Shown piece after piece: positions 1-64,000 of a stretch of 64,000 nt of DNA. Each line of letters begins with the position of its first letter. Within the stretch, counting starts at the first letter, position 1. The stretch spans positions 1-64,000 of the forward strand of contig JAUPUU010000066.1 in assembly GCA_030917395.1 (NCBI GenBank). Reading direction: 5' to 3'. The DNA is from Cyanobacteriota bacterium erpe_2018_sw_21hr_WHONDRS-SW48-000092_B_bin.40 (GTDB lineage Bacteria; Cyanobacteriota; Vampirovibrionia; Obscuribacterales; Obscuribacteraceae). A program made the translations under genes and the position numbers. Under the pieces are notes generated by a model that did no database searches, was not told the DNA's origin, and saw nothing but the letters and a program-made list of their open reading frames with translations.

Positions 1-1494
1 CTAATGCCAAGTTGGCAACGTATTTATGATATTAGTGTGGCCTTAGCTCCAAGTGTTATCACTCGAGAGCAGACTGTCTATCCGCGCGAAATTAAGAGTA
101 TGTTTCAGGCGGGCAATCTTGAATTTAAGGACCTTTTACAGACTCTAGCACAGCCGCTTTCACGTGCTCGTCTGCTCTTGTCGATTAAGAAGCAGAGGCC
201 GCAGGGTCTTGATGCTGCCTCAATTTTTGAGATGGATAAGAACCGCAGCCCGGATGAAAATTTGATGGTACTGCGTTTCCTTCCGCCTATTAATAGTTAT
301 GAATTAGAATGGCTGAAGTGGCAAACCACTAATTACAAAGAAGAGGGCGAAGATGGCTTAATCGATCCCCTCTCTCTCTATCTCTTGTACTCATGGGGAT
401 CGCCGATTGCAAGTAATATTTTAAATGGATTGAGTGACCGGCTCGATCCTAATTTGGTCGACACAGTGCCTGAATTAACGCGAGTGGCTGGCCGTCGGCG
501 AGTAGAAGCAGATCCTAACAACCCTGTATGTCTTGCTGAAAAACGCTGGGCAATTATCACTGAGTATTTGCGTCCGTTGAAGAAGAATTCACAGCCTTCA
601 CTAATGTCTGAAAATTGGTCTCTGCAGCATGTACTTAGTGCATCGGCCGCCTTTGTTGATTCTTTTACTGCTTATGATCGACCCGCTAACGCAGCTAATA
701 GCTCTACTAGTATTTCTTCTAGTATTTCCAATGCCCCAAAGAATGCTGCGGCTGCTAACAAAGTAGAGACCGCTGCAAAAGAGCCTGCCACTTTGTCTCG
801 CAATGAGATGAATGATGCCCAGCGTATGTTTGCTCCCAAGCAAACTGTGAAGAAAGCTTCTAACTTCCACTATCTTGAGCCAATGCCTGAGCTCTTTGCC
901 AAGTTAAGTTGGTTTACGCAAATTACTGCTAGCGAATTGACCCGACTTAAATGCTATCCCGAAGATATGCGCTCTCGTCAGAGTGATTTTGTTCGGCTGC
1001 TTGATCGCTTGACCAAAATTGCGGAACAAGAGCTGGCCGTGCAGCCTATTTCGACCACAGACTTTAAACTTTTGGCAAACATCGATCAAATTTTGGCTGT
1101 GATTTGCCCTCCTGAATCGGCCAGTGTTTACGTGCCAGGGGTTGGTGGGGGCGGGGCTAGTATTGGTCCTGGTGATAGTGGTCAGGTCTATGCAATCTTC
1201 AGTACAGATCAAGGGGCTTATCTCAGTCGAGGCACGACCTACAGTTACTTTGAAGCTGCTGGTGGACCTTTTAAACAGCAGCATTGGGACCGCAAACAGG
1301 GCTTTGGCTTCTTGCGACCACCAAGTTGGATCTCAAAAGTCGATATACTCTCTGATGCTAAGGCGGAAGGTTCAGATGTAAAGCCTGCTGCCAAGGCAGA
1401 CGATAAGGCTGTGAAATTGCCCACGCAGCCAGCTACTAGATCTGCAGTTACTCCTGCAATTGTTAAACCGAGTGCTGCTCAAGGAAGTAAGTAA
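1..1494 (+). CDS. Hypothetical protein, probably 5' partial
   Basis: I do not recognise this family. The reading frame is open to the left edge (the first codon is CTA), so the ATG at 4 may be internal. About 496 residues are visible. The first 210 residues look globular, with many Leu, Trp and Tyr. Residues about 215-265 form an Ala/Ser/Asn-rich linker, followed by a second globular block to about 440 containing a glycine-rich turn (GVGGGGAS). The C-terminus is a Lys/Ala/Pro-rich tail. No signal peptide is visible, but the true N-terminus may lie outside the window. The stop overlaps the next start (TAATG), so it is translationally coupled to a secreted protein. It is the first visible gene of a three-gene plus-strand unit. 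Confidence 0.75.
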   Translation, partial: LMPSWQRIYDISVALAPSVITREQTVYPREIKSMFQAGNLEFKDLLQTLAQPLSRARLLLSIKKQRPQGLDAASIFEMDKNRSPDENLMVLRFLPPINSYELEWLKWQTTNYKEEGEDGLIDPLSLYLLYSWGSPIASNILNGLSDRLDPNLVDTVPELTRVAGRRRVEADPNNPVCLAEKRWAIITEYLRPLKKNSQPSLMSENWSLQHVLSASAAFVDSFTAYDRPANAANSSTSISSSISNAPKNAAAANKVETAAKEPATLSRNEMNDAQRMFAPKQTVKKASNFHYLEPMPELFAKLSWFTQITASELTRLKCYPEDMRSRQSDFVRLLDRLTKIAEQELAVQPISTTDFKLLANIDQILAVICPPESASVYVPGVGGGGASIGPGDSGQVYAIFSTDQGAYLSRGTTYSYFEAAGGPFKQQHWDRKQGFGFLRPPSWISKVDILSDAKAEGSDVKPAAKADDKAVKLPTQPATRSAVTPAIVKPSAAQGSK

Positions 1495-2159
1495 TGAAAA
1501 AGAAAGCACTATTATGTGGTTTGGTTCTCACTGGCCTAGTTTCAGGTGCTGCTCCCAGTGAGGCGCAATCTCCTGTTGTGGTCAGCAGCCCTGCGGCCAC
1601 GGGCAGCGCTACGTCTGCTGCCAAGCCCCTTCCTGAGAGCGACTTAAAGACCGAACTGCGCAATCTCCATGAAGATTTGCGGCGGATGGAAGGTGCCCTC
1701 CACGATCTTGATCGAGAGGCTGGTCGGCGGCAGGTCGTCGCCAATAGTTTGCTCAATAATGACGCATATATTGCAGACCCCTGGGAGACCTGCATGCCTT
1801 GTGCTCTTCCTAGCTTGATTCAGGATAGCACCACTCTTGGTGCATATTTGAAGCCGAGAGCTGCTTTCCTCAACCAATCACTTAGCTCACTTGATTCATT
1901 GTCTTCCGCTGTGCACGATCTCGCTGGGCGTCTTGCTCGGGATCCTGATATTTCAAGCAACGTTAAAGCAAAAGTTGATCTAGATGTATTGAGCGATGCG
2001 CTCAAAGACTTTGATGGAAAGCTGGTTGCCCTAAAGGCTCTCTGCAATGTTGAGGCACCGAATAATGCTCAGATATTGATGGCAGTAGGCACCCTTAAAG
2101 ATTCGGTGAAAGGTATTGATACCGTTGGTGGTCGCATCTGGAAAGCCGAGAAGAAATAG
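1494..2159 (+). CDS. Secreted coiled-coil protein of unknown function
   Basis: This 221-residue protein begins with a clear Sec signal peptide (MKKK, then a hydrophobic stretch, cleavage probably after SEAQ near residue 25). The mature part is alpha-helical with heptad-like Leu spacing, consistent with coiled coil. One WETCMPCAL segment holds a CxxC pair near residue 100, which could form a disulfide. I recognise no domain. The start codon shares one base with the stop of the gene before (TAATG), and the next gene follows after about 15 bases, so all three are probably one envelope operon. Location outside the inner membrane is inferred from the signal peptide only. Confidence 0.8.
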   Translation: MKKKALLCGLVLTGLVSGAAPSEAQSPVVVSSPAATGSATSAAKPLPESDLKTELRNLHEDLRRMEGALHDLDREAGRRQVVANSLLNNDAYIADPWETCMPCALPSLIQDSTTLGAYLKPRAAFLNQSLSSLDSLSSAVHDLAGRLARDPDISSNVKAKVDLDVLSDALKDFDGKLVALKALCNVEAPNNAQILMAVGTLKDSVKGIDTVGGRIWKAEKK

Positions 2160-2174
2160 CCAGATTATTTGAGC

Positions 2175-2951
2175 ATGAGGGCAATGAACAAGTTAACTGC
2201 TGCTGCTCTTTTGCTGCTGTGTTTAGGCGCCATGCGGCCAGTAGAGGCCGCACAGCCAAAACCGGTCAAAGGCAATACTATTACTGTAGCCAACAGCCTC
2301 AGTAAGCACTGTCACGCCATCTATCTGGGTGGGAATGATAAGAGGCTGCTGGCAGTCGTTCTTGGTGACGAGATTCGTGTTACCAAATATCGCCATGAAA
2401 AAGGCAAGATGTCAGACTTGGCCTGGGACGAATGGTGCAAGTCGATTGTTCGAGGCGTGTTTGATTGCGTCAATCCACTTGACCTGGACGAGGGAAAAAC
2501 ACCGGCAGAAAAAGCAACAGCAGGAAAAACAACAGATATTTCGAGTTCTGCGCAGAGGCCCCCGGCTAAATTGGCTGACACCGCCGGCCAGGTTCTTCTT
2601 ACTATTAGTGTTAATCCCTCTCAGCACTGTGATGTCTTGCTCAGATCAATGCAGTTGCCTAATTCAGCAGCGGTGTACAAGCAAACAGATCATTTGCCCC
2701 TAGAGGCAAAGAAGTTTTGGCAGTTTGTCGAGCCTTGTCTGCTGCAGCTCAACGGTTCGCCTTTGCTAAAGTTTCCCTCTCCAGTAAAAGCAGCTTCTTT
2801 TGACTTACTGATTAGTATTGATGAAAAGTACTGTCCGCGCTACAAAGTCTTTGGTACTAGCAATCTAATCGTGCGCCTTGCCAATGGCCGCGCTACTGCT
2901 GGTAAAGAGGCAACACCAGCTTGTGATGGTCATGTCACTTATTGCTACTAG
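2175..2951 (+). CDS. Secreted protein of unknown function
   Basis: About 258 residues with a signal peptide (hydrophobic LTAAALLLLCLGAM, cleavage probably after VEAA). I chose the ATG at 2175. A TTG at 2169 and another ATG at 2184 are in frame, and no upstream ribosome binding site is decisive. The mature protein has several cysteines (QHCDVLL, EPCLLQL, KYCPRYK and a C-terminal TYCY), which fits an extracytoplasmic fold with disulfides. A Lys/Thr/Ala-rich linker lies near residue 110-125. No family recognised. It is the last gene of the 1-2951 unit and is followed by a tandem 13-base repeat and a terminator. Confidence 0.75.
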   Translation: MRAMNKLTAAALLLLCLGAMRPVEAAQPKPVKGNTITVANSLSKHCHAIYLGGNDKRLLAVVLGDEIRVTKYRHEKGKMSDLAWDEWCKSIVRGVFDCVNPLDLDEGKTPAEKATAGKTTDISSSAQRPPAKLADTAGQVLLTISVNPSQHCDVLLRSMQLPNSAAVYKQTDHLPLEAKKFWQFVEPCLLQLNGSPLLKFPSPVKAASFDLLISIDEKYCPRYKVFGTSNLIVRLANGRATAGKEATPACDGHVTYCY

Positions 2952-2963
2952 TGCTCCTTCCTT

Positions 2964-2989
2964 AATAGAGGGCTTAAATAGAGGGCTTA
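2964..2989 (+). repeat. Tandem duplication of a 13-base unit
   Basis: AATAGAGGGCTTA occurs twice head to tail (2964-2976 and 2977-2989), just after the stop of the preceding gene and before the terminator hairpin. Two perfect copies in a row look like a recent slippage duplication. I see no further copies nearby. Confidence 0.8.
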
Positions 2990-3021
2990 GTGCTTCGGGT
3001 TTAATACTTTTGCTCGGTTTT

Positions 3022-3064
3022 GATTGCTCGAAGTTAGCTAAGAGCGATCTTATTTTGTTTTATT
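3022..3064 (+). terminator. Rho-independent terminator of the 1-2951 operon
   Basis: GATTGCTC (3022-3029) pairs with GAGCGATC (3042-3049) as an 8-bp stem with one G-U pair. It is followed directly by the T-rich run TTATTTTGTTTTATT. Its position about 70 bases after the last stop codon fits the end of the operon. The remaining intergenic sequence to 3223 is AT-rich and presumably carries the promoter of the next gene, but I cannot pick out one convincing promoter. Confidence 0.65.
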
Positions 3065-3223
3065 AAAATGACTATTAGTAGGCTGGTGGCTCTTTGTAGT
3101 CGTTTAATTGAAAAGATATATAGTGGCTCCCTTGTCAATGCATTGAAACCCTAATACCATGCTGGTCTAAGTGCATCTCCGTGTTTTATACCTGTTCAAT
3201 TCGCGAGTCTCATTAATAGTTTC

Positions 3224-4159
3224 ATGATCGATTTCAAAGGTATCACTCAGGACATCGTCGCTCCTGGTTCACAAAGCGCGCTAAGCCCAACATCAAGTTC
3301 TGCATCAAGCTCAGTACAGGTGGAGCTAAGGCAAGCAGTCGATTATTTCAAGTTGGCCATGGAGTATCTTACTCAGGGCCGCTTTGATGATGCTGAGCAG
3401 CTTTATCGCATGGCCTTGAATGTTTCTGAAACCGCAATGGGTATGGATAATCCCGCAATTATTGGCCATTTAGAAGAACTCTCCAACTTCTATATGAACC
3501 GCGCCAAATTCGTCGAAGCTGAGCCCTATCTGAAGCGCATTTATGCTTTGCGCATCAACAATAATCAGGTTGAAGAGACTTACTTTGTGGCATTGGCTGA
3601 CACCGTTGATAAACTAGCCATTGTCTTTGAACGCACTGGTCGCTTAGGTGAGGCAGAGAAGCTCTATCTAACTTTGTTACGCAGCCAAGAAAAACTCAAT
3701 GGCGGACAAGATGCAACAACTCTAGATGCATTGGGTCGCCTTGGTAATTTTTATCAGCGCACTGGCGTGCATGCTGCAGCCAGAGCAGTGTTTGAAGAGT
3801 TGCTTGAGATTCAGGTCAGTGTTTCTGGAGCTAACAGTTCTGAAGTTGCAGCCGTTCTTTCAAGCCTTTCTGTGGTTTACGGTAAGCTTGAGCTCCATAT
3901 GGAACAAATCGCCGTACTAGAGCGCCAAGTGCAAGTACTTGATACTATTCATGGTGGCTGTGGATTGTCCTTGGCTAGCGCACTTTCGCGCTTGGCTGAT
4001 GTTTTGTCCGGGGCTGTGCGCCTGACTGGTTGCAAAGATCTTTTGGAGCGGGCCGAGCTGGTTTACCGCCGCGCTCTTTCAATTTATGAAAAGCATTATG
4101 GTCCTTCCACTGCCACAGTAGAAAATTTGCGTGTGCGTCTAAAGAAATTGTCTTGCTAA
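3224..4159 (+). CDS. TPR-repeat protein (kinesin-light-chain-like)
   Basis: A 311-residue protein with no signal peptide, so probably cytoplasmic. A Ser-rich N-terminal stretch (residues about 12-38) is followed by consecutive 42-residue TPR units. Examples are AMEYLTQGRFDDAEQLYRMA, then FYMNRAKFVEAEPYLKRIY, VFERTGRLGEAEKLYLTLL and a final unit near YRRALSIYEKHYG. The 42-residue spacing with Gly/Ala/Pro-type TPR positions matches the TPR_10/TPR_12 kinesin-light-chain class, which acts as a protein-protein scaffold. No catalytic domain is attached, so the partner is unknown. It is a lone gene, convergent with the SpoIID/LytB gene downstream. Confidence 0.88.
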   Translation: MIDFKGITQDIVAPGSQSALSPTSSSASSSVQVELRQAVDYFKLAMEYLTQGRFDDAEQLYRMALNVSETAMGMDNPAIIGHLEELSNFYMNRAKFVEAEPYLKRIYALRINNNQVEETYFVALADTVDKLAIVFERTGRLGEAEKLYLTLLRSQEKLNGGQDATTLDALGRLGNFYQRTGVHAAARAVFEELLEIQVSVSGANSSEVAAVLSSLSVVYGKLELHMEQIAVLERQVQVLDTIHGGCGLSLASALSRLADVLSGAVRLTGCKDLLERAELVYRRALSIYEKHYGPSTATVENLRVRLKKLSC

Positions 4160-4163
4160 GAGA

Positions 4164-4198
4164 ATAACTTGCTGGCAATCACTTGCCTAACAGTTATC
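4164..4198. terminator. Possible bidirectional terminator between convergent genes
   Basis: Nested inverted repeats lie between the TPR gene and the SpoIID gene: an outer ATAAC/GTTAT and an inner GGCAA-TCAC-TTGCC with a 4-base loop. The stem is interrupted and the T-runs on both sides are short, so termination activity is only suggested by position. Confidence 0.35.
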
Positions 4199-5564
4199 TT
4201 GTTTGAGTCTCTGTGCTGCTTTTGTCTTCAGTACTTTTTTCTTCGGCGCGTTTTTCTTCAGTGCGTTTTTCTTGCTCGATCAAGCCTTTTGAATAGACAG
4301 TTTTGCTAGGAGCTTTTTTCACGATCTGGGGTCTAGGTGCTGCATACATTTGATATCCAGCATTGTCGATAAAACCAAGTTGCAGCTTGCCGTCTACATC
4401 TTGATAGTACTGTTGCAAAATTCGATCGAAAGTCCAGCCGCGTTTGGCAAACATATTGGCGCCATGTTGGCTCAGACCGCGGGCACCATTGCCGGGGCCG
4501 CGATAGGTGAAGACCCAGTTGGCACCTTCATCGTGCACATCAAGAATACCGGCAGTAGCAAAATTGAGCATGCGAGCCAGTAAAATTCCGTCTACTTCGC
4601 GACTGTTTTTTACGCCCATAACTTGAATGTGCGTAGCGTTGCCCACCGCGTCCCAGCGCTTCACTGTGACACCAACAATACCTTTGATACCAGTGATTTT
4701 TTCCAGATAACTCTGTGATACCACACCTTTTTTGATGTTGAGATTTTCCATGTCATCGCCTACCCAGGCCCTGTAAAAACCTGGTTTGACCTTGTCGGCA
4801 TTTTTAAGAATCAGGCCTTGGGTTTGCATCACGGCTCGGCAGGTTGAGTCTGCCTCAGCGGCTAGGCCCTTGTAAGCTTGGTCGCGAACATCGGGCACCA
4901 TGTCAAAGCCTTCGCTTTTCCACTTTGAGCCTTTGCCCATGTGGGCATAGGCATAACTGCGCGCAGCTACGGCCTGGCATTTTAGGGCTTCTGGAGCCCA
5001 GCTAGAGGGCATTTCAGAAGGCACTACGCCCATGAGGTATTGCTCTAGGTCAAGCAGATTAACGGCTGTAACATAAGTAGGCATATTGATTATTTCTAGA
5101 CAGCCGCGCCACCATCTGTTTACAGTCCAGACCCTGTAATCGGGGGCCGAAATATGACAGCGTTGATCGAATGGTAGAGCACAGCTGCGACCAGTGCCTA
5201 GTTCGGTGATCTTGCCTGGTGTTATGGTGTAGACCATGCGCGGTTCAAGGGCAAAAATTGGTGTGCCGTTGACGAAGACTGCACCGGCTTGCCAGATTGC
5301 CACCCTGATTGCGTGGTTCTTGGTGCTCAAACCAATGCGCACGGCGTGGGCCATTGGTGGGTAAGGCATGAAGTTGGGAATTAATTCAGCCTTGCTGCTC
5401 TTTGCATCTGCGCCGACATTAAGGTTGTTGGAGTTTAAAAAACATACCGAGGCAATTGCAACAAAGCTAAGAGCCCATCTCAGTTTCTTCCACCCAGAGT
5501 GGCCAAGACGGTTGTTAAGGTGATTATATTTCTGGGGCTTCAAGTGAGATACCGCTGAAGTCAA
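4194..5564 (-). CDS. SpoIID/LytB-domain protein (peptidoglycan lytic enzyme or amidase enhancer)
   Basis: A 456-residue protein with one N-terminal membrane segment (about residues 28-44), so anchored in or exported across the inner membrane. Residues about 160-385 form a SpoIID/LytB domain. Visible motifs are LEQYLMGVVPSEMP, which contains the conserved Glu (about 184), then the KCQAVAARSYAY helix, and near the end GNGARGLSQHGA, equivalent to the GHGxGMSQxGA motif. SpoIID of Bacillus is a lytic transglycosylase acting on denuded glycan; LytB-type proteins enhance amidases. No sporulation genes are visible, so the role here is presumably wall remodelling during growth or division. A Lys/Glu-rich tail follows the domain. 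Only 29 bases separate its start from the divergent response regulator. Confidence 0.85.
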   Translation of the reverse strand: MTSAVSHLKPQKYNHLNNRLGHSGWKKLRWALSFVAIASVCFLNSNNLNVGADAKSSKAELIPNFMPYPPMAHAVRIGLSTKNHAIRVAIWQAGAVFVNGTPIFALEPRMVYTITPGKITELGTGRSCALPFDQRCHISAPDYRVWTVNRWWRGCLEIINMPTYVTAVNLLDLEQYLMGVVPSEMPSSWAPEALKCQAVAARSYAYAHMGKGSKWKSEGFDMVPDVRDQAYKGLAAEADSTCRAVMQTQGLILKNADKVKPGFYRAWVGDDMENLNIKKGVVSQSYLEKITGIKGIVGVTVKRWDAVGNATHIQVMGVKNSREVDGILLARMLNFATAGILDVHDEGANWVFTYRGPGNGARGLSQHGANMFAKRGWTFDRILQQYYQDVDGKLQLGFIDNAGYQMYAAPRPQIVKKAPSKTVYSKGLIEQEKRTEEKRAEEKSTEDKSSTETQTR

Positions 5565-5593
5565 TACGCTGAGGATAATACGACGATGATACT

Positions 5594-6325
5594 ATGAAGG
5601 CTCCAACAATTTCCCTGTTGTCCCCCTCGAAGAATTGTCCCTTGAAGAAACTGCTAATAGTTGATGATGAAGTAGATATCGCCACCAGTATTCAGTACGT
5701 TCTGAATCAGGAAGGCTTTGCTACGCTGCTTGCCCACGATGGCATCAAGGCCATTCAGCTGTTTGAGCATGAAAAGCCAGATTTGGTTATTCTCGATTTA
5801 ATGATGCCAGGGCTCGATGGTTACGAAGTGTGCCGCCGGGTCAGGGCTTTTGATAAGCGCACTCCGATTTTAATGTTGACCGCTCGTACCTCTGAAATTG
5901 ACACTGTCGTCGGTCTAGAGCTCGGTGCCAACGACTATATCGCTAAGCCTGTGCGCTTGCGTGAACTGGTGGCTCGGGTCAAGGCCCATTTGCGTGAAGC
6001 ACCGCAGGTACAAGAAGTAACCAAGGGCATTCGCCTGGGTGATCTTTTCATTGACACCGATAGCCGTACTGTCCTTGTCGGCGACAAGCCAATCGAACTG
6101 ACCTTCAAAGAATTTGAATTGCTCTTTGCCATGGCCAGGCAGCCAAACCGCGTTTTCTCCCGTGATCAGCTCTTTGCTCAAGTCTGGGGCTCTGATTTCC
6201 TTGGCGAGAGTCGTACCGTTGATGTGCACATTAGATATTTGCGGGAAAAACTAGAGGCTAATCCTAGCCAACCCAAGCATATTCTTACCGTGCGTGGTGT
6301 GGGCTACCGTCTAGTCTGGGATTAG
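5594..6325 (+). CDS. OmpR-family response regulator (orphan)
   Basis: 243 residues. Receiver domain at residues 18-130 with acidic pair Asp24-Asp25, phosphoacceptor Asp68 in VILDLMMPG, Thr96 and Lys118 (IAKPV). C-terminal winged helix-turn-helix at about 146-243 ends in the canonical VDVHIRYLREKLE and TVRGVGYRL motifs. All phosphorylation residues are intact, so it should be a DNA-binding transcription factor controlled by a histidine kinase. No kinase gene is adjacent, so the partner is encoded elsewhere. It is divergent from the SpoIID/LytB gene with only 29 bases between start codons, so its promoter must overlap that gene or the annotated start of that gene is too early. Confidence 0.93.
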   Translation: MKAPTISLLSPSKNCPLKKLLIVDDEVDIATSIQYVLNQEGFATLLAHDGIKAIQLFEHEKPDLVILDLMMPGLDGYEVCRRVRAFDKRTPILMLTARTSEIDTVVGLELGANDYIAKPVRLRELVARVKAHLREAPQVQEVTKGIRLGDLFIDTDSRTVLVGDKPIELTFKEFELLFAMARQPNRVFSRDQLFAQVWGSDFLGESRTVDVHIRYLREKLEANPSQPKHILTVRGVGYRLVWD

Positions 6326-6375
6326 ACCAACTATTTAATCTTCTATTTCATGGGAATTCTCCCACTGGCTTAAGG

Positions 6376-6389
6376 CAAATGGCCATTTG
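6376..6389. other. 14-base perfect palindrome in an intergenic region
   Basis: CAAATGGCCATTTG is perfectly self-complementary and lies 50 bases after the response regulator gene. It is enclosed by a longer inverted repeat, CCACTGG (6362-6368) with CCAGTG (6413-6418). No T-run follows, so this may be an operator or structured RNA rather than a terminator. Confidence 0.4.
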
Positions 6390-6499
6390 TCGTTTGCGCT
6401 TGCGTATTCTTCCCAGTGACATGTTCTGAGCCATTTCATAGACTAAGGCAGTAGGCAATGTCCTTGGCAAACACTTTTCTTTGGCGGAACAGGTAACAG

Positions 6500-7717
6500 A
6501 TGAAATCTCATGCATTTCTAGTAGGCGTCAACGTTGCAGCTTCGATTCCTCTAGTGCTCGCCCCCCAGGCGATGGCTAGTGACAATATGAGCGGAACTGC
6601 CAGCTTCCTCAAGGCCGCTGTCGGTGACAAAGCCACAGCCCGTTCGCTATCTGGTGATTTCCAATCGGCCCCTGTGCTTGCCTCCAAGCGCCTTCCCATT
6701 AGACGCAGTCTCAGCTCAGCTAGTTTCTCTGAGCCCCAAGCTGTTAATTCACGCCTGGCCATGACACCGGTAGCTGGTGCCACTAAGCTGCGGCCTTTCG
6801 TTCCTGGCCGTAAGTTGCCTAGCCGTTCGCAATTGCAAGCTCAGATGCCGCAATTAGACAACAGTGCTCAGTCCATAAACAGTTCTAGCTTGGCCGGCTC
6901 AATCAATGAGTCGACTTTTGCGCCACAAACCAATAACTCTTATGATTCGGGCTATGGCAACACCGCCTACGCTCAACCTTCACAAGCAACTCAGAACAGT
7001 GCCAATCGCAGCCGCATGCGTCAAGCTGCTGACTTGGTTGCTGGTTTCCAGCGTAAACATGCCGCTCGTTCCTTGCCTGGTCAATCACCTGCGACCCCTG
7101 GTCAAGTTGGTTTCCCTTGCGCTCAGCAAGCCGTGGCTAATGTCAACGCACAACCAGCCAGAAATCAAAATGCTCCGAGTGAAGCAGAGTGGACTCAAAT
7201 GGCCCGCGCTGCTGGCAACGCTAATTCCAGTACTGACAATGATGCCGAAATGGCCAGCCTGGCTCAAGACTTTGCTGCTAGCCAACGCTCCCAAGCTCCT
7301 AGCGGTAGCGCTGGCCCTGCTCCATTCCCGCTCAGCCTTATTCCTGAAGCCTCATTGAAGCAATTGATGGGCAGTACAGCCAAAACTGCACCAGCCGCTG
7401 CTGTTAGCCATGCTGGTCGTCCTCAACCAGCCATGACTCCTAGTTACTTTGGCTCGTGGCGTCAGGGTCAGACTCCTGTGGCCCATGGACGCGGCGGCAA
7501 TCTCCAGCCTTCTGGTTTCCATACCTATTTACCTGCTGGTTCAGCTGGTGGCAAAACCACAACTAGTAGCGCTGCTTTCAAGTCTTATGCGCCAATGACC
7601 TACAAGGCCAGCCGCAGAGTTGCTCCTAAAATCGCTGCTGCCGTGAAGAAAGTCGCTCCAGTGGCAGCCGCTCCATATGTTGCTACTTATGGCACCTATC
7701 ACTCACCAGCTCTCTAA
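6500..7717 (+). CDS. Low-complexity secreted protein of unknown function
   Basis: 405 residues, very rich in Ala, Ser, Gln, Pro and Asn, with almost no predicted globular core. The N-terminus (MKSHAFLVGVNVAASIPLVL, then APQAMA) looks like a signal peptide with cleavage near residue 26. The protein contains basic patches such as RRSLSSA and RKLPSRSQ, and the C-terminal 60 residues are Ala/Val/Pro/Tyr-rich (KKVAPVAAAPYVATYGTYH). It may be a disordered surface or matrix protein. No homologous family recognised. It is monocistronic, ending in a strong terminator. Confidence 0.7.
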   Translation: MKSHAFLVGVNVAASIPLVLAPQAMASDNMSGTASFLKAAVGDKATARSLSGDFQSAPVLASKRLPIRRSLSSASFSEPQAVNSRLAMTPVAGATKLRPFVPGRKLPSRSQLQAQMPQLDNSAQSINSSSLAGSINESTFAPQTNNSYDSGYGNTAYAQPSQATQNSANRSRMRQAADLVAGFQRKHAARSLPGQSPATPGQVGFPCAQQAVANVNAQPARNQNAPSEAEWTQMARAAGNANSSTDNDAEMASLAQDFAASQRSQAPSGSAGPAPFPLSLIPEASLKQLMGSTAKTAPAAAVSHAGRPQPAMTPSYFGSWRQGQTPVAHGRGGNLQPSGFHTYLPAGSAGGKTTTSSAAFKSYAPMTYKASRRVAPKIAAAVKKVAPVAAAPYVATYGTYHSPAL

Positions 7718-7741
7718 GCTGCTGAACACTTGCAATCAATT

Positions 7742-7770
7742 AAAGAGGTGCTCTGCGCCTCTTTTGCTTT
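7742..7770 (+). terminator. Strong rho-independent terminator
   Basis: AAAGAGGTGC (7742-7751) pairs with GCGCCTCTTT (7755-7764) around a TCT loop, giving a 10-bp stem with one G-U pair. It runs into a T-rich tail (TTTTGCTTTTG), 25 bases after the stop codon of the low-complexity secreted protein. Confidence 0.8.
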
Positions 7771-7869
7771 TGTGCTGTCCAGAAAAATCCTTTCGTGGAT
7801 ATATATTTGAACAAGTACAATAGGTCTACCTGTTGGCTGTTATGCCAAAGCACTTCTGTCGAGGTTTCG

Positions 7870-10653
7870 ATGACTGACCCACACCGCGAGAAAAAACGTC
7901 GCGGACGACATGTTGCCAGTGAAGCTACTCTCAAAGAAATTGAAGAGTTATCGACTTTTGCCTATGACAAGCTCGTGCATGGAGATTCGAGCGAGGCCAA
8001 AGTGCTTTTGCTGAAGGCTCTTGAGCTAAGCGCCAAGACGGCTTATGCGGAAAAATCGCAAGCAGTAGTACTGACTTATCTTGGCCAAACAGAACGCATG
8101 ATGGGTGAGCATACTTCGTCTATTGGTCACCTTAATCAGGCCATAGAGTTATGTCGTCAGACCAATATGCTTGAATGTGAGCTTCAGGCGCGGCTCTTTC
8201 TGGCAGAACAGTTGACTGCTAATGGCGATTTCACTGCGGCCCAGGGGCAATTTGAACTGGCCTACAATACTGCATCATTTTTGCAAGATCGACCATCGAT
8301 GGAGCTTGCCGCTGGTAATTTAGGGTCGGTGACTATGACTCGCTGTCATCTAGAGGCCGCCACTGATTGGTTTAATACAGCTCTAGAGCTGGCTGCGCAC
8401 ACTGAGTCCGGTGAGAAGAGTGTCTGGCTGGGTAGCCTTGGTTTAGCCCTGAGCGAACTAGGTCAGTTTGAACAAGCGATTAGTTACTATCGGCGAGCAT
8501 ACTTAGAAGCCGAGATGATTGAAGATGTTCTGACTATGTCGATTTGCCGTGGCTCAGAAGGCAATATTCGCTTTGAGCAATCAAGTTTTGAGCAAGCCCT
8601 AGCTCTATATAAAGAAGCGCAGATTCTCGCTGCTAAGGTTCAGGACCGTCGTCGTGAGGGCATCTGGCTAGGTAATCAGGGTGTCTCTTTGGCGCGCTTA
8701 AATAAGTGCGAAGAGGCCATTGAGCTATTAGAAAAGGCCTTGTTTGTTGCCCGGGAGCTTGATGATCAAGCTACTGCGGCTGCTCACCTTGATAGTCTTG
8801 GTGATTGCTATAAAGAACTTTCTGACTTTGAGAGGGCTGATCAGTTCTATAGCGAGGCCCTGACCCTCAGTCGCTCTATTAATGATCGTCTTGGTGAGCG
8901 CATTTATCTTGGTAATTTAGGCAAGCTTAAAGCCGCAAGCGGCCAGCTTGCGCCAGCTTTTGAATTTTTCCGCCAGGCCATTGAATTGTTTGATGAGCAG
9001 CGCGGCATGATTAAAGCCGATGATCTCAAAACCAGCTTTGCCAATCGCGGTCAGGAGCTTTATCGCGACATGGTGTCGACCTGTCTGCAGTTGAATAAAC
9101 GAGTTGAAGCCCTTGAGTATGTGGGAAGAGCTAAGTCTCGAGCGCTACTTGATTTGCTCAGCAATTCGCCCATTGATGTCAATCAACTGGTGGATGACGA
9201 AGACTCATCTGGGCTTACTCGCGGCATTAAAGAGTTGATTAGTCGAGAAGCCGATTTGCGTGCTCAAATTGCCCATTTAGAAAGACAATTTTTCCACGGT
9301 CATGATTCTGATTATTCAAACCCTGGTTCGGCTAATGATGCCGAACACGATAGCGACGGTGATTCTAGCGGTTCTAGCGCGGCCCGATTGCGCGGTTCAG
9401 CTGCACCACAAGAAGACACGCGTAAGCTCTATCTCGAATGGCGTGAGGTTCTCAACCAGCTGCGTCGACGCCACCCTAACTACGCTAATTTAGTTAGTGC
9501 CACTACCCTGAACTATTCTGAAATCCAGGCTCTCTGGCAGACTAGTAAGCTCAATGCCGATACTTGTGTGATTGAATTTTTCTTCCCTCAAGATTACCTT
9601 TTGGTGGCATGTGTGCAGAAGGAAAATGGCGATGCTAAAGCGGCGCTGACTACTCATGTGGTCATGGACCCGCAAAGTCTGGAATTGATTCGCGAAGACA
9701 TTGCTACCTTCTTTGAGATGAGCTCCACTGAAGGCTGGGAAGTACCTGTTAGCCTTTGTCGCCGCCTCTACCAAAGCCTGCTTGGACCGGTATTGGAGAA
9801 GCTTGATCCTGGCATTGAGCGGCTATTGCTAATCCCTCACGGCAGTCTCTATCATCTGCCGTTTTCTGCTCTTCATGATCAAAATGGCTATGTCTGCGAG
9901 CGCTTTGCTGTCTCTTATGTACCGACCGTGTCGCTTATTCCCATCTTAGCTTCGGCGCAGAATCGCAAGTCAGAGACTGACGAAGTTAGTGGTGATGCCC
10001 GTTATTTAGTTACGGCCATAAGCGATTATTCTGCCACCAGAGAGGGTGGCATGGTCTTTAGTTCGCGTTTGCGCTCTTCGGCCGGATTAGAAGACCTGGC
10101 CTATACAATGGAAGAAGCCAATTCAATTCTTTCTCTTGGTCAAAGCAGCAGTGTTAGTAGCGCTGCCAGTACTCTTTTAACCAACGAAGAGGTGAAACGA
10201 TCATTGCCTGAAATGTTTGGCGATTTTGATGTGGTTCACTTTGCCGGCCATGCCATCTTCAATCACGATGAGCCGATGGCTTCGGGATTGGTCTTGTCTG
10301 ATGGCAGTATCTTGTCGGCGGCCTCAATTTTGGAAGGTAATGCCCTGCGCACAGAGAGGGGGCGACTATTGGTTCTTTCCGCTTGTCAAACTGGCGTCAA
10401 CGTTGTTACTGAAGGCGGCGAAATTCTTGGTTTAGCCAGAGCGCTCATGTATGCCGGCATGCCAAATTTGGTGCTTTCTTTGTGGGAAGTAGCCGATCGT
10501 TCAACGGCCGAACTAATGCAAGATTTTCATACCTGTTGGCAATCCGGTAAAATCTCTGTAGCCCAAGCTCTGCGGCAGGCTCAGCTAAAAGCAATTGCGG
10601 CAAAACAACCCGTGCACGCCTGGGCACCCTTCATACATTTTGGAATTGAATGA
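7870..10653 (+). CDS. TPR-CHAT protein (caspase-like protease with TPR array)
   Basis: About 927 residues from the ATG at 7870, chosen because GAGG lies 5 bases upstream; an in-frame ATG at 7795 would add 25 residues without a good site. Residues about 20-420 carry some ten TPR units of the 40-residue type. After a Ser/Asp-rich linker (about 475-515) comes a CHAT domain (about 560-925). The CHAT catalytic His is visible in HFAGHA (His794) and the Cys in LSACQTG (Cys839), so it should be an active cysteine peptidase of clan CD. CHAT proteins are often proximity-activated. TPR-CHAT also occurs as a CRISPR type III-E partner, but no CRISPR locus is present, so the trigger and substrate are unknown. 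No signal peptide; cytoplasmic. Confidence 0.9.
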   Translation: MTDPHREKKRRGRHVASEATLKEIEELSTFAYDKLVHGDSSEAKVLLLKALELSAKTAYAEKSQAVVLTYLGQTERMMGEHTSSIGHLNQAIELCRQTNMLECELQARLFLAEQLTANGDFTAAQGQFELAYNTASFLQDRPSMELAAGNLGSVTMTRCHLEAATDWFNTALELAAHTESGEKSVWLGSLGLALSELGQFEQAISYYRRAYLEAEMIEDVLTMSICRGSEGNIRFEQSSFEQALALYKEAQILAAKVQDRRREGIWLGNQGVSLARLNKCEEAIELLEKALFVARELDDQATAAAHLDSLGDCYKELSDFERADQFYSEALTLSRSINDRLGERIYLGNLGKLKAASGQLAPAFEFFRQAIELFDEQRGMIKADDLKTSFANRGQELYRDMVSTCLQLNKRVEALEYVGRAKSRALLDLLSNSPIDVNQLVDDEDSSGLTRGIKELISREADLRAQIAHLERQFFHGHDSDYSNPGSANDAEHDSDGDSSGSSAARLRGSAAPQEDTRKLYLEWREVLNQLRRRHPNYANLVSATTLNYSEIQALWQTSKLNADTCVIEFFFPQDYLLVACVQKENGDAKAALTTHVVMDPQSLELIREDIATFFEMSSTEGWEVPVSLCRRLYQSLLGPVLEKLDPGIERLLLIPHGSLYHLPFSALHDQNGYVCERFAVSYVPTVSLIPILASAQNRKSETDEVSGDARYLVTAISDYSATREGGMVFSSRLRSSAGLEDLAYTMEEANSILSLGQSSSVSSAASTLLTNEEVKRSLPEMFGDFDVVHFAGHAIFNHDEPMASGLVLSDGSILSAASILEGNALRTERGRLLVLSACQTGVNVVTEGGEILGLARALMYAGMPNLVLSLWEVADRSTAELMQDFHTCWQSGKISVAQALRQAQLKAIAAKQPVHAWAPFIHFGIE

Positions 10654-10689
10654 GGTTATACTGGATCTTCTCCAACCAGTTGTAAATCT

Positions 10690-11235
10690 ATGATCAATTT
10701 CAGAATCTCATCAATCGTGCTCGCCGCTTTTATCTCTTTTGCTTCCTTGCCAGCTCTGGCCGATCCCCTTGGTAAGGCCCCCGAGTCTAAAGCAGAAGTT
10801 AAAGCCGAATCTAAGAAAGACACTTTAAAAGGCAGCCAGTCTGCTGATGGCAGAGACAGTAAATTGTCTGCTCACCCCAGCTTGCCAGGCTCAGAGATCA
10901 ATCGCCATGATCCCCTTGCCATTTACCGTGAAGCCGGCATTGATAGAGAGCAAGAGAAGAAAATTCGGCAGCTGGCTAAAGAATTTGAAGACGGTCAACG
11001 TGTGCGCCTTGCTCTCATGGCCAATCTGCTAAAAGATATGCGTAACTTGCAGATGCAACCTGATCCAAATGAGAAAACAGCCTTAGCTAAGCAAGATGAA
11101 ATCAACAAAGTACAAGCTGAGATGGGCACAGAGAGAACCAAGCTAGTTCTCAAAATTCGCAATGTTTTAGACTTTGAACAGAAGCAAAGATTGGTTCAGA
11201 ACATGAAGCCGGTCGCTCATAATCAGACACCCTAA
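10690..11235 (+). CDS. Periplasmic Spy/CpxP-like helical protein
   Basis: 181 residues with a signal peptide (ISSIVLAAFISFASLPALA, cleavage about residue 24), a Lys/Glu/Ser linker, and a helical domain from about residue 70. The layout resembles Spy/CpxP/ZraP periplasmic chaperones: a hairpin of amphipathic helices with a DREQEKKIRQLAKEFED segment and a later LDFEQKQRLVQNMK segment at the position of the LTxxQ-type motif (both versions diverged). The family suppresses aggregation of envelope proteins or senses metals. Assignment is by pattern only. It lies 36 bases after the TPR-CHAT gene and may be co-transcribed. Confidence 0.7.
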   Translation: MINFRISSIVLAAFISFASLPALADPLGKAPESKAEVKAESKKDTLKGSQSADGRDSKLSAHPSLPGSEINRHDPLAIYREAGIDREQEKKIRQLAKEFEDGQRVRLALMANLLKDMRNLQMQPDPNEKTALAKQDEINKVQAEMGTERTKLVLKIRNVLDFEQKQRLVQNMKPVAHNQTP

Positions 11236-11236
11236 T

Positions 11237-11869
11237 TTAGGGCTTGTGAGCCATAAAGTGCATAGTGGCAAAGTTTTTGCTGAAGTCGATTCTGGTGATT
11301 GATCCGGTTGGAATGGAAAGACGCCAGAAGTTTCTAATCGGCATGCCCAGTGCATAGACGATTATTGAGCGAATGATGCCCGAGTGGGTAACCATGGCAA
11401 TTGTCTTGCCCTCAAATTCACTATTGGCAATTAATTCAATCAGGCTTTCTCTGATGCGTTCGCTCAATTGCACAATAGATTCGCCGTTCGGTGGAGCATT
11501 TTCTATTGGGTCTGCGCACCAGCTGTGATACTGATCGGGGTCATTTTTCTTAATATCAAGATAAGTTCGGCCTTCCCAGTCTCCTACCTGCCATTCTTCA
11601 AAGCCTTTGATAGTCTGGGCCTTAAGCCCCGTTTCTAGTTCTACGGGCTGGCTTGATTGGCTTACTCGCACTGCTGCCCCACAAAGCAAAATTTGCGGCT
11701 TGACCGCAGCGACATATTTGGCCGCCGCTTGTGCTTGAGAGATTCCTTTCTCACTAATTTCTATTTTGGGATCGCTATATAGAAGGCCTAATTCAGTGGC
11801 TCTTGTGTGGCCATGGCGCACGAGGTAGAGCGATGTAATTGCTTCAAGAGGATGTAGTTCTTCGCTCAA
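11237..11869 (-). CDS. Histidine phosphatase superfamily (phosphoglycerate-mutase-like)
   Basis: 210 residues. The RHG motif with the phospho-accepting histidine is at residues 18-20 (LVRHGHT), and the second catalytic histidine is in VTHSG near residue 160. Also visible are the GWEGRT-like segment DWEGRTYLD and an acidic stretch in between, typical for cobalamin-pathway CobC and broad-specificity phosphatases of 200-230 residues. The substrate cannot be read from sequence. Its start overlaps the end of the upstream class II aldolase gene by 4 bases (ATGA), so both act together, perhaps on sugar phosphates. Confidence 0.87.
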   Translation of the reverse strand: MSEELHPLEAITSLYLVRHGHTRATELGLLYSDPKIEISEKGISQAQAAAKYVAAVKPQILLCGAAVRVSQSSQPVELETGLKAQTIKGFEEWQVGDWEGRTYLDIKKNDPDQYHSWCADPIENAPPNGESIVQLSERIRESLIELIANSEFEGKTIAMVTHSGIIRSIIVYALGMPIRNFWRLSIPTGSITRIDFSKNFATMHFMAHKP

Positions 11870-12570
11870 TTGGTGCCGGCCTCTAGTAGTTCGTCTCTAT
11901 TTGTTGGTGGTGTCATTCCGTATATTTGGCAGATGGCAAAGAGCTTTTCTACCTGCCCTTGAGAAAGAGTTTTTTCTCCTCCAAGTAATTGCGCGATAAG
12001 AAGGGTTTTGGCCTGATGTTCAAGGGTTTCTAGACGGTAGAACGCTTGAAAAATATCGCTGCCAAATGTAAGGGCACCATGATGGGAGAGCAGAATGGTA
12101 TCAGTATGCTCTAGGTGCTCAGCGATACTTTGCGGTACCTCATCGGTACTTGGTGTTGCATATGGTGCTTCAGCAATTTTGCCTAGAGTCAATATTGCTT
12201 CCGGTAGCACACAGCGGTTGAGAGTTTTACCCGCCACCGTAAAGGCTACTGCCGTGGTCGGGTGGGTATGGGCAACGGCCATAACGTCTGCTCTTTTCTG
12301 ATAGACAATCAAGTGCATTTTCAGTTCGCTTGAGGGTCGCTTGCCTTGATTTTGAGGCGAATCGAGAGCGACGCCGTCAAGATTTGTTAATACCAGGTCA
12401 GATGGGCTTAATAATCCTTTGCAGGTGCCAGCCGGGGTTGTCAGCAGGGTGTGATCATCCAGCCGAAGGCTGAAATTACCTTCGGTGCCGCATATATAGC
12501 CACGCTCGTAGGCCAAGTGGCAAACTTTAACTAGTTCTGAGCTGGCTCTTTCTAAATTTCTTGGCTGCAA
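11866..12570 (-). CDS. Class II aldolase/adducin family protein
   Basis: 234 residues, the usual length for L-fuculose-phosphate/L-ribulose-phosphate-type enzymes. Visible zinc and active-site residues are Glu82 in SSELKMH, the HTHP pair (His101, His103) and His164 in SHHG. The glycine-rich phosphate site GTEGNFSLR is at residues 28-36, and residues 45-52 (TPAGTCKG) match the TPSG-x-KG loop. Family members split or epimerise phosphorylated keto-sugars, or dehydrate methylthioribulose phosphate; the exact substrate is not decidable. The 4-base overlap with the downstream histidine phosphatase gene suggests a two-step pathway. Confidence 0.88.
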   Translation of the reverse strand: MQPRNLERASSELVKVCHLAYERGYICGTEGNFSLRLDDHTLLTTPAGTCKGLLSPSDLVLTNLDGVALDSPQNQGKRPSSELKMHLIVYQKRADVMAVAHTHPTTAVAFTVAGKTLNRCVLPEAILTLGKIAEAPYATPSTDEVPQSIAEHLEHTDTILLSHHGALTFGSDIFQAFYRLETLEHQAKTLLIAQLLGGEKTLSQGQVEKLFAICQIYGMTPPTNRDELLEAGTN

Positions 12571-12695
12571 GATTTCTGCTCTTCGTTAGAATTAGACCAT
12601 GACATCTAGCAATGCATCCATTGATTGCCAAGGATGAGTATTATATACGTGCTACGGCACACTGCTGTTAAGCCGCTAGCAGATTGGGATGTTTA

Positions 12696-14603
12696 ATGCG
12701 TTGTCCTGAATGCACAGTTAGAAATTCTGTCGCCGCTGTCCAATGTAAGGAATGCGGAGCCAAGTTGGCGCGAAAAAATAGCACCAACTTAGTTAAGTAC
12801 GCTTTGATCGGTGCCGCCGGTCTGGCCGTGCTGGGAATTGGCGCTGCTTCGGTTTCGTTCGTTGGAAGTTTGTTTGATTCTGACGGTAATCTGCAAAAAG
12901 TATCAAGGCGCGTGGCTCAAGGACCAAAGTCTAAAGAAGACGCCGATCATTTGAAGAGTGAACTAGAAAATAGTGTGAAACGTTTTCTAGAGAAAAACAC
13001 TGCGCTTTCGTCGGCTGAAATTACAGGCAAAATGCAGAAGATTTTTCCTACTTCGGCTTATGAAATTCACGTCTTTGATTTGCCAAATGCACTTAAGCTG
13101 GTCGAAGTCGATACTGTTTTGCAGTCTTGCAATTATTTGATGTCGGGCAAAGAAGTCGCTGTGCTGCGCAAGTTCGATGTCTTTGACGAGGCCAAAATAA
13201 TTGGTCGGCAGGGTGGCGAAACTCTCTTATTGCTTGGGCACCAGAATGCTCAGGCAGGGCGAAAGCCTCAGGTGAAAGTAATAGAGTTGAGCAATGGCGC
13301 CATAAAAGAGCGAACAGACAAAGCTGTGCCCTTCTTTACTGGAGAAGGCTCGGCTAAATTTGCCGCCAACGGCCAAGACATTGACATGGAATTGGCATTG
13401 TCATCTCGTGCTGCTGAAGAAGAGCTGTTCACACCGTCAAGTCTGCGGGCCTTGGGTCTGCCTGACGAACAGTTGAAACTCAAACTGCTCTACAAAAATG
13501 GCAATTACGAATTGCTTGATGATAATGGCCGTGGTCAGATGGCAGCCTTACGTGCAGCGGCCTTTACCGTAGCTGATCAGGCACAGAAAAGTCGCTTCCG
13601 TAAATATTTGACCAACCCCACGGCAGCCAGTATAGCTAGCGTTGGTGCCTTAAAAGTTTGTCCGCCTTTGTTTGAGTTGAAGCGCAAGGGCAAAGACAGT
13701 GTGACAGTGCCTGAAGTTGCTGCAGCTGCACCAGCTGAGTCAGATGGTGGCTCATCAAATCGTAGTAGCAGTCGTAGTCGTAGGCGCCAGCGTGAGGCGG
13801 CTAGACGGGCTCAGCAAGCGGCAAATAGTCAAGTGACTGTTAGCTCTGGCAGCAGCTACTTTATGGGTAATGCTGAAGACGCTTTTGAAGTAGTGTTGGC
13901 CCGCGGTAGCAGCGGAATTTATCAAGCAGCGCAGTTGCGCCGGGTAAAAGTTCAGGGTCATGGTGCCGATAGTGACAGCACTTCAGTAGCATCAACTTAT
14001 GAGAATAAGACCTCATCATTGGTAGACAAGCTGCTTTCTAGTCCTGATTCAGGTCAGAATTCAAGCCCTGACTCAGGCTCAGAGAAAAATTCGAGTGCTC
14101 CTGTTGACGTTGCACCTTTGGCTGTGCCAAACAACAAGGTAATAGAGAAAACAGCCGCCTCAAAGGTTGTTGAAAAAGAAGCGGTGGCTGAAAAAGGTAC
14201 TGTTACAAGTACTTTGACCAGCAACACTGTCAAAGTAAGACGCGGTGCCGGCACTCACTACCGCACGGTTGCTGAAATTTCCCGTGGAGCTGATGTAGAA
14301 ATTATTGGCAAGCAAGAGGGTTGGTACAAAGTTCGTATCAACGGTAAAGAAGGCTTCATCTATGCCGGCTTTATTAATTGCAAAACCGGCGATGCTTACA
14401 CAACGGCCACTGTTAAGAGTGGCAAAGCCGTAACAGATGCCAGGAACCGCACAGTCAATCTGCAGGCGGGAGACCGGTTGGTGGTGCTCGGTGGCATTAA
14501 TAACAATAAATACAAGGTGCAGTTGGCCAATGGTCGCACCGGTTTTGTCGACAAAGATGCGCTTGATGTGGGCGGGGAAAGCCCTCCGGCATTTGTACCA
14601 TAA
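12696..14603 (+). CDS. Membrane-anchored zinc-ribbon and SH3b-domain protein
   Basis: 635 residues from the ATG at 12696; a TTG 12 bases earlier is in frame. Residues 1-22 form a zinc ribbon with two CxEC knuckles (CPEC, CKEC). A membrane segment follows (about 31-55), so the ribbon is cytoplasmic and the bulk is outside. Residues about 60-330 are unrecognised. Residues about 345-375 are Ser/Arg-rich (SNRSSSRSRRRQR), followed by a low-complexity linker. At the C-terminus are a bacterial SH3 domain (about 505-555, VKVRRGAGTHYRTV and GKEGFIYAGFI) and a second, diverged one (about 570-625). SH3b domains usually bind peptidoglycan or peptides. A single gene upstream of tRNA-Pro. Confidence 0.82.
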   Translation: MRCPECTVRNSVAAVQCKECGAKLARKNSTNLVKYALIGAAGLAVLGIGAASVSFVGSLFDSDGNLQKVSRRVAQGPKSKEDADHLKSELENSVKRFLEKNTALSSAEITGKMQKIFPTSAYEIHVFDLPNALKLVEVDTVLQSCNYLMSGKEVAVLRKFDVFDEAKIIGRQGGETLLLLGHQNAQAGRKPQVKVIELSNGAIKERTDKAVPFFTGEGSAKFAANGQDIDMELALSSRAAEEELFTPSSLRALGLPDEQLKLKLLYKNGNYELLDDNGRGQMAALRAAAFTVADQAQKSRFRKYLTNPTAASIASVGALKVCPPLFELKRKGKDSVTVPEVAAAAPAESDGGSSNRSSSRSRRRQREAARRAQQAANSQVTVSSGSSYFMGNAEDAFEVVLARGSSGIYQAAQLRRVKVQGHGADSDSTSVASTYENKTSSLVDKLLSSPDSGQNSSPDSGSEKNSSAPVDVAPLAVPNNKVIEKTAASKVVEKEAVAEKGTVTSTLTSNTVKVRRGAGTHYRTVAEISRGADVEIIGKQEGWYKVRINGKEGFIYAGFINCKTGDAYTTATVKSGKAVTDARNRTVNLQAGDRLVVLGGINNNKYKVQLANGRTGFVDKDALDVGGESPPAFVP

Positions 14604-14662
14604 CTTATTAAGTACTTTACGTATTAGAGAACTGCGTCGGGCAGTGTGATATATTTGAAAGC

Positions 14663-14736
14663 CGGGACGTAGCGCAGCTTGGTAGCGCGGTTGCTTTGGG
14701 AGCAATAGGTCGCAGGTTCAAATCCTGTCGTCCCGA
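14663..14736 (+). tRNA. tRNA-Pro(UGG)
   Basis: A complete cloverleaf of 74 bases without encoded CCA. The acceptor stem is CGGGACG/CGTCCCG with discriminator A. The D-stem is GCGC/GCGC, and the anticodon stem GTTGC/GCAAT holds the loop TTTGGGA (anticodon TGG, reading Pro codons). The T-arm is GCAGG-TTCAAAT-CCTGT. All stems pair, with a single G-U. Confidence 0.97.
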
Positions 14737-14763
14737 GGTTTTTCTAATTGAATATCTCAAGCT

Positions 14764-14800
14764 ATAACAGCAGCCAGCGGCACACTGTTATTAGTTTTGT
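14764..14800 (+). terminator. Probable terminator after tRNA-Pro
   Basis: ATAACAG (14764-14770) pairs with CTGTTAT (14785-14791) across a 14-base loop and is followed by TAGTTTTGTTATT. It lies 28 bases after the tRNA and next to the convergent acetyltransferase gene. Confidence 0.5.
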
Positions 14801-15327
14801 TATTGGCGGCGCTTTTCGTAGATGCAGCTTATGCCTTCGGCGGGATAGGCCGATGCTAATTTGACTTCGCGTACAAGCTTGAAGCCAGCCTTTTCAAGTG
14901 CTCGTCGTGAGGCAATATTCTCTTTGTGCGGGCTTGCCACCACCGTAGTCAAATTAGGAAATAGAGTCAGAGCCATTCTTGTCATCATCTTTATGGCCTG
15001 TGTGCCAATTCCTTTGCCGGTTAGCTCTGGCGTTGCAATCAGGTAATCAATGCCAATGGCATTGTCTATGCCGATTTCGTTGTCGCAGTCGGGATAGTCG
15101 CTATGGCGATAGCACTGAATCATTCCGGCTGGCTTATGGTCGACTTGAATAATGAAAACACGTGTTAGGGCATCGGCAAGTAGACGTGACTGATACTTGA
15201 GCCTGTTTGTCTTTGCTGACTCAACGCCCCACCAGGCTTTGACGTGCGGAGCATCGAGCCAGTCGAGAAGAGGCTCAATGTCTTCAGCTTTTATTGGTCT
15301 AATAGTTGTCTGAGAATAGTTGCTCAA
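14800..15327 (-). CDS. GNAT acetyltransferase, AAC(6')-Ib-like
   Basis: 175 residues. A GNAT fold with the acetyl-CoA P-loop in TGKGIGTQ (after IDYLIATPEL) and the AAC(6') hallmark N-terminal segment around VKAWWG. The segment SPHKENIASRRALEKAGF matches the C-terminal part of AAC(6')-Ib and related siderophore-lysine acetyltransferases. A drug or siderophore substrate is possible but cannot be read out, and chromosomal members often have other roles. Translation starts at TTG (15327) inside a TTGA overlap with the stop of the upstream HD-hydrolase gene, so the two are tightly coupled. Confidence 0.82.
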   Translation of the reverse strand: MSNYSQTTIRPIKAEDIEPLLDWLDAPHVKAWWGVESAKTNRLKYQSRLLADALTRVFIIQVDHKPAGMIQCYRHSDYPDCDNEIGIDNAIGIDYLIATPELTGKGIGTQAIKMMTRMALTLFPNLTTVVASPHKENIASRRALEKAGFKLVREVKLASAYPAEGISCIYEKRRQ

Positions 15328-15923
15328 GGTTTTGCATTTAGTTTGTTTAGTGCTTCTGCCGCGGTGTGATCGTAGAGCATCTCAAGAGATTGATTGCTGC
15401 CCCGTAGACCAACCACAACTTTTTTTCCCCACTCGACATAGGCAACTCGTCTCTCTAAGCTCCAGTCTGGAGGCGGAGAATGACCCATATCGCGAACGTT
15501 GCTAATTTTGTCTGCCAATTTAATGAGTTTTGCTTTTGTGCTTATATGAGGCGCATGGTCTATTTGCTTCTGCTTGCGTTCTTCTTTGGCTAATGTCTTG
15601 TCATCGCTACATTCCATTACTAGCGCTGCAACTTCTTCGCCAAATAAGTCGTAGAGACAATCTCTTGTAGTATCTGTGTCTTCTACCGTGTCGTGCAATA
15701 GAGCGGCTGCCAGGGTTGCACCGTCAGTAATACCGCCAACTTCATGCAGCAAGCGGGCTACTTCAATCGGGTGATTGATATAAGGCGTACCCTCTTGGTC
15801 TTTGCGTCTTTGATCTCTGTGTTTCTCAGAGGCAAAGGACAATGCTGCGATTATTAAGCTTAGATCTGAAACTTGATTGTTCATGGCCTGCCGCTTTTCA
15901 GTTAGTTCTTGACTGCTCTTCAT
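15324..15923 (-). CDS. HD-domain (p)ppGpp hydrolase-like protein, MESH1 type
   Basis: 199 residues covering just an HD hydrolase domain, like the stand-alone small alarmone hydrolases, without synthetase or TGS/ACT domains. Metal and catalytic residues are visible: His35 (EKHRDQRRK), His51 (INHPIEVA), His77-Asp78 (LLHDTVED, with the ED pair needed for hydrolysis) and Asp138 (KLADKISNV). These match MESH1/SpoT hydrolases, which remove the 3'-pyrophosphate from (p)ppGpp; other nucleotide substrates are possible. It is coupled by a TTGA overlap to the downstream acetyltransferase. The start could also be the internal Met14. Confidence 0.85.
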   Translation of the reverse strand: MKSSQELTEKRQAMNNQVSDLSLIIAALSFASEKHRDQRRKDQEGTPYINHPIEVARLLHEVGGITDGATLAAALLHDTVEDTDTTRDCLYDLFGEEVAALVMECSDDKTLAKEERKQKQIDHAPHISTKAKLIKLADKISNVRDMGHSPPPDWSLERRVAYVEWGKKVVVGLRGSNQSLEMLYDHTAAEALNKLNAKP

Positions 15924-15991
15924 ATTTTACTAAATTAGGCTAGCAGCAAATGTGCTAAAAATAGAATCAGAGCACCAAGGGGAAACATAGA

Positions 15992-16261
15992 GTGAAAGAG
16001 TCTTTTATGTGGTTTGTAATAGCGGCCGTGCTTGTCACACCCTTTTTGCCGACTTTTCTTAAGGGCAAATGCCCAAGTTGTAATAAGCGTAAGCTTGATT
16101 CTTATGAGCCTGAGTCTATAGAAACTAAGCCTGGCACCTACATTACTTATTTCGTGTGTCAGAACTGTCAGACGCGTTTTCGCCGCGACAAGAGTGGCCC
16201 ACTAGAAGCAATGCCAGCTGATTCTCCGGCCGCTGATGTGGCTGCCAGTCAGTCTGTTTAG
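15992..16261 (+). CDS. Small membrane protein with a zinc-ribbon domain
   Basis: 89 residues. It starts at GTG (15992), chosen because AAGGGG lies about 9 bases upstream; an internal ATG follows 15 bases later. Residues about 6-23 form a membrane segment (MWFVIAAVLVTPFLPTFL). Then come CPSC and, 26 residues on, CQNC, two CxxC knuckles of a four-cysteine zinc ribbon, and a short Pro/Ala tail. Function unknown. It stands alone, divergent from the HD-hydrolase gene. Confidence 0.7.
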   Translation: MKESFMWFVIAAVLVTPFLPTFLKGKCPSCNKRKLDSYEPESIETKPGTYITYFVCQNCQTRFRRDKSGPLEAMPADSPAADVAASQSV

Positions 16262-16471
16262 ATTGCACCGGCTCTATTGCGGTCTGTTTGTTCAATCTCT
16301 TTGCTCAGTTTCTTCTTTAGTTGCTTCTGTCAATTTGCTCTTGCTTTTGCGTATGCTCTAGATATGCAAACGGTCGCTGGTCTGGGCTTTGAGTGTAAAT
16401 TGCTTGAATTTGCTTGGCTTTGAGAGTACTTTTAAGGCTCAATCTGTCGATGAAAGATTGCATTTTGAGGG

Positions 16472-17923
16472 ATGGATAGACCAGGCATGGCTAAGAAGTT
16501 CTCATTGAAGTCGCTTCTGCCTCAATCTCGGCTCCCAATGTGGCCACTTCTGGCCGTCTCTTGCGCCATATTTATTGGGGCGCCAGCTAGTGCTGCAGCA
16601 GATAGTGAAGATGTTTTTGATGCAATTACCTCAGGATTGTCGCCAGGAGCACTGCGACCCGGGCCTTCAGACCGGCCGAATCATCCGGTCAATCGAGTGC
16701 CGGTCAGCCTTACGGCAGCTTTCTCGACCTCCTATACGCAGAATCCATCGGTTGTAGCGGCGCTAAAAAATCTTGATATTGCTAAGGCTCAAGTGCGAAC
16801 AGCTGGAGCCCGGCCCAATCCTCAGTTTGCCATGCAATATGGTTTTGGTAATCCTTATACAGAGGCTATCGCTGGCAATACCCAACAAATTGGGGCTAAC
16901 CAGCTTGTTGAAATGGGCGGCAAGCGTGCTTCACGCCTGCGTTATGCTAGAGCCAATTATGTTCTAAGTGAATATCAGTTGGCTGACCTGCGCTATGACG
17001 TGCGCTCAGCTGTGCGCAAAGGTTACGCTGAGCTTGCCGCTGCTGAAGCTAATATCGAATTAGTGGAAAACCAAAGAGCTTTAGTACAGCGCCTGAGTCG
17101 TTTGGCCGAAACAAAATACAGCGCGAGAAAGTGTGAAGAAGTAGAGGTTTTGCAGGCAAAACTGGCAGTAGATCAGTTTGAAACTCTTCGAAATAGCTCT
17201 TATGCTCGCTTGCGTCAGGCTTCCATTGAACTCGATTATTTATTAGGTTATAACCCAGATCTAGATTTAGATGTCGAAGACAACGGTCTTTTTAAGCTTT
17301 CTACAAAGCGCACCGAATTAGTGCCGCCTCCAGATCAGCCCATGCCAGACTTGCAGTATTTGTTAGACCAGGCTTTCGCTGACCGGGCCGACCTTAAATC
17401 GGCGAGACAACAAGTTGTTACTACTACTAGTGCAATTAAGCTGGCTAAAGCTCAGGCAATACCCGATGTTCTGGTTGGTTCTGGTTATGTCTTTAGTACT
17501 TACAAAAAGTCGGCACATGTGAGGCAACAAGATGGTGCCTATTTAAACATCAACGTCGATTTGCCTATTTTCTATCGCCACCAGGGTGAAATAGCAGCGG
17601 CTAAGGCGGCTAATAAACAAGCCCAAGATCAAGCTGCCGCAATGGTTTCGCGGGTTGAAGTTGATGTGCGCGCAGCCTATGCCAAGCTTGCAGCGGCCCG
17701 AGTTAATATTGCCCAGTATCAAAAGAATCTAATTCCGCTGGCACTAAATGTAGTGCGCAAAGCCCAGGATAGTTATGAGAAAGACAAAAGCGATCTTGGC
17801 AGTGCAATCGTCGCGCAACAGCAGTTTCAAAATACATTCTCCAGTTATTTTGATACTGTCGTGAGTTATCAAAATTCTTGGGCTGATCTTGAAACTGCTA
17901 TTGGCAAAAAGATTGACTTTTGA
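16472..17923 (+). CDS. TolC-family outer-membrane efflux protein
   Basis: About 483 residues, the usual length of outer-membrane efflux proteins. A signal-anchor region (PMWPLLAVSCAIFIGAPASA) is followed by the two OEP repeats, long helices with the typical pattern AQVRTAGARPNPQ, LVEMGGKRASR and, in repeat two, SARQQVVTTTSAIKLAKAQAIPD and RVEVDVRAAYAKLAAAR. It resembles CzcC-like members of heavy-metal or RND efflux systems. It would form the trimeric channel of a tripartite pump; no membrane-fusion protein or pump gene is adjacent, so it is an orphan partner. Start uncertain between the ATGs at 16472 and 16487. Its presence supports an outer membrane. Confidence 0.9.
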   Translation: MDRPGMAKKFSLKSLLPQSRLPMWPLLAVSCAIFIGAPASAAADSEDVFDAITSGLSPGALRPGPSDRPNHPVNRVPVSLTAAFSTSYTQNPSVVAALKNLDIAKAQVRTAGARPNPQFAMQYGFGNPYTEAIAGNTQQIGANQLVEMGGKRASRLRYARANYVLSEYQLADLRYDVRSAVRKGYAELAAAEANIELVENQRALVQRLSRLAETKYSARKCEEVEVLQAKLAVDQFETLRNSSYARLRQASIELDYLLGYNPDLDLDVEDNGLFKLSTKRTELVPPPDQPMPDLQYLLDQAFADRADLKSARQQVVTTTSAIKLAKAQAIPDVLVGSGYVFSTYKKSAHVRQQDGAYLNINVDLPIFYRHQGEIAAAKAANKQAQDQAAAMVSRVEVDVRAAYAKLAAARVNIAQYQKNLIPLALNVVRKAQDSYEKDKSDLGSAIVAQQQFQNTFSSYFDTVVSYQNSWADLETAIGKKIDF

Positions 17924-17932
17924 TTGGTCGCG

Positions 17933-18307
17933 TTAGTTTTTCTTGTTAGGAATAACTGAGTCGAAGCTCTCTTTTGGCCCTAGTTGCTGATTTGGTGTAA
18001 GCTGATCTATTCTGTTGCTAGGCAAAATATGTATGATACTCGGTTTGTCAAAGCTGGGTGTATGGAAAAGAGGCTTATCGAAACTTGGCTTGAATCTTGG
18101 TGGCTCGGGCCGCTCAATTCCAACAATCGGGCCGCAGGCAATGTAGCCATCTTCATCGCGAATGCAGACATCCGGCTGCACTCTTTTCGGTAGAAGGTTT
18201 TTAAAATCTTCTTTGGTTATTTGGCCGTGAATAGACTGGCCTAAACGTGCGTGATTATCAACGGTATCGGAGCTTTTGACATTATTTTCGATTTCAAAGT
18301 TTGACAT
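17933..18307 (-). CDS. Small tandem paralogue A with a DGYIAC motif
   Basis: 124 residues from the ATG at 18307, preceded by a strong AAGGGG site. No family recognised. The N-terminal 55 residues look helical and polar. Next comes the segment DVCIRDEDGYIACGPIVG followed by IERPE, nearly identical to one in the gene next door, with two cysteines nine residues apart. The C-terminal 50 residues are Pro-rich with a repeated PSFDKP (KPSFDKPLFH, TPSFDKPSII). No signal peptide. It is the second of a tandem duplicated pair, with a conserved 5' leader that could mask the ribosome binding site. Convergent with tolC. Confidence 0.7.
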   Translation of the reverse strand: MSNFEIENNVKSSDTVDNHARLGQSIHGQITKEDFKNLLPKRVQPDVCIRDEDGYIACGPIVGIERPEPPRFKPSFDKPLFHTPSFDKPSIIHILPSNRIDQLTPNQQLGPKESFDSVIPNKKN

Positions 18308-18348
18308 GGTAATCCCCTTTTTTGAGATTCGGTGCTGTATTGGGGTGA
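18308..18348 (-). promoter_or_regulatory. Conserved 5' leader of paralogue A with possible RBS-masking pairing
   Basis: Read on the minus strand, CACCCCAATACA lies about 20 bases before CTCAAAAAAGGGGATTACC and the start codon. The same two blocks precede paralogue B in the same order and spacing. The CCCC block, or the TAATCCC a little further upstream, could pair with the GGGGATTA Shine-Dalgarno region. Regulation is inferred; conservation between the two copies is seen. Confidence 0.45.
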
Positions 18349-18416
18349 ATAGTTGAACTATAGGGATTAACTGTGACTCATCGGTGACCATGGGTCCAAT
18401 TTCTGTTTTTTTTGCA

Positions 18417-18450
18417 GAAAGGAGAGAAGAGCATGCTCTTTTCTCCTTTC
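18417..18450. other. 34-base near-perfect palindrome between the two paralogues
   Basis: Two 17-base arms (GAAAGGAGAGAAGAGCA and its complement) pair around a central AT with a single G-T position. No T-run follows on either strand; a run of Ts precedes it on the plus strand. It could form a very stable hairpin in the minus-strand transcript after paralogue B, an mRNA-stabilising or processing site, or a protein-binding site. Confidence 0.6.
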
Positions 18451-18474
18451 CATTAGTGCTATTGATATGGACTT

Positions 18475-18909
18475 TTATTTTTGAAAGTGTTTTGGTGTTT
18501 CTAATTTATTTGGATATTTATCGATTGGAGATTCGTCTGGCACGTAGGGAAGTAGCCGGGGGTCGCAGGGACTAGGATACTTACTGCTAGGAGGTTCTTT
18601 AGGCACGTAGGGCAAGCGTGGAATTTCATAGAACCCTGGACATTTACTTTTGGGAGGGTCCAGAGGCTCTATTGGCTTGGGCAATATCTCAAATGGTTTT
18701 TCTTCTGGGCGCGGAGTTCCTACGATTGGACTGCAAGCAATATAGCCATCCTTATCGATAATGCAGACATCTTTGGGTTTCGTCGCCGCTATGACCGTTG
18801 CAATGTCTTTTAAGGTCATATTAGACTGAACTGACTCGCTAAGAGATGAGTCTGCCGCTGCGCTATCGGAGCTATTACTATGGAAATTCTCTGGCGCAAA
18901 TTTAGTCAT
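18475..18909 (-). CDS. Small tandem paralogue B with a DGYIAC motif and Pro-rich repeats
   Basis: 144 residues, ATG preceded by AAGGGG. Ser-rich N-terminus, then DVCIIDKDGYIACSPIVG with TPRPE, clearly homologous to paralogue A. The C-terminal half is Pro-rich and contains an imperfect 19-residue repeat, PRLPYVPKEPPSSKYP and PRLLPYVPDESPIDKYP. Acidic and basic residues alternate; no signal peptide or membrane segment. Function unknown. The repeats and the Cys pair suggest a structural or peptide-like product, possibly exported by another route. It shares a leader with paralogue A but has no homology to neighbours on either side. Confidence 0.7.
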   Translation of the reverse strand: MTKFAPENFHSNSSDSAAADSSLSESVQSNMTLKDIATVIAATKPKDVCIIDKDGYIACSPIVGTPRPEEKPFEILPKPIEPLDPPKSKCPGFYEIPRLPYVPKEPPSSKYPSPCDPRLLPYVPDESPIDKYPNKLETPKHFQK

Positions 18910-18955
18910 TTGGTAATCCCCTTTTTGAGAGTGTGCAATGTATTGGGGTGATTAC
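18910..18955 (-). promoter_or_regulatory. Conserved 5' leader of paralogue B with possible RBS-masking pairing
   Basis: On the minus strand GTAATCACCCC is followed about 20 bases later by GGGGATTAC just before the start codon. The two are complementary apart from a 2-base bulge, so the ribosome binding site could be hidden in a hairpin. The arrangement is conserved in paralogue A. An AT-rich stretch (TATATTGTATG) just upstream may hold the -10 element. Confidence 0.5.
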
Positions 18956-18983
18956 ATACAATATAATTTGGATTTGTTACGCC

Positions 18984-20078
18984 TTAGTGACTAGCTTTGA
19001 TTCTTGCTCTGATTGCTGGTAGTGCCTTCTCGGCTGCCTCTTCACCAGATCTGATTGCTTCGATAAGATCAGCGCGGTTGAAGTTATGGAGATTCAGCTT
19101 ATCTGCATTTGGTTCGATAGAAATGTCTGCTTGACCAGCGGGCTTGTCTTCTATTTCGGCCATGAGAATACCGATTAGTTGGTCTCCGTAACTTGAAAAT
19201 GTATTGAATTTGCTTTTGTCATTACCCTTCAAAAAAGAATGTAACTTTACTGCCACCACAATTTGCGCTCCTACCGCTGTCGCCGGTTCTGTTGGTAGAT
19301 TGTTTCTTAAACCGCCATCTACGAAAAGCTTTCCGTCAGTTACTACTGGCCTGTAAAGCAAGGGGACGCTACAACTAGCCTGCACTGCTTTGGCAATATT
19401 GCCCTTGTCTAGCCAAACCGGTCTGGTATCACCTAGGTTAACCGTCAGAGCGGCGAATGGCGTCTTTAGTTGTTCAATGTTTTCGATTCCTTGCGGCAAG
19501 TTGCGCTCAATAAATTTGGCAATAGAATTGCCGCTGTATAGGCCGATTGGCGGCTTGAGAAAGATTAGGCGCTTAAGCATGTAGGGCGGCACGCCAAGAG
19601 CGGCTTTGAGCTTGAATGGAATAGGATAGAAAGCTTTTTTAAGTTGATTGCTTAGAACCAGTTCTTCGATAACTGTAGCCGGAATGCCTGCACAGTAAAG
19701 GCTTCCTACTAGCGCACCGACACTGCTGCCCACAAGAAAATCAACATGTATCTTTTCTTTCTCGAATACTTTTAAGACACCGATGTGTGCGGCGCCTCTG
19801 GCACCACCACCCGCTAAAATTAGAGCTAGCCTTGGGTTTTTGACTTCATTGAGTAAATTTCCGGTCTCAACAGGCAAAGTTGGTTGGTAGATAGACTGGC
19901 CTTCGCCAGACGAAGGCGCAGTGTCAACGGCAACTGTGGGAGCCGTGGCCTTTGTTGGCTCGGCGGCCGTAGTGCCCGTGGTCGGCTGAGCTAACACCGG
20001 CAGACAATGGCAACATAAGAGCCAACTATTTGAGACAATTGCCAGGGCTGTTAGATAAATTTTGATTTTATTTGTCAT
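18984..20078 (-). CDS. Secreted patatin-like phospholipase (RssA/NTE type)
   Basis: 364 residues from the ATG at 20078; a TTG at 20090 with AGAGG nearby is an alternative. A signal peptide or anchor (YLTALAIVSNSWLLCCHCLPVLA) and a Thr/Ala/Pro linker precede the patatin domain (about 80-335). Visible motifs are the oxyanion loop GGGARG, the nucleophile in GSSVG (Ser about 119), and the catalytic Asp in DGGLRNN (about 254), so a complete Ser-Asp dyad. The family hydrolyses acyl esters of phospholipids. Export of a patatin enzyme suggests a role at the envelope or on prey or host lipids, which is inference. Divergent from the Sel1 gene. Confidence 0.9.
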   Translation of the reverse strand: MTNKIKIYLTALAIVSNSWLLCCHCLPVLAQPTTGTTAAEPTKATAPTVAVDTAPSSGEGQSIYQPTLPVETGNLLNEVKNPRLALILAGGGARGAAHIGVLKVFEKEKIHVDFLVGSSVGALVGSLYCAGIPATVIEELVLSNQLKKAFYPIPFKLKAALGVPPYMLKRLIFLKPPIGLYSGNSIAKFIERNLPQGIENIEQLKTPFAALTVNLGDTRPVWLDKGNIAKAVQASCSVPLLYRPVVTDGKLFVDGGLRNNLPTEPATAVGAQIVVAVKLHSFLKGNDKSKFNTFSSYGDQLIGILMAEIEDKPAGQADISIEPNADKLNLHNFNRADLIEAIRSGEEAAEKALPAIRARIKASH

Positions 20079-20193
20079 AGGTTGGCACAAACATCCTCTT
20101 ATGACATTTTTCTGCTAGATTCATTCTTGTTTCGTCTAGACCTGCTCGCCTCTGCTTTGTTCCATTGTTTATGTCTACTTATAAGGATTCCCC

Positions 20194-21000
20194 ATGCCTG
20201 AGCCTGAAGCCAGTAACCCTGATAGCGATTTGAGCCCTGCGCAGATTGCCCAGGTGCTACGTTTGAAGGCCTTAGCTGATCAATGCTTTGGTCCGGTTGT
20301 AGTGGTGAGCCGTGGCCAGCGACATTCGTTTGTTGATCGCATCTCTGCTTTCCATGAAGGTCAAAAATTATTGGCTAAAGATCGAGTTTTGGCCTATGTT
20401 TTGCTTGAATATCTCAACGCATCTATTGCTGCCAGCAAACTACCCGTGGTGCTTGCTGACGGAACAACTTTTGAAGATGACGGTGCGGCTATTAACTTTA
20501 TTGGTCAGTCTGAGCCGCCAATTGAGCTTGAGACTGAGATTCTAGAGCTTGTTCAGGCCAAGCAAAAGAATGCGCGACTTTATCAGTATGGTGTCTCTAT
20601 TTTTAGAGGTACGGCCGCACCTAAGAACTTCTCTCAGGCTAAAGATTTGTGGCGTAAGCGGGCTGAGCTTGGCGATCTTGATTCGCAGTTTGCTATCGGT
20701 GACATTCTCTTTAACGATAAAGAGTACGATGAAGCTGTGAAGTGGCTAGAGATGGCTGCTGGTGTTGGTCATACCGATGCCACTTTTGCCTTAGGGCTCT
20801 GCTATTTAGATGGTCTGGGTGTTGAACAGAATCTTGAGAGAGCTTCGGGCTGCGCTTTACTGGCCGCAGAGAAGGGCCACGCACATGCCCAATATACTAT
20901 CGGCATCACTGAAAAGGATCCGCTGGAAAAGAGACGCTGGCTAGAAAAGAGCGCTGCTCAAGGTTTCGCTCCGGCCAAGAAAGCTCTGGCTGAGATATAG
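20194..21000 (+). CDS. Sel1-like repeat protein
   Basis: 268 residues, start preceded by AAGGA at 6 bases. The N-terminal half (residues 1-125) is unrecognised. Residues about 130-265 carry Sel1 repeats of 36 residues, for example ARLYQYGVSIFRGTAAPKNF, FALGLCYLDGLGVEQNLERA and a shortened last copy (RRWLEKSAAQGFAPAKKALA). Sel1 arrays are TPR-like scaffolds for protein complexes. No signal peptide, so cytoplasmic. Alone between two divergent or convergent secreted-protein genes. Confidence 0.88.
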   Translation: MPEPEASNPDSDLSPAQIAQVLRLKALADQCFGPVVVVSRGQRHSFVDRISAFHEGQKLLAKDRVLAYVLLEYLNASIAASKLPVVLADGTTFEDDGAAINFIGQSEPPIELETEILELVQAKQKNARLYQYGVSIFRGTAAPKNFSQAKDLWRKRAELGDLDSQFAIGDILFNDKEYDEAVKWLEMAAGVGHTDATFALGLCYLDGLGVEQNLERASGCALLAAEKGHAHAQYTIGITEKDPLEKRRWLEKSAAQGFAPAKKALAEI

Positions 21001-21042
21001 GCTCGGTTGTTTATATAGCCCAGATGAGTATAAATCGATGAG

Positions 21043-21927
21043 TCATTGCTGACTGGTTTCTTTCATTGTCTTAACTAGTCTAATAGTGCCGTCTGTTTCA
21101 ACACAGAAGATCCAGTTGGCCGTGGCGATATATTCGGGCAATTGTGGCTGGCGCAAGAGCACGTGAAAGACGTCTGTGTCTTCTGGTTCGTCGTCTAGAA
21201 TTGCTGAATGACAGCCCCCTTGAAGATGGGCATCGTTAGGCAAATCGCCGCGCTTGGGCCAGGACAGCACTGAGCGATGCATCTGCCTTGTTTGAAGGAT
21301 TTTATGGTCGCTGTTCGATACCAGGTAGCGCACGTCACCGCCGAGCAGAAATACGCCAGGTTCAGTGGTGCCAGGAAATTGGTAAACCCAGTAGGTGTTT
21401 TTGTCGTCTTGGTTGGGAATGGCTGCATAGTTCATCAGCGGCCCCGTACTTTTCAATTTTGATTGGCAGGCGCTCAGGGCTTTGGCCCGTCTGAAAAACT
21501 CAGCTTTATCGAGTTTGAAGATATCGTATGACTTTACATCGGCAGGTTTGTCTGGTTTGAGTGTAACTTCGTAGGCAACGAGAAAACTTTCGCCATCATC
21601 GCCCATCGTGCCGAAAGCGACATGCCAAATATCGTGCTCGGGATAAGCTACAAAGAGTTTGAAGCTAGCCGCATTCTTGACCTGCGCCAGCAGGGCGTCG
21701 GTTGCCTGTGAGCAAGCTTTGTCGTATTCGTAGAGGTCTTTGCCTCTCTTTGTAATTGAACCGAGAACCAGCGCGTTGGGTGGCTTAATTGTTCCAGCGG
21801 GTGCCGGCACCTCTGGCTGACCTTGAGCGCTCACCGGGGGCGCAAAAGGCAAAGTCTGGGCTTGTCCAAATGCTATGCAGAAGAGCGATGCCAGCAACTT
21901 GGTGGATGTTCCTGCTAGTTTCTTCAT
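21043..21927 (-). CDS. Secreted protein of unknown function
   Basis: 294 residues from the ATG at 21927, chosen because AGGA stands 7 bases upstream and a signal peptide starts there (MKKLAGTSTKLLASLFCIAF, cleavage near AQA). The mature part opens with a Pro-rich linker (PFAPPVSAQGQPEVPAP), then a globular domain with many aromatics (HDIWHVAFGTMGDDGESFLV, FLLGGDVRYLVSN). The alternating hydrophobic pattern suggests a beta-rich fold. No domain recognised. It is divergent from the vWA gene, with about 110 bases between start codons. Confidence 0.75.
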   Translation of the reverse strand: MKKLAGTSTKLLASLFCIAFGQAQTLPFAPPVSAQGQPEVPAPAGTIKPPNALVLGSITKRGKDLYEYDKACSQATDALLAQVKNAASFKLFVAYPEHDIWHVAFGTMGDDGESFLVAYEVTLKPDKPADVKSYDIFKLDKAEFFRRAKALSACQSKLKSTGPLMNYAAIPNQDDKNTYWVYQFPGTTEPGVFLLGGDVRYLVSNSDHKILQTRQMHRSVLSWPKRGDLPNDAHLQGGCHSAILDDEPEDTDVFHVLLRQPQLPEYIATANWIFCVETDGTIRLVKTMKETSQQ

Positions 21928-22041
21928 CGATTTTCCTATGGATGCCTTTGTAGACAGTGTAGTGCAGAAGGTATAGAGATGCGTATTGATATTTAATCTA
22001 ATAGCATGAACTTTTTTGTTTGGCTGAACGTATGTAATTGT

Positions 22042-23238
22042 ATGGACACACAAAGGAAACGCTTCATTGTTAGGTGGTTTTGTCTTCGGCTATTAGCTCT
22101 AGCGTTGCTTTGCTGCGCTAATTTTGTGTTGTTCAGTCAAGGTGCCATGGCTCAGGAGGGAAATCTGCCGACAAACCTTCCCTCAAACCTTCGCTCAAAT
22201 CTTTCCTCAGACCTTCCAACGAGGCTTCCTCGTCCCGGTCGTGGTCGTGATCGGTACGCGCGAGTAGATGCTCTGCATAGTGAAGAAGCTAGCTCTCCGC
22301 TAAGTCTTCCGACAAGTCTTCATACGAGAACTCCTACGACTCTTCCTTCAGACGGTCGTCCGTTTGCTCTCGGTGTTGAGCATAAGCAGGTGGTTCCTGA
22401 TAGTCTGAATGGCTCTTCTGCCGTCGACTCTACTGTTCCTCTTAAATCTCAACAGGGTCTTTTCGATAAGCCAGTAACTTCTATGTTTGCCTTGCAAGAC
22501 TCTCGCAATCTATTAAATAACCCTGTTCTGAACGCTAATCTGCAAAACCGTTCGGCGGAGATGCCAGTTCTTTCAGTGCAACTGCTTTCAAACTTTGATT
22601 TGGAGCTAATTGTCGACTCTTCTTTGTCGATGCGTCGGCGCGACTGCCCTAATTTCTTGTCGCGTTGGGAATGGTGCGGCATGCAGACAAAAGAGCTATC
22701 TAGGGATTTGGCTCCTTTCGTTGTTAAAGGTCTTACACTGACTGAGTTTGCATCTGACTATCAGGTTTATCCAAACTCTAAGCCAGAGCGCATTAATCAG
22801 TTGTTTGAAAACCCTGACTTTATGTGGGGCACGAAATTAGCTGAACCTTTGCAAGATAGGCTGAGCAACTTCTTTGCCAGACGACGTCCGGGCTCTAAGC
22901 CCATGTTAATTGCGGTGATAACCGATGGTGTGCCCGCCCCCAGGTATGAGCCGATGTTGGTGATTCAAACTTTGATCAACGCCACAAAGAAAATGCGTGA
23001 TGCCAGTGAAGTTACTGTGGTGTTTTTCCAGATTGGCGGTTCTGACGAAAAAGGTAGACGCTTCTTAAGTGAGCTTGATTACAATTTGGTCAAATATGGT
23101 GCCCGGTTTGACATTGTTCGCACAGTATCTTTTGAGCATCTGCAAAAAGTAGGCTTGTCGCAGGCCCTGGTGCAAACAGTACAAGACTTTGCCGTTCAGA
23201 GTAAGAGTCGGGAGCGGGCTGGCAAAAATGACGATTAG
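22042..23238 (+). CDS. vWA-domain protein with N-terminal membrane anchor
   Basis: About 398 residues from the ATG at 22042 (an ATG at 22006 is in frame). A hydrophobic anchor (about residues 10-35) is followed by a Pro/Ser/Leu-rich linker containing the repetitive LPTNLPSNLRSNLSSDLP. Residues about 185-380 form a von Willebrand A domain. The metal site shows DSSLS (Asp192, Ser194, Ser196), with a later TDG for the distal Asp. The MIDAS is therefore largely intact and the domain can bind protein ligands through a divalent metal. Two cysteines near 200-210 may form a disulfide. Partner unknown. Confidence 0.82.
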   Translation: MDTQRKRFIVRWFCLRLLALALLCCANFVLFSQGAMAQEGNLPTNLPSNLRSNLSSDLPTRLPRPGRGRDRYARVDALHSEEASSPLSLPTSLHTRTPTTLPSDGRPFALGVEHKQVVPDSLNGSSAVDSTVPLKSQQGLFDKPVTSMFALQDSRNLLNNPVLNANLQNRSAEMPVLSVQLLSNFDLELIVDSSLSMRRRDCPNFLSRWEWCGMQTKELSRDLAPFVVKGLTLTEFASDYQVYPNSKPERINQLFENPDFMWGTKLAEPLQDRLSNFFARRRPGSKPMLIAVITDGVPAPRYEPMLVIQTLINATKKMRDASEVTVVFFQIGGSDEKGRRFLSELDYNLVKYGARFDIVRTVSFEHLQKVGLSQALVQTVQDFAVQSKSRERAGKNDD

Positions 23239-23404
23239 AGTGGTCCTGGAACTCTAACAATAGTGGTTTAGTTGGCATTGCAAGTAAAGTGAGAGAGCCG
23301 CTGGTCATGGTGATGCCGCCTGTATCTTAGTTTTTGGATCTTGTGTTTTGTCGTGCTTTGAGCCATTATTGTGATTCGTTCAAGATTGGGGTTGAATCAC
23401 TTCT

Positions 23405-23779
23405 GTGTATCTCAATGATTACTTTGGCGGTAAACCCTATGCGGTTTCATTAGTGTTTGTTTTGTTGGCTGTTTGCTTTGCATTTCTCTATCGCAGTGAA
23501 CAACTAGTTATTGTGAATAATCAAAATTCTGTTTCGATGCACGTTAGACTCTATGATAGAACTGAGATTCTGTCTGATTTTGTGGTCGCTCCCATGTCTA
23601 GGTTCGTTTATAAGAGTAGGTCATGCGGTGATGGTGGTTTATCTCTGCTGAGCTGGGTACTGCCAGCAAATAGAGAAATTCGATCAGAGCAATACTATGT
23701 CTGCAATGATTGGAATACAAGAATTGAATTTACTTTGAAAGGTGAAGCGGTAGCCCTAGAGAGCTATTCGGTTAAATAG
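23405..23779 (+). CDS. Small single-pass membrane protein
   Basis: 124 residues, starting at GTG (23405). One membrane segment lies near the N-terminus (about 13-29, VSLVFVLLAVCFAFLY). The rest is probably extracytoplasmic, with two Cys (SRSCGDGG and YYVCND) and alternating hydrophobic strands ending in FTLKGEAV, suggesting a small beta sandwich. No family recognised. The 166 bases before it hold no other gene. Convergent with the TPR gene that follows. Confidence 0.6.
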   Translation: MYLNDYFGGKPYAVSLVFVLLAVCFAFLYRSEQLVIVNNQNSVSMHVRLYDRTEILSDFVVAPMSRFVYKSRSCGDGGLSLLSWVLPANREIRSEQYYVCNDWNTRIEFTLKGEAVALESYSVK

Positions 23780-23800
23780 ACTACTCACTTTATGCTTTGT

Positions 23801-24535
23801 TCAGACCTGCGTTTTCAATTCGTTTAAGGCAGCCAGTTCAGCGCCATAATCCGATTGCAGCGCTTCTGGTAGCTTGCCGATTCTCTCTATCAACGTTCCG
23901 ATGGTACTCGGTGACTGGCCCCCAGGATGTTTTTTCGCTATTTCAATTATTTGACGAATGTATTTGCGCGCCTGGTCATGATCTGCTTGTTTAATGCTGA
24001 CCTTAAGGAGCGCCTCCAGTGGCATAACTACTGCAGAGTGGTCTTCGCTTAGATCTTGATTTAGTATTTGAAATGAATTTTGGGCGGTCTCTTCGCATTC
24101 GCTCAGCAGGTTCAAATCAAAATACACGTGGCTTGTGGACGCGAGGCAAATTCCGGCTGCAAAAGCTCCTAGATCTGCAAAAACACAAAGGTTCATAGCT
24201 CTAGTGTATTCAAGGAGGGCTTTGTCTGGCTGCCCGGCTCTGGCATAAGTTGAACCTAAGGCAGTCAAAGTCTCGAATCTATCTCGTGCATCGCCGCTTT
24301 TTTCTGCAACTTCATTGGCTTTCATTAGCGTTTTTAGGCCTTGTTGATAGTCACCGGCCCCAATTAGACTGGCGGAGGTATTTAGTAATTGCTTCAGTTT
24401 TTGTGACACCACTTCACCGCCTATTTCTGATTTGTAAGAGCTAATGCCATTGGTTGCGTATGTTATTTTATCGAGCTTTCTGGCAATATCAATGCTTATT
24501 GCCAATTGAAAGATACTTGCAAAGTTAGGCGTCAT
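23801..24535 (-). CDS. TPR-repeat protein
   Basis: 244 residues. TPR units are visible from about residue 52: SLIGAGDYQQGLKTLMKANE, TLGSTYARAGQPDKALLEYT and less regular ones after. The typical order Gly/Ala-Tyr-Ala-Pro is kept. The N-terminal 45 residues are not TPR. No signal peptide. Probably a cytoplasmic adaptor; the partner is unknown. No ribosome binding site decides the start. Confidence 0.75.
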   Translation of the reverse strand: MTPNFASIFQLAISIDIARKLDKITYATNGISSYKSEIGGEVVSQKLKQLLNTSASLIGAGDYQQGLKTLMKANEVAEKSGDARDRFETLTALGSTYARAGQPDKALLEYTRAMNLCVFADLGAFAAGICLASTSHVYFDLNLLSECEETAQNSFQILNQDLSEDHSAVVMPLEALLKVSIKQADHDQARKYIRQIIEIAKKHPGGQSPSTIGTLIERIGKLPEALQSDYGAELAALNELKTQV

Positions 24536-24661
24536 GTTCTTGAGGCACTGCCCGACTGGTCTGTAAGCTAACTAATTCGGAGGCGGTAAACTTCTTTATG
24601 CCGCCTAGACTGCTCAGTTTATGCAAGAATTAGATCAAGTCCTTTTGGAGCTGGGCGGAAA

Positions 24662-25324
24662 TTGCAGACACTTAATTCAAGAATCCGGTTGTGTGTTTTT
24701 CCTACCCTTTTGATAGTCGCATTTTGTAGTAGTGCTGCTGTCGCCAAGAACGCACTCAACTTTTCTAGAAGCCTCCAACAGCTACCTTCACCAGACAGGC
24801 TGTATGTAGTTCATAATTTGGTTGCTTCTGAAAACAAGGGCTCAGACCTGTTGTATGTGGCAACGCCAGATGAGCTGCTTATTACCAGTAAGGCCGGTGA
24901 AAGAAAGAGAAGAACACTTCTCAAGTATCATAGAAATGTCGATGTCTTTTGGGCTCCCGATAGCAAAGCGTTTGTTGTTAATGACTGGAAGAATAACAGC
25001 TGTTGCGATGCAGTCTTATATAAAGTGAGCAGCATGCAAAAACCGATTTCTCTAAAACAAAACCTTTTTGCATCGGGCATTTCAGCAGATGAACGAGCAC
25101 TGATTTTTAATAAAGACCATAGCTATCTTTTTGTTGATCGATGGGATAAACCAGCTGAGATGGTCGTCAAAGCTTCTGGGCACTATTTCTTGAAGACTAA
25201 GACCGTGTCCTATACATTTCTGTATCTCTGGGATTTGAAGTTAAATAAATGGAAATTGCTCAAGAAGGATTCGACAGAAAATCTTGAAAGAGATGTTTCA
25301 AATATGGCACAGTTTGGAGCTTAG
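24662..25324 (+). CDS. Secreted protein of unknown function
   Basis: 220 residues, TTG start at 24662 with GGCGGAAA upstream. The signal peptide (RLCVFPTLLIVAFCSSAAVA) is cleaved around residue 29. The mature part has a beta-propeller-like feel with short strands such as SDLLYVATPDELLITS, VFWAPDSKAFVVNDW and SADERALIFNKDHSYLFV, similar to WD40/PQQ-like or TolB C-terminal blades, although I cannot assign a family. Two adjacent Cys (SCCDAV) are noted. Monocistronic. Confidence 0.7.
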   Translation: MQTLNSRIRLCVFPTLLIVAFCSSAAVAKNALNFSRSLQQLPSPDRLYVVHNLVASENKGSDLLYVATPDELLITSKAGERKRRTLLKYHRNVDVFWAPDSKAFVVNDWKNNSCCDAVLYKVSSMQKPISLKQNLFASGISADERALIFNKDHSYLFVDRWDKPAEMVVKASGHYFLKTKTVSYTFLYLWDLKLNKWKLLKKDSTENLERDVSNMAQFGA

Positions 25325-25419
25325 CCGCTTCCGAATAGATGTTGCTGATAGTTCATGCAATGTTTTGACGATCGTCCGAATGGCTCAAAATACTTACTGC
25401 CATTAGACCTTTTGCAAAA

Positions 25420-26451
25420 CTACTCCTTACCTTGAAAAACTTTGATCAGAGCATCTGCCAACTCGTCCATAAAATAGTAGTCTTGAGCACCACAGTAGCG
25501 TTTGACTGTTCCGCCGAACTGGCTTTTGAAATTGGAGAAGCGGCCATAGGGATGGCTTGGTGAGCAGAATTGATCAAAACCGTAGAAGTCATATTGCGTG
25601 CAGCCAGACGCTTTTGCTCGCTGAATAGCTTCCCACTGTAGAGCGTAACCGCTCATCAAGTTGCGCTTGGTGTTGGTGATGCCACCATATAAATAAGTGC
25701 TGGTTTTGCCGAAAGTAATTTGCACTAGACCGCCTAAAATTTCGCCCTCGTGCTCTGCTATAAGAAGCTCTGCCAGCTTGTTTGATAGCAGTGAATTAGC
25801 TAGCTCGACAAAGAATGCCGCTGGTTCAGCTTGAAAGTGATCGCGTCTGGCTGTGATATTTAGAATCGGGTAAAAGCTATCGATTATTTCACTTCGGGTG
25901 CCACTGCGCACGGTGACACCTTTGCGCTGAGAGAGGCGAATGTTATAGCGGCCTTTGGGTTTCATTTGGGCCATAATCTCTTCAAGCGAACAAGTTAAAT
26001 CAAGGCAGAGAGTCTCTTTCGGCAGGAGGTCTATGGGCGAGCGGCCAAATTCCAAGAGCAAATCTGGGGGTGATGGCGGTAGAAGCGGTTCTATTCTTAA
26101 GCCAATTAGCCCCTCTTCTTTTGCCAGGCGTTCACAGGTGCTGATGAGCAGACCAAGGCATTGCCGGGCCAGTTCTTTATTTTCCCAGGGTAGTATCGGT
26201 CCGTGGGGGGCGACTAAGAATCCGGGATTGCTATCGGCTGCATAGTAGAGCAAGCAGCCGGCCACGAGGTTCTCACCCTGGAAGATTCCTAGGCGATAAT
26301 GTTTCAACCCTTGGGCGTGCTTGAACTGCGCCCACTCTATGCTTTGCATAAAGCCGCTGGCTGGATTTTCTGCCACCAAGTTATTCCATTGCCTCGAGCT
26401 AGGGTTTTCTAGCTCGAGGCCTTCTAGAAGGCGCAGCTCAAGGCTTTCCAT
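25420..26451 (-). CDS. FemAB-family aminoacyltransferase or GNAT (lipid II peptide bridge type)
   Basis: 343 residues, the usual size of the single-domain FemX or Mur-ligase-like GNAT proteins. Two GNAT-like halves are visible: residues about 15-160 with SGFMQSIEWAQFKHAQGL, and 160-340 with RYNIRLSQRKGVTVR and STYLYGGITNTKRNLMSGYA, which match the FemAB pattern (R-x2-I-x-x-A-x-K-x-G and the YLYGGS/T loop). These enzymes transfer an amino acid from aminoacyl-tRNA to peptidoglycan precursors or add other groups to lipid intermediates. It follows the spermidine-synthase-like gene with a 4-base gap, so they are co-transcribed. Confidence 0.85.
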   Translation of the reverse strand: MESLELRLLEGLELENPSSRQWNNLVAENPASGFMQSIEWAQFKHAQGLKHYRLGIFQGENLVAGCLLYYAADSNPGFLVAPHGPILPWENKELARQCLGLLISTCERLAKEEGLIGLRIEPLLPPSPPDLLLEFGRSPIDLLPKETLCLDLTCSLEEIMAQMKPKGRYNIRLSQRKGVTVRSGTRSEIIDSFYPILNITARRDHFQAEPAAFFVELANSLLSNKLAELLIAEHEGEILGGLVQITFGKTSTYLYGGITNTKRNLMSGYALQWEAIQRAKASGCTQYDFYGFDQFCSPSHPYGRFSNFKSQFGGTVKRYCGAQDYYFMDELADALIKVFQGKE

Positions 26452-26455
26452 CTAG

Positions 26456-29212
26456 CTAGCTTTGGAAATTGGCTAGAAGCTTATTGATAGCCGCGGTCTC
26501 TGCCGGCATGGCGTTGAGCTCAGCTTGCACCGAATCAACTCGTTTTTGCGCTCTGTTGATTTGATTACCAAGTCGTCTTATTGCTTCTGCTCTCGGTATT
26601 TGCTTCGTGCCGAACTGCACCATATCTTGGCCCTGGTCTTGCCCTTGGTCTTGGCTCTGGTTTTGACCTTGGCCTTGATTTTGGCTTTGCAGATTGTTTA
26701 AGCGCGTCGTCATTTTTTGTACATGACCCTGAGCTTCTTGCAATTCTTGATTGAGACTATCTATGTTTGAGCTACTATCTTTGGCCAGGCTGGCTAAGTA
26801 AGTGCCTATGATTGGTGTCAATTCCTTTGGATATGGTTCGTTTAATTTGGTCACGCCTAGGTCTTTGTACCAGTGGTGTCCGTCTGTATAAACAAGCTCA
26901 CCATCGGCCTTTTTCATGATTACAAACTTGCCGCTGGCATCGCCCCAGGCACTGCTAAACAGTTCAAAGGCACCGGCTACTGGTGGCTCTTGTGGCTCGG
27001 GTGGCCGCTCTTGTGGGTCAACAAAGTTTTGCTCGGCTTTTTCTAAAAGCATTGCTGTGTTCTGCATGTTTTGTACTTCGGAGGCATCTCTTTGACCGTT
27101 AAAGCCATTGTCTGGATCGTTGCCACCATCGTTTGAGTTGTTGTTATCAGAACTATTATCGCCTGATGAGCTATTTGCGCTCTGTGAGGCGCGTCTCAAG
27201 CCTGTGGCTTGTTGTTTTAGTTCAGATGAAATGTGCCAGATTAAAGTGGGATTGTTATACAGTGAAATTATTGTTTTGCCACTTTGCTGATCAATTAGAT
27301 CTGAGCTATTCGATGTTACTCGCAAATAAGCGCTGTCTGTAATTGGCATTACAGTTACGCCGCTGGGTAATACGTCAACGTCTGGGCCAAGTCGGTATGC
27401 TGATTGCAGCAAGTTGCTGCTCACTGACTTGGTGGCATTATCACTATTGCTGTTGGCCGAAGATTCATAACTTGATGGTGCCGAGGTATTGTAGTTTTGA
27501 ATGTTGCGGCTGGAATTGTCGTAATTATTATTGTAGTTGTACTGTCTGGCAGGATATTGATTACCCTGGCTGTCGACAGATTGATTGTTGCTGCCAAAAT
27601 TTAGATTGATAAACCCGGGACCAGTGGCGTAGTTGAGGGGGTTATACCAGCCCCATCCACCGCCCCAGCCACCCCAGCCGCCGCCCCAACCGCCACCCCA
27701 ACCATGGTATCCCCAGTGGTTCCAGTGATCGGCTCGAGCCCAACCGCCCCAGTGACCGCGGTCGCGTCCCCAGCCGCCGTTCCAGCCGCGGTTGCCGCGA
27801 TCAAAACCACGGCCACCTCGGTCTCCCCTATCTCCTCTATCACCGCCTCTATCGCCACGGCCACCGTCACGTCCGCCACCGCCTTCGCGTCCGCCACCGC
27901 CTTCGCGTCCGCCACCACCTTCGTGGCCTCCACCGTGTCCGCCACCGCCTTTGCCGTAGGCTGAGTCAGGGAAGATAAAATTCGCCAGTATGACCACAAC
28001 TGCAAGCGTGGTTATGACGCGTTTGCCGAGATTGAGTAGTGATTCCCAATCTCCGCTCCAGTCGACGAGCTTTTCTTTCAGTAAATTGAGTTCGCTGACA
28101 ATACGAAGGGGTAGTTCTGAAGCGCGTCTGAGCAGGGTGTCTACTAAAGTCTTCAGGTCTAGGGCTTCTAAGAATGTACCGGGATCGACGACAAAGCGAG
28201 AAAGCAAAAGTCTTGTCTTTTGCGGCTGCAGGCCCGGCATTAAGGAGATTACGTCTTCGAATAATTCTTGTTCTTTGGCCTTAGTCTCGGCGCTAGCGGC
28301 AATTAACGGCATGCTTTCATAGTCTGCCGTTAAGGCATTCCACATAGCATTGCTGGCCGCTTCTGCCTGCAAGTTTGCCAGGGTGAGGGGCCTGTCTGTT
28401 TCTAAATAAGAGAGGAAAATTGAGCAACCGTTCTGTTCTGGTTGTGAAAGGGCTTGCAGCGTTTCAAAATTGGCTGGGAATAAGAAGAGATTTTCAAAAC
28501 CAGCCAGTGCTGGTGCTTCTATGGGCGATTGGCTTGAGGTGGCCAGTAAGAATCCCCAGTCTGGGCCATAGCCAAGCTCACTGAAGGAAGGGATGCTAAC
28601 GCGGTAGGGCCGGCTCTCAAGGCCAGCAGCCCGCATACTGTTGAAGATGCTCCAGTAGGCGTTTGGAGTGTTCGATGGCGATACGCCGTTAGTAGCAAGA
28701 ACTGCGCCGGGCGCCATTATTGCTGCCATCGAGCGGTACCATTCTACGCTGTGGAACTTGGCTCCGGCTGGGTCGCTAGCCACTGTCAGGTCAATGACGA
28801 TCAGGTCATATTGTTTCTTTTGCTGCTGGCATTCGGCCACAAATTGCCAGGCGTCGGCTACATGAACCGTGGTGCGCTTGTCTGTCAGGCTGTTGCCATT
28901 AAGCTGCGATAGCTCGCCCTTGGCTAAACTCAAGACTTCTGGGTCGTAGTCAACTAAATCAATGGTGCCCAGTCTTGGTGACTGCAGTAATTCGCGTGCA
29001 GTCAAGCCATCGCCGCCGCCAATAATCAGGGCCTTCAAAGTCTTCGAAGTGATTAAATCTGCGCCATTTGCCACTCGCATTTCAGCCACTTGCAAGGCCG
29101 GTTTTGCTAGCCCTTCGTGATAAATTCTTTCGTCGCGCTGGTCAAACTGTAGATCTCCGTCGATGAAGAGGGCAAGAGAGCCGTCTGGTCGGCGATTGAG
29201 GAAAGTTGACAT
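26456..29212 (-). CDS. Spermidine-synthase-like domain fused to a glycine-rich and a C-terminal unknown domain
   Basis: About 918 residues from the ATG at 29212 (a TTG 9 bases earlier is in frame). Residues about 1-230 are a polyamine aminopropyltransferase-like fold: DGDLQFDQRDERIYHE, the SAM loop IIGGGDGL (about 65-70), LVDYDPE and YDLIVIDLTVASDP, where the catalytic Asp region is altered (DLTVASDPAG instead of DSTDPxGP). Residues about 400-416 form a membrane segment. It is followed by a Gly/Arg/Asp-rich block (421-470) and a Gly/Trp-rich block (475-525), then Asn/Gln/Ser-rich linkers and an unrecognised C-terminal domain with a QGQNQSQDQGQ repeat. A membrane enzyme with a large outer portion is inferred. 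Upstream partner of the FemAB gene. Confidence 0.8.
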   Translation of the reverse strand: MSTFLNRRPDGSLALFIDGDLQFDQRDERIYHEGLAKPALQVAEMRVANGADLITSKTLKALIIGGGDGLTARELLQSPRLGTIDLVDYDPEVLSLAKGELSQLNGNSLTDKRTTVHVADAWQFVAECQQQKKQYDLIVIDLTVASDPAGAKFHSVEWYRSMAAIMAPGAVLATNGVSPSNTPNAYWSIFNSMRAAGLESRPYRVSIPSFSELGYGPDWGFLLATSSQSPIEAPALAGFENLFLFPANFETLQALSQPEQNGCSIFLSYLETDRPLTLANLQAEAASNAMWNALTADYESMPLIAASAETKAKEQELFEDVISLMPGLQPQKTRLLLSRFVVDPGTFLEALDLKTLVDTLLRRASELPLRIVSELNLLKEKLVDWSGDWESLLNLGKRVITTLAVVVILANFIFPDSAYGKGGGGHGGGHEGGGGREGGGGREGGGGRDGGRGDRGGDRGDRGDRGGRGFDRGNRGWNGGWGRDRGHWGGWARADHWNHWGYHGWGGGWGGGWGGWGGGWGWYNPLNYATGPGFINLNFGSNNQSVDSQGNQYPARQYNYNNNYDNSSRNIQNYNTSAPSSYESSANSNSDNATKSVSSNLLQSAYRLGPDVDVLPSGVTVMPITDSAYLRVTSNSSDLIDQQSGKTIISLYNNPTLIWHISSELKQQATGLRRASQSANSSSGDNSSDNNNSNDGGNDPDNGFNGQRDASEVQNMQNTAMLLEKAEQNFVDPQERPPEPQEPPVAGAFELFSSAWGDASGKFVIMKKADGELVYTDGHHWYKDLGVTKLNEPYPKELTPIIGTYLASLAKDSSSNIDSLNQELQEAQGHVQKMTTRLNNLQSQNQGQGQNQSQDQGQDQGQDMVQFGTKQIPRAEAIRRLGNQINRAQKRVDSVQAELNAMPAETAAINKLLANFQS

Positions 29213-29323
29213 GCGTTTCAATTTCTCGCTTAGGGATAGCTTATTAATTTAGCCCAATGACATGTATGCAACATTAAAGAGGCGCTTTTAATACTGCTCG
29301 GGCGTTCAGGGGCTATACTTCCC

Positions 29324-29352
29324 TTGACGACTTCTGCTTCGGCCCGTATAGC
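29324..29352 (+). promoter_or_regulatory. Sigma-70-type promoter
   Basis: TTGACG (29324-29329), a spacer of exactly 17 bases, and TATAGC (29347-29352). It lies 27 bases before the start codon of the Pro-heptad protein. This fits consensus well, so the transcript leader would be short (about 20 bases). Confidence 0.65.
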
Positions 29353-29378
29353 GTCTTTACCCTCTACTTGGGTGTCCC

Positions 29379-30287
29379 ATGAGTTCCCTTCTGAAAATGT
29401 TGCTTTGCAGCTTATTGGCCTTGCCGGTGCTTCCGGTTTGGGCTGGGGATGGCGACTCTGCTGAGGCTGTCGCTAAGGAGCCGACCCCTCCTGTGGCCTT
29501 GGCAGTCAAGAAGAACTCGTCCAAGAGCAAGTCTGCTGCGGCCAAAGAAAAAAAGCCGTTTTACTTAAATCCGTTCAAGCGCATTGCCCACGACAGTAAG
29601 GTTATTTTGGCACCCCTTATTGAAAATGTCGGGGTGCCACTTAAGGCGACAGAAGATAACTTGAAAGCCTTGCAGAGCCCGCTGCGCAATCTGGAAGAAC
29701 CACTTAGTGGTATCAAGACTTCGGTTGGTGAGCTGAGAGAACCGCTTGAAGATTTGAAAAAACCCATGGTCGAAGTCAAGCAACCGATCGTTGAATTGCG
29801 CAAGCCAATCGCTGCATTGAAGCAGCCTCTCACCGATTTACGCCAACCTATAACTGAGCTGTCTAAGCCAATTCGCGAACTAAATGCGCCGATTGATCAT
29901 TTGCAGCGCAGTATGAATTCTTTGCCCAAGCCAATTGAGAGTTTAGCTGAGCCCTTAGGTCAGTTGAAAAAGCCGCTTGATGGTATTGCCGCACCGTTAA
30001 ACAATCTTGAGCCTAGTGTGCGTAATCTAGCTCCTCCTGTGACTGAGCTTTCTGGTTCGGTAGACGTCTTGCAGGCGCAAGTGGCATCACTTGCTGGTGA
30101 GATGAAGGTACTGCGCCAGTCACTACTGAACATTTGCGTTTATATCAGCTTGGCCATTGTATTAGGCTGTGGAATGATTTCAGGCACTTTGATCTGGCTC
30201 ATTACCCACTTTGCCCGCAGCTATGATTTAACTCCCACGCAGGCCGGTCGCTTTGTTGTCAGAGCCGATGAAGTGACCCATAAGTAG
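29379..30287 (+). CDS. Membrane protein with proline-phased heptad repeats
   Basis: 302 residues. A signal peptide or anchor (MLLCSLLALPVLPVWA) and a Lys/Ser/Ala linker (residues 30-60) precede a repeat block from 87 to 248. The 7-residue unit P-[LIMV]-x-x-L-x-x recurs 23 times in register without any insertion, and 16 units have the Pro at the same place. Examples are KPMVEVKQPIVELRK and QPLTDLRQPITELSK. A single membrane segment (about 253-276) and a short tail end the protein. Every heptad carries two hydrophobic positions and many have a Pro, so it is not an ordinary coiled coil. Function unknown; a stalk, spacer or membrane-associated filament is a guess. Confidence 0.8.
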   Translation: MSSLLKMLLCSLLALPVLPVWAGDGDSAEAVAKEPTPPVALAVKKNSSKSKSAAAKEKKPFYLNPFKRIAHDSKVILAPLIENVGVPLKATEDNLKALQSPLRNLEEPLSGIKTSVGELREPLEDLKKPMVEVKQPIVELRKPIAALKQPLTDLRQPITELSKPIRELNAPIDHLQRSMNSLPKPIESLAEPLGQLKKPLDGIAAPLNNLEPSVRNLAPPVTELSGSVDVLQAQVASLAGEMKVLRQSLLNICVYISLAIVLGCGMISGTLIWLITHFARSYDLTPTQAGRFVVRADEVTHK

Positions 30288-30308
30288 TTTTCTCTTTTGT
30301 TCTTGAGC

Positions 30309-30980
30309 TTAAACGCTGTCGGTGAGCCGAGCTACTTGAGATGGTTTGTGGCTTTGTGATTTAGCTTTGTCGTGATTGACATGCTTTGAGCTTTTTACCC
30401 CCACCTTGGTCTGCGAGTGAGCCGCACTATCTTTGGTGCCTTTCTTGGCGGATGCAATTACTGGTTTAGATTTGTTAGCGCTGCTTGAGGTCATCACCTG
30501 GTCTGACTCTGCTGATTCGGGTCGCGAGATTGATTCGCCCATGTAGATGTGTTTGAAGTCACTGCGAAGCCCTGACACTGCTTTGAGCAAATCATGATTA
30601 CTGTGTAGCGCTACGTGGACAGCAACGAAACCGCCGATGAGGAGAATACCGACAAGACCAAGGCAGTTAGAGACAATGTCATTTCTTTCGTCTAGTAGCC
30701 ACCAGTCGCCTGCTTTGGGCATTTTACCGGTGAATTGATCGCAAACGTCATTACCAATGGTCAAAATCAAACCAAAGAATGCCACAACAATTGAAAGTAC
30801 AAGACAGCTATCTGGCCAATTGCTAAATAGTGCAGCGAGGCCAAAAAGTAGGGCACCAGTAACAAGCAGGGTTCCTAAACAAAAGTATTGGCGATATCTA
30901 CCTCTCGCCAGTCTGTCACCAATAACGGCACCAATTCCCCCGGCAATAATAAACAGGACAGTTAGGTAAAGTTGAGACAT
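30309..30980 (-). CDS. Membrane protein with Ser/Lys-rich tail
   Basis: 223 residues from the ATG at 30980, with GGAG 6 bases upstream. Four hydrophobic segments are visible (about 4-22, 33-52, 56-77, 105-125), then a soluble tail of about 85 residues rich in Ser, Lys and His. The tail has a Glu/Ser-Arg start and repeated KSQSHK-like patches. No family recognised. It is divergent from the HET-C-like gene. A TATAAT (minus strand, 31007-31012) may be its -10 element. Confidence 0.7.
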   Translation of the reverse strand: MSQLYLTVLFIIAGGIGAVIGDRLARGRYRQYFCLGTLLVTGALLFGLAALFSNWPDSCLVLSIVVAFFGLILTIGNDVCDQFTGKMPKAGDWWLLDERNDIVSNCLGLVGILLIGGFVAVHVALHSNHDLLKAVSGLRSDFKHIYMGESISRPESAESDQVMTSSSANKSKPVIASAKKGTKDSAAHSQTKVGVKSSKHVNHDKAKSQSHKPSQVARLTDSV

Positions 30981-31021
30981 AACCAACTCCGTGTGCTAAT
31001 GCACCGATTATATCTTTCCCC

Positions 31022-31052
31022 TTGACAACGCCTCGGGAATTAAGCTGGTATT
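31022..31052 (+). promoter_or_regulatory. Possible promoter of the HET-C-like gene
   Basis: TTGACA at 31022-31027 is a perfect -35 element. A weak -10 (TGGTAT) follows after 18 bases. The start codon lies about 100 bases further on. The -10 match is poor, so it is only a candidate. Confidence 0.35.
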
Positions 31053-31150
31053 TAGAATTGGCTGTTTTCAGTGTGGTGCAATCAGTTAAAGTACGCACTA
31101 TAAAAGTATGGCTATGTTTGAAGGCGCCTCTGCCAGAGGAAGTTTTGAGA

Positions 31151-32065
31151 ATGAATATTTATTGTTCAATGAACATTGATTGTTCCAGGTTTTCGCGGCA
31201 AATATTGGCATTTTCACTATTTGCTTCGATTGCTTTTGCCTCTGTGCCAGCCGCATCGGCATTTATGACTTTTCCTGCTAATAACAATATTCACCGAGCC
31301 ATTTTAGAGGAAGGCTTGAAGCCCTTTAAGCTCAGCAAAGCCAGCCTGGGATTTATGGCAAAGGGAATGGATAGTCAGGATAATCCCTTCTCTAATAAGT
31401 GGAAAATAGCTGAGCACCATGCTTGCGACAACAATATTAAAGTTGCCTTTCGCTACATAGATGAGCAGACTGCTAAGGCTGTTGAACTGGCCGGTTCTGC
31501 CGATAAAGACTCGGATGCTTGCCGTCAGTCTCTATATGCTCTTGGTGAGGCTATGCATACAGTTCACGATTTTTACTCTCACGCTAATTATGTGGAGTGG
31601 CTGCTGTCTCAAAACAAGCCACTGGAGCCAATTGATCGTAGTGCTGATGGCCAGATTCCAGAGCCCATTCGCACATGTTTCTATTTCTATGAAAGTAGCC
31701 TCAAGCAAGAACCGTTTCTCAGTCACAAAGAAAATGTTCGCCGTTTGCAGGCCCTGCACCCTGAGCTTACTTTTCGCAGTGAAGCTGAATATGTTGCTCG
31801 CAAGCAATCAGAAGATCTGCAATCTGCATTAGACTACGCTTTGAAGTCAGGTCAACTGCTGCACATGGAGCTGAATAAAGATAGCTCAAAGCAGCTGGAG
31901 GGGCAGGTAATGATAGGCCGCGAAGGTAAGAATCTTTTTGATCTGGCGCGCGAGCTCGCTGTTCAAGATACGACTAAACATTGGAAAACTTTTGAGCAAT
32001 TAGTTAGAGCTAAATATGGTGATCGGGCTTCAGCTATAATTGCCGCTCTGGAGAATGCTTCTTGA
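31151..32065 (+). CDS. Secreted HET-C/phospholipase-C-like protein
   Basis: 304 residues from the ATG at 31151. The signal peptide (FSLFASIAFASVPAASA) is cleaved near residue 37. The mature domain shows the zinc-binding pattern of the phospholipase C/S1-P1-like all-helical fold as found in the fungal HET-C family: AEHHACDN (His89, His90) and LGEAMHTVHDFYSHANYVEW (His136, His139, Asp140, His144). These would bind catalytic or structural metals. A secreted lipid hydrolase or binding protein is likely, but the substrate is unproven. It is coupled by a TTGA overlap to a 64-residue gene. Confidence 0.82.
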   Translation: MNIYCSMNIDCSRFSRQILAFSLFASIAFASVPAASAFMTFPANNNIHRAILEEGLKPFKLSKASLGFMAKGMDSQDNPFSNKWKIAEHHACDNNIKVAFRYIDEQTAKAVELAGSADKDSDACRQSLYALGEAMHTVHDFYSHANYVEWLLSQNKPLEPIDRSADGQIPEPIRTCFYFYESSLKQEPFLSHKENVRRLQALHPELTFRSEAEYVARKQSEDLQSALDYALKSGQLLHMELNKDSSKQLEGQVMIGREGKNLFDLARELAVQDTTKHWKTFEQLVRAKYGDRASAIIAALENAS

Positions 32066-32256
32066 AACAATCGGCCACTTTAATTTCTCAATCTGCTCTA
32101 ACCATTCTTGCTGTTCCGGGTGCATTTAGTAAAGTTGTAGATGGCCCGTGTGATTCCAACAAGGGCAAAGTTACCCTTGTACATGGTGCAATTGTTGGTG
32201 ATAAGCCGGTCAAGGTTGCGGGCAATTGGATTCAAGACTCGGACAAGAACAGGTGA
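32062..32256 (+). CDS. Small protein coupled to the HET-C-like gene
   Basis: 64 residues starting at TTG inside TTGA, the stop of the preceding gene. It has a mildly hydrophobic N-terminus (ATLISQSALTILAVPGAFS) and a charged C-terminus with one Cys. No family recognised. The start-stop overlap is the main argument that it is real; the composition is otherwise unremarkable. A small accessory or immunity-like protein is possible but speculative. Confidence 0.45.
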   Translation: MKQSATLISQSALTILAVPGAFSKVVDGPCDSNKGKVTLVHGAIVGDKPVKVAGNWIQDSDKNR

Positions 32257-32280
32257 CCCCCTGAATAATGTGGCGCTAGT

Positions 32281-32985
32281 TTAGTTGCGCGAATATATTT
32301 CTAGATATTCTTTGTGGTTGGCGTCCCAACTACCAGTCAGCCCAGCATGCAAGAGTTTCCATTCTTTGGCAATCTTCTTATAAAATGCCTTGCTAGCGCA
32401 GCAAGTCTTTTCACCAATCACTATGATCTTCTGCCCTTTATAATCAGTCAGGGCTTTGAAAGCCATGGTGTTTTGCGGCGGCCAACACATCAGCAGGGTG
32501 TAGTCTGTGTAGTCGACCACCGAACTACTGTCACCTTTTTCAATGCGTGTCCAGCTCTTGCCGTTGGTGGTGGGTAGACCAACAATACTGGTACTGAAGA
32601 ACCAATTTTTACCCTCTTCTACAGGGAAGGCATCGAGGGCTATGGTTTCTACTCCCATTTGCTGTAAGAGCCAGGCGTTGTAGCCGTTGCCAGCACCGAG
32701 TTCGACCAAGGGGCCATGGGCGGCAATGAGATCGAGAATCTCTCTTGAGAGTACTGAGTAGGAATACTTTTCTCGTAACGACTCAAAGAAAATCTCTTCA
32801 ACAGCCTTAGCGTTATAAAAAGGTAGAAGGGAATGCATTTTTATCGATGCTTTCTTAATTTGGTCCAAATCAGCCAGATTGGCCAATTCCACTATTTGTT
32901 TAGCCGACTCTTTGGGGGTGGCTGAGCGCAGCTCAACTAGTTTGGAATAGAAATCCCAATAAGGGTGTTGCAGATCTTCAGGCAT
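32281..32985 (-). CDS. SAM-dependent methyltransferase-like protein
   Basis: 234 residues. A Rossmann methyltransferase core is recognisable: the SAM loop LVELGAGNGYNAWLLQQM at about residues 92-109, an acidic residue at the end of the second strand (ALDAF), and a DYTLLMCWPP motif in the place of motif IV. The N-terminal 85 residues are an extra helical region. The second half may have lost typical catalytic residues. Substrate unknown. Its start abuts the stop of the upstream coiled-coil gene with no base between them. Confidence 0.75.
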   Translation of the reverse strand: MPEDLQHPYWDFYSKLVELRSATPKESAKQIVELANLADLDQIKKASIKMHSLLPFYNAKAVEEIFFESLREKYSYSVLSREILDLIAAHGPLVELGAGNGYNAWLLQQMGVETIALDAFPVEEGKNWFFSTSIVGLPTTNGKSWTRIEKGDSSSVVDYTDYTLLMCWPPQNTMAFKALTDYKGQKIIVIGEKTCCASKAFYKKIAKEWKLLHAGLTGSWDANHKEYLEIYSRN

Positions 32986-33813
32986 TTATTTGCCTTTTCC
33001 TTTGACATTACCTGTTACTTTTGAAACACCAAGACTGGGGTTGGCCAGCTTGCCGCCTGACAATAAGGCTTTATGCTGCGTGTTTAGCAGAGATAATTCT
33101 GTTTTCAATGACTCAAATTCGCCAGCTAAGTTGCGCTCTGCTTCAACTACCTTGCTGCGCTTTAAAAGCTCGGCGTCAGCATTGGCATTCTCGCGGTTTG
33201 CGTTGGCCAGGCGGCCTTCGGCGTTTGATAGGTCCAGCTCTGCTCGCGCCAGTCTTTCTTGATCTGCTTGCATCTGATGGGAAAGCTTGGCATTCTCTGC
33301 CTCAGAAATCATCATGCCAGGGCAAAGATGTGGTGGCGGGATTGGTGGCAAGTGATATTGATCGACGTGCATCGTATATTTTTTTGCGTGCTCTTTGTAG
33401 AGACGCTCTGTTTCTTTGCAGTGGCCAATATCGCGTTCGACTTGTTCAAGATGAGCTTTGTAGCTGTTGACATGATCTCTGAAAGCATTGAGGTCGCTTT
33501 TGTATTGATCAAGATTGGCTGCTGACATTTTTGTCAGTTTATTGGCACCACCGGTGAGGCCACGAGCATTGCGAATAGCATCGCGCATATTCACCGTAGA
33601 TTGTGAGGCATTGAGCCTGAAATCTTTGCCCTCGGCAATTAGCTCCCTGGCAGATTCGACTCTTCCTGGTTGGGTGCAGAGCTCGTCTGGAATCGTCTTT
33701 ACATTGTTTTTGCTGGCACTGGCGGCTGGGGCCAATACTGTGCCAAAGGCTACAAATGAGGAGACTAGAGTAGCAAGGGCCACTCGACTCAGTCTGATTG
33801 ATTTGCTTTCCAT
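32986..33813 (-). CDS. Secreted coiled-coil protein
   Basis: 275 residues from the ATG at 33813, chosen for the AGGAAAA site 6 bases upstream and the signal peptide that begins there (LSRVALATLVSSFVAFGTVLAPAASA, cleavage about residue 30). The mature region has two long helical stretches (residues about 75-140 and 165-250), with heptad-like Leu/Ala, separated by a short Pro/His-rich segment with CPG. A positively charged GKGK tail ends it. Function unknown. Between a TPR gene (16-base gap) and the methyltransferase gene; one operon. Confidence 0.75.
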   Translation of the reverse strand: MESKSIRLSRVALATLVSSFVAFGTVLAPAASASKNNVKTIPDELCTQPGRVESARELIAEGKDFRLNASQSTVNMRDAIRNARGLTGGANKLTKMSAANLDQYKSDLNAFRDHVNSYKAHLEQVERDIGHCKETERLYKEHAKKYTMHVDQYHLPPIPPPHLCPGMMISEAENAKLSHQMQADQERLARAELDLSNAEGRLANANRENANADAELLKRSKVVEAERNLAGEFESLKTELSLLNTQHKALLSGGKLANPSLGVSKVTGNVKGKGK

Positions 33814-33829
33814 CTTATTTTCCTGGATG

Positions 33830-35092
33830 TTACCGGAGTTTGTGCGCTTTAGCGGCCAACTCGACTGGAGCATCATCGGCCACTGGTTCGTCGTTCCAGC
33901 TCGGTGTGTCGCTGCCATAATAGCGTACATAAAGGTTTGTACCCAGGGCGCGCAACTTGGCATTGCCTGGTCTGGCTGGCTGCATCATTTGGGCTTTAAG
34001 ATCGGCGGCACTTTGGGCGACAAAGGCGGCTTTGCGCGCAGCCTCTGCCCGAATCTTGGTGGCCTGCACCGCAGCATCATTGCGAACATAATTGTTTCTG
34101 ATATTGGCTAGGTTAGACTGCTCTGTGTCGTCGTAACCCTGATAGCCACGTCTGCCAAGCAGGTTGACGCTGGTGTGATTGTCTTGGGCAATGCGGCGCA
34201 GTTGAATGTTGGCTAAATCGGTGCGCCAGCGCGACCATCTTTGCCCTTCAGCAGCATGAATATTGCTCAAGTCGTTAGACTGTTTGTTGATGAGTTTGAT
34301 GGTGCGCTCCACAATTAGTGGAGAATCTAATGGTTGCGTGCGTAAGTAAGCATCGCGCTTGGCCAAGCCCATCAGTTTTGCTTTGCCATAGCGTCCGTAC
34401 TGACCAAAGGGATCTACTTCAAAACCTGCTCTGTACGCTTCTTTGGCGCCTTCATAGTCTTTGAGCTTGACTAAGATATCGCCCAGGTAGGCGTAAGCCG
34501 GCGAGTAGCGAGGATTGATGTTAATAACTTTGAGGAAGCCGTCAGCGGCGGCGTGAAAGCGTTTTTGTTTCAACTCTTGGGCGGCCAGCGCATAGGCTTT
34601 GTTGAAAGTCAGCTTTTCAGGCTTGCCTTTCTTAGATTTATCAGCCTTCATCGCGGCCAGGGCGGCTTGTTCTGCGGCTAGTGCTTTGGCCTGATCGTCG
34701 GCTTTTTTCTGCGCCAGGGCGGCTACTACTTGCTCGATTTTGGCAATTCGACTGTTGCAGTCTTTGCTCTCGTTTGCCTGGCCAAATACTAAATATTCCA
34801 GGCGGCGAAGTCGTCTGTCTGCGTTCTCACTAGTAAAGCCGTGGCCAAAATAGTGGGTCTCGAGAGTACTGAGCCTGGCGCCATCGTCTAAAGTGACGCC
34901 TGAAGTTGCATTTGCATTGTTGCCGACTGAGTTTTCTGAACTTACCGGGCTAACCGGCGTCAGGGCTGCAATTGAGGTATTGGCCGGTGGAGGAACCGTT
35001 GAAACGCTTTCGGCACAAGCGGCACTGCCACTGAGAATGGTCAGTGAAATGCCGGCTGCTAGAGTGGCGCAAAGGCGTGTATAAGTCTTCAT
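33830..35092 (-). CDS. Secreted TPR-repeat protein
   Basis: 420 residues from the ATG at 35092, where a signal peptide starts (TRLCATLAAGISLTILSGSAACA). A Ser/Val/Asn-rich stretch is followed by a motif LSTLETHYFGHGFTSENADRRLRRLEYLVFG (segment about 70-100), which resembles the short helical repeats seen in other secreted proteins of this lineage. Then come a charged Lys/Ala-rich helix and two to three TPR units (about 165-250, FLKVININPRYSPAYAYLG). The last 150 residues are an unrecognised helical, Asn/Arg-rich domain. First gene of the minus-strand unit with the coiled-coil and methyltransferase genes. Confidence 0.8.
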   Translation of the reverse strand: MKTYTRLCATLAAGISLTILSGSAACAESVSTVPPPANTSIAALTPVSPVSSENSVGNNANATSGVTLDDGARLSTLETHYFGHGFTSENADRRLRRLEYLVFGQANESKDCNSRIAKIEQVVAALAQKKADDQAKALAAEQAALAAMKADKSKKGKPEKLTFNKAYALAAQELKQKRFHAAADGFLKVININPRYSPAYAYLGDILVKLKDYEGAKEAYRAGFEVDPFGQYGRYGKAKLMGLAKRDAYLRTQPLDSPLIVERTIKLINKQSNDLSNIHAAEGQRWSRWRTDLANIQLRRIAQDNHTSVNLLGRRGYQGYDDTEQSNLANIRNNYVRNDAAVQATKIRAEAARKAAFVAQSAADLKAQMMQPARPGNAKLRALGTNLYVRYYGSDTPSWNDEPVADDAPVELAAKAHKLR

Positions 35093-35154
35093 CTGAACTA
35101 CTAATGGGGATGACCTATTATACATGCAAACCGCCGTTGTCAAGCGACTTAATT

Positions 35155-36153
35155 TTAGAGCTTATGCTCCTTAAGCCACTGTGCCAATAGGGCCACGCGC
35201 TCATTTTCGGGGTCTAGGCTGTGGGCGACTTTATAGCTCTTTAGCGCCGCTTGTTTATGACCTTGCTGTATCTGAAAACTAGCGAGGTTGCACCAGCTAG
35301 TCACATCTTTAGGGTTTTTCTCCAGTAATGCTCTGGTTGTTGACTCAGCATCGCTTGTCAATCCTAGCTCTGAGTATAGTGTGGAAAGATTTTGGTAGGG
35401 CCATTCGAAGCCGGGATACTCCTTGATGCATTCTTCCAGCAGGGCCTGGGCTTCAGCAGTATGGCCAAGATGGCAGAGATTCCAGGCCCGGTTGTTGAGT
35501 TCTAAAGCCTCTAGCGGCGGGTCGATCAGGGGTAACTCGGTGGCAATGGTTCGTCGAGCTTTCCGCGCCAGGCTGCTGCTAGGCTTTTGCGAAATCACCA
35601 ATTGCAGAGCTTTGCGGGCTGCATCAGGCCAGCCCATGTCGAGCATCTGTGTGCCTAAAACCCAATACTGCGCGGCTGTTAGCCCTGTTGGCACAATCTT
35701 TTGGGGGCATTCTGTGCGCTTGAGAAGAAGGCTCAAAGTTTTGTCGCCACGTTTAATTTTCAGTTCTGACGTTTCATCAGCATGCCCCTGCAAGAGAAAC
35801 AGCGTGTCAGCAGCGTCAAGGTTGCTCACATCTATATTGTCAATCGATTTAATTACGTCTTGCTCGGCCAACCCGGCAGCACCTGCGGGAGAATATTTTC
35901 TTACCCTGAGCACGAGATTGCGGTTAAGCTCAGCTCCGAAATAGCCCACTGCTTTTGCTGCTGCCTTTTGGCTTGAAGTGGCCACGGGCGCACTGTGGAG
36001 GCTGGTGTTTTCTCTGTTCTCACGATTCTCTGTAATTTCAGTGCATTGACCCGGGCTTGCCGCTGATAAATTAATGGGGCCAGCCAGAGCCACTGCTATA
36101 GATAGCAGCGCTGCACCCTTGAGATATTTGCCCATCTTTGTGACAACTGCCAT
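35155..36153 (-). CDS. Secreted PDZ-TPR protein
   Basis: 332 residues, with GAGG 5 bases before the ATG. Signal peptide (KGAALLSIAVALAGPINLSAA). Residues about 65-145 form a PDZ domain (YFGAELN..., AGLAEQDVIKSIDNIDVSN, TSELKIKRGDKTLSLLLKR). Residues about 155-330 carry TPR units (WVLGTQMLDMGWPDAARKAL, WNLCHLGHTAEAQALLEECI, FQIQQGHKQAALKSYKVA). There is no protease domain, so it is a binding scaffold in the periplasm. It lies 62 bases upstream of the secreted TPR gene and may be in the same unit. Confidence 0.85.
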   Translation of the reverse strand: MAVVTKMGKYLKGAALLSIAVALAGPINLSAASPGQCTEITENRENRENTSLHSAPVATSSQKAAAKAVGYFGAELNRNLVLRVRKYSPAGAAGLAEQDVIKSIDNIDVSNLDAADTLFLLQGHADETSELKIKRGDKTLSLLLKRTECPQKIVPTGLTAAQYWVLGTQMLDMGWPDAARKALQLVISQKPSSSLARKARRTIATELPLIDPPLEALELNNRAWNLCHLGHTAEAQALLEECIKEYPGFEWPYQNLSTLYSELGLTSDAESTTRALLEKNPKDVTSWCNLASFQIQQGHKQAALKSYKVAHSLDPENERVALLAQWLKEHKL

Positions 36154-36307
36154 ATCAACCTCTTTGTTCTTCTGCGATCACGAGCAGTCTAAGCACTGAA
36201 TGGGAGTATTTCGTGAAGATCGCATATCCTCTATAAATACCGGTAAATACTTGCAATCCCTGTTGTGAGGTTCGATAATTTTTCTACTTACTAGCGAGTG
36301 TTGTCTT

Positions 36308-38128
36308 TTGCCTTTCCAAAATAGAGACCGAAGGAGTAATTTCCTTTATCTGCCTTGTTTAACTGGTTTGCTCAGTGTTTCTCTGGCAATTAGCTGTTTG
36401 CTACCGTCACCCGCGCTGGCAAAAGATAAGACCAAATCGACTGCCGGTCACGCAGCCAAGCGTCAAGATTCTTCTGTTAAGGTAGTGCAAAACCCTTTAT
36501 TGGCCGCCATGCGCGCTGAGCTCGACCGCTCATTTGCCAATTTGAAGAGTGCTGGTGAGGCTCCGCTCTATTTCCTTTCCTACTCTGTCTACGACGTCGA
36601 ATCGCTTAACGTCCAGGCTGACTATGGTGCACTATATTCGCAAGAGAGCAATGATCGCTCTCGCAGTCTTGATATTGACCTGCGGGTGGGCAGCCCTAAA
36701 GTTGATAGCAGCCATAAACTGAGAGATAACGACCTTGGTCTTGACTCTATGGATCTTGGCTCTTCTGGCCCTGCTTTTCCCCTTACTGATGACCAGGCCG
36801 CAATTCGCACGGCCCTTTGGTTGCGCACTGACTCTGCATTTAAAAAGGCCCAAAAGAAGTTTCGCAAAGTTGTCACTAATAAGGGTGTGAAAGTTGAAGA
36901 AGATGATACTTCTGATGATTTCTCTTTAGAGAAAGCCCATTCTGAGACCTTGCCCTCAACTGCTTTCGCTCCTGATAGAAGCGCCTGGGAAGAGCGCGTA
37001 CGTCGTTTGTCGGCGCTGTATAAACTCTATCCGGCTGTGCAAGACTCAAATATTTCTTTCTCAGCTTCTAAGACCAAGCACTATTTGGTCAACAGTGAAG
37101 GCACCAATATTGTTGATGAGCGCATTCAATATCGAATAGCTTCAACTGTAACTACCACCGCTAGCGATGGTATGAAAATATGGCTCTACGATGGCATCGA
37201 AGCGAGTTCTCCGGCTGAGATTCCTGATGATGCTGCTTTAGAGAAAATGGTGCGCAAGCTAGCTGAAGATTTGACTCGCTTGAAGACTGCCCAGCGAGCG
37301 GAGCCTTACGCTGGTCCGGCAATTTTAAGAGCGAAAGCCGCTGGTGTATTCTTCCATGAGATTTTTGGCCACAGAATAGAAGGCCACAGGCAAAAGGACG
37401 AATCAGAAGGTCGCACTTTCACCAAGAAGGTTGGTCAGCTGATTATGCCACCATTTATTTCTGTGATGGATGACCCTACTCGTCAGCGCTTCGGTACTAA
37501 GCCTTTGAATGGTTACTACAAATATGACGATGAAGGCGTGCCCGCCGAAAAAGTAATATTGGTTGACCAGGGCATATTGAAAAACTTCTTGATGGCGCGC
37601 TCACCTATTAATGGATTTAGTCGCTCTAACGGTCATGGACGCTCATCAAGAGGGCATGCCGTAGTTGCTCGTCAAGGTAATTTGATTGTTGATTCTTCAA
37701 AGCGTGTGCCTATGGCTGAGCTGCGACAAATGCTGGTGGCTGAAGCGAAGAAGCAAGGAAAACCTTATGGTTTGCTCTTTGATGAGATTGCCGGCGGCTT
37801 TACTATGACTCAGACATTTATGCCGCAGTCATTTAAATTGTTACCCTTACGAGTCTGGAAAGTATTTACTGATGGCCGCCCGGATGAACTTTTGCGCGGT
37901 GTCGACTTGGTTGGAACTCCACTCTCTTCGTTAGAGCGCATTGTTTGTGCTGGGGATGATGATGATACTTTTAATGGCACCTGTGGTGCCGAATCTGGCT
38001 GGGTACCAGTATCTGCAACTTCTCCCAGCTTGTTAGTGGGCAATATTGAAGTGGAGTTGCAATCGAAGGCTCAAGAGAAGCCGCCACTCTTACCCGCCCC
38101 CCTCTTTGATAAGGAGGAGGCAAAGTAA
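36308..38128 (+). CDS. Exported TldD-like metalloprotease
   Basis: About 606 residues, TTG start at 36308. A signal peptide is visible (LTGLLSVSLAISCLLPSPALA), unusual for this family, which is normally cytosolic. Residues about 320-600 hold the catalytic TldD domain: the zinc motif HEIFGH (His350, Glu351, His355), followed by GHRQKDESEGRTF and the NGHGRSSRGH segment. A Cys near the end (about 559) is at the position of the third zinc ligand of Escherichia coli TldD. An AAGGAG inside the gene (36331-36336) has no start codon behind it. TldD/E proteases remove residues from unfolded peptides. The stop overlaps the next start (TAATG). Confidence 0.87.
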   Translation: MPFQNRDRRSNFLYLPCLTGLLSVSLAISCLLPSPALAKDKTKSTAGHAAKRQDSSVKVVQNPLLAAMRAELDRSFANLKSAGEAPLYFLSYSVYDVESLNVQADYGALYSQESNDRSRSLDIDLRVGSPKVDSSHKLRDNDLGLDSMDLGSSGPAFPLTDDQAAIRTALWLRTDSAFKKAQKKFRKVVTNKGVKVEEDDTSDDFSLEKAHSETLPSTAFAPDRSAWEERVRRLSALYKLYPAVQDSNISFSASKTKHYLVNSEGTNIVDERIQYRIASTVTTTASDGMKIWLYDGIEASSPAEIPDDAALEKMVRKLAEDLTRLKTAQRAEPYAGPAILRAKAAGVFFHEIFGHRIEGHRQKDESEGRTFTKKVGQLIMPPFISVMDDPTRQRFGTKPLNGYYKYDDEGVPAEKVILVDQGILKNFLMARSPINGFSRSNGHGRSSRGHAVVARQGNLIVDSSKRVPMAELRQMLVAEAKKQGKPYGLLFDEIAGGFTMTQTFMPQSFKLLPLRVWKVFTDGRPDELLRGVDLVGTPLSSLERIVCAGDDDDTFNGTCGAESGWVPVSATSPSLLVGNIEVELQSKAQEKPPLLPAPLFDKEEAK

Positions 38129-39924
38129 TGAGATTCGCAAAGCAAACTAAGTTCTCTCTGCAAGCCAAGTCATTGTTGCTGGCAATTACCTTAGGGCTTT
38201 CAACTTTCGCCATTGCTCCGCCAAGTGCTTATGGAGCTGAGGATGATGTTGTCGCTCGGGCCTTAAAAGACGAGATGAAACGTAGTATCAATCGGCTTCG
38301 TCTCGATCAATACAAGGGCCCGTATTTTGGTTCTTATTGTCTTGATCAGTTCGATACAGCCCATGTTGCTGCTTCGTTTGGTGCCATCACCTCAGACTAC
38401 CGCACTCGTACTCGCACACTTTCTGTGGTGATGCGTGAGGGCGACTATACTCTCGATAGCTCAGGCATGGGCGGGGGTGCGCTTTCTTCGCTATTTGGCC
38501 ATCTACCCAGTGGTAGCGCAATTACTTGTGACGATAACTATGATGCTATTCGCCATGAAGCTTGGCTAAAAACAGATGAGGCTTACAAAAAAGCCATAGA
38601 AGATCTCTCCGCTAAGAAAGCCTACTTGCTTGAAAACAATGTCAAAGACTTACCTGAGTCGATGTCAAAAGAAGAGCCTGTGGTAATAGTTGGCGAGCCC
38701 TGTCGACTATCTGGTGACAATAAAAAAGTAAGCGATCTTGTTGCTCATTTGTCTTCAATATTCCGCAAATATCCGCAAGTGCAAAAGTCATTTGTCAAGC
38801 TCGACGAAGACGCCGTTACCCGCTGGTTCGTCAATAGCGAAGGCTTTTATCATCGATTGCCCCATACAGAGTGTCGCCTGGTAATTGCTGCCAGCGGCCA
38901 ATGCGCCGACGGTTCGATCATAGCTGATGCTCAGTCAGTCACTGCTCTGAACGGCAATGAATTGCCTGCGGTGGCTGAGCTAGAAGCGCAAGTAAATAAG
39001 TTGGCCGAGCGGGTGACTAAGTTGGTTAGTGCTCCAGAAATTGAGGAGTACCATGGCCCGATTTTGTTTGAGGGTGAAGCCGCCGCATCATTCTTTGCCG
39101 ATGTCTTGCAGCCCAATCTGGGCTACAAACCAGCACCATTAAGCAAGTTTGGCGGTATGGATGGGCAAAGCGCTAATCCTTTCGCTGAGAAAATTGGCAC
39201 GAGGGTGCTGCCTGCCTTTATATCGGTGGTAGATGATCCGCTAAGTAAGAAGTTTGGTAATACCAACATTCTCACCACTTATCTGGTTGATGATGATGGT
39301 GTCAAAGCTGAGAGAATCACTCTTGTTGATAAAGGCATTCTGAAGACTTTTGCCATGAGTCGGGTGCCATCCAAGACCATCAAACACAGCAATGGCCATG
39401 GTAATGCTGGCAGTGGTGCCGCTCAAAACCTCTATATCAAATCTGATGTGAAGTTGACAGCAGCGCAGTTGAAAGAGCGTTTGATTGTGCTGGGCAAAGA
39501 AGAAGGGTTGAAAGAAGTTCTGATTGTTCGTCGTTTGGCCAACTCAATAAGTGGTGCCCTTTCGCCGCAGTCACTTTTGTCGAGCATGCTTGGTCTGTTT
39601 GGCAAGTCAACTGAGGTGAAACTATCTGGCCCGGTCGAGATAGTGCGTGTTTCTGTTGCCGATGGCCATGAAGAATTGGTTCGCGGTGGGCAGTTTGCTA
39701 ACTTAAATATGCGCGTTTTGCGTGACATTGAAGCCACTGCTGATGATGCTCAGGCCTATGCGGCGAGTACTGCCGCTTCTGGTGCTATGGGGGCGCTCTC
39801 AGGGGGTTCGTCTTGCACCATTGTCACACCATCGATATTAGTGAAAGAAGTAGAGTTGCAGAAGCCATCGAAGCAAACAGATTTGCTGCCGATACTGAAA
39901 AATCCATATTTTGAGCAGAAGTAG
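38128..39924 (+). CDS. Exported TldE/PmbA-like partner lacking the zinc motif
   Basis: 598 residues with a clear signal peptide (LQAKSLLLAITLGLSTFAIA, cleavage about residue 34). Clearly homologous to the preceding TldD-like protein over its whole length (EYHGPILFEGEAAASFF, RVLPAFISVVDDPLSKKFG, NGHGNAGSGAA). The HExxxH motif is replaced by FADVLQ, so it cannot bind zinc. This matches the TldD/TldE heterodimer, in which TldE is inactive. Start codon shares a base with the TldD-like stop (TAATG), so equimolar coupled synthesis is expected. Its stop overlaps a possible start of the third gene (TAGTG). Confidence 0.86.
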   Translation: MRFAKQTKFSLQAKSLLLAITLGLSTFAIAPPSAYGAEDDVVARALKDEMKRSINRLRLDQYKGPYFGSYCLDQFDTAHVAASFGAITSDYRTRTRTLSVVMREGDYTLDSSGMGGGALSSLFGHLPSGSAITCDDNYDAIRHEAWLKTDEAYKKAIEDLSAKKAYLLENNVKDLPESMSKEEPVVIVGEPCRLSGDNKKVSDLVAHLSSIFRKYPQVQKSFVKLDEDAVTRWFVNSEGFYHRLPHTECRLVIAASGQCADGSIIADAQSVTALNGNELPAVAELEAQVNKLAERVTKLVSAPEIEEYHGPILFEGEAAASFFADVLQPNLGYKPAPLSKFGGMDGQSANPFAEKIGTRVLPAFISVVDDPLSKKFGNTNILTTYLVDDDGVKAERITLVDKGILKTFAMSRVPSKTIKHSNGHGNAGSGAAQNLYIKSDVKLTAAQLKERLIVLGKEEGLKEVLIVRRLANSISGALSPQSLLSSMLGLFGKSTEVKLSGPVEIVRVSVADGHEELVRGGQFANLNMRVLRDIEATADDAQAYAASTAASGAMGALSGGSSCTIVTPSILVKEVELQKPSKQTDLLPILKNPYFEQK

Positions 39925-39989
39925 TGCTGAATTCTCGCCGAGATTCTCTACTATTTGGCACTGCTGTTGAGGCAGAGAGAAGGTGCATT

Positions 39990-40481
39990 GTGACTTCTCT
40001 AAAGACAAGCAATTTCGCAACTATAGTAGCGGTATTGGTCTTTGCTTTTATCTCTCTTGGTCAGCTTCCATGTTGTGGCGCTGAAGGTGACAAGTCGGAT
40101 CTGAATTGTGATATGGCTATTCGCTCACCCGATTCCCGACCAGTGCAAAATGTCGGAGATAGTGAAGTTCTTCGCGGCTATAAGAGAGGCATCAGTCACC
40201 GAATTATGCGATGCTGGTATCCGCCTAAAGACGGTAGGCACGCGGTGGTGCGATTTTATTTGAATCGCAAGGGCGAAGTATCCGGTCTTGGGCTCTCCGT
40301 GAGTTCGGGGGACAAATTTTCTGATGAAGCTGCTCTAAACGCTGTAAAGCACGCTCAGCCCTTTAGAGCCATTCCCAAAGAGCTGCCGGCACCATTGGAG
40401 GCTGAGTTCAATTGTCAAATCTATGGCAATCGAAACTCGCGGCAAAAGCCGCCTGGGTTAACTCTGCGTGCGCGCGAGTAA
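39990..40481 (+). CDS. Secreted TonB C-terminal-like domain protein
   Basis: 163 residues from the GTG at 39990, chosen for GAAGG 6 bases upstream and a signal peptide from there (NFATIVAVLVFAFISLGQLP). A GTG at 39924 overlapping the TldE stop (TAGTG) would add 22 residues. Residues about 65-150 resemble the TonB C-terminal or TolA-like fold: RIMRCWYPPKDGRHAVVRFYLNRKGEVSGL and SDEAALNAVKHAQPFRAIP. It lacks the transmembrane and Pro-rich parts of TonB, so it would be a periplasmic stand-alone domain. Third gene of the exported TldD/E operon. Confidence 0.8.
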   Translation: MTSLKTSNFATIVAVLVFAFISLGQLPCCGAEGDKSDLNCDMAIRSPDSRPVQNVGDSEVLRGYKRGISHRIMRCWYPPKDGRHAVVRFYLNRKGEVSGLGLSVSSGDKFSDEAALNAVKHAQPFRAIPKELPAPLEAEFNCQIYGNRNSRQKPPGLTLRARE

Positions 40482-40488
40482 TTTCGCT

Positions 40489-41796
40489 CTACTTTATCGT
40501 CGGGGATGGTGGGGAGATTATTTGTTCTATATCGTAAGGTCGGAAGCTAAACTTGATTACTTTGTCTTGGTCAAAGGTAAATGACAATATGCCGGTTTCA
40601 CAATCAAATTCTGGGCTCGATTGAAATCTGGGGCTCATTCGACTCTTGCCAAATACCTTGTGCACTTGAGTTTTGCTCATCCCCATTAGGCTTGCCAGAT
40701 TGGATTCGAAGATTTCTTGACGTTTTAGTACTTGCTCTGATTTGCTCTCTGGACGAAGAGAGCGCTCGTAATGAGGGCCACTGTTCGTAGGAGGGAGATT
40801 GAACCTTTGAGCGTCTTTCGAGCGGACAAAATCACAATTTGCCACTCGGTCAGTGCGGTAGAGAAGCTGAAGAGCTAGATCTTGTTCAACCTCGAAACCT
40901 TCAGTATCATCTTCGCTATAAATAGATGAATTGAATCTGGGCTTTCCAATGCTTGCGGCGACTTGTTCTCGATTCATGCCGACAAAATTATGCACAAATG
41001 GATGGAGTTGCTCCCAGGTCAGTGAGCTTGTGTTGATATTTTGACCTGAATCTTTTGTCTTTTGCAGACGACCAATTTCATAATTCTGTCTAGGCTCCGG
41101 GATGCAACTAAAGCTGATCATTTCGTCTCGACGATGAAAGTCGTCTATATCAAATCTGGTGACAATTCCATCTGTGTACCAAAACCACAGCATTCGATTA
41201 CCAACTGCATATTGTCCGAATTTCTGCGATTTGGGATCTTCGAGGTCTGTACCGAGTAGAGCCTCAACCTTTGAACGCTGCATTCCCATAAAATTGCGCA
41301 AATTGTCACGCATTACTGGCCAGCGCGGGTCGTCTGTATTGGCTGGCCCTGTTATCTGAACATAGTCGTTGCTTTCACCAAACTGCCAAAATCTATTGGC
41401 CTCTTCACTTTTGACAAATGTGGGGTACCTTACGAATCCATGGTTGAATTCGATTTCAGCGGCGACATTCGCGTCAAGCTGGATAACCTCTTTCTGCCTA
41501 TTGCTTACCCCTCCAGGCTGAGAATCGACTCCTCCGAATAGTTTGTGAACTTGCTCTCGTTTCATTCCAACTATTTTGTCGATATTCGCCTCCATGATCT
41601 TCCAGCGTGCTACTCCATTGATTGGATTTGGGAAGGTTGTAGTTTCATTAGCAAGGGTCGTCGGGGCACTAATGCTGATGCATGATAGCGCGCCAAAGAT
41701 TGCTAGCAGGAATCGGTATTTTTCCGGAGAAGCGAATATATTTTTGTCCAGGCTCTTCAAGATGAAATTAATCCTGTGTATAGCTAACGCCAACAC
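40489..41796 (-). CDS. Secreted protein with four tandem BamE/SmpA-like repeats
   Basis: 435 residues, GTG start. Signal peptide (FLLAIFGALSCISISAPTTLA, about residues 29-49). Four repeats of about 100 residues follow. Each begins with GM-x-[RK]-x-[QK]-V-x3-[FLI]-G, at about 76, 170, 272 and 371 (IVGMKREQVHKLFG, FMGMQRSKVEALLG, FVGMNREQVAASIG, LMGMSKTQVHKVFG). Each is followed by a strand pair with a FWYTDGIVTRF-like pattern. This is the arrangement of BamE/SmpA/OmlA lipoprotein domains (helix motif GMT-x-x-QV-x-x-LLG, then beta sheet), normally single. No lipobox. It overlaps the upstream TPR gene by 13 bases. Confidence 0.75.
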   Translation of the reverse strand: MLALAIHRINFILKSLDKNIFASPEKYRFLLAIFGALSCISISAPTTLANETTTFPNPINGVARWKIMEANIDKIVGMKREQVHKLFGGVDSQPGGVSNRQKEVIQLDANVAAEIEFNHGFVRYPTFVKSEEANRFWQFGESNDYVQITGPANTDDPRWPVMRDNLRNFMGMQRSKVEALLGTDLEDPKSQKFGQYAVGNRMLWFWYTDGIVTRFDIDDFHRRDEMISFSCIPEPRQNYEIGRLQKTKDSGQNINTSSLTWEQLHPFVHNFVGMNREQVAASIGKPRFNSSIYSEDDTEGFEVEQDLALQLLYRTDRVANCDFVRSKDAQRFNLPPTNSGPHYERSLRPESKSEQVLKRQEIFESNLASLMGMSKTQVHKVFGKSRMSPRFQSSPEFDCETGILSFTFDQDKVIKFSFRPYDIEQIISPPSPTIK

Positions 41797-42608
41797 GATT
41801 TTACTTCGATTATAGTCGGGATGAATTCGTATATTTCTAGCGCCAGCAGCATTAGCAAAGCACTCGGCAGTAGCAATAGATAGTCTGGGCGAGCATGGAG
41901 GAAGTCACAAATGCCACCAGCCAAATTACCCGTTTTAAACTCGATTAGTGCCCGCCTCTCGTAACCTGCAAGACAAGTCGGGTGAAGTTCAATGGCTTTG
42001 CTGTAGTCTCGGCTAGCTTCTTTTAGTTTGCCTAGCGCGTCGTATGCTTTTCCTCTACACCAATAAAGATCTGAGGCTATCGGGCACTCTTGAAGGCCTT
42101 TGTTGCAGTCTTCAATTGCGCCAGCATAGTCCTTATTTTCAAGTCTCAGCTTGGCTCTGCCTGAATATTGGAAGAAATAGGTTGGACCCATATTAATGGC
42201 CGCGTCGAAGTCAGCTAGAGCTCCTTGTTTGTCATGGAAGTCGAGCTTCTCTTCTCCTCGGAGACCAAGCACAAAGGAATCATGAGGTTCTAGCTCTAGG
42301 GCTTTGTTGTAGTCAGCGAGAGCTCTCGTGCAGTCTTCGATCTTGTGGTAGCAATCACCACGACATGCATAAGCGAGAGTTAGCCTTGGGTTCGATTTTA
42401 TGGCTTCGGAGTAATAGGTCGCTGCGCCAATGAAGTTCCGGCGGTCGTATTCACGATGACCTAGTTTGTTTAGCTTGTAAGAAGTGGCAATATTGGTCTG
42501 TCCTGCGCATGGCCCAACGCTTTCAGCATAAGCGGCCTGACATGCCGCAAACGAAGCAATAATCGCTGCGAAGCTGATAATTTGGGCTAGCATACGCTTG
42601 GTGTTCAT
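41784..42608 (-). CDS. Secreted TPR-repeat protein
   Basis: 274 residues with a signal peptide (IISFAAIIASFAACQAAYA). Five to six canonical TPRs at 34-residue spacing are visible from about residue 45, for example KLGHREYDRRNFIGAATYYS, YACRGDCYHKIEDCTRALAD, GRAKLRLENKDYAGAIEDCN and YWCRGKAYDALGKLKEASRD. The C-terminal 30 residues are hydrophobic (YLLLLPSALLMLLALEIYEF), perhaps a membrane segment. A periplasmic or membrane-tethered scaffold is inferred. The downstream BamE-like-repeat gene starts within its last 13 bases. Confidence 0.87.
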   Translation of the reverse strand: MNTKRMLAQIISFAAIIASFAACQAAYAESVGPCAGQTNIATSYKLNKLGHREYDRRNFIGAATYYSEAIKSNPRLTLAYACRGDCYHKIEDCTRALADYNKALELEPHDSFVLGLRGEEKLDFHDKQGALADFDAAINMGPTYFFQYSGRAKLRLENKDYAGAIEDCNKGLQECPIASDLYWCRGKAYDALGKLKEASRDYSKAIELHPTCLAGYERRALIEFKTGNLAGGICDFLHARPDYLLLLPSALLMLLALEIYEFIPTIIEVKSCWR

Positions 42609-42752
42609 AGTGTAAGCCTATACCCGATAGTGAGCCTTGCAAATGGGGATTTCATCCCCCTTCTCCGCATAAGAATTGGGCATAATGTGCTTAGCTAACT
42701 TAAGATATTAGAGTGCTTCGGTGCGGCTTGCTGCAGGGTCTAGATTGAGTTG

Positions 42753-43592
42753 ATGAATACCTTCTACAGTCTGCATAATTTCTGTTTTTTTGATGCTACT
42801 ACAATTGCTCTGATGATTCCGTCTGTGATTCTGGTTGTTCTGCTTTCTTGTATCGCAATTAAGAAGCAGTATTGGGCGCTAAAGCCTGCTTATCAGTCAA
42901 TTAGTGCTGCAGGCCAGGAGCAGTTGACAGTTGATGACGGCCGTATTGCTTTTGCTTTTAAACGACTGGGTATCTATCTCTTTTGCCTCGTTGTTGCGAA
43001 TGCCTTAGCAGCTTTTTTTCTTTCAACTATTAATTATGAGATTTCGTCGAGGGAAACTTCTCATTTTTATCTTGTGCGGTATTTATTGGCAACGGCTTCA
43101 GGCTTATTCATTTCAATACTTGGTAGCTTTTCGCTCTTCGCTCTAATCCAAGCCGTGCAATTGCGACAAGCGCCGTTCATTCCAGCGTTTAGCCCAAGGA
43201 ACCCAACAAGATTTTTATTCAGTTGTATGGCTTTCCTTTTTATCGCTCTTTGGAATGTGCCCCTCACCCAGGCGATATTAGTAGCAACTTCGTGTCTACC
43301 AGGTGATCTCTATATCCTAAAAGATCTTGCAAGAGTATGTATAGCCCTGTCAGGAATGCCTCTTTCTCTGATGGCGATTTTGATCGCTCTTACCGGAACG
43401 TCCATCTCAAGCCAACGCGCAAAACAACGCATCCACCTGCAGTCGCTCTCGCCTGAGTCTCTCGCAGCCCTTCCTGAAGAGCGGCTGCATCAGATTGTCG
43501 ATGATGCTAGGCTTGCTAAAAATGTTGAAGCGGCTGAAATTGTTTCATTGCATTTGCTTGAGCGGGCTGAAGCTTCAATGAAAGCCTCCTGA
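42753..43592 (+). CDS. Multi-pass membrane protein of unknown function
   Basis: 279 residues from the ATG at 42753. Four to five membrane segments: about 17-33, 70-90, 110-130, 150-180 and 185-215. The last 60 residues are soluble and helical (SPESLAALPEERLHQIVDDA), probably cytoplasmic. No signature motif recognised. It lies divergent from the TPR gene and convergent with the giant protein gene. Confidence 0.7.
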   Translation: MNTFYSLHNFCFFDATTIALMIPSVILVVLLSCIAIKKQYWALKPAYQSISAAGQEQLTVDDGRIAFAFKRLGIYLFCLVVANALAAFFLSTINYEISSRETSHFYLVRYLLATASGLFISILGSFSLFALIQAVQLRQAPFIPAFSPRNPTRFLFSCMAFLFIALWNVPLTQAILVATSCLPGDLYILKDLARVCIALSGMPLSLMAILIALTGTSISSQRAKQRIHLQSLSPESLAALPEERLHQIVDDARLAKNVEAAEIVSLHLLERAEASMKAS

Positions 43593-43642
43593 TTTCAGTT
43601 TGAGTTTGGAATTGGGCACGATTCAATGATATCTGATCATTG

Positions 43643-46600
43643 CTACTGTCCGTTTAGGTACTCATAGGTCGAGTCATATTTGATAGTGACATTGCCACTC
43701 ACAACCACGTCTCTGGCAACAATTGCGCCGTTGAATTGTCCAGAGGTTGGTCCGCACAACTCCACTCTGGCAAATGGTGCGTAGATAAGACCACTAAAGT
43801 TAAACCGATCATCGAGCCTTATGGTGCCTTCACCGTTGTACCAAATCTCCAAAGTGTTTTTCTCGCCTTTTGGTTCGCGAATAGATTGTGTATTGATTAG
43901 ACCACCTTGTGTTTGCCTCACGACCGGGCCATCGACGAGGCTATCTCCGCTGATATAAATGCGTGTCCTGCCAGGCGTAAGAAAGGCGATGCTTCCGAAA
44001 ACTAGTTTGTTGGTCACGTACTCACCGGGCTGCAGGCAAACCAGTTCAGGCATGTCTAGAGGCTTGGCACTTTCTGGCGCTGTCATTGCCGGTTTAAACG
44101 GTGCCATGGTTAAGCTGCTATCTGTTGTACCAGAAGCAGTTTCATGCGTGTCTGCTTCTAACAATAGTGGCTGTCTATCTATTCCAGATTCCTCGATCGT
44201 CACTTTAGCTGCAATCTTCTCCGAGCTGTTATCGAGGCAATAGTTATTCTTGTCGTTGATACGTAGAAGCTGCCAGGCAAAGATACAGCGATTGATTCTA
44301 TAGCCTTTAGCCAACTCGCGCACTTGAGCCTCGCTGGCGAGGGCTACATCATTGACTACCGACTTGTATGTGATGGCATGAAAAGCCTTTTCCCGGGCAT
44401 CCGACGCGTCAATTTCTGCCTGGTTACAGCTGCTCGTGCGAGTGATTTCGCCTAGTCTATTAATGCAGTTACTTGTAGTTCGCCGATCTCTAAGTTGCAT
44501 AGAAACAGCTATGATCTCTTCAAGTGTAGATACAATCTTTTGCCTATCAGCAGCGAGTATCGGCCCGTGACAGGCAGCCAGAAATACTGCAGCGGCATCA
44601 CTCTTGTGAGCTTTGACCAAATCGTTGGCTACTGCCAGACAACGCAGCATAAACTGTCCACGTTCAGCCTCTGTCAAGCTATTGCTATGGCTAAAGGGTA
44701 GTCCCCTGTCATTTGCAAATTCAGGCCAGTTGCTGTTGTTGAAGTCTTGTTTCGTTTTCTCTAGATCTCTATTAGCACGCTCAAGTGGTGTCAAACTCAT
44801 GTATTCCTGACGAGCTTCCACCGCCTTCGCCTGAGCTTCAGCAATCGTCCTTTCCATCAGGGCAATACGAGCTTCCATCGTTGCTGCGTGATGCTCCAGC
44901 TGCGTGACGCTCTTAGTCGTGCCCACAGTTCTGTAAAGTTCTTGCAGCCGCCGAAGCATACTTGTATGGTAGTCATGCTGCTCAACGACTGGCGCATTTA
45001 TGAGGTTTTGCTCAATCTTGAGCGATCTTTGCGTGGGATAGTTCTGGTCACCGCATTTGATGCTGTATTCAAGCCATCTGAGATATTTGTCGTCTTCTGT
45101 GCTGTTTTCGTCGAGCTTGCCGAGCTTTGCCAACCACGTTTTGGCTGTCGGTATGTCCTTAAGGCGGATAAATCTATCTACTAGGATGGTATAGTTCTCA
45201 CGCTTTTGATCTTCATCTGTCTGCTTAAGGATGTCTTCGATTTCAATTCTCGCAGCCATAAATTTAGTCTGCAATAACATAATATTGTGACGATCGCCAA
45301 ATTCTTCGAGTGTTTTGGCTGCATTTAAGAGTTCGAGTTTGTTGCTACTTGATTTTGCCAAACGATTGTACTTATCTAGATAAGCGCTTAGTTCTTGCTG
45401 CAATTTTAGGGTGAGAGAGCGTTCCTTTATTACATAGGCATTGATTCCTATTTTCTCGCTTTCCAGCCGTTTTAGCAGTTCCTGCGCTAGCAGTAATTCT
45501 TTGTCTTTTTCTTCAATCTCCTTTTTGGCCTTGTCAGCCTTTCGCTTTTCAATTTCATCTAGAACTGACTGCTTGCCGAGTGCCTTGAGTACCGCAGGGT
45601 ATTCCTGATAAAATTGACTGTATACATACTGTTCTGGCTCGTATTTAAAAAGTATCGTTAGAGCTTTTTCGTAGTTTGAAAGTGCCTTATCGTATGCCTT
45701 GACTCGATAATATGATTTGGCAATAGCACTTAATGTAATACCAATACGCCTATCGTCTGCTTTCAGTTGCTTGTTCTGGGCCGCTAATAGTTTGGATAGC
45801 ACTGTTAGAGCAAAAGTATTGTCGGTGTCTTTAATCGACGATTGGGCAACGGCGCGAATTTGGTCTGCCACTTGCTCGCTGGTGTTGATCTGCACGGGTC
45901 CAAAGCCGCAGTGCGACCGCGTATGATTCGGTAGTTGATAGGGGCCTTGAGTTAAATCAGTGCTTAGTATTTCGTCGAGAATTGCCAGCGCTTTGTCTCG
46001 CTTATTGTTCTGAACGTAGTATTCAAAAAACTGAGCAAGCTGCCATTGCGCCGCGACTGAGTTCTCTCCTTTTACTACTTTCACCCGGTTAACTGCCTCT
46101 CGATACAGGCTCTCTACCTGCTCAGCAGCACCTGCCTTTGTCAGAATATAGGCAAGGCCAGAGGCGGTCATGAGTTCCCCTCGGCCGAAAGATAGAGGGT
46201 TAGACTTTTGCCCGTACAGCCCTATGCCGTGTTTCGCATCGGTCACAGCTTGTTCGATTTGGCCAGCCTGAGCTGCACTGGCGGCAACTTCCATCCAAAA
46301 CCAGTAGGCGTCAGGCTGAGCGTTTTGCTCCGCCAGCTCTGCTACTTTTCGCAGATTGGCCGCAGCAGTCTTGACCAATGCGGCCTTCTCGTCATCGTTA
46401 GGCGGAGTTTGCTTTTCTTTCTTTGGGTTGAGGTATCCAGCGTAATTGCTCATGAGACTTACTAGGCGGTCTTTCTCTGGGTCACTGTCTGGTGTAATGT
46501 CCACAGCCTTTTTATATAGTTTGTAGGCGCGCTCTATACTCTGGCCAGACTGCCCTTGTGCTAGGTCGCAGTACAGTTTTACCAGCGCTTTTGTGTTGTA

Positions 46601-49183
46601 ATTCCCTGCTTTTTCAGCCATATCTACAGCTTTTTGTTTGAATTTTGTAGTTGTATCCGCTCCCGTCGGTAGTGCAGGCGACTGCCAGCTTGCTCCTTCA
46701 AAGTAGGCAGCGGCAGCAGCATAATCGCCTAACCTCGCCGCTAAATCTCCAGCGAGTACACAGGCGCTATGGGGGGTGTTGATGTTACTCTTAGCTGTAG
46801 ACTCGCATACGATCTGGTAGGCCTGTTTATAGTCGCCATTAGTCGCTATAAGGCTTGCCAGCATCTCATCTATTCTTGCACCATTGTCATCGCGCTGAGG
46901 AGACCGATTGTGCTCAATAATAGATTCTCGCAACGTAGCAAATGGCATTGCCATTACTGGCGTGCGATTGAGCCTCAGCCAGGCAATTGCTTCCTCTACT
47001 TTTCCTGCTGCCTGACATAGCTTAGCGTATTCAAGTATGGAAGCTGTTGAGCGGTCATCAAGCTTGATATTTTCTACTTTCGCAAGGGCGGCAAGTTTGC
47101 TAGCACTAGGATAGTCTCCGAGTTTAGCGGAGATACAGGCTGCGTCCATTAATAGAGCAAAGCGCTCCTCCGGCTTGTTGTCATCTGCCAGTAGAGCTGG
47201 GTCATCGGCCTTCAGTCGACTGGGAAGATTGGTCATTAAGGCCCTATCAATGAAGATCTTTGCTCGTTTGACATCGCCAGCTTGATAGTAGGCCATTGCT
47301 AGCAGTCGAAGCCTTATACGCCAGCTATCCTCGCGTCTGACTGAGTCGTATGGATCGCTGTCATCAGCACCGTGGAGAGCCGTGGAGTGATAACGCTCTT
47401 CTAGAGCGTCGAACTTTCCTTCGACTTCTCTTTGCGTGCGATTGGCATTTACGACCAGTTCCGCCCTGAGCATAGCGCAAGCGACCTCGCGCCAATTCAA
47501 TGAGAGTGGCTTTTGCGAGACGATTGATTGCAATTTATTCAATAATTCGTCTGATGACTGATACCAGCCCTTATCGCTAAATGCCCTTGCTACCCCAAGG
47601 CTGGCACAAAACATATTTAGCCGAGTTAGGTCGTAATAGCGTTCGTGTGGTTGAGGCATCTGTTGTGCATACAAGGTTAGCAAGCTAGATGCGCCAGCTT
47701 CTGCGAGAGACCTATTATTGCTGGCGAGGGCTTTGTGTATTGCTGCTAGTTTTTGTAACCCCGCTTGAGCGGAAGCGTCAAGGTTTTTGTAGTGGCTATA
47801 TGTAGGTTCTGTCTCTGTTGCCGGAGGTTTTGCTAACTTGACGCCTTGGCCTAGTGCCGACCGTGCCTGAAGCACTTGGTCAGGCGTAGGAAAATAAATT
47901 GGCACCTCATTTAGTATCGCTCGTTCTTTATCAGTAAAACAGCGGTTGTAGAAATCTGATAGTGCTTTGAGATCGGCTTGAGCCTGGACCAGGTCGCCGG
48001 TGTCTGCGCAAAGCCAAGCCTTGTTATATAACAAATTTGCCAGACCTTGCTCACTGGTCAGACCTAAATAACTTGGTGTTGCTATGGAAGAATTAAGTCG
48101 GCGGCTCTGTATATCTTTTGCAGCGTGATTGTATAACTTGATAGCTCGCTCTTTTTGCCCTCTCTCAATGAAGTAATTGCAGAGCCAAACAAGATTTGCA
48201 TAGTAGTCGATCGGCCTTGGTTCTAGATCCGCAGCTAGTTTGTTGGCATAGGCATCAGCAGCCGCTTGACCGGCTATCGTTTTGATTTCGGTCAAAGCTC
48301 TCAGCGTGTGAATTTTTTCGGCTCGAAATGGTTCACTAGCCTCTGCTGATGCAGTGGCTACTTGGCAGAGGGCAAGTGCGCTATCAGCCCGATCTGTCGC
48401 AACGAGGTTTTTAACTGCCAATTGCAGATTTTTAGCGCAATCTTGGTGCAGTATTTTTTGTGATTGAGTATTTTTCAGAAGGAGAGCAAGAATCTGGTCC
48501 GCAGTGCTCAAGTCGCCCATAGATTGGCTCAAAATGAGGCTATCTAATAGCATCTGATTGGTGAGGGGGGCCGGTTCTGCTGAGATATATTTGCCATCAT
48601 TTAAAGCAACTAGGCATCTGTGCCGCGCCATTAAATCGTAAGGGGCTCCTGTGCCCTCCAAAATGTTTGATCTAAAAGTGCTCAATTCTCCCAGGCTTAC
48701 TAAGTCAGAGCGAAGGCTATTGGCGCTAAATCCTTCTGGATCGCTCTTGTAGTCTTTAGCAAACAGGATCTTCCGTTTCTGGACAATGCGATTGTCTCCG
48801 ACCACTTCTACATCGATAGTATCGCCCAACTGTCCTTTGAGCATGTCATAGACTTGAGATAGAGCTTTGCCGCGCAGCTTTACCCCGCCTATTGATAACA
48901 GAATTTGATTGCCGGCGTTGCCAGTTAGAGGAGGTAGATACTCTACTTTTAGAGCTGTGTTTTGCTGTTCGGTTAGGCGAAGCGACGCATACATTTCATC
49001 AGCTGCATTGGGTCTGTCGTGCGACTTATTGGCAGCACCTTTGTTGTTGGGCTGTGCTGCCCTATCGGCAGGGCTTTTCGCCGGACTGTCAGCAATGCTA
49101 GCGGCTTTAGCTGCATGAAGGCAAGGCTGACCGATGGAAAGAGTTAGTGCTGAAGCAATTGCTAAGAGAAATTTCTCTGCCAA
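43643..49183 (-). CDS. Giant secreted PDZ-TPR protein
   Basis: 1846 residues, TTG start (49183). Signal peptide (FLLAIASALTLSIGQPCLHA). Residues about 80-145 look like a PDZ domain (LTGNAGNQILLSIGGVKLRG, GQLGDTIDVEVVG). From about 190 to 1230 there are many degenerate TPR units, and between about 1230 and 1330 a charged coiled coil (ADKAKKEIEEKDKELLLAQE). A second TPR-like or helical part runs to about 1650. The last 130 residues have a beta-helix pattern (FSGLIYAPFARVEL, FNGAIVARDVVVSGNVTI) of the kind often found at the C-terminus of PilX-like and adhesin-related surface proteins. Large extracellular or periplasmic scaffold; no catalytic motif. Monocistronic. Confidence 0.85.
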   Translation of the reverse strand: MAEKFLLAIASALTLSIGQPCLHAAKAASIADSPAKSPADRAAQPNNKGAANKSHDRPNAADEMYASLRLTEQQNTALKVEYLPPLTGNAGNQILLSIGGVKLRGKALSQVYDMLKGQLGDTIDVEVVGDNRIVQKRKILFAKDYKSDPEGFSANSLRSDLVSLGELSTFRSNILEGTGAPYDLMARHRCLVALNDGKYISAEPAPLTNQMLLDSLILSQSMGDLSTADQILALLLKNTQSQKILHQDCAKNLQLAVKNLVATDRADSALALCQVATASAEASEPFRAEKIHTLRALTEIKTIAGQAAADAYANKLAADLEPRPIDYYANLVWLCNYFIERGQKERAIKLYNHAAKDIQSRRLNSSIATPSYLGLTSEQGLANLLYNKAWLCADTGDLVQAQADLKALSDFYNRCFTDKERAILNEVPIYFPTPDQVLQARSALGQGVKLAKPPATETEPTYSHYKNLDASAQAGLQKLAAIHKALASNNRSLAEAGASSLLTLYAQQMPQPHERYYDLTRLNMFCASLGVARAFSDKGWYQSSDELLNKLQSIVSQKPLSLNWREVACAMLRAELVVNANRTQREVEGKFDALEERYHSTALHGADDSDPYDSVRREDSWRIRLRLLAMAYYQAGDVKRAKIFIDRALMTNLPSRLKADDPALLADDNKPEERFALLMDAACISAKLGDYPSASKLAALAKVENIKLDDRSTASILEYAKLCQAAGKVEEAIAWLRLNRTPVMAMPFATLRESIIEHNRSPQRDDNGARIDEMLASLIATNGDYKQAYQIVCESTAKSNINTPHSACVLAGDLAARLGDYAAAAAYFEGASWQSPALPTGADTTTKFKQKAVDMAEKAGNYNTKALVKLYCDLAQGQSGQSIERAYKLYKKAVDITPDSDPEKDRLVSLMSNYAGYLNPKKEKQTPPNDDEKAALVKTAAANLRKVAELAEQNAQPDAYWFWMEVAASAAQAGQIEQAVTDAKHGIGLYGQKSNPLSFGRGELMTASGLAYILTKAGAAEQVESLYREAVNRVKVVKGENSVAAQWQLAQFFEYYVQNNKRDKALAILDEILSTDLTQGPYQLPNHTRSHCGFGPVQINTSEQVADQIRAVAQSSIKDTDNTFALTVLSKLLAAQNKQLKADDRRIGITLSAIAKSYYRVKAYDKALSNYEKALTILFKYEPEQYVYSQFYQEYPAVLKALGKQSVLDEIEKRKADKAKKEIEEKDKELLLAQELLKRLESEKIGINAYVIKERSLTLKLQQELSAYLDKYNRLAKSSSNKLELLNAAKTLEEFGDRHNIMLLQTKFMAARIEIEDILKQTDEDQKRENYTILVDRFIRLKDIPTAKTWLAKLGKLDENSTEDDKYLRWLEYSIKCGDQNYPTQRSLKIEQNLINAPVVEQHDYHTSMLRRLQELYRTVGTTKSVTQLEHHAATMEARIALMERTIAEAQAKAVEARQEYMSLTPLERANRDLEKTKQDFNNSNWPEFANDRGLPFSHSNSLTEAERGQFMLRCLAVANDLVKAHKSDAAAVFLAACHGPILAADRQKIVSTLEEIIAVSMQLRDRRTTSNCINRLGEITRTSSCNQAEIDASDAREKAFHAITYKSVVNDVALASEAQVRELAKGYRINRCIFAWQLLRINDKNNYCLDNSSEKIAAKVTIEESGIDRQPLLLEADTHETASGTTDSSLTMAPFKPAMTAPESAKPLDMPELVCLQPGEYVTNKLVFGSIAFLTPGRTRIYISGDSLVDGPVVRQTQGGLINTQSIREPKGEKNTLEIWYNGEGTIRLDDRFNFSGLIYAPFARVELCGPTSGQFNGAIVARDVVVSGNVTIKYDSTYEYLNGQ

Positions 49184-49272
49184 GAGCGAAACCCCGCAGT
49201 ATGTCTAGCATAGTATAGGGCAGAAGTTTCGTTTGGGTGGCAGATGCTTCGTTCGCGACAGGTTAGTTCTCT

Positions 49273-49839
49273 CTACGCCGATTTGTTCTCACTACTTAAA
49301 TCAACAGTCATGCTTATGACCGAAGCTGAGCGCTTTAGCCGATTGGTTGGATATTTTGAGTGGCGCAGAAAGCTGAGCATCTTACTATTTTCAGGCATGA
49401 TGTAACAGACAAACTCTGAAACACCCTTGGTGATGGCGATTTGCGCTAGGTGGTCGAGCAGAATATTGCCGATGCCTTGGCGTTGATAGTCTTCACCGAC
49501 CAGCAGAGCTAGCTCGGCTCCAGCTTTGCCTTCACCGCTCATTTCGTCTTCTGTCTGAGTGATGTAGCGGCCCACAGCGATTGGAGTTTCTTTCTCGTTG
49601 CAGAGGCTAACGATTAGCCCAATATGGCTATCAAAGTCAATTTCAGTGAAATATTTTAGTTCTTGGCTGGTAAGTACTTTCTTGGCGCAGAAGAAGCGGA
49701 AATATCGCGACTCGGCGCTAACGTCTTTCATAAGTTGCTGCAGCAGGTCTTTATCGCTGGCCTTTATCGCTCGTACGATTACTGCTGTGCCGTCTTTCAA
49801 GCGGTCTTTGGCGGCATACTCATGGTTGCCATTAAACAT
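49273..49839 (-). CDS. GNAT acetyltransferase (Pat/YfiQ C-terminal-like)
   Basis: 188 residues from the ATG at 49839, with AAGGAA 5 bases upstream. Begins with LKDGTAVIVRAIKASDKDLL and continues with SRYFRFF; these motifs match the GNAT domain of bacterial protein lysine acetyltransferases (PatZ/YfiQ type), here as a single domain without the acyl-CoA synthetase part. The acetyl-CoA loop is in EDYQRQGIGNILLDHL. The start upstream (49872) would add 11 residues but lacks a site. Protein or small-molecule acetylation is possible. Monocistronic. Confidence 0.85.
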   Translation of the reverse strand: MFNGNHEYAAKDRLKDGTAVIVRAIKASDKDLLQQLMKDVSAESRYFRFFCAKKVLTSQELKYFTEIDFDSHIGLIVSLCNEKETPIAVGRYITQTEDEMSGEGKAGAELALLVGEDYQRQGIGNILLDHLAQIAITKGVSEFVCYIMPENSKMLSFLRHSKYPTNRLKRSASVISMTVDLSSENKSA

Positions 49840-50005
49840 TGGGATTCCTTGAACAAAACATTTGAACTGCACTAGAACAAAAGACTTTGTAGCAGCTTTG
49901 AGGTTAAGGTGACACTAAATTGAGAAATATGTGTTGCAGCTCCTCCATTTACCGCAATATATACCGCTACATTCTTCACAGTATCTAGTTTTACACTTGG
50001 TCCCA

Positions 50006-50734
50006 CTAGTGAATTAAATCCACATATTGGTCTAATGGTGATTGTGCGTAAATAACTTGTTCAAGTTTCTGCGCTTTCTTGTATTTGTTTATTGCAGCGA
50101 AATCGGGCTTCTTTAGCCGGGCATTGCTAGCTTTTTCGGTGACGAGGGAGGCACTGTACTTGTTGTCTGTGCGCAGGCCTATCAGGCTGTAAGGGATGCC
50201 TGGAGTGGCTGGTAGACTGAACATGCGGCAGACAATCAGCGTCCCTTGTTTGGGCAGCTTCGTTCGTATCGTTGTGAGTGTGTACTGCTTAACCAGTATT
50301 TCCTCGCGCTTTAATCTCTCGTTGAGAAAGATTGGTTCGTCTTTCATGCCAGGTAGCTTGTATTGATAGAAGACAAAACCGTTGCGATGTATTTCTTGAT
50401 GCTGGGTCGGTATTTTAAGTTCGGCGGTGTACGACATGGCACCGATAGAGCCTGCCAGTGAGGCCTTCTTCGAAACTTCGGAGAACGGTACAACTATGGA
50501 GAGTTTTGTGTCTGGTCGATAGAACACCACATTCCAGTCGGGTGCTTTGCTGGTGACACAATAACCTTGAGTTGGTATTTCTATTTGAAACCAGTCCGCT
50601 CCAATTTTTACAGTAATTTGCTTGCCCAAGCTGACTGAACTTTGTTGAAGAAGGAGGCCAGTTTCTTCTTGCTGGGCTGCGAGGGCAGGGCTGCAACTAA
50701 TAGCAAGAATAGTAGCAACGAGCATCTTCTTCAT
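50006..50734 (-). CDS. Secreted protein coupled to a kinase-LRR receptor
   Basis: 242 residues from the ATG at 50734, which shares one base with the stop of the kinase gene upstream (TGATG). The signal peptide (MLVATILAISCSPALA) is cleaved about residue 19. The mature part is beta-rich with no recognised family (ITVKIGADWFQIEIP, EIHRNGFVFYQYKLPGMKD, GTLIVCRMFSLPA). The tight coupling to the kinase suggests it works with that kinase, for example as ligand, coreceptor or substrate in the periplasm. Last gene of the kinase block. Confidence 0.75.
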   Translation of the reverse strand: MKKMLVATILAISCSPALAAQQEETGLLLQQSSVSLGKQITVKIGADWFQIEIPTQGYCVTSKAPDWNVVFYRPDTKLSIVVPFSEVSKKASLAGSIGAMSYTAELKIPTQHQEIHRNGFVFYQYKLPGMKDEPIFLNERLKREEILVKQYTLTTIRTKLPKQGTLIVCRMFSLPATPGIPYSLIGLRTDNKYSASLVTEKASNARLKKPDFAAINKYKKAQKLEQVIYAQSPLDQYVDLIH

Positions 50735-52809
50735 CACTTCATCCAGATGGCAGGTGACTCATTGTCAAAAGCATTCTTGTCTTCAAGGTGGCTTTTCGTT
50801 GGGATGCGTATCTTTTTGCCCTTGCGTGAGGCATTGACTTTGTTTACCGCTTCATCTGTTACCTGGCAGTCGGTAGCATCGATGAAGTTGATATGCGGCA
50901 GCGTGGCTAGTATGTATAAGCCTTCATTGTTGAGTTTACTGGCTTGTAGGTCTAGATGCCGAAGGTTTGGGCAATCAGCTAAAAGTTTTGCATACTGCGT
51001 AGTGAAAGGCATATCTGGTGACTCTATGTAGAGGTTCTGAAGCTCTTGTGAGCCACGGAGGGCCTGGAGTAAGTCGGGCACGCCGTGGTTGTAGCTGAAG
51101 AACAACATCTTCAATTTTTTTAGACCTTTGAACTTCACCAGACCTGCACCTGTGACATGGGTCATATCTAAATTGAGCGATTCAAGATTGGTAAGTTGAT
51201 CTAAGTACGGAACAATGGCGTCGGTAGCTCTGTTGGTTTTTAGGTTTAGTTTTTTAAGGCCTGTTAGCTTTGCTATGTGAGCCATGGGCTCATCCATCTT
51301 GATGGCATTTTCTTGTTCTGGAGCATTGAACATGTAGAGATCGTCGGGTCTGAATGAGTCTATTAATTTGGGGTGAGTAAGAATGTATTCGTTGGCGGAG
51401 AAATGAATTTCTTTTTTTTGCTCTAGTACTACTGTGCCTTTTGCTTCTTGCTGCGACTTTTTGCTTGCGTAGCCAATAGTACCTAAAGATTGCTCTTTGG
51501 GAAATTCAAATCGAATTGTTCTGCCGCCATCAAATGAACTAGAGAAATAGTGCGGTGTTTCGTCTGTCGCAATTGGTACTGCTGCTGGTGCTTTGGCGGT
51601 CGTTTGGCTTTTGGCTGCGGTCTTAAAGTAAACGCTATAAGCAGCAATTAGAAGTGCTCCTATTACTAGCAGAGAGCCTGCAATGGCAATAGCTTTAAGC
51701 TTTACTCTTTTTGATTTGACCAGGACAATTTCTTCTTCTTCTCCTTCGTCATCTATAGCATTATCTTCAAATTGATCAGAAAAGCGATTGAGATTGATGC
51801 TGGTATTAAATGGTGACATGCTGATTGGGTTACCAGCCAGAATGTCTTGCAAATCATCACCAACCCGCTCTAGATTGGGATAACGATTCATTGGTGCCTT
51901 TGCCAGCATAGTTGCGACCAAGTGTTCCATTGATTCTGGAAAATCTAAGCCACTGGCTTCGTATAGTGAGGGTGGCTCAATTTGGCTATGCATAAGCATT
52001 GTTGCCACTGGGTTTTCACCATGAAAGGGCACCTGACCGGTCAGTATTTCAAAGAACGTGCAACCGAGCGAATAGATATCTGAGCGGGCGTCAATGCGTT
52101 TGCCTTCGCATTGCTCTGGGCTCATGTACAGCGGGCTGCCAAAGACTTCACCAATGGTTGTTAGCTTCTGATTGTCGGGGTCGATGGTCCCAGCTAGTTT
52201 GGCTATGCCGAAATCTACGATTTTTACTCTGCCGCCGGTGAAGTCAGGTTCATCCAGAATGACTATATTGCCTGGTTTTATATCGCGGTGTACTATGCCT
52301 TTCTTATGGGCAAAGCCAAGGCCATTGCATATTTCAATAAAGAGGGGCAAGCTCTGCTCTAGGCTGAGGTATCTCTTCTGCTTCAATATTTCGGCTAGAT
52401 TTTTACCCTTGAGGTAGTCCATCACATAGTATGGAATTTTGCCCTGGTGTATACCCAGATTATGAATGCCGACAATATTCGGATGATTAATGCGAGCAAT
52501 GGCTTGGGCTTCTACTTGGAGCCTGCGCCAGGCTATTTCTGAGATTTGCTCGCCACTGATAGTTTTCATGGCGTAGATTTTCTCAAGAATGAGATGGCGC
52601 ACTTTATAAACGTAGCCCATGCCGCCCACACCGAGCAGCTCAATGATCACGTAGTTGTCGCCAATGATATCGCCAGGTTTGAGTTTATCGTCTGATATGT
52701 AAGGCTTAGCGACAGAATCTGTTTGGCCCTGGCCAGTGCTTAAGCGCGTGCTATTTTGACCGTCTGGGTTGAAAGGGTCGAAAGTGCGCTGAGTTTCGTC
52801 TTGTGGCAT
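50734..52809 (-). CDS. Ser/Thr protein kinase with extracytoplasmic LRR domain (copy 3)
   Basis: 691 residues, Hanks-type kinase at about 53-325: Gly loop LGVGGMGYVYKV, Lys82, Glu100, HRDIKPGN (174-181), DFG (199-201) and SPEQ (230-233). All catalytic residues are intact. A conserved N-terminal NSTRLSTGQ may be phosphorylated. A charged linker and a membrane segment (about 372-394) follow. The extracytoplasmic part ends in a leucine-rich-repeat region (about 515-675), for example LTGLKKLNLKTN, LTNLESLNLDMT and CPNLRHLDLQAS. A receptor kinase sensing outside ligands is inferred. Closest to copy 2 next door (nearly identical kinase domain). Confidence 0.92.
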   Translation of the reverse strand: MPQDETQRTFDPFNPDGQNSTRLSTGQGQTDSVAKPYISDDKLKPGDIIGDNYVIIELLGVGGMGYVYKVRHLILEKIYAMKTISGEQISEIAWRRLQVEAQAIARINHPNIVGIHNLGIHQGKIPYYVMDYLKGKNLAEILKQKRYLSLEQSLPLFIEICNGLGFAHKKGIVHRDIKPGNIVILDEPDFTGGRVKIVDFGIAKLAGTIDPDNQKLTTIGEVFGSPLYMSPEQCEGKRIDARSDIYSLGCTFFEILTGQVPFHGENPVATMLMHSQIEPPSLYEASGLDFPESMEHLVATMLAKAPMNRYPNLERVGDDLQDILAGNPISMSPFNTSINLNRFSDQFEDNAIDDEGEEEEIVLVKSKRVKLKAIAIAGSLLVIGALLIAAYSVYFKTAAKSQTTAKAPAAVPIATDETPHYFSSSFDGGRTIRFEFPKEQSLGTIGYASKKSQQEAKGTVVLEQKKEIHFSANEYILTHPKLIDSFRPDDLYMFNAPEQENAIKMDEPMAHIAKLTGLKKLNLKTNRATDAIVPYLDQLTNLESLNLDMTHVTGAGLVKFKGLKKLKMLFFSYNHGVPDLLQALRGSQELQNLYIESPDMPFTTQYAKLLADCPNLRHLDLQASKLNNEGLYILATLPHINFIDATDCQVTDEAVNKVNASRKGKKIRIPTKSHLEDKNAFDNESPAIWMK

Positions 52810-52816
52810 TTGTGGT

Positions 52817-52851
52817 AACCGCTGCTTAGCCTAATCATTATTCCCAGTATT
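52817..52851 (-). promoter_or_regulatory. 5' leader conserved between kinase copies 2 and 3
   Basis: Just upstream of the copy 3 start codon the plus-strand sequence AACCGCTGCTTAG and then CATTATTCCCAGTATT matches the sequence at 55038-55072 upstream of copy 2. The duplication therefore included the leader, and the conserved block may be a promoter, operator or UTR element. Confidence 0.5.
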
Positions 52852-52919
52852 GAGCTGAAACGGCCCTAGCTGCTCAAAAGACGTCTAATTCTTTAAGAGG
52901 CCGAGGGGCCACAGTCTAG

Positions 52920-55028
52920 CTACTTCGGCAATATCCAATCGGTTGGGTCTTCACCACCGAAGGCCTCGTTCAAGTTGGTTCTCACGGTTTTTGAACTCGC
53001 CACGTCTAAATTGCTGCTGGCATGGGCTTTTCTCACTCTAGCAATGCCCAATCTGGTCACTGGGCAGGCCGTCACCCCTACATACTCAAGCTTTGGCAGC
53101 GTTGCAATAACTTTGAGGATTCTATCCGTGGTGGTCGAGCCTTCCAGATCGAGATGCTTTAGATTCGGGCAGTCGGTGAGCAAATGGGCGCATTCTAGGT
53201 CGATTGTCTGACCTTCGAGATAGAGGTTTTCGATTTTTGTCGAGCCGGCTAGGGCTCTTAGCATGTCCTTACAGCCGTTATTGTGACTAAATGATAGATA
53301 GGTGAGATTCTTCAACTGTTTCAGTTTGCTCAATTCAGTGTGACTGATACGGGTGTCACAGAGCTTGAGGGTTTTCAAATTTGGCAATCGGCTGAGATAT
53401 TCAACGGCAGAGTCGGAGGTGTTACTCATGTCTAAATTGAGAACCTCTAAGCCCGTAAGTTTGGCAATATGGGGTATGGCCGAATTGACGTCGCACTCTT
53501 TGCTCGTTTTCTCAATGTCTGTAATTATTGAAGATTGTGGCGCAGCGAAGGAATGCAGGTCGTTTTCTTTGAATAAGTCGAAACACTCAGGGTGTGTTAT
53601 GGCATCTTCATTGGCCGTGAAATAAAGTCTTTCATTCTTCTTGAATGTGAGTATAGATTGAGCTTGCTTGGCCTGTGGGTCGTTGTAGACGGTCGAAATC
53701 GTTCCTATTGAATGGTCTTCAGGAAAATTGAATTGAATTTGGCCGTTGCTGAGCACATGTGAGTACTTTTCGTTAGTTGCGGGCGAGGTTTTTGCCACAA
53801 GGGCTTTTGTCGCTACGGCAGTGGTTTTGTCTATTGTTCGTTGATTAATGAAGTAGAAAATAATCACCATCAGCGATACTATTAACGAGCTGGCAAGGAT
53901 AGCTATTTTTCTTGGTGTAATGCTCTCAATAGCTCTGAGCGCGGTTGCTCCTTCTGTGAGTGGTAATTGCTTACCGTCTTCATCTTTAAGCAATCGTTTT
54001 GGCATTCCGTGGGCGTTGAAAGGAGAGGCACTAATTTCTCTTCCTTCAAGAATACTCTGCAGATCCTCGGCCACTGACTCTAAATTGGGATAACGATCCA
54101 TGGGAGCTTTAGCCAGCATGGTTGCCACCAAGTTTTCCATTGATTCGGGAAAATCTATGCCCCTCGCTTCATGGAGTGTTGGCGGCTTAGCCTGGCTGTG
54201 CATTAACATTGTGGCCACTGGGTTTTCGCCATGAAATGGCACTTCACCGCAAAGCACTTCAAAGAAAGTACAACCGAGCGAATAGATGTCCGAACGGGCG
54301 TCAATTCTTTTGCCTTCGCATTGCTCTGGGCTCATGTACAGCGGGCTGCCAAAGACTTCGCCAATGGTTGTGAGCTTTTGATTGTCTGGGTCGATGGTGC
54401 CAGCTAATTTGGCTATGCCGAAGTCTACAATTTTTACTCGGGCACCATTGAAATCCGGTTCGTCCAGAATAACTATGTTGCCTGGTTTGATGTCGCGGTG
54501 GACGATGCCTTTTTTATGGGCAAAGCCAAGACCTTTGCAGATCTCGATAAATATAGGCAGGCTCTGCTTTAAGCTCAGGTGTCTCTTTTTCTTGAGAATC
54601 TGGGCTAGATTATTGCCCTTAAGATAGTCCATCACGTAGTACGGAATTTTGCCCTGGTGAATTCCGAGGTTGTGGATGCCAACGATATTCGGATGATTAA
54701 TGCGCGCGATAGCCTGGGCTTCAACCTGAAGTCTGCGCCAGGCTATTTCTGAGATTTGCTCGCCACTGATGGTTTTCATGGCGTATATTTTCTCAAGAAT
54801 GAGATGACGCACTTTGTAGACATAGCCCATGCCGCCGATACCGAGAAGTTCGAGGATGACATAGTTATCACCAATGATATCGCCAGGCTTTAATTTGTCA
54901 TCCGAAATATAGGGCTTAGCGCCAATGCTTGGCTGGTTTTGGCCAGAGGTCAATCGCGTTTCGTTTTGACCATTTGGCTCAAAATCTCCAAAAGTTCCAA
55001 AATTTTGCTGAGGTTCTTTGGGGGCCAT
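52920..55028 (-). CDS. Ser/Thr protein kinase with extracytoplasmic LRR domain (copy 2)
   Basis: 702 residues. Kinase domain about 55-330 with Gly loop LGIGGMGYVYKV, Lys85, HRDIKPGN (177-184), DFG (202-204) and SPEQ. The region from Gly loop to about residue 330 is almost the same as in copy 3. Conserved NETRLTSGQ near the N-terminus. Membrane segment about 374-395. The outer region (about 405-702) is more diverged, with LRR units such as LTGLEVLNLDMS, LPNLKTLKLCDT and CPNLKHLDLEGS. So the sensor evolves faster than the kinase, which suggests different ligands with a common output. Confidence 0.92.
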   Translation of the reverse strand: MAPKEPQQNFGTFGDFEPNGQNETRLTSGQNQPSIGAKPYISDDKLKPGDIIGDNYVILELLGIGGMGYVYKVRHLILEKIYAMKTISGEQISEIAWRRLQVEAQAIARINHPNIVGIHNLGIHQGKIPYYVMDYLKGNNLAQILKKKRHLSLKQSLPIFIEICKGLGFAHKKGIVHRDIKPGNIVILDEPDFNGARVKIVDFGIAKLAGTIDPDNQKLTTIGEVFGSPLYMSPEQCEGKRIDARSDIYSLGCTFFEVLCGEVPFHGENPVATMLMHSQAKPPTLHEARGIDFPESMENLVATMLAKAPMDRYPNLESVAEDLQSILEGREISASPFNAHGMPKRLLKDEDGKQLPLTEGATALRAIESITPRKIAILASSLIVSLMVIIFYFINQRTIDKTTAVATKALVAKTSPATNEKYSHVLSNGQIQFNFPEDHSIGTISTVYNDPQAKQAQSILTFKKNERLYFTANEDAITHPECFDLFKENDLHSFAAPQSSIITDIEKTSKECDVNSAIPHIAKLTGLEVLNLDMSNTSDSAVEYLSRLPNLKTLKLCDTRISHTELSKLKQLKNLTYLSFSHNNGCKDMLRALAGSTKIENLYLEGQTIDLECAHLLTDCPNLKHLDLEGSTTTDRILKVIATLPKLEYVGVTACPVTRLGIARVRKAHASSNLDVASSKTVRTNLNEAFGGEDPTDWILPK

Positions 55029-55037
55029 TTATCTACT

Positions 55038-55072
55038 AACCGCTGGTTCGCTTAGGCATTATTCCCATTATT
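55038..55072 (-). promoter_or_regulatory. 5' leader conserved between kinase copies 2 and 3
   Basis: AACCGCTG, CTTAG and CATTATTCCCATTATT (plus-strand reading) correspond to the leader of copy 3 at 52817-52851. The remaining bases to 55263 contain two interrupted hairpins, for example AGAGTTTTC/GAGAACTCT (55162-55170 and 55188-55196), without T-runs on the minus strand. They separate copy 1 from copy 2. Confidence 0.45.
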
Positions 55073-55263
55073 CGTGAACTGTGGCTTTATCTTGGCCCAG
55101 CTTTTGCTGGTCTCTTTCGTACCCGCCTAGCCATAGCGGGTTCTTTAGATTAGCTGATTGTAGAGTTTTCAAAGCATCGATTTTGTTGAGAACTCTATGG
55201 AGGGCTTTATATATGCGGCCCATGCTGACAGTGCCCCTTGCATACAGCCAATTTGGTTAAAAT

Positions 55264-57477
55264 TTACTCGTCAAAGATAATCGTATTGATTTGGGGAAAT
55301 TGCCTTCTCAGCATCTTTTGGCAGTGCGGGGTCCAGGAGGGTGACGCAAAGTCAACTTCTTCAAGGCTGGGCATTTGCTTGAGAATCGGCAAACAGCTTT
55401 CGTCTATTTTGTTTCCACTGGCGTAGAGCATTTTTAAGTTTGGCAAAGTGGCCAGAATTGCCAAGCCTTCTCGATCAAGTTTGCAGTCATCCAAATCTAG
55501 GCGGGTGAGGTTCTTACAACTAGCAATTAATTTTAGGTCGCTCAGGGTCAGGGTTTGATTGGCGGGTCGATCTAATTTGAGCAAGGTAAGTTTTTTCGAA
55601 CCAGCTAGTGCTTTTAGCAGTGTACTTACTTGGGTGCCTTCGCTATAGGTCAACTTCTCTAGCTCTTTTATTCTGGTGAGCTCGCTTAAACCCTTGCCGC
55701 TTATACTAGTTTTACTGGCACGTAGAATCGTTAGACTGGGAAGCTTGTTTATTTGGGTGATGCATTTGTCAGTGGCGTTGGGGCACTCCATTAAGTCAAG
55801 CTTTTTCAGGCCAGTCAAACGCGGCAAATGCTTGATTGCTAATTCGATGTCGCTTTCATAGCTTTCTGGCAGCATAAATTCACCATTGCCGCTGCCCGGC
55901 TTTACTGGAGGCATTGCCTGCAGAAAGAGGCGCATACCCCAGAGATCATCGGGCCTGAAACGCTCTAAGTTGTAGAGCTGATCCATCAACTGCGGGGAGG
56001 CCACTAATTCAAGCTTAGTGGAAATGGGAAATTGCCTAGAGCCTTTGGCTGACCAGTATTCACGACCTTCATTGATGATCATGCGACCGAGATAATTGTC
56101 TTTAGGGAAGTCAAATTGTTTGACTTGTTTACCGTCGGCGCCAACGACAATGTGGCTAAATGGTTGCTTCTCTGTAGCGCTAATTGCTTTTGCTTTAGTA
56201 TCGCTAGTGGTGCTAGCCACTTTGACTGCTTGAGCTTTCACTGCTGTTGCTGCTGCTTTGGCACCAACTTGCTTGGTACCGCGAACTTTCTCATTCTGTT
56301 TGGTTATGAAAAACCAACTAGCGGCAGCGATGAGAACAGTTGCTGTGGCGATAGCCAGGATTACTCCAGTAGCTAATCTTCTGGTTGGTTGGTCCTCTCC
56401 CTCTTGTTCTTCTGGTGCTAAGAACGTATGGGTGTCAAATAGTGCTTTAGTCTTTACTTCTCTGCCAGCGGCGATTGATTGCAAGTCTTCTGCTACTTTG
56501 TCTAAACTTTGGTAGCGATCCATTGGTACTTTGGCCAGTAGCGTCGCCACTAATTCTTCAATTTCATCAGGGAAATTCTTGCCAGAAGCGGCACTCATTG
56601 ACGGTGGTTCATGGCTTTGGTGCATGACCATTGTTTGCACAGGGTTGTTGCCTTTGAAAGGCGGGTGGCCAACCAGGGCTTCAAAAAGTGTACAGCCGAC
56701 CGAGTAAATATCAGAGCGAGCATCGATGCGCTTGCCTTCACATTGTTCAGGGCTCATATAGTACGGGCTGCCGAAAACTTCTCCGATACAGGTGAGGTTT
56801 TGATTGTTTGGATCGCTGGCACCAGATAATTTAGCAATGCCGAAGTCGACTATTTTTACTGTTGCGCCAGAGCTATCAGGCTCTTTGAGTAAGATGATAT
56901 TGCCTGGCTTGATGTCGCGGTGAATAATGCCCTTCTTGTGGGCGTAGGCGAGACCTTTGCAGATTTCGATGAAAATTGGTAGAGCTTGAGCCAATGTCAG
57001 GCTGCCGCGCTTGAGCCGGTCGGCCAGAGCTTCGCCGTCGAGTAAATCCATGACATAGTAGGGCAGCCGATCTTCATGCAAGCCAAGATTGTGAATGCCG
57101 ACAATATTGGGGTGATTCATGCGGGCAATGGCCTGTGCTTCGACTTGCAGGCGGCGCCAGGCGATTTCACTGACATGCTGAGAACTCAGAGTTTTCATTG
57201 CATACTGCTTTTGCAGAATGCGGTGGCGCACACGATAGACATAGCCCATGCCGCCTACGCCGATGAGCGAGATGATTTCATAATTTTCGCCCACGATATC
57301 TAGGGCATGAAGTTTGCCGTCGTTTAGTTGGGCCGGGGCAATCGTGATGTTCGAATCTGTCAGCCCCAAGTTTGGGCCGCCGGTTAATCTTGTACTATCT
57401 TGGCATTCCAGACTGAGGTTGGGGCCTGGGTCTGTGTTGATGCCAGAGAAGCTCTGAGATTGATCGTTGTGATTCAT
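55264..57477 (-). CDS. Ser/Thr protein kinase with extracytoplasmic LRR domain (copy 1)
   Basis: 737 residues, the first transcribed and most diverged of the three. Kinase domain about 66-345: Gly loop IGVGGMGYVYRV, Lys95, HRDIKPGN (187-194), DFG (211-213), SPEQ, and the same ARSDIYSVGC segment. The N-terminus has QDSTRLTGG, the same TRLT motif as the other copies. Membrane segment about 369-391, then a Lys/Ala/Thr-rich linker and an outer domain of about 320 residues with LRR units (LTGLKKLDLMEC, LPSLTILRASKT, CKNLTRLDLDDC). Kinase catalysis should be normal. It follows the coiled-coil gene by 79 bases with a hairpin between. Confidence 0.92.
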   Translation of the reverse strand: MNHNDQSQSFSGINTDPGPNLSLECQDSTRLTGGPNLGLTDSNITIAPAQLNDGKLHALDIVGENYEIISLIGVGGMGYVYRVRHRILQKQYAMKTLSSQHVSEIAWRRLQVEAQAIARMNHPNIVGIHNLGLHEDRLPYYVMDLLDGEALADRLKRGSLTLAQALPIFIEICKGLAYAHKKGIIHRDIKPGNIILLKEPDSSGATVKIVDFGIAKLSGASDPNNQNLTCIGEVFGSPYYMSPEQCEGKRIDARSDIYSVGCTLFEALVGHPPFKGNNPVQTMVMHQSHEPPSMSAASGKNFPDEIEELVATLLAKVPMDRYQSLDKVAEDLQSIAAGREVKTKALFDTHTFLAPEEQEGEDQPTRRLATGVILAIATATVLIAAASWFFITKQNEKVRGTKQVGAKAAATAVKAQAVKVASTTSDTKAKAISATEKQPFSHIVVGADGKQVKQFDFPKDNYLGRMIINEGREYWSAKGSRQFPISTKLELVASPQLMDQLYNLERFRPDDLWGMRLFLQAMPPVKPGSGNGEFMLPESYESDIELAIKHLPRLTGLKKLDLMECPNATDKCITQINKLPSLTILRASKTSISGKGLSELTRIKELEKLTYSEGTQVSTLLKALAGSKKLTLLKLDRPANQTLTLSDLKLIASCKNLTRLDLDDCKLDREGLAILATLPNLKMLYASGNKIDESCLPILKQMPSLEEVDFASPSWTPHCQKMLRRQFPQINTIIFDE

Positions 57478-57490
57478 GTTTTAGGATTCC

Positions 57491-57509
57491 GGGATGCCAA
57501 ATGCATCCC
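57491..57509 (-). other. Hairpin in the leader of kinase copy 1
   Basis: GGGATGC pairs with GCATCCC (7 bp, 5-base loop) 14 to 32 bases before the start codon of kinase copy 1. No T-run follows in the direction of transcription, so a translational or processing element is as likely as a terminator. Confidence 0.5.
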
Positions 57510-57556
57510 TAGTTATATAGCTTTTGTATAGAAAAAACTGTATTGCAATACCATTG

Positions 57557-58717
57557 CTAAATATCTAGTTTTGCTATCTCAGTTTTCAATAGAGCAGTGT
57601 TACTTTCGCACATATCGAGCAGACGCGCCGCCTGCTGCCACTCTTCGTCTTTGAGGGCACGTTTCATTTGGGGCAGGGTTTGTCTCAGCTTCTCTAGAGT
57701 GCTTTGAGCCTTACTGGCATCTGGGTGGTATTTTTTTAGCAGGGTGGCCATTCTTGCCAGATCTTCACGCAAACTTGTCGACTCATTCGCTAAAAGATTA
57801 AAATTGACTGGCGGCTGGTCTTCTGTACTGACTTGAACACTGCGTTCGGCACGAACTTCGTACTGCATCAGGGCTTGTGATTCAATCAGTCCTAGTCGTA
57901 GAAATTTTTCCAAGTCGTTAGTATTGTCTTTCATGTAGGCTGTTAGCGCTGATTCTAAGCTGCTTTCAAGTGAATGCATTTGTGAACGAATTTGATTGAT
58001 TTGGTTTAGGCCCGGCGCTGTGGTCAGGCTTGAAAATTTTGTTGTGATTTGCCAGGCGAAGCTACTGAGTGAGCGGAGTGTTTTATTCTGGTGCTTTTGA
58101 ACGTAGAGTTCATCGTTGTTCAAATGACCGTAGATATACTGCGCCCAGACTTGCCCGCATTCAGCTAACTTTGTCGCCTTTCTGTTACTAGTTCCAGGCT
58201 GTCCGTAGCTCTCAATTGCGTCCTGCAGCGATTGAACAACTGCTAGTAGTCGCTCTTGCAGTCTACGATTTAAATTGATTTTCTTGTATTCGACCACCAG
58301 CTTGATTTTTGTAATCGCTTCAATTAAAGCTTGGATACTTTCTTCACAGCTCCCTTCTGCAAATTGTGGCGCTGGGGCTGTTATTTGTGATAGCTCTGTT
58401 TTGTTGCTATTAAAGTGTTTTTTTGCCAGGTCGACGTGCAAGAGTCCGCGCCGACAATGTTCGATGGCTTCCTCATAGTCATCTTCGGTGACTGAGTGCT
58501 TGGCTTTTTGGTAAGCGCGGCGTGCTTTTGCTAGGCGCAGATGTGACAGATGGCGGTGCACTCCGTCGCTTTCGTGGTCGCTAGAATGATCGCTAGAATA
58601 GTTTTCGTTGCTGTTGATGCTTTCTTCGGCAATGCTGTTTGAGAGCAGCGCTAAGAGTTCTTCAGCCACTTGCTGTGTTTGTTTTAGAGGTTTGTCGAAA
58701 TCGAAAGTGTCAATCAT
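57557..58717 (-). CDS. Coiled-coil protein of unknown function
   Basis: 386 residues, almost entirely helical, without signal peptide or membrane segment. A Ser/Asp/His-rich stretch (about 33-58) divides a short N-terminal helix from the main part. TPR-like elements appear near residue 65-95 (RLAKARRAYQKAKHSVTEDD, EAIEHCRRGLLH). The rest has long amphipathic helices (LERLRQ-like patterns). No family recognised. The ATGA overlap with the gene before it and its place downstream of CstA indicate co-transcription and a common role, perhaps in regulating the transporter, which is inference. Confidence 0.75.
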   Translation of the reverse strand: MIDTFDFDKPLKQTQQVAEELLALLSNSIAEESINSNENYSSDHSSDHESDGVHRHLSHLRLAKARRAYQKAKHSVTEDDYEEAIEHCRRGLLHVDLAKKHFNSNKTELSQITAPAPQFAEGSCEESIQALIEAITKIKLVVEYKKINLNRRLQERLLAVVQSLQDAIESYGQPGTSNRKATKLAECGQVWAQYIYGHLNNDELYVQKHQNKTLRSLSSFAWQITTKFSSLTTAPGLNQINQIRSQMHSLESSLESALTAYMKDNTNDLEKFLRLGLIESQALMQYEVRAERSVQVSTEDQPPVNFNLLANESTSLREDLARMATLLKKYHPDASKAQSTLEKLRQTLPQMKRALKDEEWQQAARLLDMCESNTALLKTEIAKLDI

Positions 58718-59163
58718 TTAGCTTCTTCTTTTTCGTCTTCGTTTTCATCTCTGTTTTCGTCTTGGTTGGCATCGAGTAATTCGCCTTCATAGCTGAGCAA
58801 GCGCTTCTCAAGGCGTTCCATCGTGTGCTGGAACCAATCATGCAAATGCTTTTGTGTTTCCACTAAGTCTAAAAATGTATCTTGACCAAGAATATGTTCA
58901 GTGGCTTCAGCAGCCAAAATGTCTTGAGCGAATTTGGCGTAGAACCAGGCGACGTTTAGCGATTTATTTGTTTGCAGGCGATCATATTGCGCCAAGCTTT
59001 TTACTGCCTCAGATATGGCCGATTCGGCGTTAATGATCGATAAGTCGACCACCTCGCTTCTGTGATAATCTGCAGCGGCTTGCGCTTCTTTGATGGCGCT
59101 AACAAATTGTTCTAGAGCAGCTATGCGCTCTATTAAAAGCCTACTTTCGCTTGGTTTCGGCAT
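58714..59163 (-). CDS. Small helical protein of unknown function
   Basis: 149 residues, all-helical, acidic at the C-terminus (an Asp/Glu/Asn/Lys tail). No recognised domain. The start lies 3 bases after the CstA stop, and the end overlaps the next gene start by 4 bases (ATGA), so it is translationally coupled between CstA and the coiled-coil protein. Expected to be cytoplasmic, possibly binding the coiled-coil partner. Confidence 0.72.
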   Translation of the reverse strand: MPKPSESRLLIERIAALEQFVSAIKEAQAAADYHRSEVVDLSIINAESAISEAVKSLAQYDRLQTNKSLNVAWFYAKFAQDILAAEATEHILGQDTFLDLVETQKHLHDWFQHTMERLEKRLLSYEGELLDANQDENRDENEDEKEEAK

Positions 59164-59166
59164 ATC

Positions 59167-61374
59167 TTAGCAGCAGCGCAGTGGCGGGCCTGATTGGGCT
59201 TCGGCTAAGATATCTTCTCTGCTGATTTCTTTACTCAATCGCTCATCTCCAATGGCTGATTCACCTAGTTCGCTCTTGTTATTGCTTGTGTCAATTGATG
59301 CAATTCTCTGCCTATCGGGTTTGAGCCAGTTACGCACCGATTCAAATAGAATGACTAAAACAAGCACTATAAAGAGACTGCCCAAAGCAGCATCAAGATA
59401 ATCGTTAAAGATCAAAACTTTGGTTGTGGCAGCCTCAGCTGAGCCTGCAGCTATTGAGTTGGCTGAGTTTAGCTTTGCCTCTAGCATATGGGCGTGGGCT
59501 AAGAAGCCCAATTTGGGATCTGCTGCGAAGATTTTGAGATAGCCAGCGGTTAGGGTGACAGTCAAGAGCCAACAGAGTGGCCCCAGGGTGACCCAGGCGT
59601 AGGAGCGTTTGCCCATAGAAATAATGCAAGATGTAGCAACGCATAGCGCCACCACCGATAAGAGCTGGTTGCTGATGCCAAATAATGGCCAGAGACTGTT
59701 GATGCCACCAAGTGGATCGATCACTCCTTGATAGAGAAAATAGCCCCAACCCCCAACAACTAAGGCTGAACTGAGAGCCACAGCCGGGTACCAATCGGTC
59801 TTGCCCAGAGGCTTGTAGAGCAATCCGAGAAAATCTTGCAGAAGAAATCTCCCCACTCTGGTTCCAGCATCGAGGCAAGTAAGAATAAAGAGGGCTTCGA
59901 ACATAATGGCAAAGTGATACCAAAATGAAATGGTTACTTCAGACAGGCCCTTTATTGGTGCTGATGCTAGCACTCGAGCAAAGATTTGCGCCATACCCAC
60001 TGCTAAAGTTGGTCCACCGCCAGTGCGCCCCCAGAGGCTGTCTTCACCCATTTCTTTAGCTAGCTCTTGCATGCCCCCGCTGCCAGTGTCACTGACCGGG
60101 TAGCCCCATGAGCTGATTGTTGCTGCTGCGGCTACGTGATCGGTGCCTACTACACCTTTGGGGGAGTTGATAGCAAAGTAGGTTCCTGGTGCTAATACAC
60201 AGGCCGAAATAATCGCCATAATGGCCACTGCTGCTTCACACAACATGCTGGCATAGCCAATTGGGCGGGCATGAGTTTCTTTGGCGATCATCTTAGGAGT
60301 GGTGCCCGATGAGACCAGCGAATGGAATCCAGAAATTGCCCCGCAAGCGATGGTGATAAAGCAGAAGGGGAAGATATTGCCGCTAAACAGAGGCCCTTGT
60401 CCATTGATAAATACTGTTAGTGCCGGCATTTCAAGGTCTGGGCGCAGCAGCAGAATGCCAATGGCCAATAGACTAATTACACCAATTTTGAGAAAGGCCG
60501 AAAGATAATCCCGCGGTGCTAGTAAAATCCAGACCGGTAAAACTGAGGCGACAAATCCATAAATCATGACACTTATGGCTAGCTGTGTGCCGCTAAGAGT
60601 AAAGATCGGTGCCCATGTGGGGTCTTGTCCTACCCATTTGCCTGCCACTACAGCTAGTATCGTTAGTAAGACGCCAATAGTTGAGCCTTCCATAATTTTA
60701 TGGGGGCGGAGCACTTTCATATAGACACCAATGACCATGGCAATCGGCACTGTCATTAGTAAGGTAAAGGCGCCCCAGGGGCTAGCCTTGAGGGCATTGA
60801 CGATGACAAGGGCAAGCACTGCCATTAATATCATCATGATTAGCAAAATGGCTATTAAAGCCACTGTTCCAGCTAATGGGCTAATCTCGTCACGGGCCAT
60901 TTGACCCAGTGATTTCCCGCCGCGCCGCATGGAAGCTGCCAGTATGACAAAATCTTGCACTGCTCCAGCGAGAACAGCACCGACAATAATCCAGATTGTG
61001 CCAGGTAGAAAGCCGAATTGCGAAGCGAGAATGGGCCCGACCAAAGGGCCAGCGCCAGCTATGGCGGCAAAGTGGTGGCCGAACAAGACCCATTTGTGGG
61101 TTGGTACATAGTCTTTGCCATCGTCAACAATAGACGCTGGTGTTTCGTTGACGTCTTGCAGGGCAAAGACTTTATCGGCTAAGAACTTGCTGTAGAAACG
61201 GTAGGCGACGGCAAAGGTGCAGGAGCTCGCTAATATTAGCCAGACGGCGTTGACTTTTTCGCCTCTAGAAGAGGCCATGGTGTAGAGGGAGAATAAAGCT
61301 ATAAGGGCTATGGGCAGCCAGATTGCCAGACCTTTTAGTTTGGAGCTTAGACTTGAGCTCACTTTCTCGCTCAT
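59167..61374 (-). CDS. cstA: Carbon starvation protein A (CstA) family transporter
   Basis: 735 residues, the usual length, from the ATG at 61374 (AAGGA 6 bases upstream; a second ATG 3 bases earlier). At least 16 membrane segments. CstA hallmarks: the [19 protein letters not shown] region (about residues 99-117), [20 protein letters not shown], and [11 protein letters not shown]. Escherichia coli CstA and BtsT transport pyruvate (and perhaps peptides) with protons and are induced by carbon starvation. This gene is the second in the nucleoside-transporter operon. The C-terminal 50 residues are a cytoplasmic tail ending in two Cys. Confidence 0.93.
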
Positions 61375-61425
61375 CATGTTTCCTTTTTTTGTTCTGTAGA
61401 CTATTTTTTGTTCGGTAAACTAAAT

Positions 61426-62718
61426 CTAGGTTAGCAAGCCTGCCAGGGTCGCTGATAGGTAAGATGCTAAGGTGCCACATATTAGTGCTTTGACCCCGAG
61501 CCGAGCGAGGTCTTCGCGGCGATTAGGCGCTATTTCGCCAATGCCACCAATTTGAATGGCTATTGATGAAAAGTTTGCAAAACCGCAAAGAGCAAATGTG
61601 GCAATGGTTTCGGCTTGGGCCGAGAGAGTATGGGCTGGGTCTTTTAGCATGTTGGAGAGATCGGTATAGGCAACGAATTCGTTGATTACTAGCTTTTCTC
61701 CCATCAAGCGACCAACTGTATGGGCATCAACCCACGGAACTCCAAGCACAAAAGCTACTGGTGCAAATAAGGCACCAAAAATGCTCTTCAATTCGAGATG
61801 GGCCAAATCAATGCCAATGCCATCTAGCCTCATGCCCCAGATAAATAACCAGTTGCCTGCCCAGCCAATGACAGCGTCGCAGAGGGCGATAAGCGCGATA
61901 AAGGCAATCAACATGCCTACCACATTAAGGCCAATGCGCAAACCTTCAGAAGCACCATGGGCGGCGGCATCGATAATATTGGCTTGATCTTTTTTTACTA
62001 CAACTTTGACTTCGCCTTTGGTATCAGATACTTCTGTTTCGGGCCAGACTATTTTGGCGATAACCAGCGCTCCGGGGGCGGCCATAATGCTAGCTGTGAG
62101 GAGATAAGAAGCTTTAATGCCGAGGCCGATATAGACGGCTAGAACACCACCGGCCACGCAGGCCATTGAACCAGCCATTGAGGCGAGTAGTTCTGACATG
62201 GTCATGGTCGGCACATAGGGCTTAATTAGCAATTGTGCTTCGACTTGGCCAACAAAAACAGAGCCAGCATTTGAAAGCGCTTCGGCGCCACTAGCGCCCA
62301 TTGTGACTGAGACTATTTTGGCGACAATCTGCACAAACTTTTGCATGATGCCAAGAAAATAGGAGATGCTCACTAAGCTCGAGACGAAAATAATCGTTGG
62401 TACCACGCGAAAAGCAAATATGTAGTCGGCACCGGGGCCAAAAACTTTGACCAGATTCTCAGGGTTTTGCACCAATGGGCCAAAGACGAAACCAGCACCT
62501 TTGTCTGAGAAGTGCAGCAGCTGGGTTATACCGTCACCCAGACTGCGAAAGAGCATCTGGCCAAACTCTACTTTTAAAACAAAAATCGCTAGAAGCAGTT
62601 GCAGAACCAGCCCTGAAATAACTAAGCGATAGTTGATTTTCGAGCGGTTGTTAGACATCAGGTAGGCTGTGCCCAAGATGAGCACGAAGCCGACCAATCC
62701 CATTGCTTTGGAGGTCAT
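61426..62718 (-). CDS. NupC-family concentrative nucleoside transporter
   Basis: 430 residues with about 10 membrane segments. The family signature near residues 330-355 is visible (GVPWVDAHTVGRLMGEKLVI, followed by NEFVAYTDL), as is the GSVFVGQVEAQLLIKPY sequence (about 151-167) that contributes to nucleoside binding. It imports nucleosides with sodium ions or protons across the inner membrane. First gene of the minus-strand block; CstA follows after about 50 bases. Together with CstA it suggests scavenging of host or neighbour metabolites. Confidence 0.93.
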   Translation of the reverse strand: MTSKAMGLVGFVLILGTAYLMSNNRSKINYRLVISGLVLQLLLAIFVLKVEFGQMLFRSLGDGITQLLHFSDKGAGFVFGPLVQNPENLVKVFGPGADYIFAFRVVPTIIFVSSLVSISYFLGIMQKFVQIVAKIVSVTMGASGAEALSNAGSVFVGQVEAQLLIKPYVPTMTMSELLASMAGSMACVAGGVLAVYIGLGIKASYLLTASIMAAPGALVIAKIVWPETEVSDTKGEVKVVVKKDQANIIDAAAHGASEGLRIGLNVVGMLIAFIALIALCDAVIGWAGNWLFIWGMRLDGIGIDLAHLELKSIFGALFAPVAFVLGVPWVDAHTVGRLMGEKLVINEFVAYTDLSNMLKDPAHTLSAQAETIATFALCGFANFSSIAIQIGGIGEIAPNRREDLARLGVKALICGTLASYLSATLAGLLT

Positions 62719-62785
62719 GCTATTCCCGCATTGTGCCGAGCTGTTTTAACCAGGTCACTATAACCCACGGGCGCCCCCTAAGGTT

Positions 62786-62810
62786 AAGCTTAGAAAATTT
62801 TTCTAGGCTT
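62786..62810. other. 25-base inverted repeat at the end of the Ala/Glu-rich gene
   Basis: AAGCTTAGAAAA and TTTTCTAGGCTT pair over 12 bases (one G-U) around a central T and overlap the stop codon of the gene at 62803. It could be a weak terminator for that gene on the minus strand, but the following bases are not T-rich. Confidence 0.4.
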
Positions 62811-63651
62811 GCAAGGCTGGCTTGTTTTCAACTGGCCTGCCGATAATTTGTCCCTGGGTCTTTTCGAATTGCTCCCGGGCTTGTTGTTTGAGCAAGAATG
62901 CGGCGGAAGTATCACCTTGCAAGGCCTTGACGTCGGCCAGCACTACGCGTGCCATAGCCTGTTCTGCGGCGGCTTTGAGTAGGGGCTCTTGGGCTTGAGC
63001 CAAGCTTTCAGAGGCTTTTTTCAGCTGACCTTCGGCGGCTTTGGCCGTGTCAAAGCTCTTCAAAACATCGGGGTATTGGCCCAGTTCTTTGCGCAAGGCA
63101 GCGGTAAGCTCGGGGCTAATAGTGTCGCGTTGCAAGAGATTGACTATGGTCGAAACTTCTTGGCGCTTTTCTTCAGGCAACTCTTTTATATTGCCGTTTA
63201 TAGATTGCACCGCACCCATGAATGTTGAGCCTCTCATCATCACTTCCATTCTGGCCATGCCTACCTTGCCCCAGTTGGCGGTCATAGAGTCGGAATAGTC
63301 GCTATCTGACTGTTTGACGGCAGCTTCAAACTTGGGCTGATAGCTAGCGGCTGCGCTTTTAATATCCTTTTCGCCTTCCAGCTGTATAGCGGCTTCTCTG
63401 GCCTGTTTCATGCCCGGCCCCAAGTCTTCTGGCTTGATTTTGGTCAGAGCGTGGAGTGCATCTTCATTGCTGTGACTGTCGGAAGCTTCCTTGTCGTCTA
63501 CTTGTATAAGCTCTGGTTTCTGCCCAGCTTTCGCTTCTGCTTTTAAGCCGACCAAGCGATAGTCGAGTACCTCATTTTGCATGGCTGTCAGAGGTGACAA
63601 TGGTTCAGAAGCTTCTTTTGCAGGCTGGTCAGATTCTGCGCGATGAGCCAT
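62803..63651 (-). CDS. Helical protein of unknown function
   Basis: 282 residues from the ATG at 63651 (a TTG at 63693 in frame adds 14). Charged and Ala/Glu/Lys/Gln-rich, without signal peptide or membrane segment. The N-terminus (MAHRAESDQPAKEASEPLSP) is disordered; the rest consists of several long helices. No domain recognised. It lies 84 bases before nupC and may have its own terminator-like repeat. The nearby partial plus-strand gene begins with a similarly polar N-terminus. Confidence 0.7.
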   Translation of the reverse strand: MAHRAESDQPAKEASEPLSPLTAMQNEVLDYRLVGLKAEAKAGQKPELIQVDDKEASDSHSNEDALHALTKIKPEDLGPGMKQAREAAIQLEGEKDIKSAAASYQPKFEAAVKQSDSDYSDSMTANWGKVGMARMEVMMRGSTFMGAVQSINGNIKELPEEKRQEVSTIVNLLQRDTISPELTAALRKELGQYPDVLKSFDTAKAAEGQLKKASESLAQAQEPLLKAAAEQAMARVVLADVKALQGDTSAAFLLKQQAREQFEKTQGQIIGRPVENKPALQA

Positions 63652-63869
63652 TCTATGCGTGCCTCTTTTGACAAAGATGTAGCGACTTGTCAAGAGTATT
63701 GCTTATTTAAGATTGTGAGAAGGGTAGAATTCCCACTTTGGTTGGGTTTTGGCCAAAAGCTTGATTATGGAAGCCGGAAATATTCGCCAGGAAGCGCCCT
63801 TGACGGTCATGAGATGGGTACTTACTGGGGGAGGGAATAATGTGAGCCTGTGAAGTCGGGGGCTGGGCT

Positions 63870-64000
63870 ATGGTGGAAATTAGACCGAGCGACCAAGGTG
63901 ATCGACAGAAGCGACAGCATGAAGAGAAGCCAGAGCTAAGCGGCCCTGAGGGGCAGCAAATCAGAAACGCGACCGGCGAACTGCTCGAAGCTATAAAGGC
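63870..64000 (+). CDS. Partial gene of unknown function, runs off the right edge
   Basis: An open frame from the ATG at 63870 (upstream GGGGGCTGGG can serve as ribosome binding site) without stop to the end of the window, 43 codons plus two bases. The visible start MVEIRPSDQGDRQKRQHEEK is polar and charged. Too short to assign. The divergent arrangement with the gene at 62803-63651 leaves 218 bases for promoters. Confidence 0.5.
   Translation, partial: MVEIRPSDQGDRQKRQHEEKPELSGPEGQQIRNATGELLEAIK

What the first reader, a model, noticed from the sequence alone, without database searches (positions are those of the whole stretch)
29379..30287. Membrane protein built of 23 in-register heptads with a proline in most of them
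From residue 87 to 248 the unit P-[LIMV]-x-x-L-x-x recurs without a single insertion or deletion, and 16 of 23 units carry the proline in the same position. Proline in every turn pair is incompatible with a normal coiled coil, yet the heptad hydrophobic spacing is strict. A signal peptide before and one membrane segment after the block place it outside the inner membrane. I know of no described family with this design.
Basis: partly seen in the sequence, partly recalled or inferred. Interest (0 to 1): 0.8.

Follow-up and report, generated by a model that had tools for sequence, protein, structure and literature searches.

The report
Proline-studded heptad membrane protein family
This gene encodes a membrane-anchored rod-like protein whose seven-residue repeat carries a proline at the same spot in most repeats; the pattern is real and strictly conserved in a previously unnamed family of one bacterial group, and looks like an unusual, proline-bent kind of coiled coil whose job is not yet known.

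Summary
ORF 29379-30287 (+, 302 aa) has 23 gap-free heptads at residues 87-247, 16 of them with proline at one position (0 of 100,000 shuffles reach 16). The hydrophobic 3/4 spacing runs through residues 81-255, so proline sits at heptad position g. It is not a DNA repeat: all four Pro codons are used. Against five genus orthologs the 16 prolines show 47 synonymous codon changes and no amino-acid change. In 46 family members, with the register set from hydrophobic positions only, 498 of 575 prolines fall at g. All gaps in the family alignment are multiples of 7. Members occur in 41 of 50 sampled genomes of the same bacterial family, with paralogs, and almost nowhere else in the class. Paralogs put ordinary residues at the same g position, so this is best read as a proline-rich variant of an alpha-helical heptad (coiled-coil) membrane protein. 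No curated family fits; the only above-cut-off Pfam hit (baculovirus P10) is reproduced by column-shuffled controls. AlphaFold2 (3 sequences) gives long helices at low confidence (pLDDT 45-52). Best explanation: an inner-membrane-anchored, periplasmic, proline-kinked coiled-coil rod acting as spacer or tether. The function is inferred, not shown.

The parts
29379..30287 (+). whole gene, 302 aa, monocistronic: divergent from the gene at 26456-29221 (-), convergent with 30309-30986 (-)
29379..29444 (+). probable signal peptide, residues 1-22 (VWA|GD)
   Evidence: by inspection of the sequence; no predictor was run
29445..29561 (+). residues 23-61, K/A/S/P/E-rich variable linker
   Evidence: length and sequence vary between orthologs
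29556..29636 (+). residues 60-86, conserved segment with an NP[LF]K-type motif just before the heptads
   Evidence: similar motif in paralogs
29637..30119 (+). 23 heptads, residues 87-247, 16 with P at heptad position g
29619..30143 (+). full extent of the a/d hydrophobic register, residues 81-255, 25 heptads
29910..29930 (+). P-less S/T-type heptad (residues 178-184, SMNSLPK); S or T at g in the genus orthologs and several distant relatives; AlphaFold2 breaks the helix here (181-185)
30057..30134 (+). juxtamembrane heptads without P, residues 227-252, among the best conserved parts
30135..30206 (+). transmembrane segment, residues about 253-276, continuous with the heptads
30207..30284 (+). 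short C-terminal tail, residues 277-302, presumably cytoplasmic
   Evidence: by inspection; topology not tested

Best explanation
A type I-like membrane protein of a family largely confined to one bacterial family (probably Obscuribacteraceae/Vampirovibrionia; taxon inferred). It is exported by a signal peptide and held in the inner membrane by one C-terminal helix. About 25 unbroken heptads form an alpha-helical rod in the periplasm that self-associates, most likely as a parallel coiled coil (mixed L/I/V/M at a, L at d), through the proline-free juxtamembrane heptads and onward. Prolines at g, always two turns apart on the same side of the helix, remove one backbone hydrogen bond per heptad and bend or supercoil the rod in a regular way without disturbing a and d. 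It most likely works as a spacer or tether that reaches from the inner membrane toward peptidoglycan or the outer membrane. Shown: anatomy, register, conservation and distribution. Inferred: helicity through the prolines, oligomerisation, location, spacer/tether role.
For: Register and proline fixed far beyond chance. In 46 members, with the register set from a/d alone, prolines at a-g are 0,1,3,0,23,50,498. All gap runs in the block alignment are 7, 14, 21, 28 or 35. The 16 P codons show 47 synonymous and 0 amino-acid changes across 5 orthologs, while b, c, e and f change freely. Spacing 3/4, L-dominated d and mixed a are the coiled-coil signature; paralogs have helix-compatible residues at g. 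Residues at -1 and -2 of P are helix-favouring (0.68) and N-cap residues at -1 are depleted (0.17 at P sites vs 0.36 elsewhere), which argues against a new short helix starting at each P. AlphaFold2 gives helices 65-180 and 186-281. Phmmer and hmmscan hits are nearly all coiled-coil proteins, and column-shuffled heptads give the same kind of hit while full shuffles give none.
Against: AlphaFold2 confidence is low (pLDDT 45 and 52), with only three closely related sequences. b and c positions in the wider family are rich in G, S, N, D and T, unlike a strong coiled coil. Rod length varies from 15 to 31 heptads among members, so it is not a fixed ruler. No partner gene is shared across genera. 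Nothing tests oligomerisation or location.
Confidence: 0.5

Rival explanations
1. The prolines kink every helix so regularly that the block is not a classical coiled coil but a distinct periodic superhelix (open coil or tube, alone or around a partner), a new structural class.
For: The g-site proline is as conserved as core Leu (mean genus identity 0.92 for both). A rigid-body estimate with 10-26 degree kinks every 7 residues gives a superhelix of 6-15 A radius and 69-151 A pitch (geometry assumed, not measured).
Against: Paralogs keep the same register with few prolines, so the scaffold does not need them. No confident model.
Confidence: 0.2
2. Amphipathic lipid- or lipoprotein-binding belt, apolipoprotein-like, with prolines as joints between short helices.
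For: Proline-punctuated amphipathic helices are the apolipoprotein A-I design (from general knowledge).
Against: Only two hydrophobic positions per seven (a and d), a narrow stripe. Prolines every 7 rather than 11 or 22 residues. N-cap residues depleted before proline. Own transmembrane anchor. No apolipoprotein family among the Pfam hits shown (the 25 best).
Confidence: 0.08
3. Helical hairpin: the block folds back at the P-less S/T heptad (178-184) and the two arms pair in an antiparallel monomeric coiled coil.
For: The helix break is predicted exactly there (181-185). S/T at g in this heptad in the genus orthologs and some distant relatives; the alignment places most length variation N-terminal of it.
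Against: Low-confidence model from three sequences. The C-terminal arm continues into the membrane, so arms are unequal. Some distant members have P at this heptad.
Confidence: 0.15
4. Mostly disordered or extended periplasmic linker in which the heptad is a binding register for a partner (for example peptidoglycan or a multi-copy partner protein).
For: High proline content; low pLDDT; many G/S/N/D residues at b and c.
Against: Strict whole-heptad indels and a/d conservation are not expected of a disordered linker.
Confidence: 0.07

Closest known systems
Classical parallel coiled-coil stalks with a membrane anchor (for example SlaB S-layer anchor, PDB 8qox; hit)
   Same: exported, long heptad region, membrane-anchored; phmmer 3.9e-07 over 100 residues of heptads
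   Different: no proline at g in the aligned stretch, no shared domain, different lineage; similarity is of heptad type and NCBIfam SlaB is far below its cut-off (28.5 vs 700)
YhgE/Pip and EsaA proteins with xxxLxxG heptads (from general knowledge; not fetched here)
   Same: a helix-disfavouring residue (G there, P here) recurs once per heptad in a membrane-anchored extracytoplasmic stalk
   Different: no match to those models among the NCBIfam hits shown (best 25); different membrane topology
Nucleopolyhedrovirus P10 (PF05531) and PEP C-terminus (PF04513)
   Same: heptad-like Leu-rich profile; P10 score 33.5 bits is above the Pfam cut-off 29.8
   Different: column-shuffled versions of this block score 29.3, 30.0 and 23.5 bits, so most of the score is heptad composition; unrelated organism and architecture
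Phage inner-membrane spanin Rz (periplasm-bridging; PMC5295617 abstract)
   Same: inner-membrane anchor and helical periplasmic region bridging toward the outer membrane (functional analogy only)
   Different: N-terminal anchor, no proline heptads, part of a lysis pair (general knowledge); no lysis genes identified among the neighbours scanned here

Membership tests
Classical alpha-helical coiled coil | unbroken 3/4 hydrophobic spacing (a, d) over many heptads | tested here: met
   25 heptads, 81-255; family 15-31 heptads
Classical alpha-helical coiled coil | residues compatible with continuous helix at b, c, e, f, g | tested here: not met
   P at g in 16 of 25 heptads here and 46% of family heptads; b and c rich in G/S/N/D
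Classical alpha-helical coiled coil | helical oligomer in solution | not testable with these tools
   AlphaFold2 monomer helical but low confidence
NPV_P10 (PF05531) | score above the gathering cut-off that is specific to the sequence order | tested here: not met
   above cut-off (33.5 vs 29.8), but column-shuffled controls score up to 30.0
Curated NCBIfam families | score above curated cut-off | tested here: not met
   the 25 best families shown are all far below cut-off; best E-value SMC_prok_B 36.6 vs 567
Apolipoprotein A-I-like 11/22-mer proteins | 11- or 22-residue proline-punctuated amphipathic repeats | tested here: not met
   period is 7; in-register P counts 16 at period 7, 8 at 14, 3 at 11
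Phage tape-measure proteins | phage tail gene context and homology | tested here: not met
   only weak PHROG hits (E 0.0004); no phage tail family among the eight neighbouring genes scanned

The most novel reading that the evidence does not exclude
A new class of periodic protein structure: a membrane-anchored superhelix in which a proline in nearly every heptad sets a constant kink, giving a wound, spring-like or tubular periplasmic rod, expanded into paralogs within one bacterial family.
Probability: 0.2. Interest if true: 0.75.

Novelty: new variant of a known kind. Interest (0 to 1): 0.5.

Why it matters
Proline is regarded as a breaker of coiled coils, yet here it is held in one heptad position across a whole protein family with the same constraint as the core leucines, and the register is never broken. 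A structure would show directly whether and how a long coiled coil tolerates, or uses, a proline every two turns, which bears on coiled-coil prediction and design. It would also assign an architecture to a multi-copy envelope protein family of a little-studied bacterial lineage.

Tried and rejected
DNA-level tandem repeat: rejected, only a two-copy weak array was found and Pro codons are mixed. Homology to Pfam NPV_P10: rejected by column-shuffled controls. Cyanobacterial-type hits outside the class: the ones read are tandem 7- or 21-bp DNA repeats or plain K/D-type coiled coils. Plasmid hit (Mycobacteroides): exact PPVDELD repeats, unrelated. Operon partner: none shared across genera. Structure-library search was not run because both models are low confidence. 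Papers on proline in every heptad: none found in the held library.

Full report
Observation. The ORF at 29379-30287 (+) encodes 302 residues. From residue 87 to 247 there are 23 ungapped units P-[LIMV]-x-x-L-x-x. Sixteen carry the proline; the other seven have S (4), N, Q or E. Unit position 2 is always L, I, V or M, and position 5 is L in 19 of 23. In 100,000 shuffles of the block the best in-register proline count was 10. The hydrophobic spacing in fact runs from 81 to 255, i.e. 25 heptads, and the heptads next to the membrane have no proline.

Heptad geometry. The hydrophobic residues are spaced 3 and 4, so they are a and d of a coiled-coil heptad, and the proline, one residue before a, is at g. 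In this protein a is mixed L/I/V/M and d is mostly L, as in parallel coiled coils (general knowledge).

Not a DNA repeat. The 16 prolines use CCG 6, CCA 5, CCT 3 and CCC 2, and the only tandem array found is two weak copies of 21 bp. Against five genus orthologs (60-98% identical over the block) the 16 proline codons show 47 synonymous changes and no amino-acid change, whereas b, c and f change at about 60-78% of their sites, and e at just under half, in the two most distant pairs. Mean identity to this protein over eight genus sequences is 0.92 at g, 0.92 at d, 0.84 at a, and 0.55-0.65 elsewhere. The proline is therefore under purifying selection about as strong as the core leucine.

Family. 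Searches of related genomes find orthologs in all five other sampled genomes of the genus, two further proline-rich paralogs there, and relatives in 41 of 50 sampled genomes of the same family (my tally). Outside that family only one match looks real, in the same order (L033: 18 heptads, 7 of 8 prolines at g). The matches elsewhere in the class lie in large ORFs and look like generic coiled-coil proteins. The common architecture is: signal peptide, variable linker, a short conserved NP[LIF]-type segment, heptads, one membrane segment, short tail. Some members carry a longer tail.

Register across the family. I fixed the register in 46 members from a/d hydrophobicity only, with no use of proline. 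Over 1,093 heptads the prolines fall at a-g as 0, 1, 3, 0, 23, 50, 498. Zero at a and d is built in by the hydrophobic criterion; the concentration at g over b, c, e and f is not. In the alignment of 16 proline-rich members every gap run in the block is a multiple of 7; the aligner favours in-register matches, but a real phase shift would be expected to show up in the register test. Members are related, so these counts are not independent events (effective number about 35).

Are the prolines helix starts or helix kinks? If every unit were a short helix starting at proline, S/T/D/N should be enriched just before it. The opposite is seen: at -1 these residues are 0.17 before P against 0.36 at heptads without P, and helix-favouring residues are 0.68 against 0.42. 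Likely paralogs have S, Q, E, D, N, K or R at g in the same register. Both points favour one continuous, kinked helix, but they are indirect.

Structure prediction. Confidence is too low to settle the fold or to search structure libraries. The predicted break (181-185) coincides with a proline-less S/T heptad that recurs in the genus and in several distant members. It may be a hinge or a hairpin.

A simple rigid-body calculation shows what regular kinks at g would do: kinks of 10-26 degrees every 7 residues turn one helix into a superhelix of roughly 6-15 A radius and 69-151 A pitch, and shorten a 262 A rod to 158-249 A. This is geometry under stated assumptions, not a result about this protein.

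Known families. Pfam and NCBIfam return many coiled-coil families; of those listed all are below cut-off except NPV_P10 (33.5 bits, cut-off 29.8). Column-shuffled blocks, which keep the heptad composition but destroy the order, score 29.3, 30.0 and 23.5 bits with the same model and hit similar families; the two fully shuffled blocks hit nothing. The P10 match is therefore mainly a heptad-composition effect. PDB matches are mostly designed or natural coiled coils. No paper on a proline in every heptad was found in the held library.

Distribution of the DNA-level pattern. A search for five perfect P-heptads (CCN-NTN-N6-NTN-N6) in 279 genomes of the class found, by my reading of the listed matches, diverged (non-tandem) runs only in the same family; the matches elsewhere in the class and nearly all in the phylum sample are 7- or 21-bp tandem repeats or low-complexity DNA.

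Context. The gene stands alone, divergent from a spermidine-synthase-like gene and convergent with an unnamed membrane protein gene. The flanking order is conserved in the genus but no neighbour is shared across genera, so context gives no functional partner.

Verdict. A real, conserved, previously unnamed family with an unusual design, best described as a proline-rich variant of a membrane-anchored coiled-coil rod. Helicity, oligomeric state and function remain to be shown.

Noticed in passing
window 26456-29221 (-): A 921-aa ORF fuses an N-terminal spermine/spermidine-synthase domain (PF01564, 2e-22) to a hydrophobic segment, a long G/H/R/D-rich low-complexity stretch and a Q/N-rich coiled C-terminus; a similar fused ORF (916 aa) is in L039.
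   Followed up: partly
window 25420-26451 (-): FemAB-family protein (PF02388, 1.3e-41) next to the spermidine-synthase-like fusion.
   Followed up: no
window 31022-32065 (+): Exported-looking protein with sub-threshold Het-C / VWA7_N similarity, possibly zinc-phospholipase-like.
   Followed up: no
G000 contigs C13, C153, C175 (L003, L002, L004): Probable paralogs in the same genome with the same architecture and register but fewer prolines (4-8 at g).
   Followed up: partly
L086, L091 and other loci: In other genomes of the phylum, DNA tandem repeats of 7 or 21 bp yield heptapeptide-like ORFs that mimic this family in profile searches.
   Followed up: partly
L220 2389-3303 (Mycobacteroides plasmid NC_021278.1): Protein with ten or so near-exact PPVDELD repeats; convergent proline heptad from a recent tandem repeat.
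   Followed up: yes
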